A stretch of 64,000 bases of DNA from Heliocidaris erythrogramma (taxonomy: Eukaryota > Echinodermata > Echinoidea > Camarodonta > Echinometridae): NCBI GenBank assembly GCA_025617745.1, contig CM046869.1:4922244-4986243 (forward strand), read 5' to 3'. The translations under genes were made by a program, and so were the position numbers. This document shows positions 1-64,000 of this stretch, one piece after another. Position 1 is the stretch's first letter, and the number at the start of each line of letters is the position of its first letter. The notes below the pieces were generated by a model. That model was not told where the DNA came from, made no database searches, and was given only the letters and a program-made list of their open reading frames with translations.

Positions 1-317
1 TCGGCACTAAAGGGATGCTGCTCCGTACGCAAGCAAGACAAAAAATAAACTTTACAATCTACAGATCGGCATCAACCTTATATTTAAACATCTTTATCCC
101 ACTTTATGTGAAATTGGATCAAACAAATGGCAATTCATCTTTACGTAAACATTTTTGAAAAGACACATGTATTCACTAAAGTAAAAAAATTTGATGCTAT
201 TAAGACCTATTAGAGATATGTCATGTTTACAACTAAACAGCGAGGACCACCATGTTTATTACTGGTCGGATTCATTGAGCGGAGGAAATGAAGCGTTTTA
301 TCAAATGAAAGTAAGGC
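1..317. other. No recognisable feature
   Basis: AT-rich sequence. I see no credible exon, RNA gene or repeat boundary before the first TTAA-flanked element. Confidence 0.5.
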
Positions 318-771
318 TTAAAGACCTCAGCCTGACCCAAAACAACCATATATTGACGTAAAGCTTAGTAAACAAAGAATATAATTTACCCTGGGTATTC
401 ATAAATTTTCGTCTCCGTTTATCCATAAAAAATAAAAAATATAATTTTTTTTGGTCCGCCCCCTCCCAATGGCATAACAACAGAGGAAACTGCAGGGGGT
501 CGCTAGACGTGTGACGACATGTCATGTATACAGCTCCGAGTGCGTCTACACGATATGTTGTCATCAAATTTTCACCCCCCGCAAAGTAGCGTTCCTCAGA
601 GACGGGGCCCTCGTCAGAAAAACCACTGGGGCTCAACATTCGGGACGCTGTTACTCATTCCACAGGAAACGGAATCTCATGAAGTTGGTTTCAATTTGTT
701 CAGAAAATATATAGCTCCCCATGGATGAATAAAGTGTATATTTCAAAATTCGGTCAGGCTGAGGTCTTTAA
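318..771. mobile_element. TTAA-flanked non-autonomous DNA transposon (MITE)
   Basis: TTAA stands at 318-321 and again at 768-771. Immediately inside, the ends are inverted copies: AGACCTCAGCCTGACC at 322-337, with its reverse complement ending at 767. The 446-bp interior has no convincing gene. TTAA duplications are known from the piggyBac and Kolobok superfamilies; this copy alone does not decide which. The short open frames inside show no recognisable domain. Confidence 0.75.
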
Positions 772-1007
772 GACCACCTAATCATCTCCAAACCCTTGTG
801 TGATCACGTTCACGTCACGATCTTTCGTGAATACTAAGCTAATCACGAAGGGTAGGGAGTAACGTTTGTGAAATAATAATAATAATAATAACTAGAAATG
901 TGCATTGCTGGGGCCGCGCAATGCTAAATGTATCCCCCGGCACTGGCAGCGATTTGAAGGAGGGACAAAGACCCTCCCCCATCCCCTCCCTCAAACAAAA
1001 GAAATTA

Positions 1008-2518
1008 GATGTGTAGGTTTCACTAAGACACATCTTCATATAAAATTTGAAAGAAATGTGTTGAGAGATATACCAAGATACATCTCCATACAAAATTTGA
1101 AAGAAATCCATCAAGAAATGTGGCCTGCAGAGTGCACTCACGCCATCCCCTGAAGTATGACCTTTGACCCTATAAAAGACGGAACACTGGTGGCAGCATC
1201 ACCCAAAACTATAGGTTTTTAGATTACACCAAGAGACACCTTCATGCGAAATTTGAACGAAATCCGTCAAGAAATGCAGAAGTAAGAAATGCAGAAGTAA
1301 GAGTGCAAGAAATGGAAAAATGACCTTTGACCCTATAAAGGACGAAACAATGAGGGCAGCATCACCAAAAATTAAATATGTGTAGATTATACCAAGATAC
1401 ATCTCCATACAAAATTTGAATGAAATCCGTCAAGAAATGCAGAAGAGTGCACAAAAGGGACAAATGAGCTTTGACCCTATAAAGGACAGAACAATGAGGG
1501 CAGCATCACCAAACAGTAAAGATGTGTAGATTATACCAAGATACATCTCCATACAAAATTTGAAAGAAATCCATCAAGAAATGTGGCCTGCAGAGTGAAC
1601 TCACGCCATCCCTTGAAGTATGACCTTTGACCCTATAAAAGACGGGACACTGGTGGCAGCATCACCAAAAAGAACAGATTTTTAGATTACACCAAGGGAC
1701 ACCTTCATGCAAAATTTGAACGAAATCCGTCGAGAAATGCAGAAGTAAGAGTGCAAGAAATGGAAAAATGACCTTTGACCCTATAAAGGACAGAACAATG
1801 AGGGCAGCATCACCAAAAATTAAACATATACCAAGATACATCTCCATACAAAATTTGAACAAAATCCGTTGAGAAATGTGGCCTGCAGAGTGCACTCCCG
1901 CCATGCCCTGAAGTATGACCTTTGACCCTATAAAAGACGGAACACTGGTGGCAGCATCACCAAACACTATAGGTTTTTAAATTACACCAAGAGACACCTT
2001 CATGCAAAATTTGAATGAAATCCGTTGAGAAATGTGACCGCCAGAGCGCACACAAACTATCCCCAAAAATATGGCCTTTTACCCTATAAAAGACGGAACA
2101 CTGGGGGCAGCATCACCAGAAACTATAGGGGTCCAGATTTTACCAAGATACACGTCCACAGGAAGTCTGAAAAAAATTCGTCGAGAAATGTGACACACAA
2201 GACATCTATCAAAATATGACCTTTGACCCTATAAAAGACGGAACACTGGGGGCAGCATCACCAAAATCTATAGGGTTCCAGATTTTACCAAGAGACACCT
2301 TCATACAAAATTTGAACAAAATCCGTTGAGAAATGTGACCGCTAGAGCGCACACAAACTATCCCCCAAAATATGGCCTTTTACCCTATAAAAGACGGAAC
2401 ACCGGGGGCAGCATCACCAGAAACTATAGGGGTCCAGATTTTACCAAGATACACGTCCACAGGAAGTCTGAAAAAAATTCGTCGAGAAATGTGACCGCTA
2501 GAGCGCACACAAGAATGT
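1008..2518. repeat. Tandem array of ~150-bp units carrying DR1-like words
   Basis: About ten diverged units of 144-163 bp follow each other head to tail. Each contains a TGACCTTTGACCC-like word, then CTATAAARGACGGAACA, then GGCAGCATCACCA, then an ACCAAGA-ACA block and AAATTTGAA-GAAATCCRTC. The word TGACCTTTGACCC is perfect at 1158, 1321, 1621, 1769, 1916 and 2217, has one change at 1465, and is degraded near 2071 and 2372. The reverse complement of the word is a DR1 nuclear-receptor-type site. The array has no coding signal. It resembles dispersed satellite-like repeats of marine invertebrates. Confidence 0.85.
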
Positions 2519-2703
2519 GACGCGGCGGCGGCGGCGGCGAAAAGCTGGTGAATCCAAAGGGGCATTTCAAAAAGGGGGGCGCACACTGAGGAACCCTCCG
2601 TTTGGCTTCGTCATCTAGGGGGTCCGGGGGCATACTTTGTCAGACAAAACAGGGGGCGCACTCCCCTTGCGCCCCCCCCCCCCCCCTCTGGATCCACGCC
2701 TGA
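2519..2703. repeat. GGC triplet run plus one end of a hAT-like dispersed repeat
   Basis: A short GGC triplet run at about 2522-2538 is followed by G/C-rich sequence with a poly-C run near 2672-2685. It ends in CTCTGGATCCACGCCTG, close to the inverted terminal word GGCGGATCCAGG seen at 10611 and 29297. The matching other end is not evident, so this looks like a truncated copy. Confidence 0.45.
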
Positions 2704-2865
2704 AACTGGACCAGACACTTCGCCAATAAGAGGGGATATTTCACAAATGAATTTGGGCTTAGAATTCACGAAAGGTTGTGTAATGTGACGTACATGTAAA
2801 CGTGATCACATGATTGTTTGCAGTAAGCTCTCCAAAGGTATGTCCACACAGATTTGTATCCAGAC

Positions 2866-3031
2866 AGAAAAAGAGATGGGAAACAACATCACGGAGTGGA
2901 CAGGCCTAGAACTGAAAGACGTCTTGAGAAAGGCGGAGTGCCGGGATGGATAGAGAAGATTGGTTGAGCAGACTACATAGTTGCCCCTATGGACTAACGT
3001 CTAAGGTATCAAGGCAAGGCAAGGCAAGGCA
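2866..3031 (+). pseudogene. Tail of a LINE (RTE/jockey-like) reverse transcriptase, with AAGGC tail
   Basis: Reading from 2873, the frame gives a block with N-N-I-T-E-W-T-G-L, then K-A-E-C-R-D-G, a stop, and R-R-L-V. This is the pattern seen at the extreme C-terminus of many LINE polyproteins (D-N-I-x-E-W-T-G-L, then A-E-D-R-x-x-W-R). The stop TAG at 2951-2953 sits where Trp is usual, so the copy is dead. It is followed by a short AAGGC tandem repeat at 3011-3030, as expected of a LINE 3' tail. Family assignment comes from the motif only. Confidence 0.6.
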
Positions 3032-3104
3032 TACATGTACATGTACAACAGCTAAACATCACATTTATTCACACTCGTTTCCATAGTTGTGCACATGGCA
3101 TGCC

Positions 3105-3345
3105 TATAGAGTACCGAAGTGCCGACGTCATATTCGCCCGTCCAGGTTACTGGTTCCAAACAACAAAACCCGCACATGAGGTTCACCGCAAAATCATTCA
3201 AGCAACAGGTTGGAGCAGGGCAAATTCACTGTTTAGAGCTGGTGCAATCACCACGCCATTGTTCAGCACAAAATTGTTTGGAACCAGCAACCTTGACAAC
3301 TTGGCCGGTATGACGTCACACTTCGGTACTCTATATTCTCACACT
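3105..3345. mobile_element. Palindromic MITE with ~60-bp arms
   Basis: The left arm starts TATAGAGTACCGAAGTG and contains GACGTCATA, then TGGTTCCAAACAA near 3150. The right arm ends with the reverse complements in mirrored order (TTGTTTGGAACCA near 3278, TGACGTCA near 3311, CACTTCGGTACTCTATA near 3320-3336). The centre is about 110 bp. The outer TA suggests a TA-duplicating element, but the duplication is too short to prove. Confidence 0.7.
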
Positions 3346-3410
3346 GTCTGATTTTCTTCCCTTTATCAAGGTTTAAAACAAACAGCACAACCACAAAGAG
3401 ATATCTCCAT

Positions 3411-3436
3411 GGGGGGGGGGGGGGGGGGGAGGGGGG
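3411..3436. repeat. Poly-G run
   Basis: A run of 19 G, one A, then 6 G. Homopolymer only; its length is prone to assembly error. Confidence 0.9.
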
Positions 3437-4024
3437 TAACTTGCATATATTGTAGTACAGGGATGTGCTGCTTAGAAGACCACCATTCTCGTACGTTCTC
3501 AAGGAACAAAAGTGCTCATATTTCTCCCTTCCCCCACCCCCCTAAGCGCCCCATTCCCTATAACTCTCGCATACGTACGTCCATTCAATTGCTTGTGCAT
3601 GCACTATAGAATCCCCATACTAAGTCCCATAGCTCCTTAGACCATGTTTTTTCGCTCAGCTGGGTATAGTTCCACCGTTCCAAAGACCCTTTGTCTTTCG
3701 CTTCTATTCACTTCCTTAGATCCCCCATTTAGGGGTTGGCTGAGGCATCCTCGTCAACATAAAACATAAAACTCAACCTTTCACTGATATCTGCTTCTTT
3801 GATTTTTCTGCTATTAAAATGCATTTATTTTGGGGGTTTAATTCTCCTTTAACACATAAACCAGTAATGATCATCCAGCCTTTACACCATTTGCTGCAAG
3901 TAAGGAGGCTCGCTTGTGTAGGGTATCTGGCTTACAAATGAAAACATTTGAGGCCATTCACCAGTGCTCTGCAGGCTTGAAAATTTCACTATTTCCTTTA
4001 AAAATTCATTTATGTGACAGATAG

Positions 4025-4301
4025 AGGGGACGTAGTCGGGTGGTTTAAACAGTTGACTGGAGATGGGAAGGTTGTGGTTCGAACCCCGGCGCAGCACTAC
4101 TGTCCTTTGGCAAGACATTAATCTACATTTGCCACTCTCTATCCAGGTGTTAAATAGGTACTGGCAGGAATGAATTCCTTGAATGCTGTGAGCGCCAAAC
4201 TTGGAAGCCTATCTAGAGCCGGGATTATGTTGGAGTGCCTTGAACACCATTCATGGTGAATATGAGTGCTATATAAATATCCAATATTATTATTATTATT
4301 A
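4025..4301 (+). repeat. tRNA-derived SINE, ATT-tailed
   Basis: The head resembles a class-II (Ser/Leu-like) tRNA: an A-box-like GTAGTCGGGTGGTTTAAAC near 4031 and a B-box GGTTCGAACCCC near 4075. A body of about 200 bp follows, and the element ends with ATATAAATATCCAATATT and an ATT tandem tail at 4285-4301. A second copy of the same family lies on the minus strand at 56910-57163 (shared TTTAAAC head and CCAGGTG body). RNA polymerase III transcription would be expected for an intact copy; this one is diverged. Confidence 0.8.
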
Positions 4302-4594
4302 TATTCATATAAATTTTGTTGTCATAACACTTAAATTCTTTTTTTTTAATACGAAAAAAGAATTTTCCAACTTTTGGGTATCCCTTTAATGCAAGATACA
4401 AATATTCATATACATCCTCTGGTATGCATAAATCATTAGTTCTGCAGAAGCATTGTAGTAACCATGACTACTGGCTCACACATTGACAGGTGTGATTCTT
4501 TAATGAGTCTGTTCTAATTATAAGCCAGCCATCTTAAAAAAGGTAAATCAAGCATGTACAATTTTTGTTTGGTTTTGTATGTTTGGTTGGTTAT

Positions 4595-4596
<2 letters not shown>

Positions 4597-4632
<36 letters not shown>
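4597..4632. repeat. 36-base poly-G tract
   Basis: An uninterrupted G tract of 36 bases. It can form quadruplexes and is a likely site of length variation or assembly error. Confidence 0.95.
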
Positions 4633-4634
<2 letters not shown>

Positions 4635-5305
4635 TGTCTCATTGAGGCCTGTACATCGTCCCTGTACACAAAAACGGATTTAAAAAGGTACTTTTTCAGC
4701 ATTACGCGCGTAACCCAGGTTACGAGTTTAGGGTATCAAAAACAGCAAAGAAAAAGGAATCAAATTCAGAGGTGATAAGAAGATCCGCGGAAAGGGTATA
4801 AAAATCAGAGATGTTAAACGGATTGACCTGTTTATTGTATCAAAATTACTGCTATTGCAATCCCGTTTAGGGTGATTTTCAGAAAGTGATTTACGCGGAT
4901 GATGTACAGGTCTCAATGGGACATGCACCCCGGGGGTTATCCTTGTTTCTCGTACAGAACTAAAGAAAGCATTGGGTATCGGTGCACACCAAGCCCATTT
5001 ACAATGCAACAATTTGGGGATGCGGGGTAAATACATGTACCATACCTGTTAATATCAAGCCCTGGGTAAATGAACAATTTACTTGTCATATCTTGTGGAT
5101 CTACTGAATATGCAGCCTATTTAGCCACATTTTTAGCGAGAAAATATACATTTACATGTTTTGAGTTTAGACAATGACTAAGCACTGTGACTCTCATTTA
5201 CAGGGGTCACCAGTCACCATCACTTTTTGTTTTATTCTTGTCAATAATATATGTAAAATTAATTGTTGTTTAATTGTTGTTTAATTGTTTAATTGTTGTG
5301 TTAAA

Positions 5306-5496
5306 CTGGGCGTTGTGGCGTGCGCCTGTAATCCAGCTACCAGTGGAAGTTATAAACTGATTCAGCGGACCCAGGTTCGAGACTGAGTCACGTCTTTCGG
5401 ATGGTGACGTTAAAGGTCGGTCCCAGACGTAAATAATCATTTCTGATTGATACACGTCTGTTAAAACCCAATTACACACACACACACACACACGTT
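5306..5496 (+). repeat. SINE with 7SL/Alu-like head and CA tail
   Basis: The first ~35 bases (5306-5340) read like the 5' Alu domain of 7SL RNA: GGGCGTTGTGGCGTGCGCC, then CTGTAATCCAGCTAC. A B-box-like AGGTTCGAGACTG follows near 5372. A body with TTCGGATGGTGACGTTAAA at 5396-5414 comes next; this body word also occurs in the SINE at 11790 (TCGGATAGGACGTTAAA). The copy ends in a CA dinucleotide run at 5473-5492. The 7SL resemblance is read by eye. Confidence 0.6.
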
Positions 5497-6269
5497 GTTT
5501 CTGTAGTTGGAATTGCACAATTGACAATGGTCATTATAACAAATCCACATGTTTTTATTTAGAACTGAAAAAAAAATTAGTCATTGGCCTACATCAAATA
5601 GGGTCTTTTGTTTTGACATATTGGGTAGACTTGGGTATATTTGGATCCCTTTTCACTTTTTTAATTGCTGCATTAAATTCCCACATAATAAGGAGGAGTA
5701 CTTTACACCAATAAGAGTTACAATTCAACTTTCCATCCCAAAACAAAATTTCTGGATAGGAGCAACTTTTTTTTTCTAAAAGTACCCCTTTCCCCTTCTG
5801 ATAAATGCCCCTTTTCAAATCTAATAACTGTTGTGGTTTTGTTTACAATTTTTCAGCTGGTGACATTTTAATTGAGTGGATAGAGAGTTCCAGAGCCAGG
5901 GTGCAGCAGCAGTAAATGCTCCATCACCCCCTAACTTACATGTACATGTAAAGCTGCCCCTGCTTCAGCACCCCACACTAAGAAAATATTGTACAGTCTG
6001 AAGCACAAATATTTTGCAATATGGATTTAAATACCTTCAAAAGAAAATAAATTGCCATTAATGAATTTATAAGTAAGTTCGCATAAATATTTTATCAGTG
6101 AACATTTAAATTTCAGTTACGTTGCATTAAGGGTGTCTTCTTCTCAGGACATGTACAGTCCGCTGCTGGCGTATTATCGTACCTTGCGCATGTCAAGGGT
6201 ACAGTGAGCAACTAGTAAAGACACACATCCAGTTGCCTCATGTAAATGGAAAATCCTCATGAGAATTAT

Positions 6270-6657
6270 TGGAAAGAGTTCCTCTTGCGACAGCCACCTA
6301 AAATTGCTCAAATCCAACTATAGCAAACATTCTAAAAGAGGGCGATATTTTTGATGGGTTGAGTAAAAATCTCTCTGTCTCTGTTTCTCTGTCTCCTCTG
6401 CCTTTTCCAATTCTGTAGAGAGAAAACATCGGTTAGTAACAAATGAAACAAACGACAAATGACAAAGCTGGGTATCGAACCTGGGTCCTCGATATTGCCA
6501 GTCCTCCGACTTAATGATGTACATGTACCTGCGAGAACGAGTTGAAGTCGAAGGTGTTCAAAACATATATATACCCTAACCCTATATCTATAGAAATTTT
6601 GCACCTTTATATATATTTTTTTCATTTTGGGTGGCTGTCGCAAAAGGAACTCTTCCC
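6270..6657. mobile_element. Inverted-repeat element containing a tRNA-like B-box
   Basis: AAGAGTTCC, then TGCGACAGCCACCTAAAAT at about 6273-6304, is repeated inverted at about 6623-6656 (TTTGGGTGGCTGTCGCA, then GGAACTCTT). Inside, on the minus strand near 6465-6500, is a B-box-like AGGTTCGATACC preceded by a tRNA-like stretch, so a degraded tRNA-derived sequence is included. No coding exon is supported. Confidence 0.55.
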
Positions 6658-7011
6658 AAAAAATGATGGCAAACCCGGAGAACAGGGGCCGGTCTGCGCG
6701 TGCTGTATTCATTCGTGTGCAAGCAAATGTAACCCAGCGGCGGCGACGATTTTGCACCAGATTCAGCGATGAAACATTTGCGCGTTTGACTCCATTTCTG
6801 GCCAAAATCGTTATGATTTTCATCAAACAACTACAAATCTGAAAGCCAAGAGGTCAATATGATATATCACAGCATTAATTACTTGATTTAAAATGTATTT
6901 GGAAGTTGTTTTGAACTTCATTATGAACTTGGTACATGTGTTAATTTTTGCCTCTGCCGATCTCCGCAGTGTAAAGACCGGCCCCTATTCTCCGGGTTTT
7001 GCCAAAATGAT
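6656..7011. mobile_element. Second inverted-repeat element abutting the previous one
   Basis: ATGGCAAACCCGGAGAA, then AGGGGCCGGTC at about 6664-6693, is repeated inverted at about 6976-7005 (GACCGGCCCCT, then TTCTCCGGGTTTTGCCA). The ends are about 30 bp and the interior about 280 bp. It is AT-rich and without a gene. Confidence 0.6.
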
Positions 7012-7193
7012 AAAGAGTCAACATCCACAAAAAAAAAGTACACTTATCATCATACCTTCATAGGTCTACTCATAAATACTTCTCAGAAACAAAAATTTAT
7101 ATAAATGAAAGGGCTGCCTGGGATGGAGTAAACTAAACTCTAAAGCCTAAACTCTAAAAGAGTCTAGGCCTAGACTAAAGGCACTCAGTTACA

Positions 7194-7202
7194 GTTACAC
7201 AT
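7194..7202. repeat. 9-bp target-site duplication, left copy
   Basis: GTTACACAT directly precedes the left inverted end of the 2.4-kb element and is repeated perfectly at 9624-9632. Confidence 0.85.
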
Positions 7203-7478
7203 GGCTTGTCTCGAATGGGTGGGGTGCGGGAGCGGGATGGGAGCGGGATGGGAGCGGGAACGGGCACACCCTTTCGAGACAAGCCCCCCCGGTTATCTCG
7301 AATGGACGCGTTCCCAGCGAGAAGTTCAATGAACGCGCCACTTCGAGACAACCGGGGGGGCTTTCCTCGAATGAGTGTGTTGAGTAGACTTTTGTAACAG
7401 ACGTTTTAGAATTTTTTTTGAAAAATGTACTCTTGCTGGTTTTTTCGTTTTTCTTTTGTCTAAGATGTAGAAAATATA
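7203..7478 (+). repeat. Left terminal inverted repeat of the 2.4-kb element
   Basis: It contains the word TCTCGAA or its complement four times in alternating orientation, plus a GGGAGCGGGAT minisatellite and two C/G heptamers. The alternating words make sub-hairpins and could be transposase binding sites (inference). Confidence 0.85.
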
Positions 7479-7635
7479 AAAAAACGGTATCTAAAAATGC
7501 TTTTGACAAGGAAATCATTATTTGTGCAAAATAAATCGGAGAATTGAATAATTATGCATTAAAACACACGGGGAAGAAAGGGCAAGTGGCGTAGCTAGGA
7601 TTGTTAATTTATTTTTATTTTTTTGGCGTGACCTG

Positions 7636-8545
7636 TTAAAGGAGAATTAACCTAAACAAATGCAGACGAAAGTGTTCAAAGGTGTTATTTATTCCTACTT
7701 GTTAGACTATATGGCTTCGCGCCAAAATTTACGAGATCGATACGAATCAAGATTTTCTGAGCAAAATTTATCATCTGCTCGCAACATGTATCGTCTGCTA
7801 GCAGTACATGGGGGCCGCCATTTTTTTTATGTGTACATGAAGATTTTCTTAATCCAAATGCTCAATTGCCTCTTTCAAAATTAAAAACCCGTTTGAGATT
7901 AAAAATATAGAATAGATATGTCAATTTATTTTTAAACTGACGATTTCCTTATATATTTCTGTTGAAAATCGATATTCGCTTAATAGAAATCTATTTTCTC
8001 GATACTGTGACGCATGGGACGGAGCAAATTAATTCAAATTTATGGATGCTTCTTCCCGAGCATCTATAGCGGCAAACTATGCATTCACCTGATTTCGGAT
8101 AATGGACTTGAAAAGTCAGAATGCATGCTGCATATATTATGTTCTGCTCTGTTTGGCAAACCCAAGAAAATAGATTTTTGTTAAGCAAAACCAGACAATT
8201 TAAAAAATCATTATAAAGATTTAATTTTTATAATACATGTAAACACCCACTTTATATTTTTTGTCACATATGGGATTTTAGGTAATGAAGAAAAGCAATT
8301 TAGGTTTTGGATTCAAAATATCTTCTTGACTGGAACATTTCTCAATGGTTCATGTACAAATCCAAATCAGCAAGAAAATGGCAGCCCCCATGGAAATGAG
8401 TAGGAGACGATACCGGGTGTTGGAATATCTTTATTTATACCCTTTTCTGATTATCTTATTAGAAAATGATTTAGGCCAACAAGTAGGAATATATTACACC
8501 TTCCAATATAAGTAAATTTGTAATTAGGGGTTGATTCTCCTTTAA
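7636..8545. mobile_element. Kolobok-like TTAA MITE, copy A
   Basis: TTAA at 7636-7639 and 8542-8545 flanks the ends AGGAGAATT (left) and its complement GATTCTCCT (right). Inside, about 200 bp at each end are diverged inverted copies: the left has GGTGTTATTTATTCCTACTT and the right, read in complement, has GGTGTAATATATTCCTACTT. Copy B at 18099-18997 is nearly identical over the whole length. The terminal word matches the THAP-carrying element at 42510, which points to the Kolobok superfamily. Open frames of 60-75 codons inside show no domain and are not called as genes. Confidence 0.85.
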
Positions 8546-8734
8546 ATATTGTGAAATTGTGTTACAGACATGTGCTGACATAAGCCAAGGTGTGTTTATC
8601 ATCTTTCCAAAGTTAGAAACACCTTTTAATGCCACTATCATTCTATCAATACCCACTATCAAAAGTCAAAACTCATATCAAAAGGTCGTTTGTACCCGGC
8701 CCCCAACTCCCCATACCAGGGGTAGGCCTATGCT

Positions 8735-8935
8735 CGTAACTCCTTTTCAAAAGTGACCCCCTATTCCGGAGAAGTTGGAATTTGTTTTACCCCCTATCCG
8801 GGAAATTTTCTGAGATATTGCACCCCCTATCCAGGCAATTTAGGAAATTAACCCCCCCACCTATCCCCGGGGAGGAAACCACCAGAGTCTGCGAAAATTG
8901 ACCCCTATTTACATTTTCCCGGGAATATTTTTTCA
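8735..8935. repeat. C-rich degenerate minisatellite
   Basis: Repeated CCCCCTATYCSGGRAA-type words at about 8757, 8790, 8823 and 8858 are spaced 30-40 bp apart. Non-coding, within the 2.4-kb element. Confidence 0.55.
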
Positions 8936-9148
8936 TCTTCCTCATTCATCTTCCTATTTTCTTACTCACCCACCAATAAGGGGTGGGGCATGGCCATCTT
9001 GTGCCTCCCCCCCCCCCGTAAAAAAATACGCCGCAGTGAATTAACATTCTATTCTGGACTGTCTGCCCGACCAGACCTTTGACTTTTAAATGAACATTCC
9101 ATTATGAATTCATGCAACCTCATACATTCATTTGACAACCCCGGTTAT

Positions 9149-9342
9149 CAGTGACGGCACCGGGGGGCATGGGGGGGGGGGCATTTGCCCCCCAGTCAGA
9201 AGCTTTGCCCCCCAGTTGCCCCAATAATTTTCGGAGTGAAAAAAATAAAGGGTGGAAAATTTTGTTTGTCCGCCCTTGCCCCAACAATTTCTTTTGCCCC
9301 CCCCCCCCCCACCCCACTTTAAAAATCCTGGTGCCGCCACTG
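9149..9342. mobile_element. Short hAT-like non-autonomous element
   Basis: The ends are CAGTGACGGCACC (left) and, in complement, CAGTGGCGGCACC (right). The flanks are CCGGTTAT and CCGGTATA, an imperfect 8-bp duplication. CAGTG-type ends with 8-bp duplications are hAT-like. The interior is C/G-homopolymer rich. Confidence 0.65.
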
Positions 9343-9346
9343 CCGG

Positions 9347-9623
9347 TATATTTTCTACATCTTAGACAAAAGAAAAACGAAAAAACCAGCAAGAGTACAT
9401 TTTTTCAAAAAAAAATCTAAAACGTCTATTACAAAAGTCCTACTCAACACACTCATTCGAGGAAAGCCCCCCCGGTTGTCTCGAAGTGGCGCGTTCATTG
9501 AACTTCTCGCTGGGAACGCGTCCATTCGAGATAACCGGGGGGGCTTGTCTCGAAAGGGTGTGCCCGTCCCGCTCCCATCCCGCTCCCTTCCCGCTCGCGC
9601 ACCCCACCCATTCGAGACAAGCC
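9347..9623 (-). repeat. Right terminal inverted repeat of the 2.4-kb element
   Basis: This is the inverted mate of 7203-7478, with small differences in the GGGAGCGGGAT tract. The 9-bp direct repeat GTTACACAT follows at 9624-9632. Confidence 0.85.
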
Positions 9624-9632
9624 GTTACACAT

Positions 9633-10600
9633 TACCATGATTACCAGTGCCTTAAATTACCAGTGCCCCAGATTACAGATGTTCATTATTCATTTCATGG
9701 GTCTCACAAAGTCACATACTCATTGGCACACATCAACAAATCTCTACTCGTAGCCCAACACTACAGCAAGACCAAGAGACCCTTCTTTTCATAAGTTAAA
9801 TAAATAAATTACTTCCAAATTACAGTATTCAGACAGCTGACTCTAGATTAAAATGGTCAAATCACAATGTATCTTACCGTACAATCCGTTACTCATGTTA
9901 CTAGCGCCCTCCAACTGCGTGTATTTGAATGCCTCCTATACCGTACTACTAGAACTGCGAACTGTATACCTGGTCGTGCAATGTGTATATCATCATTGAA
10001 CTAGATCTCTAGCTCTATCTATAAGGATTATTTGCAAACAGGTGTATTTTGTATACTGCACAGACACGCGCGCTGGTGTTGTATCATAATGCACTCATCC
10101 GTGCAAATGTATGGGAAATGACGTTAGGTTGCCAAGACGTAGAGAAACAATAATTGATTGGGGGATATAGGGTCAAAAGAGGGCGTTAACATGAAAAGAA
10201 CTCCCAGCTACCATTGAGCAAATACATGCTTGGAATTATAATTACTTGACACTGCATGCAATGAAATTTCTTCATAATAATATAAATTCTGAAACTTTCA
10301 AATCACCAAATCACCCAACATTGGCTGTCGGCCTATGCTTTCATAATTCTGTTATGAACAGGCCCTATCATGCTAGTTTGTTTCTACTACAGAAGACAGA
10401 CATTTGTATGTACGTATTCATTTTTACCGGATTATAGGCCTATGTTTCTCCATGGAAAGAATACATTTTTATAGCAATTTAATTTTATATTCATCCCACT
10501 GTAAAATCTCATTTTTCCCTGGTTCCCAGAACAAATTTGTACTCCTTTTGTAGCTTATTCCCACGTTTCAATATCAAGCTGATTATGTTGATCAATACTC
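9633..10600. other. No recognisable gene
   Basis: AT-rich sequence. Short open frames (for example 10246-10437) have no domain or splice context. I see no repeat boundary. Confidence 0.45.
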
Positions 10601-10605
10601 CTAAT

Positions 10606-10830
10606 CATTGGCGGATCCAGGGGGGGGGGCACTTCCGGCCCGTGACCCCCCCCCCCCCCTTTTTGGAAGAGAAGTATGCATTTTGACCATAGACGATCCG
10701 CCATTTTCTCGATTGTGACCCCCCTTTTCGAATGAAGATCTTTTTTCTTTTCTTTTTTCTTTTTTTTTTTTTGGGGGGGGGGGGGCTTGTCAATTATGGA
10801 GGGAAACTGGACCCCCATAACCCCCTGCTG
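10606..10830. mobile_element. Truncated hAT-like repeat (GGCGGATCCAGG end)
   Basis: It starts CATTGGCGGATCCAGG and continues with poly-G/C and a segment (GCATTTTGACCATAGACGAT and following) that is the inverted match of the complete element at 29292-29620. No right-hand end is found, so the copy is incomplete. It includes pyrimidine and poly-G runs at 10740-10785. Confidence 0.65.
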
Positions 10831-11418
10831 AGCGAATTTTGAAGGTTTGGCGAAAAAAATTTTTTGTCAAGTTGCTCAAGTGTCTTCTATCCACCCATAT
10901 TATAATTTATAGGAGGCAGGGGGTTGCAGGCTTCACCCGCCTTGTAATGTGTATATCCTTGATCTAGTACATTTAAATGACGACACTATATTAAAAACTA
11001 TAAATAAATGGTACACTGTGAAATTATGACAAGTGTCAAATATTTTTATCGCTCCAGCTTTTCCTCACTCACAAACTGGAAGGCTGATGTTCGGGCAGGA
11101 GTCATCATCTCCCCGGCCCGACAGAGTTATCCCCTCTACGCTACCTTTCCAGTTTGTGTCTTTTGGTGTTCAGTCTGTGATTAATCAATAGGCGGAATGA
11201 TACAGACAAAAATCGGCCTCCACCTCCTATTCAAACTGTAAGATTAAGATGTGAACAGATTTCGATTGTTCAGTTTAGACGAGGTGTAGGACAAGGGTCT
11301 AATTACATTATTTAATGCCATCGCGAAGCCAGTTCCCCCCCCCCCCCCCCCAAAGCAACAGCTACAAAAACTGTCGACAAATTGCGGGTTTTATAGCATT
11401 TTCAACAAATTTTCGAAA

Positions 11419-12266
11419 TTAAAGGAAAAGTCTCTATACCCTGGTAGGGGGAGTTGATTTGAATACAAGCAGAAAATGAGAGAAGCAGGTTAGTACAATG
11501 TTTGAGCAAAATCCTATGATAAATTTAAAGAAAGTTATGAATGTTTGAAGCTGTAATCAAAACAAATTCATGAAATTTCATTTCCTTAATTTTTGATGAA
11601 GGAGTTGTTTCATACAGGTTTTGCATGAAAGCATATAAGCAATGATTATATATCTAAAGTGTAGGCCTATCTATGTTTGAATATTTTCTTTCGAGAAAAT
11701 GGAAATGGGAGAGGAGTTCGCAAGATATATCACAGAGTTGCCAATTTTTTGTATGACTGTTTGATTATACAACTTTAGAAATTCATAAGGAGGCGAGTCG
11801 GCTCAGTCTGTAAAGCGTCTGCCTGTCGAACCAAAGATCGTGGGTTCGAATCCACCCCGGGCGGATGACTGAAGCCTGCGTTGTGTGTTAACGCGCCCCT
11901 CCCTTGTTTCAAAGACGCAGGCTATGTTACAGTGGAAAACACTCCGTCCCTCGGATAGGACGTTAAATGGAGGTCCCGTGTAGAGGACAGTCACCACCTT
12001 TGCACGTTAACAACCCACTGTACTAGCGAATAAGAAAGCCCGGTGTAGTGGTACACCTGCACATCGGGAGGAGAGACCTAAGGGTGACAGTGATTCAGTT
12101 CGCTTTCCCCCTCCTAGGCCCATGTGACGCCAAATACTTATTGGTAATAACTTTCTTATTTCTTAACGGATTTTGCTTAAACATTCATTGATCCGTTTCT
12201 TTATCTATTTTTTGTTTTATTGCTTTTATAAAAAAAATTGTAATCAGGGTGGATTTTCTCCTTTAA
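11419..12266. mobile_element. TTAA element, copy D, interrupted by a SINE
   Basis: TTAA at 11419-11422 and 12263-12266 flanks AGGAAAAGTCTC on the left and, in complement, AGGAGAAAATCCACCC on the right. Internal words (GTTTGAGCAAAATCC near 11501; GGGAGAGGAGTTCGCAAGAT near 11708) match the element at 34560-35110, so they are the same family. A SINE occupies about 11790-12140, which accounts for its greater length. Confidence 0.65.
11790..12140 (+). repeat. tRNA-derived SINE inserted in a TTAA element
   Basis: It has an A-box-like TCGGCTCAGTCTGTAAAGCG near 11798 and a perfect B-box GGTTCGAATCC at 11842. The body contains TCGGATAGGACGTTAAA near 11952 and TGCACGTTAACAACCCACT near 12001. The surrounding sequence matches the uninterrupted copy at 34560, so the SINE arrived later. 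Confidence 0.75.
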
Positions 12267-12321
12267 AGGCCTTTTTTGATTGTGCAATTTCTTGCTTAAT
12301 GGAATTTATGTGTAACCTCTG

Positions 12322-13054
12322 CAGTGGCGTATCTGGGGGGGGGGGGGGCACGTGCCCCGGGCGGCACTTGGAGGGGGCACAAAACGCAAAAAAAGGAAAA
12401 AAGGGGGAAATTAAGAAAGAAATCATAATCCTAAAGGATTATGCACCCCCCCCCCCCCCTATGTGCATTGTAAATGCATTAGAAATACAGTTTTTAAGGA
12501 TTTAATTTTTCTAAAGCTCCGTCGCTTTGCTCCCTCGCATAATTATTTTCTTTCCGGATCTCGTAATTTCGCGCCCACAGTAGCCTATGCAGTTCTTATA
12601 GCTCTTTTTTTAAGGGTTCAAATTTTGCAAAATTAAGATGTAATTGTCGTTGCTTTGCTCCCTATCATGTAAGTTTTAGCTGCCTTTTGCTAAATATTGC
12701 GCCCCCGATAAAGGATAAAGTGCATAAATCAGCTGAAATCTCAATTTTCAGTCGACTATTTCTCAAGGGTTTTCGTTAATTTTGCTCCCAATTTTAGAAC
12801 GGAGTGAATAAAAAAACCTTTTATCAATGTACAAAATTCGAACTTCTCTACTGCTTAATTGCAGTGTTCAGTTGCAAAATTTCCTGGGTAAAATAAGAAA
12901 GAAATTGTGTTTTTAGGGTTAAAAATGCAAAATGAATGCCGTTCGGTCGCTTTGCTCCCTCGCTTGTACAATAACGTAGATAGGTTGGGGCACGGGGGCG
13001 GGGGCGCAACTTCATTACTTGCCCCGGGCGCCATAATCCTTAGATACGCCACTG
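12322..13054. mobile_element. hAT-like non-autonomous element (CAGTGGCGTATCT ends)
   Basis: The left end CAGTGGCGTATCTGG and right end (complement CAGTGGCGTATCTAAGG) are inverted. The flanks AACCTCTG and AACCATAA agree only in the first half, so the 8-bp duplication is decayed. The subterminal GCACGTGCCCCGGGCGGCAC and the TTTGCTCCCTCGC words are shared with 38725-39432. No transposase frame is present. Confidence 0.7.
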
Positions 13055-13226
13055 AACCATAATTCAGAACTGTAATGACGATGAATATACACGTATTTAA
13101 TCTCCTTCTTTGTGGTCTTATCGGAATAGGAATAGCGCCATTTCTATTACCTTTTATATAAGACCATGATGAAGACCGGAGATTAACAATATTCATTCTT
13201 CATGCATATTCACACCGTATTTCCGC

Positions 13227-13330
13227 CATCTCTCATTTATCTCTCCACTTGTGTGTGTGTCTCCCCCTCCATCTCTCTCTCTCTCTCTACTCTTCCTCTC
13301 TCTAATCTTCTCTTTCTCGTTCTCCATCGC
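13227..13330. repeat. CT-rich microsatellite
   Basis: Imperfect CT repeats. Apparent Ser/Leu-rich open frames here are artefacts of the repeat. Confidence 0.8.
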
Positions 13331-13437
13331 CCTCTCTCGTTTCATTCGCTATGTCGACTCGTTCTATATCTCATCTCTCTCATATTTCTACACACTCCGT
13401 TCATTATACACATGGACGTCATTGCCTGGAGGTTTGA

Positions 13438-13470
13438 CACCCCCCCCCCCCACACACACACACACTCACA

Positions 13471-13506
<36 letters not shown>

Positions 13507-13565
13507 ACACCCACACACACACACACACACACCCTCACCCACACACACACACACACACACACACG
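13438..13565. repeat. Poly-C followed by an interrupted CA microsatellite
   Basis: Eleven or more C, then about 115 bp of CA repeats with CCC interruptions. Confidence 0.9.
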
Positions 13566-13757
13566 TTTACATGGCTTTACTTCCGAGGACAACTATTGTT
13601 CCTCTATTGTTACTCGTCCTCGGACAGTCGACGGAATAAAGCACAAATTCATTGTTCGACGTTCGAGGACTATTGTCCGGCTTCCGAGGACCATTGTTGT
13701 CATGGTATTTTTTTTGTTCTCTGTCCGAAAATGTCCTCGGACATAATGCTAAACAAA

Positions 13758-13759
<2 letters not shown>

Positions 13760-13798
<39 letters not shown>
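13760..13798. repeat. CA microsatellite
   Basis: About 19 CA units with one interruption. Confidence 0.9.
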
Positions 13799-13800
<2 letters not shown>

Positions 13801-13979
13801 TTCTTGCTTTCTCCCCCTCTCCTCATCCATTCCTATTTTATTCTATTCTTGTATAAATCTGAAAATCATCGCGAAATCTTGTTTGCTAATTTCATATCGA
13901 TGTGTTATTTTCTTCTTTCAAACTAAGTTGTGATGTTCTTTGCCCCTGTAATTTAATTCAGTGGAACAAACACATAAGC

Positions 13980-14101
13980 TGAGAGGGAGGGAGGGAGGGA
14001 GACAAAATATAAAGAAAAAGAGATAGAAAAAGAGATGGAAAGAGATCGGAGAGAGGGAGGAGAGAAGAAGCAGGGAGAGAGGGAGGAGAGAAGAAGCAGG
14101 G

Positions 14102-14132
<31 letters not shown>

Positions 14133-14162
14133 GAGAGAGAGGGAGAGAGAGAGAGAGAGGAA
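13980..14162. repeat. GA/GGGA-rich microsatellite
   Basis: GGGA repeats give way to GA repeats with interruptions. Open frames of Arg/Glu or Ser/Leu on either strand are repeat artefacts. Confidence 0.9.
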
Positions 14163-14333
14163 GACAAATATAAAGAACAAGGCATTAGCGATAATGTGTC
14201 TCGCCCACATGCGATAACTAGAAATATCGTGATCTCTGTTGCCACGCAACAGGTCCCCCAAGTGCATAAATCTGCATAAGTTATGCTTGCATATATCTTC
14301 ATTACTAATGTTTGGAAAGTGACGTTTACAGAG

Positions 14334-14935
14334 TTATGTCATAAGAGAGTCTTGCAGGTAAACTTTAACGTACGACCTTTGACCTTATCATGTGACCTCC
14401 AACGGCACCATAACATGCAGGTCCCCTCAGTGCATCTACAACCCAAGTTTGGTTGAAAAGTGAGTGACGGTTGCAAAGTTATCTGTCATAAGAGAGTCTT
14501 GCAGGTAAACTTTAACGTACGACCTCAAATGACCTTTGACCCTATCATGTGACCTCCAACGGCAACATAACGTCAAGGTACCCTCAGTGCAAATATGACC
14601 CAAGTTAGGTTGTAATCCAAGCAACTGATGTGAAGTTATTTCACAAAAGAGAGTCTTGCAGGTAAACTTTAACATATGAAAAGAGAGTCTTGCAGGTAAA
14701 CTTTAACATATGAAAAGAGAGTCTTGCAGGTAAACTTTAACATATGACCTCAAATGACCTTTGACATCATCATGTGACCTCCGACAACACAATAACATGG
14801 AGATGCCCCTAGTGCTTCTATCACCCAAGTGTGGCTGCCAATGCAGTAACAGTTGCCAAGTAATGCATCATAAGAGAGTCTTGCAGGTAAACTTTAACGT
14901 TTGTGACGGACGGACGGACGGACGACGGACGGACG
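14334..14935. repeat. Tandem array with DR1-like words, GACG tail
   Basis: About four diverged units of ~150 bp share the words AGAGAGTCTTGCAGGTAAAC and ACTTTAAC, then GACCTTTGAC, then ATCATGTGACCTCC. TGACCTTTGACCC is perfect at 14530, with near matches at 14373 and 14755. A 34-bp sub-unit is repeated three times at about 14645-14745. The array ends in a GACG tandem tract at 14906-14932. It may be the 3' part of a larger mobile element. Confidence 0.8.
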
Positions 14936-14984
14936 CCATTTGGATCCCTTAGTCTCGCCTTCACCTCCGGTGGGCGAGACAAAA

Positions 14985-15090
14985 ATGGAAAGAGAAAGAG
15001 AGAGGGGAGAGAAGGGCGGAGAGAGGCGAGAGAAGGGGCGGGAGAGGGCCGGGGAGGGGGAGAGGGCCGGGGAGGGGGGAGGCTGGGGAG
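14985..15090. repeat. GA/GGGGA-rich low-complexity tract
   Basis: Purine-rich repeats (GAGAGGGG, GCCGGGGAGGGGGA). Frames rich in Gly/Arg/Glu or Pro/Ser are artefacts. Confidence 0.85.
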
Positions 15091-15109
15091 ATAACGGGGT
15101 TTTTTCAAT

Positions 15110-16451
15110 CAGTAAAACAAAAGAACTTCAAGGAAATCATATTTTTCTTGATATTGTATAATCTAACTGATACATTTATATACAATAAATAAATTCATAT
15201 TCAAAGAGCCACCACAATAATGTCAACTAGAAATATGGATAAATTCAAATCGTAATCGCTATAGTTAAAGATGATGTCGAACATATCTTTCCAAAATACT
15301 ATCTGTATTTTTAAAGATAAATGTAATATAATTCATATATGAATGCAATGAACGTTTTGATCTATAATGACCTTCCTTTTTTTAATTACTAAGTATGAGA
15401 AAATTAACGCTTTAATCATATCAAATACTGATTTGTGACATGCGGAATGACATGCCTCTTGCCCAATCCAAAATGTTTTCCAATTTTTCGCACTATCGGC
15501 CAACATATTGTCCCCTCCCCCCCCCCCCCCCAAAAAAAAAAGAAGCCCCAAGCCATGAAAACTATAACGTTCTAACATTATGTAACATTATATTGGCGTT
15601 GGGGAAACTGGTAATGCGTAGTACTCACAGTTATTCTACATTCAAAGGTGTCGGTAATATAACAATAATAACCTAAAAATCATCAACATATCTCGAGTTA
15701 TACAATAACATCATTTCCACACTTCTAATATTAATATATTTCGAAAATCATTCACTAAATTTGCACCGTCTGTTACATTGACCCAATAGGCCTGGCCTCT
15801 GCGATAAAATTGGCATGTATAATTTCCACCTTCAACATTATTTTCTAAACATAAATGGTTAACATGATACGACTTGTCATAAAGACACAATAGTTTAAAC
15901 ACACTTACTGCGTCACCAGTACATGGAATTAACATTTAACTTTACCGAATATAAGGTTTGCGAAAATGCTTTTATAATGTTGAATTATATTTCTTTCTTT
16001 CGTTCATTCCTCGGCGTTCGTAATGAAAGTTTGCTTTTAGTCCGAGATAATTTCATATTCTTGATAAAGCTTTCCTGCTTTCCATGATCTGAAGCCCTGT
16101 TCATGTCTACTGGAGACTATGTACCATTTTGATTTCCATGATTTTCCTTTGCTTTCAGATATACATGTAGTGGTGACGTTGCCGACGCTGTTATGAAATT
16201 CGTGCCAATCGTGTCTGTTCACGGTCCGAAAAGCAATGTCACCCAAAACCGTCAAGAAATCTTCTTGATGACAAATTTGATGTCAGGCGTCTCTTAGTTC
16301 CTGGTTGGTTCAACAACATCATCTTGACTGAAGTATTACAGAAACCCTTTTTAAATCTGAAATTGATCATTTTTACAATAATAGTATCTTTACTCCAAAG
16401 CAGAGAAATGTTTGTATTTTTTGTAAATTGTAATCAGTTTTTAGCTTTAGG
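15110..16451 (-). other. 3' flank or 3' UTR of the minus-strand exon
   Basis: This is AT-rich DNA directly downstream, in minus-strand sense, of the stop codon at 16452-16454. No canonical AATAAA was noticed near the stop on the minus strand. ATTAAA variants occur near 15412 and 15379. A poly-C/poly-A tract lies at 15517-15541. The UTR end cannot be fixed from the sequence alone. Confidence 0.35.
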
Positions 16452-17261
16452 CTAAAAGAATCGGACGTTCTCGTCACCTTCGTTCGGAACAGGCAAGCGA
16501 TATGCTGGCAAAGAGATTTTCCTGGCTTTACTTCTATCCTCAGTTTTCATTAGAAAGCCTTTCCTCGGTTTACTCGAGCTTAGGTCATTAACTACATCGT
16601 CCACAAAACGAACTCGATGTTGATGTCCGTTTGTGGGACTGTCTGGTTTGATGGTATTGTTGTTATGGTGTCTCATTCCACCTATCTGCTGTGACGTCGG
16701 ACCCGTGTGTACCGTGCATCGTCTTCCATTTGGTCGTCGACTGGACATCATCGGATACGGTGATGACATGCGTTCTGTCTCGCTGCTGTTGTCGTGACTG
16801 CTACTGCTCTCGTCGTGATGCGAATCATCGCTCGACTTAGCTCCATTGCTGCGGTCATCTTCCGACATGGACATTGATATCCCTCGGGTGTCGTGTAAAC
16901 TACTGATTAGTTTTTCATTGGCTTTATTCAGTGCATTGATTTGTTTCTCCTGCTTCATAACTTGGCGTTCCAGCTCGCGGATGCGACGATCCTTATCGCC
17001 AAGCTTCGAGACGATCTCCTGTCTCTCTCGCTTCAAACATCCTTCAAAGTACATAAGATCTGAGATCAGATCGGTAAACTGTGTGTCCTTCTCGTGTGCC
17101 TGCGACATGACTTTGTCTTCGCTCTCTTCGAGCTTGAGTTTCCAGCCTGCTAAGAGTTGTCTAGTGCGTGTCTTCTGAAGGTCCATCTGATGACCCATCT
17201 CGCCCAGAGTATGCTGTGCCGACGCCAGCTTCTCGCGGAGTAGCTTTACCTCGTTTTCCAA
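16452..17261 (-). CDS. Terminal exon: coiled-coil protein, RasGAP SynGAP/DAB2IP-like C-terminus
   Basis: A 269-codon exon ends in TAG (16452-16454) and begins after a strong acceptor, so the upstream part of the gene is missing from this call. Residues 1 to about 125 are heptad-rich coiled coil. The stretch K-L-E-E-S-E-D-K (43-50), E-K-D-T-Q-F (57-62), L-I-S-D-L-M (65-70), then K-Q-I-N-A-L-N-K-A-N-E-K-L (106-118) matches, in order and spacing apart from about 7 extra residues, the pattern I know from the C-terminal coiled coil of SynGAP/DAB2IP/RASAL2 RasGAPs. These act on Ras/Rap at membranes; the GAP domain is not seen here. Residues 128-175 are rich in Ser, Asp and His. R-V-R-F at 216-219 fits a PP1-docking RVxF motif. 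R-K-I-S at 247-250 resembles a basophilic kinase site. The exon call is firm. The family call is moderate; another coiled-coil protein is possible. Confidence 0.82.
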   Translation of the reverse strand: MENEVKLLREKLASAQHTLGEMGHQMDLQKTRTRQLLAGWKLKLEESEDKVMSQAHEKDTQFTDLISDLMYFEGCLKRERQEIVSKLGDKDRRIRELERQVMKQEKQINALNKANEKLISSLHDTRGISMSMSEDDRSNGAKSSDDSHHDESSSSHDNSSETERMSSPYPMMSSRRPNGRRCTVHTGPTSQQIGGMRHHNNNTIKPDSPTNGHQHRVRFVDDVVNDLSSSKPRKGFLMKTEDRSKARKISLPAYRLPVPNEGDENVRFF

Positions 17262-17295
17262 CTGTAGAAGGGGGAGTAACAAAAGAGAGACAATG
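17262..17295 (-). promoter_or_regulatory. Splice acceptor of the terminal exon
   Basis: Read on the minus strand, a pyrimidine tract (CTCTCTTTTGTTACTCCCCC) leads to TTCTACAG and then the exon start TTGGAAAACGAG. A possible branch point TTAAC lies about 30 nt upstream. The reading frame enters the exon at a codon boundary (phase 0), which is the simplest reading. Confidence 0.85.
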
Positions 17296-18098
17296 TTAAC
17301 AAAATACATATTAAAATGGATTAAACTGAGTTGCAACCTATTTAAAAGAAACTCACTAGAATAGGAATCCTTCTAACTGAAATCTCTCCTTTCCCCCTTT
17401 ACAAAGAGGACTTGGTACAGCTTTCATAAGAAAGAAACAGCCTTAATAATAATCTATGAAGACCCAGTTGTACTTTTCAGACTCAGCTTAATAGAAGGTG
17501 TAAATCTTATATAGGGAGTCCTCACAGAACCTACGGTCTTAAGAGAAGAAATGAAGTTTCTTACAACTATGGTAGTCTGACAACAAAGATTTCGTCGAAC
17601 TTCTGTCAGCTGTTTAGCAAATATACTTTTTCAGTCAGCGAGCAAACTTGAAAAGAGGGTACTGCTGGGTAGTTGATAAAAAAGAAGGAAACACAAAGGT
17701 AAGCATGTTTCTTTAAAGAAACATGTATACAGCCTCTAGATATGCAAACAACTGTATTCCAGGAGGAATGCATACCCTGTGGACTTTTAAACATCAAAGT
17801 TAATGAAGTTGCTTTATGCCATCGTTCCCTACCTAATTATTACAACCCAGAATTTCGTTTAGAATCCCACTGGAGATAAACTAAACAACTTCCATAGTCT
17901 CATCAACTGTAATCGTTGTATTCTTTTGAATGAAAATGTATTTTCGTGTTCAGTCTAAAAAAGTTTGACGATTAAAACAATCAAACAAGGTAGAGATCCA
18001 CCTTTGATAAAATGATGAAGGGCTGTTCAGAATTGTCCGGTAACGATAACAACTAGATTTGTCATTATAGGCACACTTTAGAGGCTGCTCTGGTAATA
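17296..18098 (-). other. Probable intron, no recognised feature
   Basis: AT-rich sequence upstream of the acceptor on the minus strand. I find no second exon with convincing splice signals here. The intron probably continues far to the right. Confidence 0.4.
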
Positions 18099-18997
18099 TT
18101 AAAGGAGAATTACGCTCAAAAATAAAGACGATAGTGTTCAAAGGTGTTATTTATTCTTACTTGTTAGACTATATGGCTTCGCGTCAAAATATACGAGATC
18201 GATACGAATCAAGATTTTCTGAGCAAAATTTATCATCTGCTAGCAATATGTATCGTCTGCTAGCAGCACACGGGGGCTGCCATTTTGTTTATGTGTACAA
18301 GAAGATTTTCTTAATCCAAATGCTCAATTGCCTTTTTCAAAATTAAAAACCCATTTGAGATTAAAAATATAGAATAGATATGTCAATTTATTTTTAAACT
18401 GAAGATTTCCTTATATATTTCTGTTGAAAATGGATATTCGCTTAATAGAAATCTATTTTCTCGATACTGGACGTATGGGATGGAGCAAATTAATTCAAAT
18501 TTTATGGATGCTTCTTCCCTGAGCATCTATAGCGGCAAACTATGCATTCACCTGCTTTCGGATAATGGACTTGAAAAGTCAGAATGCATGCTGCATATAT
18601 TATGTTCTGCTCTGTTTGGCAAACCCAAGAAAATAGATTATAAAAATAGATTTAAAAGTATCATTATAAAGATTTAATTTTTATAATACATGTAAACACC
18701 CACTTTATATTTTCCGTCACATATGGGATTTTAGGTAATGAAGAAAATCAATTTAGGATTTGGATTCAAAATATCTTCCTGACTGGAACATTTCTCAATG
18801 GTTCATGTACAACTCCAAATCAGCAAGAAAATTGCAGCCCACATGTAAATGAGTAGGAGACGATACCGGGTGTTGGAATATCTTTATTTATACCCTTTTC
18901 TGATATCTTATTAGAAAATGATTTAGGCCAATAAGTAGGAATATATTACACCTTCCAATATAAGTAAATTTGTAATCAGGGCTTAATTCTCCTTTAA
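18099..18997. mobile_element. Kolobok-like TTAA MITE, copy B
   Basis: TTAA at 18099-18102 and 18994-18997 flanks AGGAGAATTA and its complement. The sequence matches copy A (7636-8545) almost throughout, with scattered substitutions and a few short indels (for example near 18635). It lies in the probable intron of the minus-strand gene. Confidence 0.85.
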
Positions 18998-19116
18998 TAA
19001 ACACCACATACTCACACGTACACTTTAAATGAAAATCTAGTTATCCTTGTCGAACAAATATAACCAGTGGATCTATTCGCTGAAATGAATGAAGTTTCAA
19101 ATGCTAATCTTCCGCT

Positions 19117-19165
19117 GAGAGCTAGACGGGCGTTAACTCATATCCATTAACACAGAATTAATGAC
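19117..19165. repeat. Decayed copy of a short hairpin repeat
   Basis: GAGAGCTAGACGGGCGTTAA at 19117 differs by about two bases from the left arm of the hairpins at 36685 and 55792. The loop (CATATCCATTAAC) is also similar. The right arm is degraded. Confidence 0.5.
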
Positions 19166-19259
19166 CTTTTCTCTTCCTTCCTGGACACATCCTTCTTTGT
19201 TTGACTTCAATCTCTCACGATATTTTCATATAATATAGAACAATCATTTTTTATTATTT

Positions 19260-19436
19260 GAGTCATGCATAATCCTTTCGATAATTTGTTATAAATGTTC
19301 TAATCTTTTGTACAGCTTTAATTGTAATTTCATGTACAGTTTTTTATGTTACCGGGGCTCTGTTGTAGACCAGTTTTTGTCATGTACTGAACAGACTAAC
19401 CTGAATAAAGATGCGAAATAAATAAAATATATTATA
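19260..19436 (+). repeat. Possible LINE 3' end with polyadenylation signals
   Basis: The segment ends ACCTGAATAAAGATGCG followed by AATAAATAAA (AATAAA at 19404-19409 and again near 19417). This layout is common at LINE 3' ends, but a host 3' UTR cannot be excluded. No coding remnant is visible upstream. Confidence 0.35.
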
Positions 19437-19439
19437 GTT

Positions 19440-20970
19440 TCAATCACTCGACTGGAACGTGTCGTTCATTGGATGAAAGATGAAAACAATTTTATGCCCT
19501 CCCTATTTCAACTTTTTAAATTAGAGTTTTATTACTATTGCACACCTTTTCTGCTTGAAAAAATGGCTGGCTCTTATCAAGTAGGATGACATAGAGAAGT
19601 TGTATTCCAGCTCAAATGAACAACATTTTGTTGACGTAATAAATTTTTTACGAGTGCCATCTTTCTCTCATCCACCCCTATAGATCTGAAGTTCAGATTG
19701 ATCAGTAGGATTTAGATTGTCACGAGCAACCATAAATCAACTTTTCAGAGACAAATTTGACAGGTTTTTTTTGCATGGTTACACATTATTTATCTCAATT
19801 TGCACGCATAGTTAGAAATCTAATCTATCAGATGGAATTCGAGAAGACAAAAGTGTATAATAGAAGGGGCTGCATTCCATGACATACATGACCAACTCCC
19901 ATTCTCTGTGATTGGTACTTATAGCACTTCCCTGTTAGAGGCCTGTAACCGATAAACTCTAACTTTACTTTTGATTAAAGGTTGGCCTATAATGCCTATG
20001 ATTCCAAGTGGAAGGACCTCTTTGACGACCGGACCTGCGAACACCTCGACAAGTAAAATTGAAAATAAAAATAATAAAAAGAAGTACAGAAACCCGCACG
20101 TAGATGGCGTCAATATCGTACGCCAAAGATCCGAAACAACAACATCAACAACTAATACTATGATTCGTGTGCTTTAACGAAATAACCATCAAATTAAAGT
20201 GGGATGATCAACATAAACAAACAAGTAGAGCCTCATTTCTCTAAAAATGATATCTGTGAGAAATATGGATTATTTGTCACCAATGATTGTCTGGCCGAAA
20301 TGTACTCAGAACACAAAGAAATACAAAAGGGTTGAATATTTCTAAATACAATGTACAAGTATGTTTTAAGCGGTTTTCAAAAAGATTTGATATGAATAGT
20401 TCAATTACTTTTATTTCATTTTAATCAAAACAGTGAAATATTAAGGCCTACATCACTTTTAACCATAAATGTAGCTATCGTCATCTTTATCTGTCAAGAG
20501 GCCTCAAAATGTTTGTGGACGGAAATTTATTTAAGTAAAGTTTGAGCAGCTCACTGTTTGCAGGAGAAAAATATTCAATACACAACATTCCTATGTTCTA
20601 TAGGGATTACGACCCGACAGGAAATGGCTGAAAATACCATAAATTTCCATGACTTTTCTTGAAAGCACAATAAAGGCGGAACAAATCCACGAACAATTCT
20701 CGAAGTCTCGGCTTTGATCTCAAAGAACTAAACAGCCATTTTCCGTTTCCAACAAATCTATTATATGATTGTGTGTGAATGTAATTGAATATAAAGATCG
20801 GAGCTTTGAGGTGGAAACGGGATGTCAAATCTTGATGATTTGCACCGCTGATATATCTAGGTCTATTGTCGAGTTACACGTCGTGGGTTGAGAGAAAGGT
20901 GAACCACCAGGGTTCACAGCTCAGCTCTGACAAGAATTGGAACACTCTTAGAAGAAAAAAATCTGGAAAG
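19440..20970. other. No recognisable gene or repeat
   Basis: Unique-looking AT-rich DNA. The short open frames here (19919-20177, 20607-20828) carry no domain. Confidence 0.45.
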
Positions 20971-20974
20971 GTGC

Positions 20975-21914
20975 TTAAAGTAGATATTCAAAGAAAATCA
21001 CAAATATGGCAATTAATGTATCACTAGAAACTGGGAAGCTTACAGATGGCAATCTTATAAGTTTTATGTCAACTGCGTATCTGGTGATTATAAAAACAAC
21101 ACAAATAAAAGCTCTTCTCAGCATCTGGAATATCCGATGATTCGCCAGAAATATAGCGATGTTTTGATGTCGTCACACTCGGGATCGATCCTGCTTAAGC
21201 AGACGACGTCCTATAATGAATGAACGTAATTGCAATGCAATTATTTATCAAATTATAAAGAGTTTGGTGTATTTAAACATGACCTTATTTCACACCATTA
21301 TAAAGGGAAAGTGAAACTGATTCTTATAGCTAAAACCGTTTGATTGTAAATACATAGGAGAAGGGTCAATGATCAATGAAATAAACCCCACTTTCAAATT
21401 GAAAAGCCCTCCGAATAATAGCAGGATGGTATTCGTTCCCTCTTGAAACGCCGAACATGCCCCGGTGCAAACAGCTGAAAATACAATGGCGTCTTATTTT
21501 GTTTACAAGTGACTGATTCCTTTATTTTTTTAACGCTGCATTTTTCATCAAAATAATACCATACACGAAGTTAAGAGTGAGGCAACAGACTAACATTAAG
21601 ACTGACGCTAGTGAAGGAAGAGAAATAAGTGAAGAGGAGATGACAAAATAGGCTCTGAAAAATGTGTAAGATGTTATGGGACATCGTCTGCTTAGACAGG
21701 ACTGGTCCAGGGTGTGTCGTCACATATCTCAGCAGCGTTCGAGGAGCTCTTCAGCTGCTATATCGGGGGCTGTATTTTACCGTTTTATAATTGATAATAA
21801 TCATTACTTCAAATGTTTCCAAGCGTTGAATTTGGATAACCTTGTTTAATTTATGCCATCTATGCAATAATAAGTATTAAGCCAATATTTAAAATCATCA
21901 ACGTTCTACTTTAA
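20975..21914 (+). mobile_element. TTAA element with long degenerate inverted ends, copy 1
   Basis: TTAA at 20975-20978 and 21911-21914 flanks AGTAGATATTC and, in complement, AGTAGAACGTT. About 190 bp inside each end lies an inverted pair of ~47-bp motifs (21168-21214 and 21676-21722) sharing TGTCGTCACAC and CTTAAGCAGACGA-type words. The outer ~190 bp on each side are also weakly inverted. A second copy lies inverted at 39889-40838. No transposase is present. Confidence 0.75.
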
Positions 21915-22031
21915 ACTTGTTAAACAAGCGGCTCTTTTGCTATTGCTAAGCACCTTTTAAGAAAGGTAAAGGTGCTTACTTACACCTTACCAGGAACTGG
22001 CTGGACCCCAGTACTACCAAGGAGACCAACA

Positions 22032-22672
22032 CCAGGACCCCGTTTCACAAAACTTGTTATCAATAAAAAGTTACAATAATTGTTATAAGCTACTGAAATC
22101 CTTGCATCTGATTGACTGAGAGCAAATTTGTCATAGAAATGGGGCAGTTGTTATTAATAAAATATACTATTAATACATGGTTGGGAGAGCGTTGGTGCGA
22201 TCTGGCAACACAAAGGTTTTTATCGTGGTGTACTATACGCACTAGGCGCGAGCCGAGTGTGTTGGACACCACGATAAAAACTTGCGTGTTGCCGGATCGC
22301 ACTAACGCACGAACTCACAACCATGTATTAATAATGTTATGAAACGGGTCGGCAATATGATTATGAAGTCTATAAAAATGGTTATGAACCCCATAGAAAC
22401 GCCAAGAGTCGCACAGTCATTGAGGCTGCCATTTGCTTTCCTCGATGACATCACATAAGCGCAGCCAACCAAAGTCACGCGCGTTTCTGTGCGCGAATGT
22501 AATCCCTGGCTAAAATGACAATGAAACTACGCGATTTCATTGCCGTGCGTTAGTACCTTTTTGCCGTGCGTTGGTACTTTTTTTTGCACGGTCACGTGGT
22601 GTTATTTGACCAATCAGGATGGCTACATTCTTGAACCCGTATTATAACAAGTTTTATGAAACAGGTCCCTGG
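22032..22672. mobile_element. Foldback element with CCAGG..GTTTCA ends
   Basis: The ends CCAGGACCCCGTTTCACAAA and, in complement, CCAGGGACCTGTTTCATAAA are followed by AACTTGTTAT on both sides. The interior includes a separate palindrome (22168-22333) and a second GTTATGAAACGGGTC at 22335-22349, so this is nested or composite. The ends resemble those of the foldbacks at 23945, 41906 and 57635. Confidence 0.65.
22168..22333. repeat. Imperfect palindrome, ~70-bp arms
   Basis: The left arm runs TATTAATACATGGTT, then GCGATCTGGCAACAC, then TTTTTATCGTGGTGT. The right arm is its mirrored complement, ending AACCATGTATTAATA. The loop is about 25-35 bp. Confidence 0.75.
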
Positions 22673-22679
22673 CCGACAA

Positions 22680-23350
22680 CAGACCAAACAAAAAGTTACA
22701 TTACCAAGGATGGCGGTGTATATCAAAGAGGTGCTTATAAAAGACACGCTGGTATATGACAAGCTGGAGATAAAATTGATAGCATGTCTCACGATTTCAA
22801 TGAACAATGCAGGTTTTATCTTTAAAAAGTTCACCTAATCAAATGTATTATTTGTAGTCACCATCCTGATAAAAAGTGACACATCAAAGGGAATTTTACT
22901 AAGCTTGAAAAGAGAGATAGTTCCTATTCTTTGAGTAAGGATGAAAATCAGTAATTCACAAAGGGACTTACCCCTTCGTGTTTCGATCCTATTGTCATAG
23001 ATCATTTAGCAATATTTCTATTATGTTGGGTCGTTATTTCGCTTTGGAATCCTACATGGCTTTCAAAGGGATGCTACTAAAGCCGCATTGATAAGAATTG
23101 ATATGAATGACATACTGCCTCAAACTATTTTGTAATATCTAAATGCAACAAAAGAAGGTGTGCGTGAGAAACCAGCGATACATAATGCTTGAGGTTGAAA
23201 TGGAAATGCTCCATCCCAGTCAGATTCGGCATTTTTAAGTAAGCTTAAAGAAAATGGAAAAGTGAAAAATGATCAGTCTGGAAGCATATCACAGCAGAAA
23301 TGTTCCCTGCAAAGAATCGCTTTTCAAATGCAGCCCTCATATTCGAAATA
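22680..23350. other. No recognisable feature
   Basis: AT-rich, without a domain-bearing frame or repeat boundary that I can support. Confidence 0.4.
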
Positions 23351-23359
23351 TGAGCAATA

Positions 23360-23600
23360 ATTGCAAAAGTTTGTAGCAACTTTGCAACTTTGCACATGTG
23401 TGTGTAGTTCCATAATTATGTCCGATTTCTGTGTGCAGTGCATGAGACTTTCAGCAAGATTGAGACAATTTCTTATCATTTTGATCATTCCAAAATCTAA
23501 CAGTATACATCAATTCTTACTTACTGCATCAAGACAGTTTTCTTTATGTAGTAGCATGACCAGTACTCAACTTCAAACTCTCTTCTTCCAAATGGAAATG
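23360..23600. repeat. Dispersed repeat, copy 1
   Basis: Shares the order of words GTGTGTAGT, TTTCTGTGTGCAGTG, ATTGAGTCAATTTCTT-like and CATCAATTCTTA with 61530-61745 in the same orientation. The family is unknown. Confidence 0.6.
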
Positions 23601-23944
23601 TAACGTATTCATCAGGGGTTTTTTTTTGAGAACTCTATAAGGATCAATATTCACAAGATTCCGTGTATACATCAAATGTCGTTTGGTTGACATCATGATA
23701 CTACTCATGTGTACTAAGTGGTTGACATGGTTTAAGACATAATAACAACACAAATTAGACCTAATCTTCACGTAAGCTATGATCACATTGGTCTAGTCTG
23801 TTAATAACACGTTAAGAGACGAGAAAGCCTGTGCAATAAACCCCTTTTAAGGTCGATAAGATTATGTTTAAAATCGAGACTGGGTGATAATGGTTGTTTG
23901 GTGCACATTTTTTGACATGTGACTTTTCAATGCAGGACCTGCAC

Positions 23945-24082
23945 GGGGAGCGTTTCATCAAGTGTTTTGTCAGTGATTTTTACCGACAACTGTTATAAGC
24001 TACTGATATCGTTGGATCTGATTGGCTGAGAGCAAATTTGTCAGTAAAAATCACTGACAAAACGCTTGATGAAACACTCCCC
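23945..24082. mobile_element. Palindromic foldback MITE, copy 1
   Basis: The arms of ~39 bp start GGGGAGCGTTTCATCAAG and contain TTTTGTCAGTGATTTTTAC; the right arm is the complement ending at 24082. The centre is GACAACTGTTATAAGCTACT and following. Copies of the same family lie at 41906 and 42107. Confidence 0.85.
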
Positions 24083-24119
24083 TGATAGCTACATCTACTG
24101 TAAGTCGCAATCTAACCTT

Positions 24120-24385
24120 TGTAGTAATTTGATTTGTGGAAAAGAAGAAAAAATCAGAGAAGCAGATTGGTGAAAGTTTGAATGAAATCAGAAAAGTAAT
24201 AAGCAAGTTGCCATTTTTTAAAAAGTGGTAATCACTAATTATGGAGTGTCAAATTGGCCGTATCGGTAATGTCACTTTGATGTAACGGCGGTCAACTTTC
24301 CCATTCGCTCCAAAACAAAAATGACTAATATGTGAAGTTTTCAAAATTTATAACTCAGTAGGATCTTTTTCTTTGTTGAGGAAAT
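24120..24385 (-). repeat. Dispersed MITE-like repeat, inverted partner of 40915-41180
   Basis: Read on the minus strand it shares AAAGATCCTACTGAGT, then ACATTACC-ATT-GGCC, then TTCATTCAAACTTTCACC with 40915-41180. Words such as GAAAGTTTGA and AAATC-GA also occur in the TTAA elements at 11419 and 34560, suggesting a common ancestry. Confidence 0.6.
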
Positions 24386-24399
24386 AATTGAGATCCCTG

Positions 24400-27300
24400 A
24401 TCATTATCTAAGTTACTTTATAACTGTCAACGGTTTATTGGAATATCTAAAGCATCATTTCCTTAATTCATTTCATTACTTCATGGGGGAAAGCCCCGAC
24501 AAAAAACCGTTTGGAAGCCAAGCCGACATCCTACATAAATTGTACTTTCTTAAAAGACATTTTCAGATATAATGAATGAAATCTGGCACCTGACGGGCAT
24601 CCAGTTTTAGAGAACAATTTGTATTTTCCTAAAAGAAACTTGAAATCTTCAAATATAATAACTAAAATAGCACCTTAAATACCAGAAATATTTTATTACC
24701 CCCACGATAAGTCCAAAACAAAATATGCTCCTTGAAAGTTGAATAATGAGCGTCTTCGAAATGCGAAAAATGTTAGTTACCCCGTGATTTCTTGATAAAT
24801 AAGATTGTTTTCGAATGTTTGCTTGATTTAACACGTCGAAATTAGGGTTCTTGGAAGGAATAAATGAGACTGATTCTATCGCAAACAAGGAGCACTTCCG
24901 TGCCTATAAATACATTCTTGTGTTTGTCAATCTATTGTTGCGAGCCAACATTACATCGATGTATTACACGGTATAGTTGTACCGAATATTTGATTTGCCT
25001 TTCTTTTCCTTCCATGCTTGTAGATGGATTAAGAGAAATGTTTGCTAGTTTGCCGGTAGTTTTGCACCTCGAATGAAAATTTTCGATTTCAGTTGGAAAC
25101 GGAATATTTATTTAGCCTCAATCTGGCACAAAAGTATGGTACATACGTTTCATCGTGGTGATTGATGGCGCATTGGCCGTGAGTGACGGTTGCCGGATTC
25201 GCATATTCCTTTTTACCTTCTTTTTTCGGGGGGGGGGGGGGGGGGTAAACGAGACGAGAAGAGGCAACTGGCCAATTCATCTCTTTGGTCACATTAACCG
25301 AAAAGAAAGTACAAATGATTAGAGACCGTTTTCATGACAATTCTTTTTGTGGTACATCGTCGGCCTCGCTGAAGTTTTCGTAAGCCCATTTCGTCATTAT
25401 AGGATCTACCTATACAAAATCCTTCTTTCCTTAGAGATCAGATTTCATATCTATCATAAAAGTCCTTAACAGAGTCTTTACACTCCTGACATAGTGTGTA
25501 TGAATGTTTTAAATTCAAAAGTCAAATAAAGTAACGGTTTTCAATTTATACACTCCTAATGCCATGACTATTTCTATAAATCGCAGGCAAGCTTCTTCAA
25601 ATGCGAATTGAATTGCAGTAAAAATATCTGACATGATAAAGGATGATAAATTCCTTCACACTACTTGGTCACTCGTTTTACCTGAACAGCTTAAATGGGT
25701 CAAGCCATACCCTTTTCTTTTAAAATGTGAGTCATACCATGTTCTTGACCATTTCAATTAAATAACACTTCCAACCTACCTACATTGTAACGCCCCATTG
25801 TAGGCGCACTTTCTGAAGGGCATAACAAGGTTATGAAAGCTTGAAACTAGTACATGACATGTATATCTGATGTCGATGTATTCATGCGAAAAATATACAA
25901 ATATGTGGCTTGGTTTAACCCGCTGAGTGTGTAAATACAACAAGAATGGAGGCATTTTTATCGCACTAGCGAAAGAGGGGGATCATCTATATGAACGTGC
26001 TATTTCAACTGTCATTTAACTGTTAACCTAGTTGCGTACGAAAAGTGGTGACGAAAAATATTCAATTGACACGACGGGTGCACAACGTGACTTATCTCTG
26101 CAAGATTATACTAATTCATTCCTACGCAAATCGATGATTATATTAGGAAAAATGCAAGAGCGATGCATTATCATGTTATAAAAAATATGGATAACAAATT
26201 TTTGTTTTGGTCTAAGAAACATTCGAAGAAATTATCCTTTCGAAATTCAAATAAAATTATAACCATTTCTATCATTATCATTTAGCAAACAAGTATAAAG
26301 TGCACAAAGTGATAATTAAATATTAAGCAAATATGTATAGGCCATAGTGGACTTTGTTTATCTGGCATGATCATATTAAATGAACCCATTTTTACCTCAT
26401 CCATTCTGAAAGACACAATGAAAACTCCATCTGTATAGTGTGCATTTAATGAATTATGATAAGATAATGACGATAACCCGATATCACAATACATGGCCCT
26501 CGTATGACCTCTAAAGTCATGCCTTACTAAGCAGAACTGTGATAAACATATTCAGTAAATGCCGGTAATGTATTCTCAGAAACGTCCATAAAGACTTCTA
26601 AAATTTACAACATGCAGTATGAGGATTCATTTTCTGTATGGTCATGAGAGCTTCACAATAATGTTTTATTTTCACGCAGCAGGAGTCGTTCTAGACACTA
26701 AACCAAAGTTTTGTTTTGTCGAACTTCCGAAAAAAATGATTTTTAAAGTATTGACTTAGACTTTATTACACTTTAAATCTTTCTGTCTCCATTAAAAACC
26801 AATAACGGCATTGTAACCATATGATTAATGAAGACACTGACGATCACGCCAAGCCAGGATTCTAAAATTTGAAAATGAGACACACAATAAATTCGAACTG
26901 GTATGGGCTGCAAGACAGTCATCCCCCAAATTGTGAGTGAAATAAGAAATAAGGCCCATATAACTTTGCTGAAGAATTGAGGCCATTTTTGGAGAAAATA
27001 AAACAGAAAAGACGCAGACTGGCATGATTATCCTTAAATACATGTTCGTATGACATGGAGAGAAGAGAATGAAAAGAAGTTAAAAGTGAAACTTACAAAC
27101 GTGACTGTTTTCATTTTACTCTATATACCCCTCGCACCTCCTCGAAACTTCTTGTCTTCGCCTTGACAGTGAATTGAACATTATTAATACGACTGCTTCT
27201 TACACATCCAATTTACTGTAATGCACTGATGCAAGATGCATACTGCTAAAAACATAACTTTTTTCTAGAGCGGCTTCTTTTGAATGTAACCACCAGTTCC

Positions 27301-28769
27301 ACAGAGCAAAGATGCGCTCTATGAAAAATCAATTTTGTTCTTTTCAAGCTTGTCACATCGGTTAGACCTCCAGTCAAGTTGATTGTTTATGCTCAGTGAA
27401 ATGATCGGATCTGTGACACCTAGAAGGTCATGAAAGACAATGATTATGTATTGTGACATAGTCAAATATTGTAAACTATTCTAAGATAGACTTGAACGAT
27501 CAGTCTTCTCCGATATAAGCAGCGCGTATACACGGTCAATATAATATTCCCCTTTCCACAATGGAGTGACTTTCACTTTCCGACTTCACTTTCATAAAGG
27601 TCTATATACACACGTGCATTCCGAAAAGTATATCTGGTTTGGTATGTACGCATTATTATGTTACCATGATCTCAAGTGGAGACTTTAATCACTTCAAGTA
27701 AACGCATTTCGTACCGGTGAGACAAGCATGATCATTTTTGCAATAAAGCTTTTGATTCTATACAGCTATGCTTCCTATTAAGTTTCATCGTTCAGGGTAT
27801 TCTTGTACATACTATTCATAATGCTCCAGGTATTAGTATAGTTGGCAAAATCTTCGTTGAAATGTGTTTCTATTTTATGAAACCAACTTGGAATAGCATA
27901 TCTCACAATCAATTCAAATTCAGTGCTTTGCATGGAGTTGATTTACTTACTTTTATCAAGTTTTCCCCCACGTACATCAGCCCTTCCTTCGTCAGCATGG
28001 CCACATTTCAAAGTTTAAGCAGATAAATATCCAGGAACTTAAAATCAACTTCAGAAAATTATGGACCAAGATCACAAATTCATTCCAAATATAGTTCGAC
28101 CTTATTTCGAAGAGAGGTGCATGTAGCAAGGCGGTGGTGTTCGCAAAAAAGTCTACAGTCTACTAAGTTATCAAAGCTCGTTATAGGTCCTCATTGAGCT
28201 TTCAGATGACTAGCTGAGGAAGAGCAACAAAGGAATCCGTCAATTTTAACGAGTGTTCAAGCAATGGAAGAAATAAAATCCCCTCTTTTTTCGACTGACA
28301 AAATCCATGTATCGTGTCAGTGCGCAGCTAGCTCCACACAGTGGTGTTATGGTCCTATGATTCACTAAACAATCCATATACCTTCTCAACCGTGTACTCT
28401 GTCAATAGACCAGGGGTCCAAATACCCCCCCCCCCCTCTCTCACTCTCTCTCTCTCTCTGTCTCTATCTTTCTTTCTCAGTTTTCTCTCAATTACAATAT
28501 TATCCTCCCTACTCGCTGTTCATATTTTTCTTATAATTATTCTTTAAATTCATATATATCAGTCTATACATAATATCTTTTCATCACACCCTCTTCCTTT
28601 TTTCATATTAACATGTTTCATTTACATTATGAGGACCATCCCCTTTTTCTCTCTAACTCATCATTTAGTAATCTATTCCCATCCTGTTTCCATCTTCTGT
28701 CTGTCAATATCTCTCTTTCTTTCTCTTTATTGTTTAACCCCACTTTTTCCACCCTCTTTCTGTTTTCGC

Positions 28770-28800
<31 letters not shown>

Positions 28801-29280
28801 AACCCCTGTTTATTTCCCATCCTGCCCATTGATATGTCCTTCGTTGTTTTCGTAACCATAAACATTCGTTTTCTTCCCATTTCCCTCTACCCGTCCGTAT
28901 TTATCTATCTTTATAACAATTGGTACTGGAATTTGGCAAGTCATTAACAGAAATAAGACCACCCTTCCGCACCATTCAAACAAATATTTCCGTTTGTTTT
29001 CTCTTATATATGCTGAAATGTGGCGTTGCTGGGGAGAACTGATCAGATAAAGAGCTGTAGATTTGTCCTACATAAGAAAACAAAAAAGTTCAAAATCTGA
29101 CAAAGTCACACACAAACAAAGGCTCGTGTAGGCCTATTGTCGACAGGGTCACCAAATCAAACAAATTATGCAAGCTCTGTTCTTTGTAATTCTGGAAGAA
29201 GAAAAACATGGCAATGTCACCATGCGTCATCATAATTAAGTCATTATAGCTTGCAGATTTGTGGGCAACTAATTACAAAA
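24400..29280. other. Long unique AT-rich stretch without recognised genes
   Basis: No exon with a known domain, RNA gene or complete transposon was seen. It contains a poly-G run at 25228-25245, a poly-C plus CT microsatellite at 28425-28460, a second C-run plus CT tract at 28770-28800, and CT-rich sequence between them. The open frames of 60-80 codons show no domain. It may be intronic to the minus-strand gene. Confidence 0.45.
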
Positions 29281-29291
29281 AACCTCTCCAT

Positions 29292-29620
29292 CAGGGGCGG
29301 ATCCAGGATTGAGTATAAGAGGGGGCACAAAAATGAAGGTTTGTCAACTTTTGGAAAAGGTAGACCCGTTTCTTTTTGGTCTCGCCAGCTTCTCGAAAAG
29401 TCCCTCAGCGGGGGGGGGGGGGGGGGGGGGGGTATGGGGGTCCAGGTCCCCTCCATAATTCCCTGACAAGCAAAAAAAAAAGGTCTTCAAAGGTCTTCAT
29501 TCTAAAAGGGGGGCATGCACCATCGACAAAATGGCGGATCGTCTATGGTCAAAATGCATACTTTTCTTCCAAGGGGGGGGGGGGGCACGGGCCGGAAGTG
29601 CCACCCTGGATCCGCCAATG
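29292..29620. mobile_element. hAT-like non-autonomous element with perfect 8-bp duplication
   Basis: CTCTCCAT at 29284-29291 is repeated at 29621-29628. The ends are CAGGGGCGGATCCAGG and, in complement, CATTGGCGGATCCAGG. The interior includes poly-G runs at about 29410-29432 and 29574-29585. The truncated copy at 10606 belongs to the same family. Confidence 0.85.
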
Positions 29621-29639
29621 CTCTCCATAACATTTACTA

Positions 29640-31610
29640 ACTGATTCATGTCGTGAATTCATCAACAGTCTGATAAGAAAGAAAGGGGTTAACTCCTGAA
29701 CTTATTTTAGGATGATACTCAAAGGCTGATAAGTATATATTATGCAAATCAGGCCAGTGAGAAATAATCAGGTGGTCACAAAAAGCAGACTTAAAATGGG
29801 GAAGTGCTTTTTGGGAAGACACTTTTTATTCAAGACTGTGAAAAAAAAATATTGAGAGGAAAAAAAAAACGAATTAAAAATGTGATTTTCACCGCATTTT
29901 CCATCCGCAAATAAATGAAAATGAATGAAGGATAAAAAATAGTCAGAAAGAAGAGATGAGAATATGCTTTTATGGAAAAAAATAAACCTCATATATCATT
30001 TTTGAAATCTCAATTGGATAGTTATAATGTCCATGCACGAAATATATGAGATTAAGTTTCTAAATATCGAGATTCAATATCTTCAACTTCTTGATAAACT
30101 GTCCGAATACCTGTAGCCAAATGGTCATAATGCGAAACAAAAAGTAAAAAAAAAAGAAGCTAAATAGGGCTATTATCACAAACGTAATAGAATAATTGCT
30201 CCAGGTCAACATAAATATCCATCGCGAAATTTGTCATATAAAGAGAAACAAGTGTTATCTCGCATATCTCTCGATTATAAAGCCCATTTGGAATTGTAGA
30301 TAATCGGTTTATTTTGGTATCCATGCAGGATAGAACAAAAATAACGATTATGAAGACTGGAATCTGAGGAATGCCAATTCGTATTTGCTCGACTATGAGT
30401 AGGTGTATTGTCAAGTACATTGTACACACCACACAAAGAGTGATAAAATATGAAGATTAAGTCCAAGTTCTATTCAAAAATTTCCCCTCAAACATTTGCA
30501 TACAGATCGACAAATAAACGGTGCTCTTAATTGATAAACTACGAATCGCCTGTATTTTGTGTGTTCAATAATCACTTTATCATAAACCATATCCCATATA
30601 TGATTAACTATATTCAGACACAACATATACCACTGAGCAATACAGAGCCGTAAACAGTAACAATTTAAGGGTCGCTTTGCTATCGGTTTAGATTTTCGGT
30701 GGATTATAGTCCCATGATTGTGTCTGTCGCATTATTTTTTTCTTCAATAATTGCTATTGGTCTTCGTTATGAAATTGCTGCATGAAAAATAATTCACTGT
30801 CTGGGTTTGTTTACATGTTCACCACCTGGAGCCTGTGAAACAACCGGAACTCTGTAGTTAACCATTTTTTTGTTTGAATTTAATTGTGTTTAATTTAAAC
30901 TGTTTGTTTGCCTCAATGATAAAGTCTGAAAATAATCGAAAACAGAAAACTGACACGAATCGATTCTTTGTTATTGGTAATCGGCGCAGAAAAGGTTGGA
31001 ATGGTCTAGTAAAGTCCTGTGTGAACTATCCTTGAGTTCAATACATAAAATTCTATCAAAAGAAATGCTGCACTGATTTAGTATGATAAATGGTCAACCA
31101 AATAGAATAAATGCACGAAACATTCGATAGAGAAAATCGAAAACTCCTCCTCGTAATCTTGTTCTACTCTGAACTAGAGAGGATTTTTATTCTTATTTTT
31201 ATTTTGTTTTATTAATATTCTGCTTTTATTAATTTTCTTCTTTTTTTTGGGGGGGGGCACTTAAATATTGGAAACTAAAAATAATATTTCATGCAGGGGC
31301 GTTCCTACAGAGCGTGTAAACTTTTACAGAACTGCCTTAGGCATGATTGAAAATCTTAAAAACAATTTTCTTCTTGTCTCAAACTTTGTAAATTTGAAGA
31401 CCCTTTTATTGTTTGAAGATAGAATGAAAATTGTCCACCCCTCCCCTCCCCCTTCTTCAGGATGGTCTATCGACGAACCTGGAAAAGGTCTGTTTGTGTC
31501 TCTGGTACCCTGTCGCCCTAGCCCCTCCCAGCCCCCACCAACCCTCAATTTGACACACCACAACTATTGACAGGTTGACAGAGAGAGAGAGAAGATGTAA
31601 CCCCCCCCCC
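29640..31610. other. No recognisable gene
   Basis: AT-rich, with a G-run at 31249-31256 and a C-rich patch at 31437-31545. None of the frames here shows a known domain. Confidence 0.4.
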
Positions 31611-31617
31611 CCGTGAC

Positions 31618-32245
31618 TTTTTTTTAAAAGAATCTTTTATTACTTCCTTTTTCAAAATAACATTTTCACAATAATCAAAGTAAAATACACGGACAAATAT
31701 ATTCACATGCAGTATCATTGTACCAAATTACATAATATTAATAAGTAACCATAATATTTCACATGCATGTATTAAATAGTAAATTATGCAATATCTGGAA
31801 TTCTTTATTATAATTTTAAAAAAAAGCCCCCCCCCCCCCCCTTGCCATTGTGTCCGTTGTTCCGCCCCAGATTCTAAAAGACTACAGTTCAGAATTGTCT
31901 TCATGATTATGATGTTATTAAGCATACTTAGCTCCCCATGTCCATCCCTACGTCCCAGAAATCATAATTTTCCCATTTTCTAAGGTGTAATGAGAGGGTA
32001 CCTCTCTCCAAGGCCAATTTTTTCTCTTCTAATCGATTGTCTGAAATCATTGCTTTAATTTCTTTTTCGGTCGGAGGTATCGCTCTTTTCCTACAATGGA
32101 AAGTCATATATTTAACTAATAGAATAAGATGATTTACTACATTTTCTCTCCCCACATTTTCCATATTAATTCCTAAATAAATTTTCTCCCAGTTCAAATC
32201 TTTCAAAATAGGATACTTGAATTCAATGCTAACCTTTTCCCACAT
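31618..32245 (-). pseudogene. 3' end of an L1/Tx1-like LINE (ORF2 tail, poly-A)
   Basis: Minus-strand codons 32245-31928 give about 105 residues including N-V-V-N-H-L-I-L-L-V-K-Y, K-E-I-K-A-M-I and L-H-L-R-K-W. This is the pattern found after the reverse-transcriptase domain of L1/Tx1-like LINEs (N-x-I-L-L-x-K-x-x-I, then ..KW). About 300 bp of 3' UTR follows, with AATAAAAG near 31641 (minus strand) and an A-run at 31619-31626, as expected for an L1-type 3' end. It is 5'-truncated; no RT catalytic motif is present. A poly-C run at 31818-31831 lies in the UTR. Confidence 0.55.
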
Positions 32246-32259
32246 ATTTTGAATGTGTC

Positions 32260-34555
32260 ATCGATTGAGTATCGATCAATGGGATTTTCATGCACAATAT
32301 GCAGCCTCTATGCTATCGATTTCATGTACAGCGCGTGCTCATAGGACACCGTTTGCTATGTGCAGCCACCATAAAGTTTCCAATCTGCGGGTTGGGGGTA
32401 TCAGATACTGGGGACAAATGATGATCTCTTGAGAGACGAGAAGAAGGTATCGGACCGATAATGATTGATCTCTGCTAATCAAAACGATGCTGATTGTAAA
32501 GGTTTTCATGAAATTGTGAGGAATGAAACTTTTGGGTGGTTTTGATCGAACGCTTGGAAGAAAAACAAGTGGATAAGGACGAGGAAAGTGGGAAATGGTC
32601 ATATATAGTTTGGAAGGAGAATGGTGTAGACGAAGAAAGAAAGAGATTAAGACACTAAATAAAGTGAGCTAGCCTGGGTATATTTCTTTTCAAAAGTGAG
32701 AGAGAAAAGAGGATAGGAGTGGAAAAGAGAAGAGACAGACAGATGAAAGTAGGGTGGCAAAAAGGGAGAAGGTTTAATAAATTGACCTTTTTGTTGTCTG
32801 GTTGACGAAGACAAACTGACCAACACAAACATTTTGGGTTTGCCTAGCTTACTCAAATACAACAAGGACACATTTTATTACCTTATACTATTCGTCTGTC
32901 ACCTATCCGACCTACGTCAATACTACAATTCCTGTTTTCAGCTGAAACCTAATGCTCCATCAACTCATACCAAGCTCCAGTAAATATAATCATCGTCAGT
33001 TCTATTCCAGATTATGAACGGTTCAGGGCAGGTTACCAAGGACTGAACAGAGTTTTACCAGGGAAGTGTTAGAGAGACCTGGTTTTACATTTCAAATCGG
33101 ATTAAAATAGCTCATTATGTTTGCGCAAAGTGATCTGAAATGTTTTGACAAAACAAAACATATGAATGGAAATGCCGATTTACAATTGTATTGATCAGAG
33201 TGTGTTTACCTTGTTGCTGGACCTGAAACGCTAATGATTTGAATGAATTAAAAATGATTCACAGATTATTATTAGCAAAACAAAACATCATATCCAGCTG
33301 GGTACTGAACAAAGTAGTTGGGCATGGAAATGTCACGCTTCGGTTTGTCTCATAATGACGACACACATAACCAAGCCTTACCCATCAAATATTTTAAGAT
33401 TGGTCTGAACGTACATATTGTAAGTAACCATATAGCCTATTTTGAGTACGGAATTGTATTAAAATGATTCATGAGAAGTACAAGAGAAGCAGTAAATTCC
33501 ATCGCGGTAATTTATAGTCCCAACACTGCACCTAAACCTAACCCTAGACCTAACCCCAAAGCCGATCGCAACACAAGTCATAACCCTGTATCTCATATTA
33601 AAAAAGCCTGGAGCATAATTAGAGAATGTCGAATCATCGATAAGTAACTACTACTAAAAAAACTGCTTGGTCACGAATGACTTCCAAGATCTATGCCATG
33701 TTGTGGTGTCTGATCATCCCACTAGCCATCTTTTACGACTCTGACAGAAACCTTAAGAAATCCCCAAGGATGTTTCGTCACATCAATCGAAGATAAAACC
33801 CCTTTGGAATACCATCCCAGCCATGAGATATCGACAAGTCATCCAGCCTTGGGGTGGAGAATGGGGTAAGGGAGTCCTCCAAAGAGGGGTATGTTGCGAC
33901 TCCTTTCAGATATCAAGCAACGATCAATATACCCCCTTACAGTTACATAAAGATCCTTATATAATGATGGGGTCATTAGGCTGTGTCAGTTTAGAATGTA
34001 TTTTGATTCATGGACCATTCTCTGTTTATCAAAAAGATTCGTGATGCCATCAAGGCTTCTGGACGGGATACACTTTATAAATATCGCGTATCGTGAATTA
34101 ATTTCGATGGAGATATACAACAGGCATATACATTATACAATGATAATAATGGAATTAATATCCAGTGCACAACATACAAACACAGGTGGTAAATAGTGTG
34201 GGTGAATATCAACTGTATAGGGAATAGAGTAAATATTTGCATTAATTTTTAGCATGATAGGACAGCTTCGTTGTCTGTTCTTCTATTGTTTTGAGACATG
34301 TACATGCATATATAGGATTAAATATTTGATGATTTATTATTACAATATCCTTAAAATGACGTATCCAATCACCTTATAGAAATTGTTTTGAATATTTTAT
34401 TTCAAGAAACGATTCTAAAGAAAAAATAATCCATGTACTAATCAAGACTGCCATCAATAACACTACATCACTTTGAACTTTCAACAATTTTTAGAGAGAT
34501 ATGTCTCTCCTGGCCGCAATGCCCTTATTCACCATTAAGCATGTAGAGGGCAACT
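32260..34555. other. No recognisable gene
   Basis: AT-rich unique DNA. A short CCTAAACCTAACCCTAGACC patch near 33530 is only loosely telomere-like. No domain-bearing frame was found. Confidence 0.4.
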
Positions 34556-34559
34556 TCTC

Positions 34560-35110
34560 TTAAAGGTGAAGTCCACCCCAATATCAACTTGGATTTAAAA
34601 GAAACAGAAAAAAAAATAAAGGAACAGATCAATGAAAGTTTGAGCAAAATCCGATAAGAAATAATTAACTTTTGAAGTTGTAATAAATCAAAACACAAAC
34701 TTGCAACTCCGTGACGTATCTTGCGAGCTCCTCTCCCATTCGCCATTTGCCCTGTATTGAAAAAGTCATAAATTTCCATTTTCTCTAAAGAAAATATTTG
34801 ATCATACATGTACCATATATATAAACATTTCAATTATGCTTAAACACAAAAACCTGTATGATACAAATCTATTCCCTCATCAAAAACGAAAAAATAAAAA
34901 AAATTATGAAGTTTTCTGCACTGAGCAAATGGGAGAGGAGCTCGCTAGATACGTCACGGAATTGCCAGTTTGTTTGATTGATCACAACTTCAAACATTCA
35001 GAACTGTCTTACTTCGTATCAGATTCTGCTCAAACTTTTACTAATCGGTTTCTCTCATTTTTCTGCTGTTATTCAGATCAACTGAATACCAGGGTGGACT
35101 TTCCCTTTAA
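34560..35110. mobile_element. TTAA MITE, copy C
   Basis: TTAA at 34560-34563 and 35107-35110 flanks AGGTGAAGTCCACCC and, in complement, AGGGAAAGTCCACCC. The inner parts are also inverted: GGGAGAGGAGCTCG occurs on the plus strand near 34930 and on the minus strand near 34730, and GAAAGTTTGAGCAAAATCCG near 34633 faces its complement near 35030. The interior frames are mirrored repeats, not genes. Confidence 0.8.
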
Positions 35111-35276
35111 TGATATTAGGTACTTGCCAGTATACAAGAAAGTGGGAGTCGCCTGGGAGTTAATATGTTTGAAGTAGGAGAACGGGGCGTGTTACAAGTC
35201 GACAAGTAAATAAGAAAGGTACACATAGAAACAATAACAATGAATAGGATTTGAAGGTTTGCATGGTGAAGTTGTA

Positions 35277-36346
35277 ATTCAGAAAAAAAGGTTTGCGGTA
35301 CAACCGTGCCCATGGGAGACTTGGTCACTACGACCGATCTGCCATTATCAATCATTCTGTCACTCGTGATCACCAGATTAACTGGGAAGACACCAAACTT
35401 GTAGCCCCCGCTTCCAACTGGTATACCAGGAGGGTCCGTGAAGCCATCGAGATTCACAAACATGACACAGTTACACAGGACAAGGGTTTACAGATCAGCG
35501 ACATTTGGTTTTCACTCTTCCAATAATAACTAGTGTTATAATTTTTATGTATTTTAACCACAATTGCTTCCCTCAACAGGATTTCATTTTTCTCTCCTCA
35601 ACTTGTTCATTACCTTTGTTTTGTTGTTTCATTCATAACATTCATTATATTCATCATTAGGATACTCATTCTGATGTCATTATTTCACCCTTTTTTCCCA
35701 CATGTATGTTTTTAAATTTAATATCTTTCCTCAACAGGATGACTTGTTTCTCTCCACAGATTATCTCCAACAGGATTTCATGTTTCTCTCCTCAATTTGT
35801 TCATTATCATTGTTTTTTTTTTTGTTTTTTTTTTCTCTCCACAGCCTTTCACAACATTTATTATTAGTATACTTAGTATACTTATTAGTATTCTGTTGTC
35901 AATATTTCACCTTTTCCATATGTATGTTTTAACCTTAATTCCTTTCCTCAACAGGATGCCATGTTTCTCTCCACAGATTACCTACGGTCCCAATCCCCCC
36001 TTTTGTTTCCAGCTTATCCAGACGGTTAATTGATTTCTTAGTCCTATTGTTCACTTGTTTTCATTGTTTCTTTTCAACGCAGGATTCGTTTGATGTCACT
36101 TATCCTTTCAATGCAGGTACCTTGATGTTATTTATCCTTTCAATGTAGGTACTTTGATATTACTGTTACTATTTCTTTCTATGTTATTTGTTTGCATCCA
36201 TTTTTATTAAGTGAATTGCTGCTTCATATATAAATTCTGCTGATTTATTCGCTCTTCTCATTCTCCTGACGACGGCCAGAGCATTCTGACCGGAACGTGG
36301 AGTTATTCCAACTCACATGGTTGTACCGCAAACCTTTTTTCTGAAT
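35277..36346 (+). mobile_element. Penelope-like element fragment bounded by a 32-bp inverted repeat
   Basis: ATTCAGAAAAAAAGGTTTGC, then GGTACAACCGTG at 35277-35308, is repeated inverted at 36315-36346. Inside are a GIY-YIG-type C-terminal coding remnant (35293-35526) and a T-rich 3' region with repeated CTCAACAGGAT and TTTCTCTCC words (35574, 35731, 35770, 35950). Near the right end is CTCCTGACGACGGCC, then GACCGGAACGT, a flank type seen next to Penelope-like elements. The reverse-transcriptase part is missing. Confidence 0.7.
35293..35526 (+). pseudogene. C-terminal part of a Penelope-like GIY-YIG endonuclease
   Basis: A 77-codon frame without its own ATG start. It reads S-A-I-I-N-H-S-V-T-R-D-H-Q-I-N-W, then N-W-Y-T-R-R-V-R-E-A-I-E-I, then I-S-D-I-W-F-S-L-F and a stop. 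This matches the closing half of the GIY-YIG nuclease at the C-terminus of Penelope-like elements (x-H-x-x-x-x-x-H-x-I-D-W, then R-K-x-x-E-A-x-x-I). The Glu at residue 50 fits the conserved catalytic glutamate. The GIY and YIG strands and the whole reverse transcriptase are absent, so it is a truncated, non-functional copy. Confidence 0.72.
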
Positions 36347-36412
36347 AACAAGGTAGATTGACTTTGCCTGGCACTAAGTTACCTTCGGTGGAGGTGACTG
36401 CATCTACCCTAC

Positions 36413-36651
36413 CTTTCCAAAAGTATTGCAACATAGTAAAATTCTTCGTTTTTCGGTAAATAAATATTCTTTGTTATATCGTTTTGTTCTAAATCATTGA
36501 AACATGATGAACTTTACATGACAAATAATTCTTGATATGTTAATAAAATGTACCTGATAATAAGATCTTAAATCATCTACTAGAAATTCAAACATGTCAT
36601 AAATTGCCTCCTTGAAATGCAATGCTTCCATGTTGCAATACTTTTGGCAAG
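36413..36651. mobile_element. Short MITE with ~20-bp inverted ends
   Basis: CCAAAAGTATTGCAACAT at about 36416-36433 is repeated inverted at about 36632-36649. The interior is AT-rich, with no gene. Confidence 0.6.
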
Positions 36652-36684
36652 GGATGGTATATTCGTCAAAGAATCTAATCGGCT

Positions 36685-36747
36685 GAGAGACAGAAGGGGG
36701 TTAACTCATGTACATTTAACCGTAGAGCTAGCGCCCTTCTGGCTCTC
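36685..36747. repeat. Short hairpin repeat, copy 2
   Basis: The arms of ~23 bp (GAGAGACAGAAGGGGGTTAA and its partner GAGCTAGCGCCCTTCTGGCT) have about four mismatches and enclose a ~17-base loop. It is the same family as 55792-55846 and 19117-19165. Confidence 0.65.
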
Positions 36748-37626
36748 AAAAGATACGTTTGTGCAGTGCACCAGAATTAGCGTAGGTCTTTATGTCACTA
36801 AGCATTTTCAAATATGACAAAGACGTACATGTATTTGTTCTTTGTACACTGCATAATGTGGCATAAGCAATTTCTTTGACACAAAAATATTTCATATAAA
36901 AACAGCATTTTGTCATATCCAAAGAAACTAATGTAATATACATGTATACATGTACGTTATTAAGTCTTTGGACTGTGTTTATTTCATTTCTTATGCACGT
37001 GCTATTTATGTTTTGAAGTAGTTGAGGGTTGTAAATCTTTTTTTTTTAAGTGGCAGAACAACATATACTGAAAATAACTAACTATTGCGTTTCCAGCAGC
37101 TATTTTTATGCAGGTTTTCGTGTTGGTGACGATTACCACAGTGATATCCAAATATAAATTTCAGCATGATGTTCTTTAAAGTTAAAGAGCCGAAAATCGA
37201 ACTTACCCATTTTGACTGTTATTATCAGACGACAAGAAGAAAAAAAGAAGTGTTGAATTCGCAACAAAACAGAGGTAATCGTTCAGAGATGAAAGGGTAT
37301 TGTTCGAGTCGGGGCTGCATCTGCACGATCTGGTAAATATTATACTGTAACAATATGGTCACTTCATTCTGTATGCAGAGACATGACCCAAAAGTACTTT
37401 TAAACATCCTGGTACACTTTATTCACATACCAGGAAAATGCTAAACTCTTCCTTTGTAAAGTGATTAACATAACGCTTTTCTGAAATGTACCCTCATCAT
37501 TTCTACTCCTTCTGTTCGTGCTGTCTCATATTTCATATTCAACTTTAGACAACCGTAATTTGAATCTTTACCCAAGGATGACATTAAAACCAAACAATTG
37601 AAACGGTAAATGTGCGTGAGCGGAAG

Positions 37627-37735
37627 AGAGAGAGGGAGAGAGAGAGATAGAATGATGATGATTATGGTGGTGGTGGTGATGATGATGGTGGTGGTGATGG
37701 TGGTGGAGATGATGATGGTTGTTGATAATGATCAG
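37627..37735. repeat. GA then GAT/GGT triplet repeat
   Basis: A short GA tract is followed by mixed GAT/GGT triplets. The poly-His frame on the minus strand is an artefact of the repeat. Confidence 0.85.
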
Positions 37736-37739
37736 GTAT

Positions 37740-38716
37740 AAAGGGTAGAAAAATAATAGGAGAAAATAAGGATGATCATGCAAGGATACAAATACAAATT
37801 ATAAGCGGAAACCGAAAGTACATCGACACCATGTACGCTTAAACTGAATATAAGAAGGAAAATCTGAACAGCTAATAGAAAGAACGGTATTCTAAAGAGA
37901 GAGATAGGGATGAAAAAAGACAGAGATAGAGACAGATATACAAACAGAAAAGAACGGGGGGGCGTTCACGCATATTGTGCATTGTTTCTTTGTTATCACC
38001 GGTGATGGCGCACCTCCAGCTAAGCATTGGAATGATTTCGAATACTACAATATTGTTTAGTTCATCGATGTAATGGCTAAATAGGGACTTTTGTCGGGGA
38101 AGCTTGATTTTTTCGTCGTAAATATTTCAAATACAGATTTTCCGACGCCATTCTCGGAAGAGACCCATACATGACATCGGGATGATTGAACATCAGTAAT
38201 AGAGTTGCATGATACTTTTAGCTACCAGTATATTCAGGTCATGTTGCTGAGGTTTTATGACCGAGTAGAAGGATATATAATTAAGGTGAAGGCAGATAGA
38301 CTCTTAATTCATTGCCACACAAAGTACAGTCATAATGACAATGACGTCTTGTTGCTTCAAGATATCGTCATTAATGGGTAACGCCGGTATTAAAACTTTT
38401 TTTTCAATAAGAAACGAAAGACGGACTGAAAACAAGTTTGAGAAAATCAGACAAGTAATTAAAAATGTATTACTTGTTCATATCATTATTATATAGAAAT
38501 ATCTATCTGATGCAATATAGCAAGTCCATCATGAGTAGGCCTATGTGATGTTATTTCCTCACAAGACGTATTATAGATTTTTTTGTTTAGAAAGTAGTTT
38601 AGAAACTATTGTAGATAGGTAAACTGGCATTCGTCAACGAAAATTAAGTGACTGACAGCAAGGACTATTTTTTTTCTTTTTCCTATTATGGTAGAAATAA
38701 GAGATAATTGAGGTTA
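37740..38716. other. No recognisable gene
   Basis: AT-rich. A fragment near 38400-38465 (GAAAACAAGTTTGAG, then AAATCAGACAAGTAATTA) resembles the interior of the TTAA elements at 11419 and 34560, but no ends are seen. Confidence 0.4.
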
Positions 38717-38724
38717 CATTATAT

Positions 38725-39432
38725 CAGTGGCGTATCTAGGTATTCTGGCGCCCGGGGCAAAATATCAAATCCCCCCCCCCCCCCATGCCCAAACTCAGAT
38801 TTAATTTAGATATGATGGTGAAAATGAGTTTTGATGCACATGACCCGGGATTGCTAGCCCAAATTTGTTATTCTATAAGCGAGGGAGCAACGCGACCGAA
38901 CGACGCGACCGAACGACAGAATTTTTGTTGTTTCCTTTTCACCCCTCAAATTGAAATTTCTAATGTATTTTACCTTCACAAACGAAAATCAAAGGGAATA
39001 CAGTGACCTAGCAATAGATTTTTTTTTAATTTTCAACATTCCTATTTTGGGGGCGCAGAATAAATGAAAACGCTGAAGAAATATATTTGAGGAATTTAGT
39101 AAGGCAATTGCAAGGCAAATTTCTGATTCCCATATGGGGGTGCAAAATTTAACAAGCTCCTGCATTATGCGAGGGGGGGGGGCAAAGCTAGATCTTGAAC
39201 ATAATTATGCGAAGAAGCAAAGTGACCGAGCTTTAGAAAATGTTCGCATTTCAAAACCTATAGAACACCGTTTCTTACGCATTTCGTCCTTGACTGGGGC
39301 GCAAAATACCCTCAAAGACCTAACATGTCTTTCATATCTCCCCCTTTTCTTTCTCTTTTGCGTTTTTTTTTTCGCACCCTTCAAGTGCCGCCCGGTGCAC
39401 GTGCCCCCTCTGCCCCCGTAGATACACCACTG
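38725..39432. mobile_element. hAT-like non-autonomous element with perfect 8-bp duplication
   Basis: CATTATAT at 38717-38724 is repeated at 39433-39440. The ends are CAGTGGCGTATCTAGG and, in complement, CAGTGGTGTATCTACGG. Subterminal GGGGCACGTGCACC-type sequence is shared with 12322-13054. No transposase frame is present, so mobilisation would need a hAT transposase supplied in trans. Confidence 0.85.
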
Positions 39433-39888
39433 CATTATATTGACCCTTTTTCACGCAACTGTTTTCATTCCTTGTTGCTTCAAGAAACTTTTCAATCGAT
39501 GCAATTTCCCTAAAGTGGTCGAGCGCCCTCTGTGACAGTGGTGTTTTTCTTTTTTAACTCTCACACTTGAAGAGATGTGTTCATGAACAAGACATAAATT
39601 GAGATTCTAAAATATTTTCTTCATTGATGTTCCCAGTGTTTTTCCTTCTTCATGATAAGCAAATATTTATCTGCAATGATTATCGCTTATACCTGCAAAC
39701 CTAGTTCTTTATTGACGACCATTTCAGTTTCAGTTTATATCATAAAATCGGACAAGGAATAAGTTATGGATGTTTGCAAAATGAAATCATTACATCGATG
39801 CGAATCTCAAATTGGCAATTTGGTGAGTCGATTGTGACATACATGTATTTGCGGACAACTCTCCCGTCTGTCGTACACACAAATATTA

Positions 39889-40838
39889 TTAAAGATCACA
39901 TTGCAAGAAAATTCCATCAAAATAAATATTGGCTTAATACTTATTATTGCATAGATGGCATAAATTAAACAAGGTTATCCAAATTCAACGCTTGGAAACA
40001 TTTGATTTAATGATTATTATCAATTATAAAACGGTAAAATACAGCCCCCGATATAGCAGCTGAAGAGCTCCTTGAACGCTGCTGAGATGTGTGACGACAC
40101 ACGAAGGACCAGTCCTGTCTAAGCAGACGATGTCCCATAACATCTTACACATTTTCAGTGCCTGTTTTGTCATCTCCTCTTCACTTATTTCTCTTACTTG
40201 ACTAGCGTCAGTCTTAATGTTAGTCTGTTGCCTCACTCTTAACTTCGTGTATGGTATTATTTTGATGAAAAATGCAGCGTTAAAAAATAAAGGAATCAGT
40301 CACTTGTAAACAAAATAAGACGCCATTGTATTTTCAGCTGCTTGCACCGGGGCATGTTCGGCGTTTCAAGAGGGAACGAATACAATCTGTGATATTATTC
40401 GGAGGGCTTTTCAATTTGAAAGTGGGGTTTATTTCATTGATCATTGACCCTTCTCCTGTGTATTTACTATCAAACGGTTTTAGTTATCAGAATCGGTTCA
40501 CTTTCCCTTTTAGAATGGTGTGAAATAAGGTCATGTTTAAATGTACCAAACTCTTTATAATTTGATAAATAATTGCATTGCAGTTACGTTTATTCATTAT
40601 AGGACGTCGTCTGCTTAAGCAGGATTGTTCCCTAGTGTGACGACATCAAAACTTCGCTATATTTCTGGCGAATCCTCGGATATTCCAGATGCTGAGAAGA
40701 GCTTTTATTTGTGTTGTTTTTATAATCATCATATACGCAGTTGACATAAAACTTATACGGTTGCCATCTGTAAGCTTCCCAGTTTCTAGTGATACATTAA
40801 TTGCCATATTTGTGATTTTCTTTGGATAGTTACTTTAA
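39889..40838 (-). mobile_element. TTAA element with long degenerate ends, copy 2 (inverted)
   Basis: Sequence 39915-40825 is a close reverse complement of 20985-21900. TTAA occurs at both outer edges (39889-39892 and 40835-40838). The last ~25 bp on the left edge no longer match copy 1. It retains the two internal motifs with CTAAGCAGACGA and GACGTCGTCTGCTTAAGCAG. Confidence 0.75.
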
Positions 40839-40914
40839 TTTGCGTTTTCTCCGAAGCGCCTTTACCCTCGGGGCAGTACTCAAAATATATTAGATAGCAT
40901 ATTGTTATAGGGCC

Positions 40915-41180
40915 TCATGAAAGAAAAAAGATCCTACTGAGTAGTACATTTCGAATAAATTACATTTTAGTCATTTTGTGTGTTGGAGCAAATGGGGGAG
41001 TTGTCCGCAACTACATCACAGTGACATTACCTATTTGGCCGATTTGAAATTTCAATATGTATATAGTGATTACAACTTTCAAAAATTCATAACTTTCTTA
41101 TTGCTTGTCCGATTTCGTTCAAGCTTTCACCAATCTGCTTTTCTGATTTTCCTCTTTCTTTCAGAGCAACTTGCCATTAA
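40915..41180 (+). repeat. Dispersed MITE-like repeat, inverted partner of 24120-24385
   Basis: It carries AAAGATCCTACTGAGT, GTGACATTACCTATTTGGCC and TTCAAGCTTTCACCAATCTG, matching the other copy in inverted order. It ends near GGATTTCCCTTTGAGG. It has no TTAA duplication, so the boundary is uncertain. Confidence 0.6.
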
Positions 41181-41274
41181 GTTTGGATTTCCCTTTGAGG
41201 GATATGTTGAATTTGGGTTTAAATGTATACAGTGAGCATGTATTAGTTAAGTCTGGGGGAATTTATTTAAGTCT

Positions 41275-41900
41275 CAACTTTTATCATGCCACAACTCAAA
41301 TAGGTACATACAATTATAATGGTAAATGGCAAGATTAATCAACATGTCTTTTAAGGACAATCGCGTATTGTATTCGTTGAGTATGGTGAGCATACTTCCA
41401 ATGTTGTATAATGGGTGAACAAAATTATTGTTGTATCTTATTATTCCGATGACGCAAACGCATTGTACCGAATACATCATGCCCTAGGCTATGTTCACTT
41501 TGTCTACCTGGATCTGTAACATTGTAACAAAGAATGATCAGTTCTATATGCTGCCGAACCCCAAGTTCAAATTTGTAAACACCAATTTGCCAAATCATCT
41601 AGAAACCTCTAGGCAATTTCTGCAATATTATTGTCACCATGTGAAAAGCTTTGATGGTATTCAAACGCAGAACTCCGGGCTATTTTGTAAAACGTTATTG
41701 TATCGAAGTGCTGTTCATTGCTTCATGATAAAAAGGGAACTTATAACACGAACATAACGTGAAGCTTTTCGATTCTTTGAAAGATTATCATACAACTACA
41801 GAACCCACGATGTAATGCGCATCATAATGTAGAAAGACCACTCTGTGCAAAATGAGATTACAATGTATACATTTTTTTTACATCACTGCACGTGTAGGTT
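41275..41900. other. No recognisable gene
   Basis: Frames at 41274-41480 (minus) and 41491-41757 (plus) have no recognisable domain or splice signal. Confidence 0.4.
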
Positions 41901-41905
41901 TTTAT

Positions 41906-42041
41906 GGGGAGCGTTTCATCAAGCGTTGTCAGTGGTTTTTACTGACAAATTTGCTCTCAGCCATACAGATGCACGGATTTCAGTAGCTTATAACAGTTGT
42001 CGGTAAAAATCACTGACAAAACGTGTGATGAAACGCTCCCC
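41906..42041. mobile_element. Palindromic foldback MITE, copy 2
   Basis: The arms start GGGGAGCGTTTCATCAAGCG and end with the complement ACGTGTGATGAAACGCTCCCC-like. The central CCATACAGATGCACGGATTT is identical to that of the next copy. Confidence 0.85.
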
Positions 42042-42106
42042 TGGAGATTTACCTTATATGTAGTGCAGAGCGAAATCTTGTTTAGCGTACATCTGTTAAT
42101 CTATAC

Positions 42107-42247
42107 CAGGGAGCATTTCATCAAGTGTTTTGTCAGTGATTTGTACCGACAAATTTGCTCTCAGCCATACAGATGCACGGATTTCAGTAGCTTATAACAG
42201 TTGTCGGTAAAAATCACTGACAACACGTGTGATGAAACGTTCCCCAG
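42107..42247. mobile_element. Palindromic foldback MITE, copy 3
   Basis: Almost identical to 41906-42041 from the loop to the right end, only 65 bp away and in the same orientation. This suggests local tandem duplication rather than two independent insertions. Confidence 0.85.
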
Positions 42248-42509
42248 TATCGTCATATCGGTAAATTTTGATTTCTCACATTCTGAAGATGGCCAGGTGT
42301 ATCCGTTTTTTTTCGACAACATGGGCGACGACATCTTGCACTGATGGAAATATATTGTATGCTATTACACACATTATGAAGGTTGACGGAGACATGCCAT
42401 GGTAAATTAAAGAAGCCAGTTTCTCCAAAAGGTCTTTACAATACGGACGTTCCAGCTCGTGCATTGTCACGTTCATGACGTTTAAGAAAAGTGGAACTTT
42501 TGACAGTTT

Positions 42510-43463
42510 TTAAAGGAGAATTATCCCCAGGCTTTTAAATGTAAATAGGGTCATAGTGAATAAAATAACATTTAATTTGATATAAAAATCACCGTTTTAG
42601 ACCAACTGATGCCGTTGTAAGAGCAGAAAATAGAGACCACTTTTTACGATGTCTACTCCTACTGGCGGCGTCCATTTTCTCTAAATTTCCCATAAAACCT
42701 TGCGCGTGATGACGTAGGGGATGGAGAACTCACTAGCTAGTAGCTAGCTTGCATGAAGCGCGCGCTGCATATACACACGGTAAACATGGTGTATTGTCAA
42801 GCGTTCGGCTGTTGTAACTGTTCCAAGAAAACGATAGGGAAATCATTCCATCGGTTCCCAGACCCGCAGAAATGTCAGCAATTGTTCAAGCATTGGGTGA
42901 CCATATTGAACGTGGAAAAATTCCAAGGAAAAGACTTCAAACTTGATCGGAAAAATGATGTGATCTGCAGTGATCATTTCACGGAGGCCGATTATCACGT
43001 AGATCTGCGGGCTAAGCTTATGCCCAGGCGAATCGTATAATCAAGCTAGTGTGTCCTGGAACACGTTTTACTTACGATGATTATTTTACTCTAATAAATG
43101 TTTTTCAAATGTGATAGTTACGTAGATAATATAAATTGATTTATTTAATTTAATTATGAAACTCTTGCGTAATTTATGTTATTATTAATAATAATTAACT
43201 CTTTTTAAAATAATGTTGGTGAACTATTGCGAGCCAATTACAATGCGCTACGGCCAACTCCATGCCCTACGTCACACAGCCCGATCGCACCGGGAACATG
43301 GCGACGCTGCTTTACTCTCGAGAACAATAAAAATCGGAGGATTCAATCGACAATTCCCATCCTCTCGATTCTCGAATATACGATGTTTTTACTTTATCAG
43401 AAACTGTTTAGAATTCTGTTTTAGGTCAATGATAAAAGTCTCGTGGGGATAATTCTCCTTTAA
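42510..43463. mobile_element. Kolobok-type DNA transposon remnant with THAP exon
   Basis: TTAA at 42510-42513 and 43460-43463 flanks a perfect 16-bp inverted end, AGGAGAATTATCCCCA. The interior carries a THAP zinc-finger coding segment (42786-43040). TTAA duplication together with a THAP domain in the transposase is the known signature of Kolobok; P elements also have THAP but make 8-bp duplications. The rest of the transposase is missing. The terminal word is shared with the MITEs at 7636 and 18099. Confidence 0.85.
42786..43040 (+). CDS. THAP-type zinc-finger domain (transposon-derived)
   Basis: 84 residues start at M-V-Y-C. An upstream ATG at 42753 would add 11 residues outside the domain, so 42786 fits THAP proteins better, because they begin right at the finger. 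C4 and C9 (C-x4-C), C61 and H64 (C-x2-H) give the C2CH zinc ligands. P25, W37 and F65 are the usual invariant core positions. The closing L-M-P-R-R-I-V corresponds to the A-V-P-T region. THAP domains bind DNA, here probably the transposon ends. The frame stops at TAA 43038, just after the domain; a weak donor (ATCGTATAA) nearby suggests it may be exon 1 of a spliced transposase. It is far shorter than a full transposase, so no transposition activity is expected. The domain looks intact. Confidence 0.85.
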   Translation: MVYCQAFGCCNCSKKTIGKSFHRFPDPQKCQQLFKHWVTILNVEKFQGKDFKLDRKNDVICSDHFTEADYHVDLRAKLMPRRIV

Positions 43464-43479
43464 GTAGACCTATGTTTGT

Positions 43480-44310
43480 CTTCTCTAGATTTTATTGTAT
43501 CAGTTTTCTTTTTTACAACACTGAATACTTGTCTCGTTTTGATCTCCCATAACTTTAAAATAGATGAAGTTCTTGTCTTGATTCTTGTTCACTATCATGA
43601 GCAGGATGTGCTTAATTAGTATGCCAAGTTTTAGGGCAATCTGATAATCCCTTCATAGAAATTTCTATTGAGTTATAATCCTCTTTTTGTCACCTTTGCA
43701 CAATACTTCAAGTCACAGTGCTTCAATAGACTGCAAACTTTAAACCCTCATTTCTCCAAAGTAAATTTCTGTGGGAGTGGGCATTCTACTCTTTGTACAG
43801 TGGGTTAGGAACATCCAATGCTAATGAGTTATATATCATTTTAAAGCTGTGAACCCCCTCCTTCAGAATCAGACCCTAACTAAAAATCCATATCTGGCGA
43901 CTTTTTGGTGGTTTTGTGGTGCCTGGTCACAAATAAGATAATTAGCGTTCTTTTGCTAGTAATCTATCTACTCGACACAATAGGAGTACAATGTATTAAC
44001 ACTCGCTCGACATCTTGAAATCAGCGGCAAAGTGAAAGGGAAACTCCACAAGTTTAAAGGAATTATTAACCATCCATTTTTGGCTAACACCCCCCCCCCC
44101 CCCCCCCACGCAAACACAATCCCTTTATGTGTTGGACACCAATACTGGGTGAAATATTTCTGACAACAAACTAAATTTATTCTTAATTTTGGTATCTTTT
44201 TTGAAGTGTATTTTAGTAAACGGACAATCAAATAGCGTTACAAAAAACGTAAAATTCTGTATTTACTCACACGACACGACAGCATATCTGTTTGCCTTTC
44301 AACTATATAT
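43480..44310. other. No recognisable gene
   Basis: AT-rich, with a poly-C run at 44091-44107. No supported exon or transposon ends. Confidence 0.4.
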
Positions 44311-44314
44311 GCAT

Positions 44315-44520
44315 GGAGAGAAGAATTTTAATCTGTTGTCTCACGATGTAGCAAACGTAGGAGAGATGCACGACGTTTCGGATGCAACTGTTATCCTTCA
44401 TCAGGCAATGAGGACGAACTCTGCGGCGAGCGTGTTATATAGCGCTGTTATATAGCCGAACGTCGTGCATCTCTCCTACGTTTGCTACATCGTGAGACAA
44501 CAGATTAAATTCTTCTCTCC
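44315..44520. repeat. 206-bp palindrome with ~62-bp arms
   Basis: The left arm GGAGAGAAGAATTTTAATCT, then GTTGTCTCACGATGTAGC, then ACGTAGGAGAGATGCACGAC is mirrored at 44456-44520 with only about one indel. The loop (~80 bp) contains TTTCGGATGCAACTG and CCTTCATCAGG. The high arm identity implies recent origin or gene-conversion upkeep. Confidence 0.85.
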
Positions 44521-44529
44521 TTTTTATAT

Positions 44530-45385
44530 CACCACGATGATGAACATCTTCCGTACTATATATGCATGCTTTTACACGTTTTCTAATGTATCATAAATTC
44601 TAACATTTCAATTTTATTATTTAGCAGTATGTTAATACAGTGTAGTCACACACGATAGAGTTAACATTACTCTTTAAAAAAACCCAATTTAGTCAAATAA
44701 ATTATGACTAGAATAACTATTCACACAGGCATGCACCTGCACTATTCTAGTCAAAACTACCAGTGTCGGGTGTGAAGTGAACAGAATCCCAGTCAAAATG
44801 ACTAGAATCTGATTAAGATAATGTAACCAGGCCATCTGGTCCAAAATTGACTAGAAGATTTTATAGTGTATCATAAAAAAATAACTTTGTAAAATATCTT
44901 CAGCATGTTATCAAAACTTAATTAACCAATATGAATACCACGCTAATTCCCATCCACACCCTGTTGGTGACTGACCCTATGACGTACATGTTAATAATTA
45001 AATCTTCTCTTTCATCAATCATGACAATGAGACGGATCTCAACAAGTTTAAATTGATATCGTCTAGAATAGGATATACAGATAGGCGATTCCTTTCTTCT
45101 GAGCCCAGCAATGCGATGTTCAAGTGCCCACGGGGTCCAACAACCCCATTCAAAAATCGATTTCATCAAGGACAATAATTGGGCCTTCATCATCTTACGA
45201 CATGCCACTGACAGGGGGACGTCATACCTTAAAGAGAGTTTAATGAACGAGTGGCTATCGGCTACCGAACGTATAATATTAAGATTCCGCTAGCTTTCGA
45301 GGATCAGGGGTCTTCGATCGTTTTCGGCTTGACTTAGCGCAAAGCTTTAGTTGTATATATCATAAAGAAAGTAAATGTGAGAAAA
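44530..45385. other. No recognisable gene
   Basis: AT-rich, with repeated GACTAGAAT words between about 44705 and 44850. No boundaries found. Confidence 0.4.
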
Positions 45386-45391
45386 TTACAA

Positions 45392-45462
45392 TGCCCCGAC
45401 AGGGATTCGAACCCGGGACCCTGGATACATGACCAGTGCTCTGCCAACTGAGCTATCCGGGC
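45392..45462 (-). tRNA. tRNA-like sequence (pseudo-tRNA or SINE head)
   Basis: On the minus strand a 71-base sequence starts GCCCGGATAGCTCAGTTGGC (A-box and D-arm intact) and has a T-arm with GGTTCGAATCC (B-box) and 3' TCGGGGCA. The acceptor stem pairs at six of seven positions. The anticodon arm is one base short, and the T-stem has a mismatch. A functional tRNA is therefore unlikely; a tRNA pseudogene or the head of a SINE fits better. An anticodon cannot be assigned safely. Confidence 0.55.
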
Positions 45463-45479
45463 TTCCGTCGAAGCAAAGT

Positions 45480-47025
45480 AACAATATAGCCCCTCTCTTT
45501 CCATGAGCATGTCGAGCGTAGGGGGTACATCCATACCAATTCCATGCGTACGCTATGGCTCAGTTTAGTTCTTTGTACTATCCTTTGTTGTCAATGATGC
45601 TGACTGAACTAATTCGGTTGTTAGTGAACGCAACGTGATGTCCTAATAAAGGAACTTGGAATTTTGGGAGGATCTAGGATGACTTTCAATTTGAGAGTCT
45701 GGCTTGAAGCTGGATCTTATTTGTTATGTTCAGTATATTCATATATAGAGAGCATCATCGAAGATTATATATCAAAACGAGATTATGGGAAAAAAGAATT
45801 ACGTTTCATTGATATGCTCTAAATGAAATAGCAAAAAACAAAAAGAAAATATAATAATGGCGCTAACTCTGCATGACATCACACACACCAAAAGCAAAAT
45901 TGAAAAAGGATAGGCAGAAACTTGGATATCACCACATAAAGATGTTCAGCATATCTGTCTATACAACTAAATAATGCAGATATATTTATAAATGATAAGA
46001 TGACTCCTAGCATCAGCCATTAACGAAGTGCGGATGTTGATTCAGCTACAGCTATATAGCAGGGGATGGTTACAAGACAGCGTTGATATCACCATGGTAA
46101 CGCGCTGTTATCTACTGAAGATAAAAACTCATTTTGGCGGAACTATGTACGTAAACATATAATGGGGATAAAATAGAAGGGTCGTGGATCTTATTTTGCA
46201 TTGTATTTCAAACTTGCTGTCCATCTCTATAACAACGAAACGGTAAATAATGATGTCTGTGATAATATGAATGTAAGAAAATTACTTAAATCTAGGCATT
46301 TATTGGAGAGTGCAACAATACATTAAGCGTGGCTATTCAAAAGACAGAAATTGTTGTATAAAGACAAAAGTACATCGTTTGGTCAAACGTTTATTTAGTT
46401 TCGATTCCGTTCCGATCTACCATTGATATAAACACAAAGTCCTATATTTCGAAAGATATGGCACTGCTGTGATATACATTACCACCATTGAGTCTGTACT
46501 GGGTAATGCAATTCGAAGATAAACAAATTGATACAAACGAGGATTATTGTTCTGAAGCTAATTGTAACCTATCTCTGTCAGAGCCATTGTAACCCACTGT
46601 GAAATTGACCACGGCTTTTGTTATTCTTCGATTTTACATTTGATCTTTTGAAAGCAACCACCGGTGTTTGGTTTGGCTTGATGACAGTTTAAGAGGTCAT
46701 TAATCGTTGTCTGGGCAAGATGGTTAAATGTTATTTTTTATAAGAAATCGTGTCGGCAGCATGAGCTGATTCTTCATCTGTATCTTTATGGTGAAGTGGA
46801 GGACCTCTTTCAAATTCAAAACAGAAAGCTTGAAGGAGCCCAAACATCTTAGTGTGGAAATCTGGGTCAAAGGATTTCTATTTCGTTGTCGACAGGTTTT
46901 AAAAAGACCGATGAGGCTCAGCGTTGAAAATACAATGTGTTTGAAGTACATGTACATGTATATATAGGGAGATATACTAGTACGATGGAAATATATAGTT
47001 ACTATATAATATGATTAAACTGCTT
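45480..47025. other. No recognisable gene
   Basis: AT-rich unique sequence. None of the frames here has a domain. Confidence 0.4.
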
Positions 47026-47029
47026 GTAG

Positions 47030-47031
<2 letters not shown>

Positions 47032-47067
<36 letters not shown>
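47032..47067. repeat. TA microsatellite
   Basis: About 17 uninterrupted TA units followed by CACACA. Confidence 0.95.
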
Positions 47068-47074
<7 letters not shown>

Positions 47075-47603
47075 GTTTTTCTGATATCGGGAGCATGAAA
47101 TATCCCAGTATATAATCTGCGCCATGATATAATCTTATCGACAAAACAGTGATGATATGTTGATCTTCAATGTACACTCATCGATATTCTTCAGTGATAT
47201 ATTTGGCCGTTTCAATTCCTCCGATTTAATTAGCTTGTGGATACAGAGCTCTTTATGTATTTTAGTTTTAGTTTTTTAAGTCTTTAGTACTAATAATCTA
47301 TATAACATAAATTTGTAACATACCTAGATTAAATTTAAAGAGAACTGTGCTAGCGCCATTAGCGTCCTTGGACGGTGTGTACGCTCTTTAAGTTTTCACC
47401 ATTATTATTGTTTTCAGTTTTATTTATTTATCGAAACCGAATATTATTTCCACTAAAATGTGTGTATAGGCCTATATATATTCTTCTTCTCTATAAATCG
47501 ACTCCGATCGAGGGTAATGCTTGCTTTGGGTGGGGAGGTGGGGTGCCTTTCATTTCTTCTCCCTGTGAGTTAGAGAGCCCAATCGAATAGGAATCTCGTT
47601 ATA

Positions 47604-47758
47604 CAGTGGGACCTCGATCGTTATAACAAACTCCTTGGAATCAAGGAAATTACCTCTTTATACTGAAACAATAGAATACAAAGAAATGGGACCGGCAAAA
47701 TTACCTTGTTATAATGATAGTTTGTTATATCAGTGTTCTTTATAACGAGGTTCCACTG
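47604..47758. mobile_element. Tigger/pogo-like MITE with TA duplication
   Basis: The ends CAGTGGGACCTCGATCGTTA and, in complement, CAGTGGAACCTCGTTATAAA are flanked by TA on both sides (47602-47603, 47759-47760). The interior of 155 bp has ATTACCTTGTTATAATG-like words. These words recur just outside (47768-47900), suggesting a second, decayed copy next to it. Confidence 0.75.
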
Positions 47759-47904
47759 TATAAGAGCTTCGTATAACAAGGTAATTTTGCTGGTCCCAGG
47801 TTTTCATGTTTTTTTTTTTTTACCCTGATATTAGGAGATTCCCGACGTTTATAACAAGGTAATTTTCATGATCACAAGGTCCTTGTTATAGTGAGTTTCC
47901 ATTG

Positions 47905-49130
47905 GAGTTGAAAGAGAGAAGCTCTTAAAATATTTAATTCTTTACAGGCACTTTGGTTTGACCCTTTCGGACAAGGGAACTAAAATTCTAAATTCAGTAG
48001 CAAACCTAAACTAGGGAAGCAGGAAATTCAAAGACAAAAAATAGTCCTGATGAATGATCATACGAAACAGAAAATGAAGTCGCTAAATACCTTAGTTCGC
48101 AGGGATAACGCTTTCTCAGTCTTAGCGGGTAAAACAGCGTCTGAATTCTAAGACTGCACATGTTCAAGATATTGCGCAATGATCAGAGTCCAGACAGGCT
48201 ATAATAGACGGACTCTTTCCCCTTTCCCATTGCCCCCTTGCGAAGTACAGTATCCGTACATGTAAAAACAAGGAGGTACTATGCCTCCTAGGTCGTACGA
48301 AGTATGTAATACTGCAAATGCATCGAATTGTAAGTAATTTCTGAACATTTTATAAGATAACTGTCCGAAAACTTCGTTATAGTCTGAGATGCCGATTAAA
48401 ATTTCATTTGGGTAAATATCACTAATAAACAGCGCGATGTTGCCTTTGCACCACACGCTCTGACCATGTGACGCTATCACTATCGGTGGTAGCAAGGAGG
48501 TACTAGGCCTAGTACCTCCTTGGTGGTAGTACGTCGACTTCTTGCCATTTGAGACTTGGCGGGGGTCTATCGGGTCTACAATCGTACACAAAGACCTACT
48601 TCATTTGTAGATCTATGTTGTGACTCTTTTTTTTTTAAACAGATGCCAAATCTATAAAAATGTAACAACTCACAGGGAAGTCCCCCTTCCCCTTTCCCCG
48701 AAAAAAGGGCAGAGAAGTCGAGGCATGTATGCATTTTCTTTTCCTTGGCACTCGGACTAAGTTTCAGTTTTCAGTTCTCACTCAACGTGGAGAATATCTC
48801 ATGAAATGTTCAGATATTACTTGCCTTATAAATTGTGTTAAGATTACTGACAAATCCATCTCGCACAATTGCATCCACAGAATGAGACATTAAACATTAA
48901 AACAAATTACACATGTATTGACAGAGTTAATCAGAAAACGTGTTTGTAGATTGGACACACTTCAGATTTAGACTTCTAATACAATTTATCGCCGCCACCC
49001 CCCCCCCCCCCCCCAATAATTGTATTTCATTTTCACTTATAAACGGCAAAACATTTACATAAAAATTGGGAAATGGCTTTAATCAAGAGACAAACTAAAG
49101 ATATTTTTTATCAATTAAATTATTCTGGTA
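47905..49130. other. No recognisable gene; palindrome and poly-C inside
   Basis: A 130-codon open frame on the minus strand (48199-48591) has no recognisable domain and runs through a palindrome, so it is not called. A poly-C run lies at 48998-49014. Confidence 0.4.
48493..48522. repeat. Perfect 30-bp palindrome
   Basis: The half-site is CAAGGAGGTACTAGG; the second half is its exact complement with no loop. A partial copy of the left half (CAAGGAGGTACTA) lies near 48270. Confidence 0.9.
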
Positions 49131-49134
49131 CAGG

Positions 49135-49370
49135 CACTATGAACATGACGAACAAAGAAGCGGACAATTTATGCTGCTCCTCATTGTACCCTTCACAATT
49201 GCACTGGTTAACAAAAGAACATCCATTCATTGCTATCCTGTAAAAATATGTAGAACAGGTGTCACATAATAGCAGTGAAGGGATGTCCTTTTGTTTACTA
49301 GAGCTATTGTGGAGGGTACAATGAGGAGCTGCATAAATTGTCCGCTCTCTTTGTCACCGTGTTCATAGTG
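49135..49370. mobile_element. Palindromic MITE, copy 1 (CACTATGAAC ends)
   Basis: The left arm CACTATGAAC, then AAAGAAGCGGACAATTTATG, then GCTCCTCATTGTACCC is mirrored on the right with a few mismatches. A second copy of the family lies at 62140-62390. Confidence 0.8.
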
Positions 49371-49785
49371 AGGTAGGACATGTAAATGCTTTGTTATCAT
49401 AATACCCGCTCGGAAAAAGGAAAGGTAAGGCTCACTACGCAGATAATTTAAAATTACAAAAAAAATCTTGACCTGGTTTACAAAGGAAAAACAAAACGAA
49501 TTTTAGTGAAAAAAAATAAATATCACCGACGGGATATTGTGTATAAAAATACATCTTTGAAGAATTTGTTATCACCTTTATTTGAATAACATGTGGGGAT
49601 AATCATAGCCTCAAAGTTAGGGGCAGATGACTGGTAGATTGCGTCCTGGTACGAGTCAAAATTAATTATCCATTTTGACTTCACAATAAATTATATTTCA
49701 AAAACACGCGCCATGGCAGCTCTAAAATATAAAATAAAAATAGATTTTATTTAGCAGTCGATAATCAGCGCCAGGCGAGAAGACA

Positions 49786-50500
49786 ATGATGATGACAATG
49801 ACAATGATTTTATTTCCCATGTCACCCCTTCCAGGGTATTGGAGAAACAATAATTCAATAATTAAAAAAGCTATGAAACAAAGCTAAACTACAACAAAAC
49901 AACCCAAAATATAGTAGGTGCACCAATCAGTATATACATTGTATATACATATTTGAATATTATATATTGTACAATATTTAAGCATGGAGGGACATTATCC
50001 CCCGACAGAATTTCGCTAGATTAGTTAAAACCTTCATATCTTTAGAATTAAACAATTATTGCTCCATTTTCAATGAACTTGGTCTGTTTCGGAAGCACGG
50101 TTTTACAAATCTCTTTCTCATAGCATCTGTTGCCGAGCATTAAAAAATATAATGAAATTCATCCCCAATCTTATTTTGCCTGCACAACGTACAAATTCTG
50201 TCTTTTCTTGCAATATTGACATACATGTACATGTATCTACCAGTTTCAACAGGAAGTTTAGGATTTGAGCAACGAAATTTCGACAAATGATTTGAAAAAG
50301 GTAATTTGATAAGGTAGTTTTCAAGACCAACATTGTTCTTCAAAATTCTATAATTACTGCAATACGTCCTTTCATGGATATTACTTCTCCAATTTTGCGA
50401 ATAAATGTCTCTTAATCTCAATCTAATCGCTGAACTAAACCATGAATAAGAAACATTTCTGTTGTCATAAAATATATTAGACATACCAATCTCGTGGGAC
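49786..50500 (-). pseudogene. LINE 3' fragment: end of reverse-transcriptase protein with CxxC..H..C remnant
   Basis: The minus-strand frame gives W-F-S-S-A-I-R-L-R-L-R-D-I, N-H-L-S-K-F-R-C, then C-T-L-C-R-Q-N-K-I-G-D-E-F-H-Y-I-F, a stop (50140-50142), C-S-A-T-D-A-M-R-K-R-F, another stop, and L-T-N-L-A-K-F-C-R-G-I. This is the usual C-terminus of many invertebrate LINE proteins (C-x2-C, I-G-D-E-x-H, C). Two in-frame stops show it is dead. The element ends near GGGAAATAAAATCATTGTCA at about 49795-49830 with a short ATTGTC/ATC tandem tail. The RT catalytic region is absent. Confidence 0.75.
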
Positions 50501-50659
50501 TACGTTCAATATATAATAACCATGGGGAAGAATAAATAGCTTTGTCATGTAAAAGTTTCAAAATATTACAAACTGTATTTTGCTAATTTTAGCCTCTTTA
50601 CCATGCCATTAACAGAAGGAGATGAGGCATTCGCGCACTTTCTCGATAGGCTAGGAAAT

Positions 50660-50860
50660 CTATGAAAGCCTCAGCGGCCAGCTCCCGATAGCGTCTCGAT
50701 AGCTTCCCGGTAGCTTACCGCTAGCTTCTCGCTTCGGCGGTAGCTTACCGATGGCTTCCCGTTATTTTTGCTATGGGTACGGAACCGGACAAAATGAACC
50801 GCGGGGAGCTCCCGATCGGGCTATCGAGACCTTCCCTTCCCTTCCCGTACCGAAGTGCCA
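50660..50860. repeat. GC-rich patch with repeated CGATAGC/GTAGCTTACCG words
   Basis: CGATAGCTTCCCGGTAGCTT-like words repeat several times between 50683 and 50762, and GGCTATCGAGACC at 50816 is the inverted match of GTCTCGATAGC at 50693. The patch stands out from its AT-rich surroundings. No coding signal or known family. Confidence 0.5.
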
Positions 50861-50869
50861 AAACTTTTA

Positions 50870-51820
50870 CACGGTAGTGTACATTTAATCGCCAAGAAAC
50901 TCCTGGTAAAAACCTAGGACTAGACTCTTGCGATCGTTATTTGGTAATCGGTTGATCGCATTGTATGTAGGGATGACAATATAGAAGCAAATGGGACATA
51001 ATTGGTTGTGATTAAACGTGTGCTATGAGATGTCATCACGAATATTAGACAAGGATATCAAATACAACAATGAAAGCCAATATCAGGAGCAGAAAACAAC
51101 GCATCACCATATAATTTACGCGTTACGATCACATCCCAAATGAAATGGTTTCAGACCGAATTGTCACTCATTGTCATTATGTTGCAATGGCAGCAATGGG
51201 CTCATTGTATGTACATCAAAGAAATATGACATGCACCAAAGTTTTCATGATGAATAGTATAATTTGACATGCACATTAAGCTCAACGGCACACGCGGTAA
51301 TTACACCTTAATCTTTACGAATGCATAAAAAATGACAAATGTGTATTTACTATCTAGCATTTTCATTAGCTACATTTATAGCTCATTGTATGCTCGATAT
51401 GACACAATTCTTATACAATTTCACTTGATGAATAATAGTATGCGTGCGACAAGCGGATCAAGCTTATGGAGCAGATCTATACGCGTTATCTATGCGATAA
51501 TATAATATTCACGAATATAATTATCATGAATGTAATAATTGTGCGTCCATTATGATTCGAAGTGCAATAATGAACTCGTTGTATGCATAATAAGTATCAC
51601 AAAAGAAGAGATCAGCAACGAGTTTTCAATATTTCGTTCGACATACTGTAGATACACAGTAAAGTTTTAGAAGAGAGAAAATAAATGTGTAACCATACCG
51701 TTGTCCCATACTTTCACCAATAAAGTTGAAGTTCACAGCTAAGGCCACCTGATCATTTCATATAGACGTATAGCCATGATAACGCCGTCAGAGCTTTGAT
51801 CACACTATATATATACACCA
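50870..51820. other. No recognisable feature
   Basis: AT-rich, without supported exons or repeats. Confidence 0.4.
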
Positions 51821-51827
51821 CGAAAAT

Positions 51828-51921
51828 TATGCTTTGAACAATTATTCACATTTAACATTATTTTTCACATTTAACATTACATATAATGTTAAATATGAAT
51901 AATTATCGTTAAAAGCATTAT
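51828..51921. repeat. Imperfect AT-rich palindrome
   Basis: ATGCTTTGAACAATTATTCA, then CATTTAACATT on the left faces AATGTTAAATATGAATAATT, then AAAAGCAT on the right, with a small duplicated ATTTTTCACATTTAAC in the middle. Confidence 0.7.
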
Positions 51922-51949
51922 TTTCATAGTATCTATAATATATATACTT

Positions 51950-54900
51950 GGTATAACATGTGGGGAAAAAACCACTAAGGACCCCATTGGAAATCTCTAA
52001 TCATCAGCTTTGTGTTTACATATGACAAGAGCATGAAGAGCAGACGCATTTCCACACTGTTGGTGGTGGTTTGATGAGTTCTACTTTGATACCCGATCAC
52101 GATATATAGATATACATGTATATATATATATATATACATGTATAGTTAAAAGGGAGTTTCAATTGCCTTGTGCATCACTTATTGAAATGTGGGAAGTTGA
52201 CAATGACATAGAGCCTATTCACACTCACTTCGTTAGAGCGGTTAGAGCCGAACATGACTTCTACAGGACAGGATACAGTATATCGTCGATACAACGTAAT
52301 CACTTCCTTTTCACATCCACCTGCTGACAATATTAGAGTGCATGACCAGATATAATTATGATCATTTATGTTCCCCTCCCCAAGAATTAAAAACGCAAGA
52401 TATTTACAAGAAAAGGACGAATGTATATATTCGACGTGGTGTTAGAGTATAGTTGGTGGGGGGTGAAATTCACAATGTATTGGATAACGTAGATAATCGA
52501 TTGAATGAATATAGTAAATATTCACATTTTCATGAATTTACATATTTGTAAATTCAAGATTTTTCTTTCTGAAAACTACACATCATTAATACGATCATAT
52601 AGAAAATCAGTTCATGATGATAATGATATGCCGTTTTGGGTTTAACGGCTGCGCTTTTCATAATGAAATATTATTCCCCCTATCTGCAATGGAAATTATC
52701 ACTCTGTCGTTCTCGAACCCAGACAGATTAAATCAATTCATGAATAGAAATAAACCAGCAATTCTGTATTACCTTGCAGATAATTGTGTGTCTATACTCT
52801 TGTCTAGCCACATATCAAACATTGAAGCATTGAAGCATTGCCTATAATAATTATACACATAAACTGTGAATATTTCTCTGACACGCAAATTAATGGGCTG
52901 AAACAATGTCAATATACCTTCGTGTGACTTTATACCAGACGCTTATGAGCAGTGGCGGATCAACATAGGAGGAAAATCCCCCCCCCCCCTCTTGAAACCC
53001 ATCTGGCATAACATGACCCCTTTATTGTGTACATTTACGGCACTGTGCCCACTCTTTTACAAAATCTTGGATCGTGATCCGTACGACATATGTCTCTTAT
53101 CCATAAATTTTCATCCACGAATGAAAAATCTCTTGATATTTATAATCATGACTATAGGTATAGTGATAGCAGAAAGCACCATTGTTTAATGGCCATATTG
53201 CGAGTTTCTTGATTTTGGGATAAAATATGTGGAAAAACATAATGTCGTACGGGACATACGCATTGCACGGAATTACCCATAACCGGATTTAATTGTAAGG
53301 CAGAATATTATATGTATGCAGGTATTGAGCGAATTATTATTACCACAATATCAAGATAAGTACGTGAAGGAGGTTATCTTATCTGTTTTTGTGATTACGA
53401 AGAACACTGTACCGCCATCTGGTAGGGATGTAGTATTAGTTGCCTATAATTTATGACATATATTGAATTTCTCTGAATTTTACAGGTATATGTCTCTATG
53501 ATTACTATTTCGTTATGAACTGGAGGGATTCATTCATGACATGCATTCAAAAATGTAATATAGGTCTAAAATTCTTTTTTTTATATTGTTCATCAACATG
53601 GAATCGTTCGGTAAGAAAGCGAAATATATTATTGACATCGAACATGAATAGAGTCATATTTCCGAAATATTGCAAGTGTGCTGTTTAGTCCAAATTTATT
53701 TCATTTCATTTGTACAAATTATAGTTCATAAATGATATTGGTGATATAAAAACACAAATCCTGGGTGAAACATCAGAGATATTCTGAATGCAGCCTTGAT
53801 AAAAAACACCTCTGTTTTAATTATGGGCTGCGGAACCAGGGGTGGGGGCTGCAACCCCTCCCCCACCCCCCACACTTTTTGGAGTAAACACTTTCATAAA
53901 ATCCCGAAGATCCGATGGTTACTGTAAAAAAAGAGCCTTGTGCAAAGGACTTTGAGTTAACTGTCAAAAATGGTTTTAACATTTTAGCAGACGATACCAA
54001 TTTACAAAAAAAATGTCCATTTCTATTATGCATTATGCCGAGCCTGGAGCAGCCTAGCTATCCATAATTGAATCGTTCGAAATGTCAGATAGTTTATAGT
54101 CCATTCCAGCATTGTTACCCGGGGAAACTCGTTTAATTCTGATGCCCACATTAATCATTCTACAACAATGGCATAAGCTAGAGTTCCCATAATGGGTTGG
54201 GGAATAGCGATAAACTCTTACAAGATTTTTTTGCATCAATTTTAAAGAGATGATTTGTTATCTTAATGGCTACACGTCCATTAACAGGTATTTGTACGAT
54301 ATAATACTTACAGAATGCAGAATTGAATAGACATATTTATGCAGGTTGCTGACACTTGCCATAAACGTATCGAAAATATCATCTTTGAATTATAAATGAC
54401 CCCTTGTGTTACATCTAAAGCTACTCTAGAAAATAACGAGATGGCGCTCCCTACGAAGTTGTTGTCAATGAAATGCTGATATGTATCAAGCTAATACAGG
54501 CCTACATAATTATTTTTGATATAGCACCAATGCCATTTTCCAATAGAAATAGAAGAAAATGCAACGTAAAATACCCGAGCGTCATATCAAATGAATATCT
54601 TTTTGTATTCACATAATTTATGCAAAAAAAGAAATACTCAAGAAAGGGGCTCTTATGATAGACAAGAGAACAAGTGAAATTGATGACATTTCGAAAGGGG
54701 TAGGGGTGTTGAATAACATGAATAAGGGTATATGAAAGCTTCTCATCAGGGAAAGAAAACAAAAATCTGCGACATAATAAGTTCGTGTTTAACCTCTACA
54801 TTAAGCTTCTTTTCAGCAGGTGTAGTCTAGTTGAGCGTATACATACACTTTACACAGTAGGCCTAACATGGCAAGGAATAAAGCTCATCCCGTTTCATCA

Positions 54901-55785
54901 GGACCGCCCATTTTAATGGAAGGAGCATGCACCAGCGCGCCAATAAGAAAATGCAACAATTGCAATTGATGATGATTTTGCAGTGGAAAAAACACCATTC
55001 AATGAGATATTATCAACTATTAACTGCTTCACTTCAGTACGGATCTGGTCTAGTGGCGATATTGTGATTGTACATTGTATAAAATTATAGTTTGTGAAAC
55101 CAAAAGCATTTGAACCGGACGAAGTTCATCTCATTTTAATACTTACAGATGAAAGGTACTTCTATGTCGCTGAATCTGCAGGGGGTGGGCAGTGGGTGAT
55201 GGTTATTAAACTCACCATCCAATTGATAAACAATCACTTAGAATTCCGTATTCGTTTTCATCCTAAATAATCTAATCTACATGCTTGCCGATTTCATCCT
55301 CTTCGTTCAATTATTTACAATGATATATTAGGTTATTTACAATGATTTGCAAAATTTATTTAATAAGACTGATTTTAGATTTTTTTTCTCTATTAGATAC
55401 TCTGCATCACGTTGACATCAAAACAATCTTTCTTTGAGGCTCAAACATTTTCAATTTAATTTTCAGCTATAATGCTTGTCGATTTGCTTCCTCTCCTCTC
55501 CATTGTTCATCAGATACTTGCAAAATATTTTAATAAAACTGATTTCATGATATTTTTGATTCTATATTTTACGCCCTGTTCTTCTCATAACAATATTTCC
55601 TCGAGAATTGAAAGATCTAGAAGGATGATGGTTTTAGAGATCGATACTGAGCGTTCTTTGCTCATCACACAAGGTCACCAGAAGGTTAATTTGATTTGAG
55701 ACGAACTATCAAACACAAACGAAGAGAATCTGTCGAACCCCAAGCGAGTGTCGTCACAGAAAGTGAGCACGAATCATCGTCTGCA
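51950..55785. other. Long AT-rich stretch without recognised genes
   Basis: It holds one isolated hAT-like end (CAGTGGCGGATC at 52950, next to a C-run at 52979-52989) and a C-rich GGCTGCGGAACCAGG patch at 53826-53872, likely another transposon end. No frame shows a known domain. Confidence 0.4.
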
Positions 55786-55791
55786 TGTTTG

Positions 55792-55846
55792 GAGCCAGAA
55801 GAGCGTTAACTCATATACTTTAACAGAGTTAACGCCCTTCTGGCTC
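55792..55846. repeat. Short hairpin repeat, copy 3 (best preserved)
   Basis: The arms are 21 bp with one mismatch; the left arm starts GAGCCAGAAGAGCGTTAA and the loop is ATATACTTTAACA. It is the same family as 36685-36747 and 19117-19165. The flanks of the copies are unrelated. Confidence 0.8.
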
Positions 55847-55859
55847 TTAACAGACGATA

Positions 55860-56900
55860 TGAAGATGTCAAATGTTTATTTTAAACACGTAAAGGTTGGG
55901 TTACATCGGGATGAGAAGATCAATGTCACTATCAAGATGATGGACACGCACAGGTGCAAAACATTGAAGTTCTTTCTTTGTACATGCAATGCAATATGTA
56001 TGTGCAGAGAGATTTGCCTTTGATGGGATCATATCGTAAACAAGCAGACTATAATGTGAATGAGTAGAATAATTTCTCTTGAATTAAATCTATTTAAAAT
56101 AACAAAGGGCAGAACTTTATACTCTGTAGGAAATGTTCATAAAATGAAAATCGGATCGCCCTGGAATATCTTCATTACGCACAAGGGGGGCAGCCATCTA
56201 TTTTTCTGTTCTGTTCATTTCTTCCATTTTTTCCTGGGGGAGTGTGTTGATATTGATGAGAGGATAGCCCTTAAACGAAATCAAACCAATTTCATATGTT
56301 TGATTTAAACTGAGCTTAGCAAATTTGCATCATTAACCACAGATTATGTCAATATTCGTGAGAAAACTGAGATGGCACATTCCCCATACAAAGGGATGAA
56401 TGACTATACTATAACATGACTCAATGCAAAGTATGTCACGAGGTTATATTAAAGTTATATATAATCGAATTGATTGTACACTATCTAATTCTGTTTTAGC
56501 TTATGCACTGGTGAATCTAAATCTTCAAACTCCAATATTTTTGATCAGATATGGAGAAATGATCAAAATAATATTCCGGTGTCAACTTGTTAAAAAACAT
56601 GTCACATATCTCCGTGTCACCTGTTTAAACATTTAACATGGGCAGACGGCTTCCGATAATGAAAACTGTGCAAAACATACCATCTGTTCCATCAAATACA
56701 ATGTTGCCATGGTGATACTGACATTTCATCCACTGCAGAGCAAACATATAGTCTTTGCAGACATTGCAAAAATATTGACATTAGGCTCTTCTGCATAACA
56801 CTATGTAGATGCATTAGGCGCTATATACTAAAAATATGTTTATGTAGCGTATAATAAAATATAATATATAATATATCATATTATATTTACAGATAATGAT
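55860..56900. other. No recognisable gene
   Basis: AT-rich. None of the frames here shows a known domain. Confidence 0.4.
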
Positions 56901-56909
56901 ATTACCCCC

Positions 56910-57163
56910 GCACACAATAATATTTATACATCTTCTCCACTCCCTGGGGAGCATTCCAGCCAGGTGCCTTTTACAGACTCTAAACAAACCACAATGAATT
57001 TCGCGACCTACCGAATACCTGCATGGCACCTGGGTGGAGAGGAGGAATGTATATAAAATGTTTTGCTCAAGGGCTTAAGGACATAAGTGCCGTGCTGGGG
57101 AACGAACCCATGACCTTCGCATCTGCAGCCCAGTGTTTAAACCACTCGACTACGACACCTCTA
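56910..57163 (-). repeat. tRNA-derived SINE, second copy
   Basis: The minus-strand head GTCGTAGTCGAGTGGTTTAA and B-box GGGTTCGTTCCCC (near 57105) match the head of the SINE at 4025. The body shares CCAGGTGC-AT and GAGTGGAGAAG-type words, and the 3' end is ATAAATATTATT. The B-box is mutated (GGTTCGTTCC). Confidence 0.7.
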
Positions 57164-57169
57164 TTATAT

Positions 57170-57630
57170 GAAAATGATGGCTATTATACGAAATGACAGA
57201 TCCACCAATCGATGTAAACAAACGGAAAAGAAAAACGTAGACACTGATTGGTCCAATGCTTTAGAAGAGCACTGCTTTCAGTCGATAATTCTTTGATAGG
57301 GTTGAAGAAAGGAATGGTGTGGTGTTGTCAAGGACACACAGAATCGAAGTTAAATTTCTTATCATAAGTATCACTAACATTCGAAAATAATGAGTTCGTG
57401 ACTGAACTGTACTGTAAATATTTGGGAGAAATCATGAAACTAGCAATATCACAAGCAAAGGATTCCAAATTACAGGTATTACCTATTACTTATTCCCGGA
57501 TGTATGGAAGTCTGCAGCCACGTTCAACAGACCGCTTCAGTAATGTAAGCAAATTTTATACATACCTTTCAAACAAAGGTTGTTCTTGACAACCTGAAAG
57601 CTTGCCGGACATAGCAACACATAATGTATG
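57170..57630. other. No recognisable gene
   Basis: AT-rich. The frame at 57398-57589 has no domain and no clear splice sites. Confidence 0.4.
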
Positions 57631-57634
57631 CAAA

Positions 57635-57771
57635 CTGGGCAACGTTTAATCAAACCATCATAAGTACAAGTCGTTGATATCTCATTGAAACGCATGTTAA
57701 TTTTGATACACGCGTTTCAATGGGATGTCGGCGAACTTGTACTTATGACTGCTTGATGAAACGCTGCCCTG
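57635..57771. mobile_element. Palindromic foldback MITE, related family
   Basis: The ends CTGGGCAACGTTTAATCAA and, in complement, CCAGGGCAGCGTTTCATCAA are inverted, with inner arms ATAAGTACAAGT and ACTTGTACTTAT. The terminal GCGTTTCATCAAG matches the foldbacks at 23945 and 41906, but the interior is unrelated. Confidence 0.8.
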
Positions 57772-57779
57772 GATTCCAA

Positions 57780-60480
57780 GCATTGAGGCTCATTTATAAA
57801 AAGCATGTTTAATGGATAGCTAGTCACTAGGCGCTCAGAGAATATATGTGCATAAATTTGTATACATTACAGAAGCGGTATATTATCCAGGTGCCCCCAT
57901 CCACCACTCCCCAGACAAAACGATGCACAATCATATATCCTAATTCAAGACGATTACCATTCGTTATATTGCAGGGTGATAATTTCATTGAAAATCTATA
58001 CATCTCGGGTATATGTTTTCCCCAAGTCGAAAGAATTCAAATCATAAATTTTAGACTAGATTATGATTTTGGTGTTATTGTCTGGAACAGACAGGGCACT
58101 TAGCAAGTAAGCAAGCAATGGCGTTGTCTTGTGTAACGCTAGTAATAGCTGCACCTGTTATTATAGTTAACTCATCCGTTTCTTGATGTGTCATCCGTAA
58201 GACTGTGATCAACGGAATTTTTTTTAATGGAAAATTGTGATTAATATATTTACCTGTTGTTTTGTCTTTTCGCCTTTGTATCGGCCTATCACGTCCGAGT
58301 CTGGCGAGTGCATCATTCGCTGACTAATATCCTTCATAGTGCATCAACGCACCCGAAACTCCCCGGTACAACGACCGCCTCTGATACCCCCTGGTCAAAC
58401 TTTTCTATCCTGGTCGAAATCGTTTCTGAAGAAACAGTTTACAAAGCTCAAACTGCTTTAGCTGAAACAAACCCTTGATGGGCGAAAGGTCTTTGATATT
58501 GCCCTCAAAATGGCCAATGGTTCGTCAAATATATTGATATCCTGGTGATCTTCCAAAGAGTTTTGAATATCGAGTTTTACTAGGGACAGTCCGAGGACCG
58601 GTGGCCGATGACTGATATCGCGATACTGATGTTCTGAAGTCGTCTGCTAGAACATTTAATGAGGGCAGGTGTTATAGTATTCCATTTGCCTGATAATATT
58701 TTCTCGATATCTGTTCATCAGTAAGTATTCCTGGGTATCATAGCGTCCTCCACAATAGTCCATGTAAGTTCAATGTATTTAAAAGAGAATCCACACAAAC
58801 TACTGGCGTTCGTTCGTTCGCACAACACAGCCGTCACACTGTGAATAACTCAGTATGTCGCCGTGCCAAAGAAATGCTGGCGTGAAAGCTTGCTTGCATG
58901 CCAGCGATCTGGACCATTGCGTGCATACACCAATTACAGCATTCTACGCACACACATTCTTGTATCTATGCTTTCTCCGAGAGCTTTCTTCGGTTGAATC
59001 AGTAACAACTCTTTTTCTTGTCTTTGTGAGGGGATTGTACGCTATCGTCTTGTATTCGTATTCAAAGCAGGGGTTCTTTGTTTGATCTACGGTCCAACAA
59101 TTTGTTCAGTTTAGGCTAATCGGATAGCTCAAGCAGGGAAAACTATATACCACAAACCAAAGTCAAAGAGGATATAGCTTGTTGTCAATTAAAAGATTGA
59201 AGTAGATATTGATGAACCTAACGATTATCTTGACATGAAAACACGAAGTCTTGACTGATGTTTGCTTTTAACCATAGTGTTTTATTATCATATGATCTTG
59301 GAAAAGTTCAAGGATCTATTACCATTTTGAAGAAAAAATAATAATAATAATAAAAGAAAGGAGAGAATCATGTAACCCATTTAAAGGTATTGTTAAACAT
59401 TTTGATTAAAAAAATATGGTCGTGAAGTGTTTGGATTGTTTTCAATTCTTTTAATAATTCATTGGGAAATGCTTGAAAGCATATAAAAAGGTGATTAGCA
59501 TTTACCGGGAGCATCTTTTGTTAAGGAAAATTAATTTTGATTTCCAGTACGAATAATAAGACTCTATACTCTATTAGCATCGCAGTCATACAAAGCTGAA
59601 ATCAAAGATGTCATAAAAAGGGAATAATTTCAAAGAAAATTCAGTACCGCTTAAAGGCACGATGTATTTCGCCAACAGTACTCCGACATCAACTGCAGTT
59701 CTGTAAACTGAAGAAAAAAAAACAAAGAAGAAAGAGGAAGATATCCAAGTAACCTTTCAGACTTATTCCTGCTAAGTCATTCGCATTTAGATGCATTAGT
59801 AATTATTGAGTAGATGGTATGACTGCATTTTTCTTAATGGCTTCTTTCTAGGTCTTTAAAATGATGATAGGCGATTAAATTCGAGTGGCAGGAATCTAAA
59901 TATTGTGTAAACTAAAAAGAAATTCCAAGACAGAGGCTTTCTTTAGCACATTTATATGTTATCGAATATATATCATAGCGAGAATGCTTTCAGATTATCA
60001 CTAGCTTAAAACCAGCAATTAAAATCAAAAGTAGAGAAGAGAATGATTTAAGTCTCGCAAAATGTGAAGGAAACCTGCACTTTTCTGATGGTAGTCGTCG
60101 GGTTTGACATAGGTTTCTTATTCATAAACCAGAAAGTATAAGGCGTGCAGACGACATTTCCAGGGGAATTTAACGCGGATTATAACGCGCGCCAAGATCG
60201 TGACGAATATCGGCGTTATCGTCTTGAAAACTCCGGCCACGGAGGGATGGATTTGAAAAGATTTAATTTGTCCAAGGAATGAAAACCTAATTAGAGCTTC
60301 TGTAAAATGCTGACATGGAATTAAGCTTAGGTGTGGTTGCTACGAATTGGTAACATTGGATGCATATTTCCATGTATAAAGATTATCCACTCTTTTGTTT
60401 ACTATCAAGTTGCATCATTAAGCATCATCCAGCAACTTTGCACTGCATTCCACATCTGACTGTATTGTTGCTATTGTCAT
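57780..60480. other. No recognisable gene
   Basis: AT-rich unique DNA, with a TAA/ATA triplet run at 59336-59352. None of the frames here shows a recognisable domain. Confidence 0.4.
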
Positions 60481-60481
60481 C

Positions 60482-60692
60482 TAGGAAAATGCGACTACAT
60501 AATTGCCATTGTCGCCGCCTTCATCATCATCATCATCATCAACATCATCATCATTACCACCCACAGTCATTATCATCATCATCGTCATCATCTTCATCAT
60601 CATCAAATGGAAATGCAAATAGGAAAATTAGACTACATAACTGCCATTGTCGTCCTCATCATCATCATCATCATCGTCATCATCATCATCAT
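60482..60692. repeat. Duplicated CAT-triplet repeat unit
   Basis: Two copies of a ~135-bp unit begin AGGAAAATGCGACTACATAA (60482) and AGGAAAATTAGACTACATAA (60621). Each continues CTGCCATTGTCG-like and then a long CAT/ATC triplet run. The poly-His and poly-Ile frames here are repeat artefacts. Confidence 0.8.
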
Positions 60693-60699
60693 TAACTTC

Positions 60700-61520
60700 G
60701 TAATTTCTTTCATTTACTATTTCAACCAACAACAACCTTACAATGATATAATTTATGCACCTATATGGGTATACTTGACCGGATATATGGCGCAGTATCA
60801 TATCGAATCAAATAATAGTGGCAATTAAAGGATTTAGTGCAAAATGTCAAAATCTTCAAAAGCTGATATACCACCTTTGATCCAATTATATGGTCTGGGA
60901 AAAATCTAGACTAACAAACGAACCATTGACGGGATATTGTATATAGGCCAACACTAGCGCATAGCCTACGTGGACCAATACTGCCTTAAATGAAAGAGAA
61001 TTAAAGGATAATGAGTTGATTGAAAATTAGTCACAATGATTTATAGATCGATTGAGTCTGCTCTTGAGGCAGCCATACAGACATTAATGTCACATCCATC
61101 ATTGTACACCTATATAAAACCAATTGAAATTGGAGTGATGATCTGTAAATTGATTTGTCCTAGGTACACCCACAATAGAGCACTCGCTCATGTCAAATAA
61201 ATGCTCCGTCAGAGAGCAAAGTAACCCCAGGGGTGGCGCCAGAAAATATTGTTGGGGGAGGGGTGGCTCTGGTTTTAAAAAGTGCTGACAAGCGAAAGAA
61301 ATATACAATAAACGAGTTATATGTCTCCAAAATCTCTGACAAGCAAAAAAAAATATGGGGGAAATTAAAGGAAGCTTGAGTTCTGGGAAAGGTAAAACAT
61401 AAATTGTGGGCTTTCTTATTCTTTATATGTTAGTTTGGAAGATTATCGCAGTTAGATATGTCTCCTGAAAAGGATTACTCTACAAATGCTTTCACATTCA
61501 AAATATGACCAAAAAAAAAA
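60700..61520. other. No recognisable gene
   Basis: AT-rich. A GGGGTGGCGCCAGAAAA patch at 61232 looks like an isolated hAT-type end. Confidence 0.4.
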
Positions 61521-61529
61521 CAGCTGAAA

Positions 61530-61760
61530 TGTTCTGGCCGAACATTTGTGTGTAGTCCCATATACACATTTCTGTGTGCAGTGTATGTGACTCTCAGCTG
61601 GATTGAGTCAATTTCTTCTCAATTTGGTGATTCCAAAACCTTATAGCATACACCAATTCTTATGTGCTATATAATCAACCTTTTCCAATTGCTTTGAGAC
61701 AGTATCTTTCACAATTCAATCTCATGACGAGAACTCAACTTTATCTTTAAGGTTTAAATT
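61530..61760. repeat. Dispersed repeat, copy 2
   Basis: Same order and orientation of words as 23360-23600 (GTGTGTAGT, TTTCTGTGTGCAGTG, CACCAATTCTTA). More diverged. Confidence 0.55.
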
Positions 61761-62139
61761 TTCTCTTGGTGAAACATGCGCGCTAACAACCTTTTTTGAA
61801 CATTGATGCTGTATGCCAGATATATTCTGACCAGGGGCATGTTTTGGAGTAACCATAAGAGGTTGCAATCGCCCCTGTCCCTGAAACACCACCCTTGATC
61901 AACGATTTCCAATTTGCAACGCACCGTCAACAAAGTACACACGGTCCCCCAGATGAATATAAATATAGCAAATTGTGTATAAAGAGAAACGTATCTCGTA
62001 ATTCTACACATTGTGCGAATGGACAATGTGATGGAAACATGAATAGCTCACACTCCCTGTGACATAATGAGGGCATTGTATGTAATTTCCCATTTTAGGA
62101 GGCTTCCATGATTGATGTTGCTAAATCTGGGGCTATTAC

Positions 62140-62390
62140 GCTATGAACAAAGAAGCAGACAAAATATACAGCTCCTCATTGTACCTTCCACAATCTGGTA
62201 GACAAAAGAACATCCCTTGATTGCTATTATGTAAAAGCATGTAGAACAGGTGTTGCATGCATATTCACCTGTTCTACTTATTTTACATAAAAGCAATGAA
62301 GGGATGTTCTTTTGTCTACCAGAGCAATTGTGGAAGGTACAATGAGGAGCTGTATATTTTGTCCACTCTCTTTGTCATCGCGTTCATGGT
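62140..62390. mobile_element. Palindromic MITE, copy 2
   Basis: CTATGAACAAAGAAGCAGAC, then CAGCTCCTCATTGTACCTTC on the left is mirrored on the right; a central AACAGGTG/CACCTGTT hairpin is preserved. Same family as 49135-49370. Confidence 0.8.
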
Positions 62391-62399
62391 GTTATGAGC

Positions 62400-63655
62400 T
62401 AATTCCAACCGAAAAAGCATTATGTCCTATACAAGTAGGTTTCTAATTTCTTTTATTTGGGCATGAATTCCATCAGAAGCCACCACAGGCAAAAGAAATT
62501 TAGAGCCTGTTGTGATGTAATAAAGGCCTCCGAACCGTATAAATTTCGGACTACAGGTATATTTGGATGAAACTGAACTATACAACCTTCTTTCTCAGAA
62601 CGAAGGCTTGTATTATTACAGAAGTATATAGGTAAGAGAAATATAGTTGGGTGTTGTTTTTAACACCATGTGTTTTAGATCAGAATGCAAAATATCAGAT
62701 TCTTTTAATTTATTAATGGTGGGTAGCAATATGGGGACAGAAGAAAATAATCAGAATGGCGGAAATGACTGAAAAAAATACATAGATGAGAACGTATAGG
62801 GGAAATAGTTGAAATACATGAAATAGGGCGCTATAAAAGTGTGAAGAAAGACACTATTTAAAAGCAAACGAGAAGAAGAGAATGAATGAAATTGAAGAAA
62901 TGTTGGCAAGAGCGGGAAAAATAAGAATGAAAGAGAAAAAGGATAGAGTGGAAAGCGAAGATAGTAAATAAAATAAGGGGGACACTTGTAGTGGTAATGA
63001 AAAACAGTGTTTTGAGCGATCAGTTTTTCAAGAGATCATAAAACAAAATCTGTGTTTAGTTCAAAGGCATTCAGCATTAACTTCTAGGAATAAATCATCA
63101 TTGAAATAAATCATATTTTTAACCACCCTCGACGTCAATATTTATCCATTAAATGGGACAAGTTCGAGAAATGATTTACTAAAACACCTCAACCAAAAAT
63201 ACAGTATATCATGACAGATAATTAATCCTTTTGAAATTTGTCAAGTTTTAATCACGTTCGGCCTTGGTATTTAAGTCTGGTCCTTTTATTATCTCCAACC
63301 TAGGACCACGTTTTGATCACAAGTGAGTGCTCAAGCGATAGAGCGTAGATGAATATTGTACTGTGTAATTATTGTTATTTATGTATCAATATAATTATGA
63401 TTTACAAGGGGCGGATGTAATTCATATGCGTCATTTGACTGTGACAGCTGGATTGGAACAAGTACGAGGGTTTGGTGCTCGTTGTACGATATACAAATCC
63501 ACAAAATTATGAACTTTTCAACTTCTTAAGTTTATATATGTAATAGTGAAATCATACCAGATACTTTATCACGAGTTGCATTTTGCTTAGTCGAGATCGG
63601 ACATGTCTCAAAAATCTTTTGGATCTCACGTTTGATAAAAGAAGACTAGTGTAAT
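62400..63655. other. No recognisable gene
   Basis: AT-rich, purine-rich near 62860-62950. No supported feature. Confidence 0.4.
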
Positions 63656-63659
63656 ACCT

Positions 63660-63845
63660 GGGGGGGGGGGGGTGTTTTATAAAGCTGTTCGTAAGTTACG
63701 CACGACTTTACGCACGACTGGTGATCGGTTCTTGTGCTAAATGATTGAGAATCTGATTAGCATAGCACCCAAGAACATGCTCCAGTCGTTCGTAAAGTCA
63801 TTCGTAACTTTACGAACAGTTTTATGAAACACCCCCCCCCCCCCC
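63660..63845. mobile_element. Palindromic MITE with poly-G/poly-C ends
   Basis: It begins with 13 G, then TGTTTTATAAAGCTGTTCGT and GTTACGCACGAC. The right arm is the complement (AACTTTACGAACAGTTTTAT, then GAAACA) and 14 C. The inner arms CGACTGG/CCAGTCG and GTTCTTG/CAAGAAC are also paired. The GTTTCATAAAAC-type end links it loosely to the other foldbacks. Confidence 0.75.
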
Positions 63846-64000
63846 GTCAATTCATCTTTTGATGTTCTGATAACCCCATGCTTCTATTACACCCATTACC
63901 ATCCCCGTTACCACCACCCCACCATCTTAATACAGTATTATTTGACCTGGTAGAAACACCTTCATAAATCTTACTCTTCTTGTGAGGAGCATGGACTAAT

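Follow-up and report, generated by a model that had tools for sequence, protein, structure and literature searches.

Kolobok transposons are described as having TTAA boundaries and RR ends, and the T2-MITEs of Xenopus as combining TTAA with AGGRR (PMC6004289). According to the same source, Kolobok transposases usually have DDE, THAP, and H2CH motifs, and the 10 full-length Xenopus copies in its Table 5 are 6,763 to 13,907 bp long and all start with AG (PMC6004289). The AVPTIF box, which has been suggested to promote folding of the THAP finger (PMC6944463), is only partly conserved in these proteins. In its strict form it is listed for 17 of 38 Kolobok transposases in X. tropicalis and 12 of 24 in X. 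laevis, and counting similar residues raises these figures to 27 and 23, respectively (PMC6004289). Subterminal THAP sites are bound by the transposases of P and Galileo, the latter a member of the P superfamily. They are reported at 53 to 63 and 41 to 51 bp from the ends of P elements, and in Galileo at about 70 bp within a long terminal inverted repeat (TIR), with further ones at 561 to 577 and 701 to 718 bp (PMC3688188).

We analyzed a TTAA-bounded, THAP-carrying segment (here called the THAP element) in a 64,000-nucleotide stretch of DNA from Heliocidaris erythrogramma (the window). Like the T2-MITEs of Xenopus (PMC6004289), it is a short, nonautonomous element with TTAA boundaries and an AGGRR start. 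It differs from them in carrying a THAP open reading frame (ORF), and the TIR past AGGRR and the host may differ as well. With the full-length Kolobok elements of Xenopus it has in common TTAA, AG-starting ends (for example, AGGAGAAGGAAAGGCT in subfamily A2), and a THAP domain of the kind found in their transposase (PMC6004289). However, the full-length copies in Table 5 have DDE and H2CH in addition and are 6,763 to 13,907 bp long, whereas the THAP element has THAP only and is 0.95 kb long. Galileo resembles it in having THAP sites near its ends, but the candidate sites described here are about 190 to 200 bp in, outside a short TIR. Finally, the KP and 66-kDa repressor proteins of P elements are truncated products that keep the N-terminal THAP domain (PMC7776569), and the ORF described here is similar in this respect. 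However, KP belongs to another superfamily and has 207 aa, compared with 84 aa here. Our ORF lacks the AVPTIF box, and any function of its product would be hypothetical.

A TTAA-bounded segment with perfect inverted ends

The THAP element spans positions 42510 to 43463 (plus strand) and is 954 bp long including both TTAA sequences. The original prediction was that it has TTAA on both sides and a perfect 16-bp inverted end, and this was confirmed. The left end, TTAA plus AGGAGAATTATCCCCA, is at 42510 to 42529 (plus strand), and the right TIR with its TTAA is at 43444 to 43463 (minus strand). The inverted ends, TTAAAGGAGAATTATCCCCA, match at 16 of 16 bases, or at 20 of 20 if TTAA is included, and AGGAG is next to TTAA at both.

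To obtain a null model for inverted pairs, we used 40 simulated sequences with the length and first-order composition of the window and a spacing of 300 to 1500 bp. None contained a perfect 20-bp inverted pair, and 16-bp pairs averaged 0.075 per sequence, figures that understate the background of repeat-rich DNA because other long inverted pairs, from other repeats, occur in the window. Because TTAA bounds the segment on either side and sister elements share its end bases (see below), a chance origin is unlikely, and we regard the TTAA-bounded segment as confirmed to be real. TTAA is its own reverse complement, so that a target duplication and a part of the TIR look the same at one locus. When the 300-bp flanks of each of five elements (the THAP element and E1 to E4, below) were joined, no match across the junction was found elsewhere in the window.

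Related elements in the window

We scanned the window for the 16-base end, allowing up to 3 mismatches. There were 7 matches compared with 0.71 expected, and none of 100 shuffles reached 7. Two of these are the ends of the THAP element itself, four are the ends of two sister elements, and one is a solo end without a partner at 3833 to 3848. The sister elements are E1 (7636 to 8545), with the ends TTAA plus AGGAGAAT, and E2 (18099 to 18997). Twelve end bases are identical in the THAP element, E1, and E2. E1 and E2 agree at 856 of the 896 aligned sites without gaps (95.5%), or at 93.8% over 913 columns when gaps are counted. The 40 differing sites suggest that copying was fairly recent. Among the 15 matches listed for each pair, those between E1 and the THAP element comprise the ends and, beyond them, pieces no longer than 13 bp. 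Those between E2 and the THAP element comprise the ends and a 16-bp piece, which is the subterminal motif described below. A second copy of the THAP element was not found within the window.

A looser scan with the 14-base TTAAAGGAGAATTA gave 28 places with up to 3 mismatches, 7 of them with 0 or 1, and most of the others are probably chance. The places with 3 mismatches include both ends of E3 (11419 to 12266) and the left end of E4 (34560 to 35110), which are possible distant relatives. E3 has the ends TTAA plus AGGAA and TTAA plus AGGAG, and E4 has TTAA plus AGGTG and TTAA plus AGGGA. The two resemble one another (77% over stretches of 154 and 111 bp), and both have TTAA plus AGG at each end, but the AGGTG at the left end of E4 does not fit AGGRR. 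A 15-base sequence, TCCATTTTCTCTAAA, is common to E4 and the left part of the THAP element.

An open reading frame with a THAP domain

The THAP element contains an 84-codon ORF at 42786 to 43040 (plus strand). It matched the Pfam THAP profile (PF05485) with E = 8.1e-10 and 39.8 bits (cut-off 23.9), and ORF residues 4 to 68 aligned with profile positions 1 to 61 of 87. A phmmer search against PDB sequences gave four hits, among them THAP1 (E = 3.7e-5) and THAP2 (E = 4.1e-4). Residues are present at the zinc-ligand positions (C4, C9, C61, and H64), together with P25, W37, and F65, roles that we assigned by comparison with the published C2CH/PWF pattern. The THAP1 alignment reaches ORF residue 80 and then ends. 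Ungapped continuation along the remainder of THAP1 would presumably place the ORF stop inside the AVPTIF box. Scripted patterns detected no AVPTIF-like peptide in the three forward frames of 42961 to 43463.

This modifies the original prediction, which described an 84-residue THAP domain with all zinc ligands and core residues. The ORF has the zinc ligands and the P/W/F residues but no AVPTIF box, and in this last respect the claim about core residues does not hold. The prediction also described the DNA-binding domain as intact. That is an overstatement, because 61 of 87 profile positions are matched and the stop codon falls where the AVPTIF box would be expected. However, the missing box is not decisive for Kolobok membership, because it is only partly conserved in the Xenopus proteins. 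A single-sequence AlphaFold model of the 84-aa ORF was too poor to use (mean pLDDT of 45.9, pTM of 0.35). The modeled order of strand, helix, and strand agrees with THAP but was not counted as evidence.

Past the stop codon of the ORF, 423 bp of the element remain. Two long plus-strand ORFs after the stop had no Pfam match at E ≤ 0.1, and for these ORFs the prediction that the element has no catalytic part was borne out. Neither the DDE catalytic domain nor the H2CH motif of autonomous Kolobok elements was found in them. With no such match in these two ORFs and a whole length of 954 bp, the THAP element cannot be autonomous. Four Xenopus transposases (Tr34, Tr35, Tr37, and Tr38) are said to be without N-terminal regions, and their THAP motifs are degraded in Table 2 of the same paper (PMC6004289). 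From this we infer that THAP is N-terminal in Kolobok transposases, and therefore the ORF at 42786 to 43040 appears to be the retained beginning of a transposase gene.

Pfam scans of 20 ORFs other than the THAP ORF, half of them with a limit of E ≤ 0.01 and half with E ≤ 0.1, gave one match that passed a curated cut-off, to DAB2P_C. A tblastn search of the window for further THAP pieces returned the ORF itself and 15 rows with E values from 1.6 to 10, which were taken as chance. The window yielded no full-length Kolobok element or transposase. In a collection of viral contigs there were no matches to the 20-base end, and 20 pattern matches to the THAP protein included no relative. Prokaryotic genome contigs gave 48 pattern matches and 1 tblastn match to the THAP protein. 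The tblastn match, which aligns residues 29 to 45 (17 residues) with a Collimonas contig, was rejected as chance; it includes no zinc ligand, and its E value applies to the candidate set only. These collections consist of viruses and prokaryotes, and the scans therefore say nothing about animals.

An inverted motif inside both ends

A 17-bp motif with the consensus TGACGTAGGG(G/C)ATGGAG is present in inverted orientation inside both ends of the THAP element. The left copy, TGACGTAGGGGATGGAG, is at 42710 to 42726 (plus strand), 200 bp inward from the outer TTAA edge, and the right copy, TGACGTAGGGCATGGAG, is at 43258 to 43274 (minus strand), 189 bp inward. Beyond the TIR, this pair scored highest of all matches between the two ends. 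None of 300 shuffles reached its score, but this result is nominal because the comparison covered 18 end pairs, of which 4 gave 0 of 300. With one position free and up to 3 mismatches allowed, the motif occurs at 6 places in the window compared with 0.26 expected, a count that includes the THAP element's own two copies, from which the pattern was built. Two of the four nonself matches are outside any element (843 and 977). The other two are weaker versions in E1 (8008 to 8024, 3 mismatches of 16) and E2 (18469 to 18485, 2 mismatches of 16, with 0.02 expected at up to 2 mismatches), which are copies of one ancestor and count as one occurrence.

The right copy contains TAGGGCA, which we take to fit the THAP1 core TXXGGCA. 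The left copy contains TAGGGGAT, which fits TXXGGGX(A/T), cited as a THAP consensus (PMC3464256). Short THAP-site cores were not enriched in the element as a whole, with 4 compared with 2.79 and 1 compared with 0.92 expected by density. In E4, TGACGTA points inward at 153 and 155 bp from the ends. Together the five elements make up 6.5% of the window and contain 4 of its 10 TGACGTA sites, a comparison that was made post hoc. We take TGACGTA to resemble a CRE/ATF half site, and therefore a promoter role is an alternative. The inverted 17-mer is no more than a candidate transposase-binding site.

By eye, GCCGCCATTTT-like stretches are also present at 7810 to 7823 and 8376 to 8390 in E1 and at 42663 to 42679 and 43293 to 43309 in the THAP element. 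They are in inverted orientation, about 150 to 180 bp inside the ends of both elements, and we take them to resemble a YY1 site.

Other features of the window

The DAB2P_C match (E = 6.7e-14, profile positions 392 to 506 of 512) is a host-like coding exon at 16455 to 17372 (minus strand), the C-terminal part of a DAB2IP/SynGAP-type gene. Small palindromic, MITE-like repeats with GGGAGCGTTTCATCA-type ends occur in several copies, including 23945 to 24082 and 41905 to 42250, and are found directly to the left of the THAP element. About 1 kb to its right, at 44327 to 44509, there are perfect 51-bp inverted arms that are closely spaced. E1 is flanked by inverted repeats at 7203 to 7478 and 9347 to 9623, with exact stretches of 57, 128, and 58 bp, as if it had landed inside a foldback-like element. 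A long inverted repeat pair at 20989 to 21891 and 39923 to 40824 has exact stretches of 660 and 233 bp and ORFs of at most 68 aa. Two minus-strand ORFs (31931 to 32257 and 50143 to 50499) resemble, by eye, what we take to be the tails of non-LTR retrotransposon proteins, and Pfam gave no supporting match for them. At gathering score, Rfam gave a single hit in the window, a tRNA match of 43.7 bits at 45392 to 45462 (minus strand), which may be a gene or a tRNA-derived repeat.

Discussion

We consider it likely that the THAP element is a nonautonomous, internally deleted transposon of the Kolobok superfamily that was moved in trans and retains a relic N-terminal THAP exon. The Kolobok assignment is well supported. 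We found a TTAA target site, RR/AGGRR terminal bases, and a THAP domain with the C2CH ligands and P/W/F residues, as well as sister elements with the same ends, all of which support the original reading of a Kolobok relic. Kolobok is a DDE cut-and-paste superfamily, and the element would have inserted at TTAA. It would have been moved by a Kolobok transposase made elsewhere that recognizes AGGAGAATTA-type ends and perhaps also the inverted subterminal TGACGTAGGG(G/C)ATGGAG sites. The 84-codon ORF would be what is left of the N-terminal THAP-coding part of a transposase, truncated at the position of the AVPTIF box and carried along as a passenger, probably without a present role. The THAP element is a transposon remnant of a known kind and fairly ordinary. 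Among the items listed in searches of the open-licence literature, none was seen to report a THAP-only Kolobok element.

A different possibility is that the ORF yields a short THAP protein that competes with the full transposase for the subterminal sites, damping transposition as KP does. By analogy, this would be a Kolobok counterpart of the KP system, with the 84-aa mini-protein binding the 17-mer sites at its own and sister ends and limiting movement. The ORF is open for 84 codons, and its start context (AACATGG) and an AATAAA at 43093, 53 bp beyond its stop, are a weak fit to a small gene. Inverted subterminal sites are present within the element. There is also a precedent in P elements, where truncated proteins that carry THAP repress transposition and where the 207-aa KP protein can be encoded by small elements (PMC7776569). 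However, the AVPTIF box is missing, 84 aa is too short for a dimerization region, and the short THAP-site cores are not enriched. Furthermore, the element may be young, in which case the fact that its ORF is open does not point to selection. We therefore think that such a repressor is unlikely.

Co-option, in which splicing would join the THAP ORF to a longer transcript of the host or the element, is less probable still. Two acceptor-like sites end at 43400 and 43467, and repeated domestication of Kolobok transposases has been described in Xenopus (PMC6004289). However, between the ORF start and the element end there is no donor with at least 7 of 9 consensus positions (weaker donors are possible), and the nearly perfect transposon ends suggest a mobile copy rather than a settled one.

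The presence of a THAP domain, and the binding of subterminal THAP sites by P and Galileo transposases, could also suit a P-type element. P elements make an 8-bp target duplication, but in the 8 bases outside AGG at the two junctions here (left, GTTTTTAA; right, TTAAGTAG), only TTAA is repeated. The sister elements are likewise bounded by TTAA, and we consider a P-type origin very improbable. A piggyBac-type element that has a THAP exon by chance or capture would have the TTAA target site, but piggyBac ends next to TTAA start with CCC or CCY and those here are AGGAG, THAP is to our knowledge not a piggyBac domain, and this origin is likewise very improbable.

Read as a nonautonomous, internally deleted Kolobok transposon, the THAP element points to a concrete family of Kolobok type in this genome, for which exact ends, sister elements, and a testable candidate binding site are now described. 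Because we know of little mapping of Kolobok transposase binding sites, we consider the inverted subterminal 17-mer to be the most useful lead. If the THAP mini-protein were made and active, it would represent KP-type self-limitation in a second superfamily of THAP transposons.
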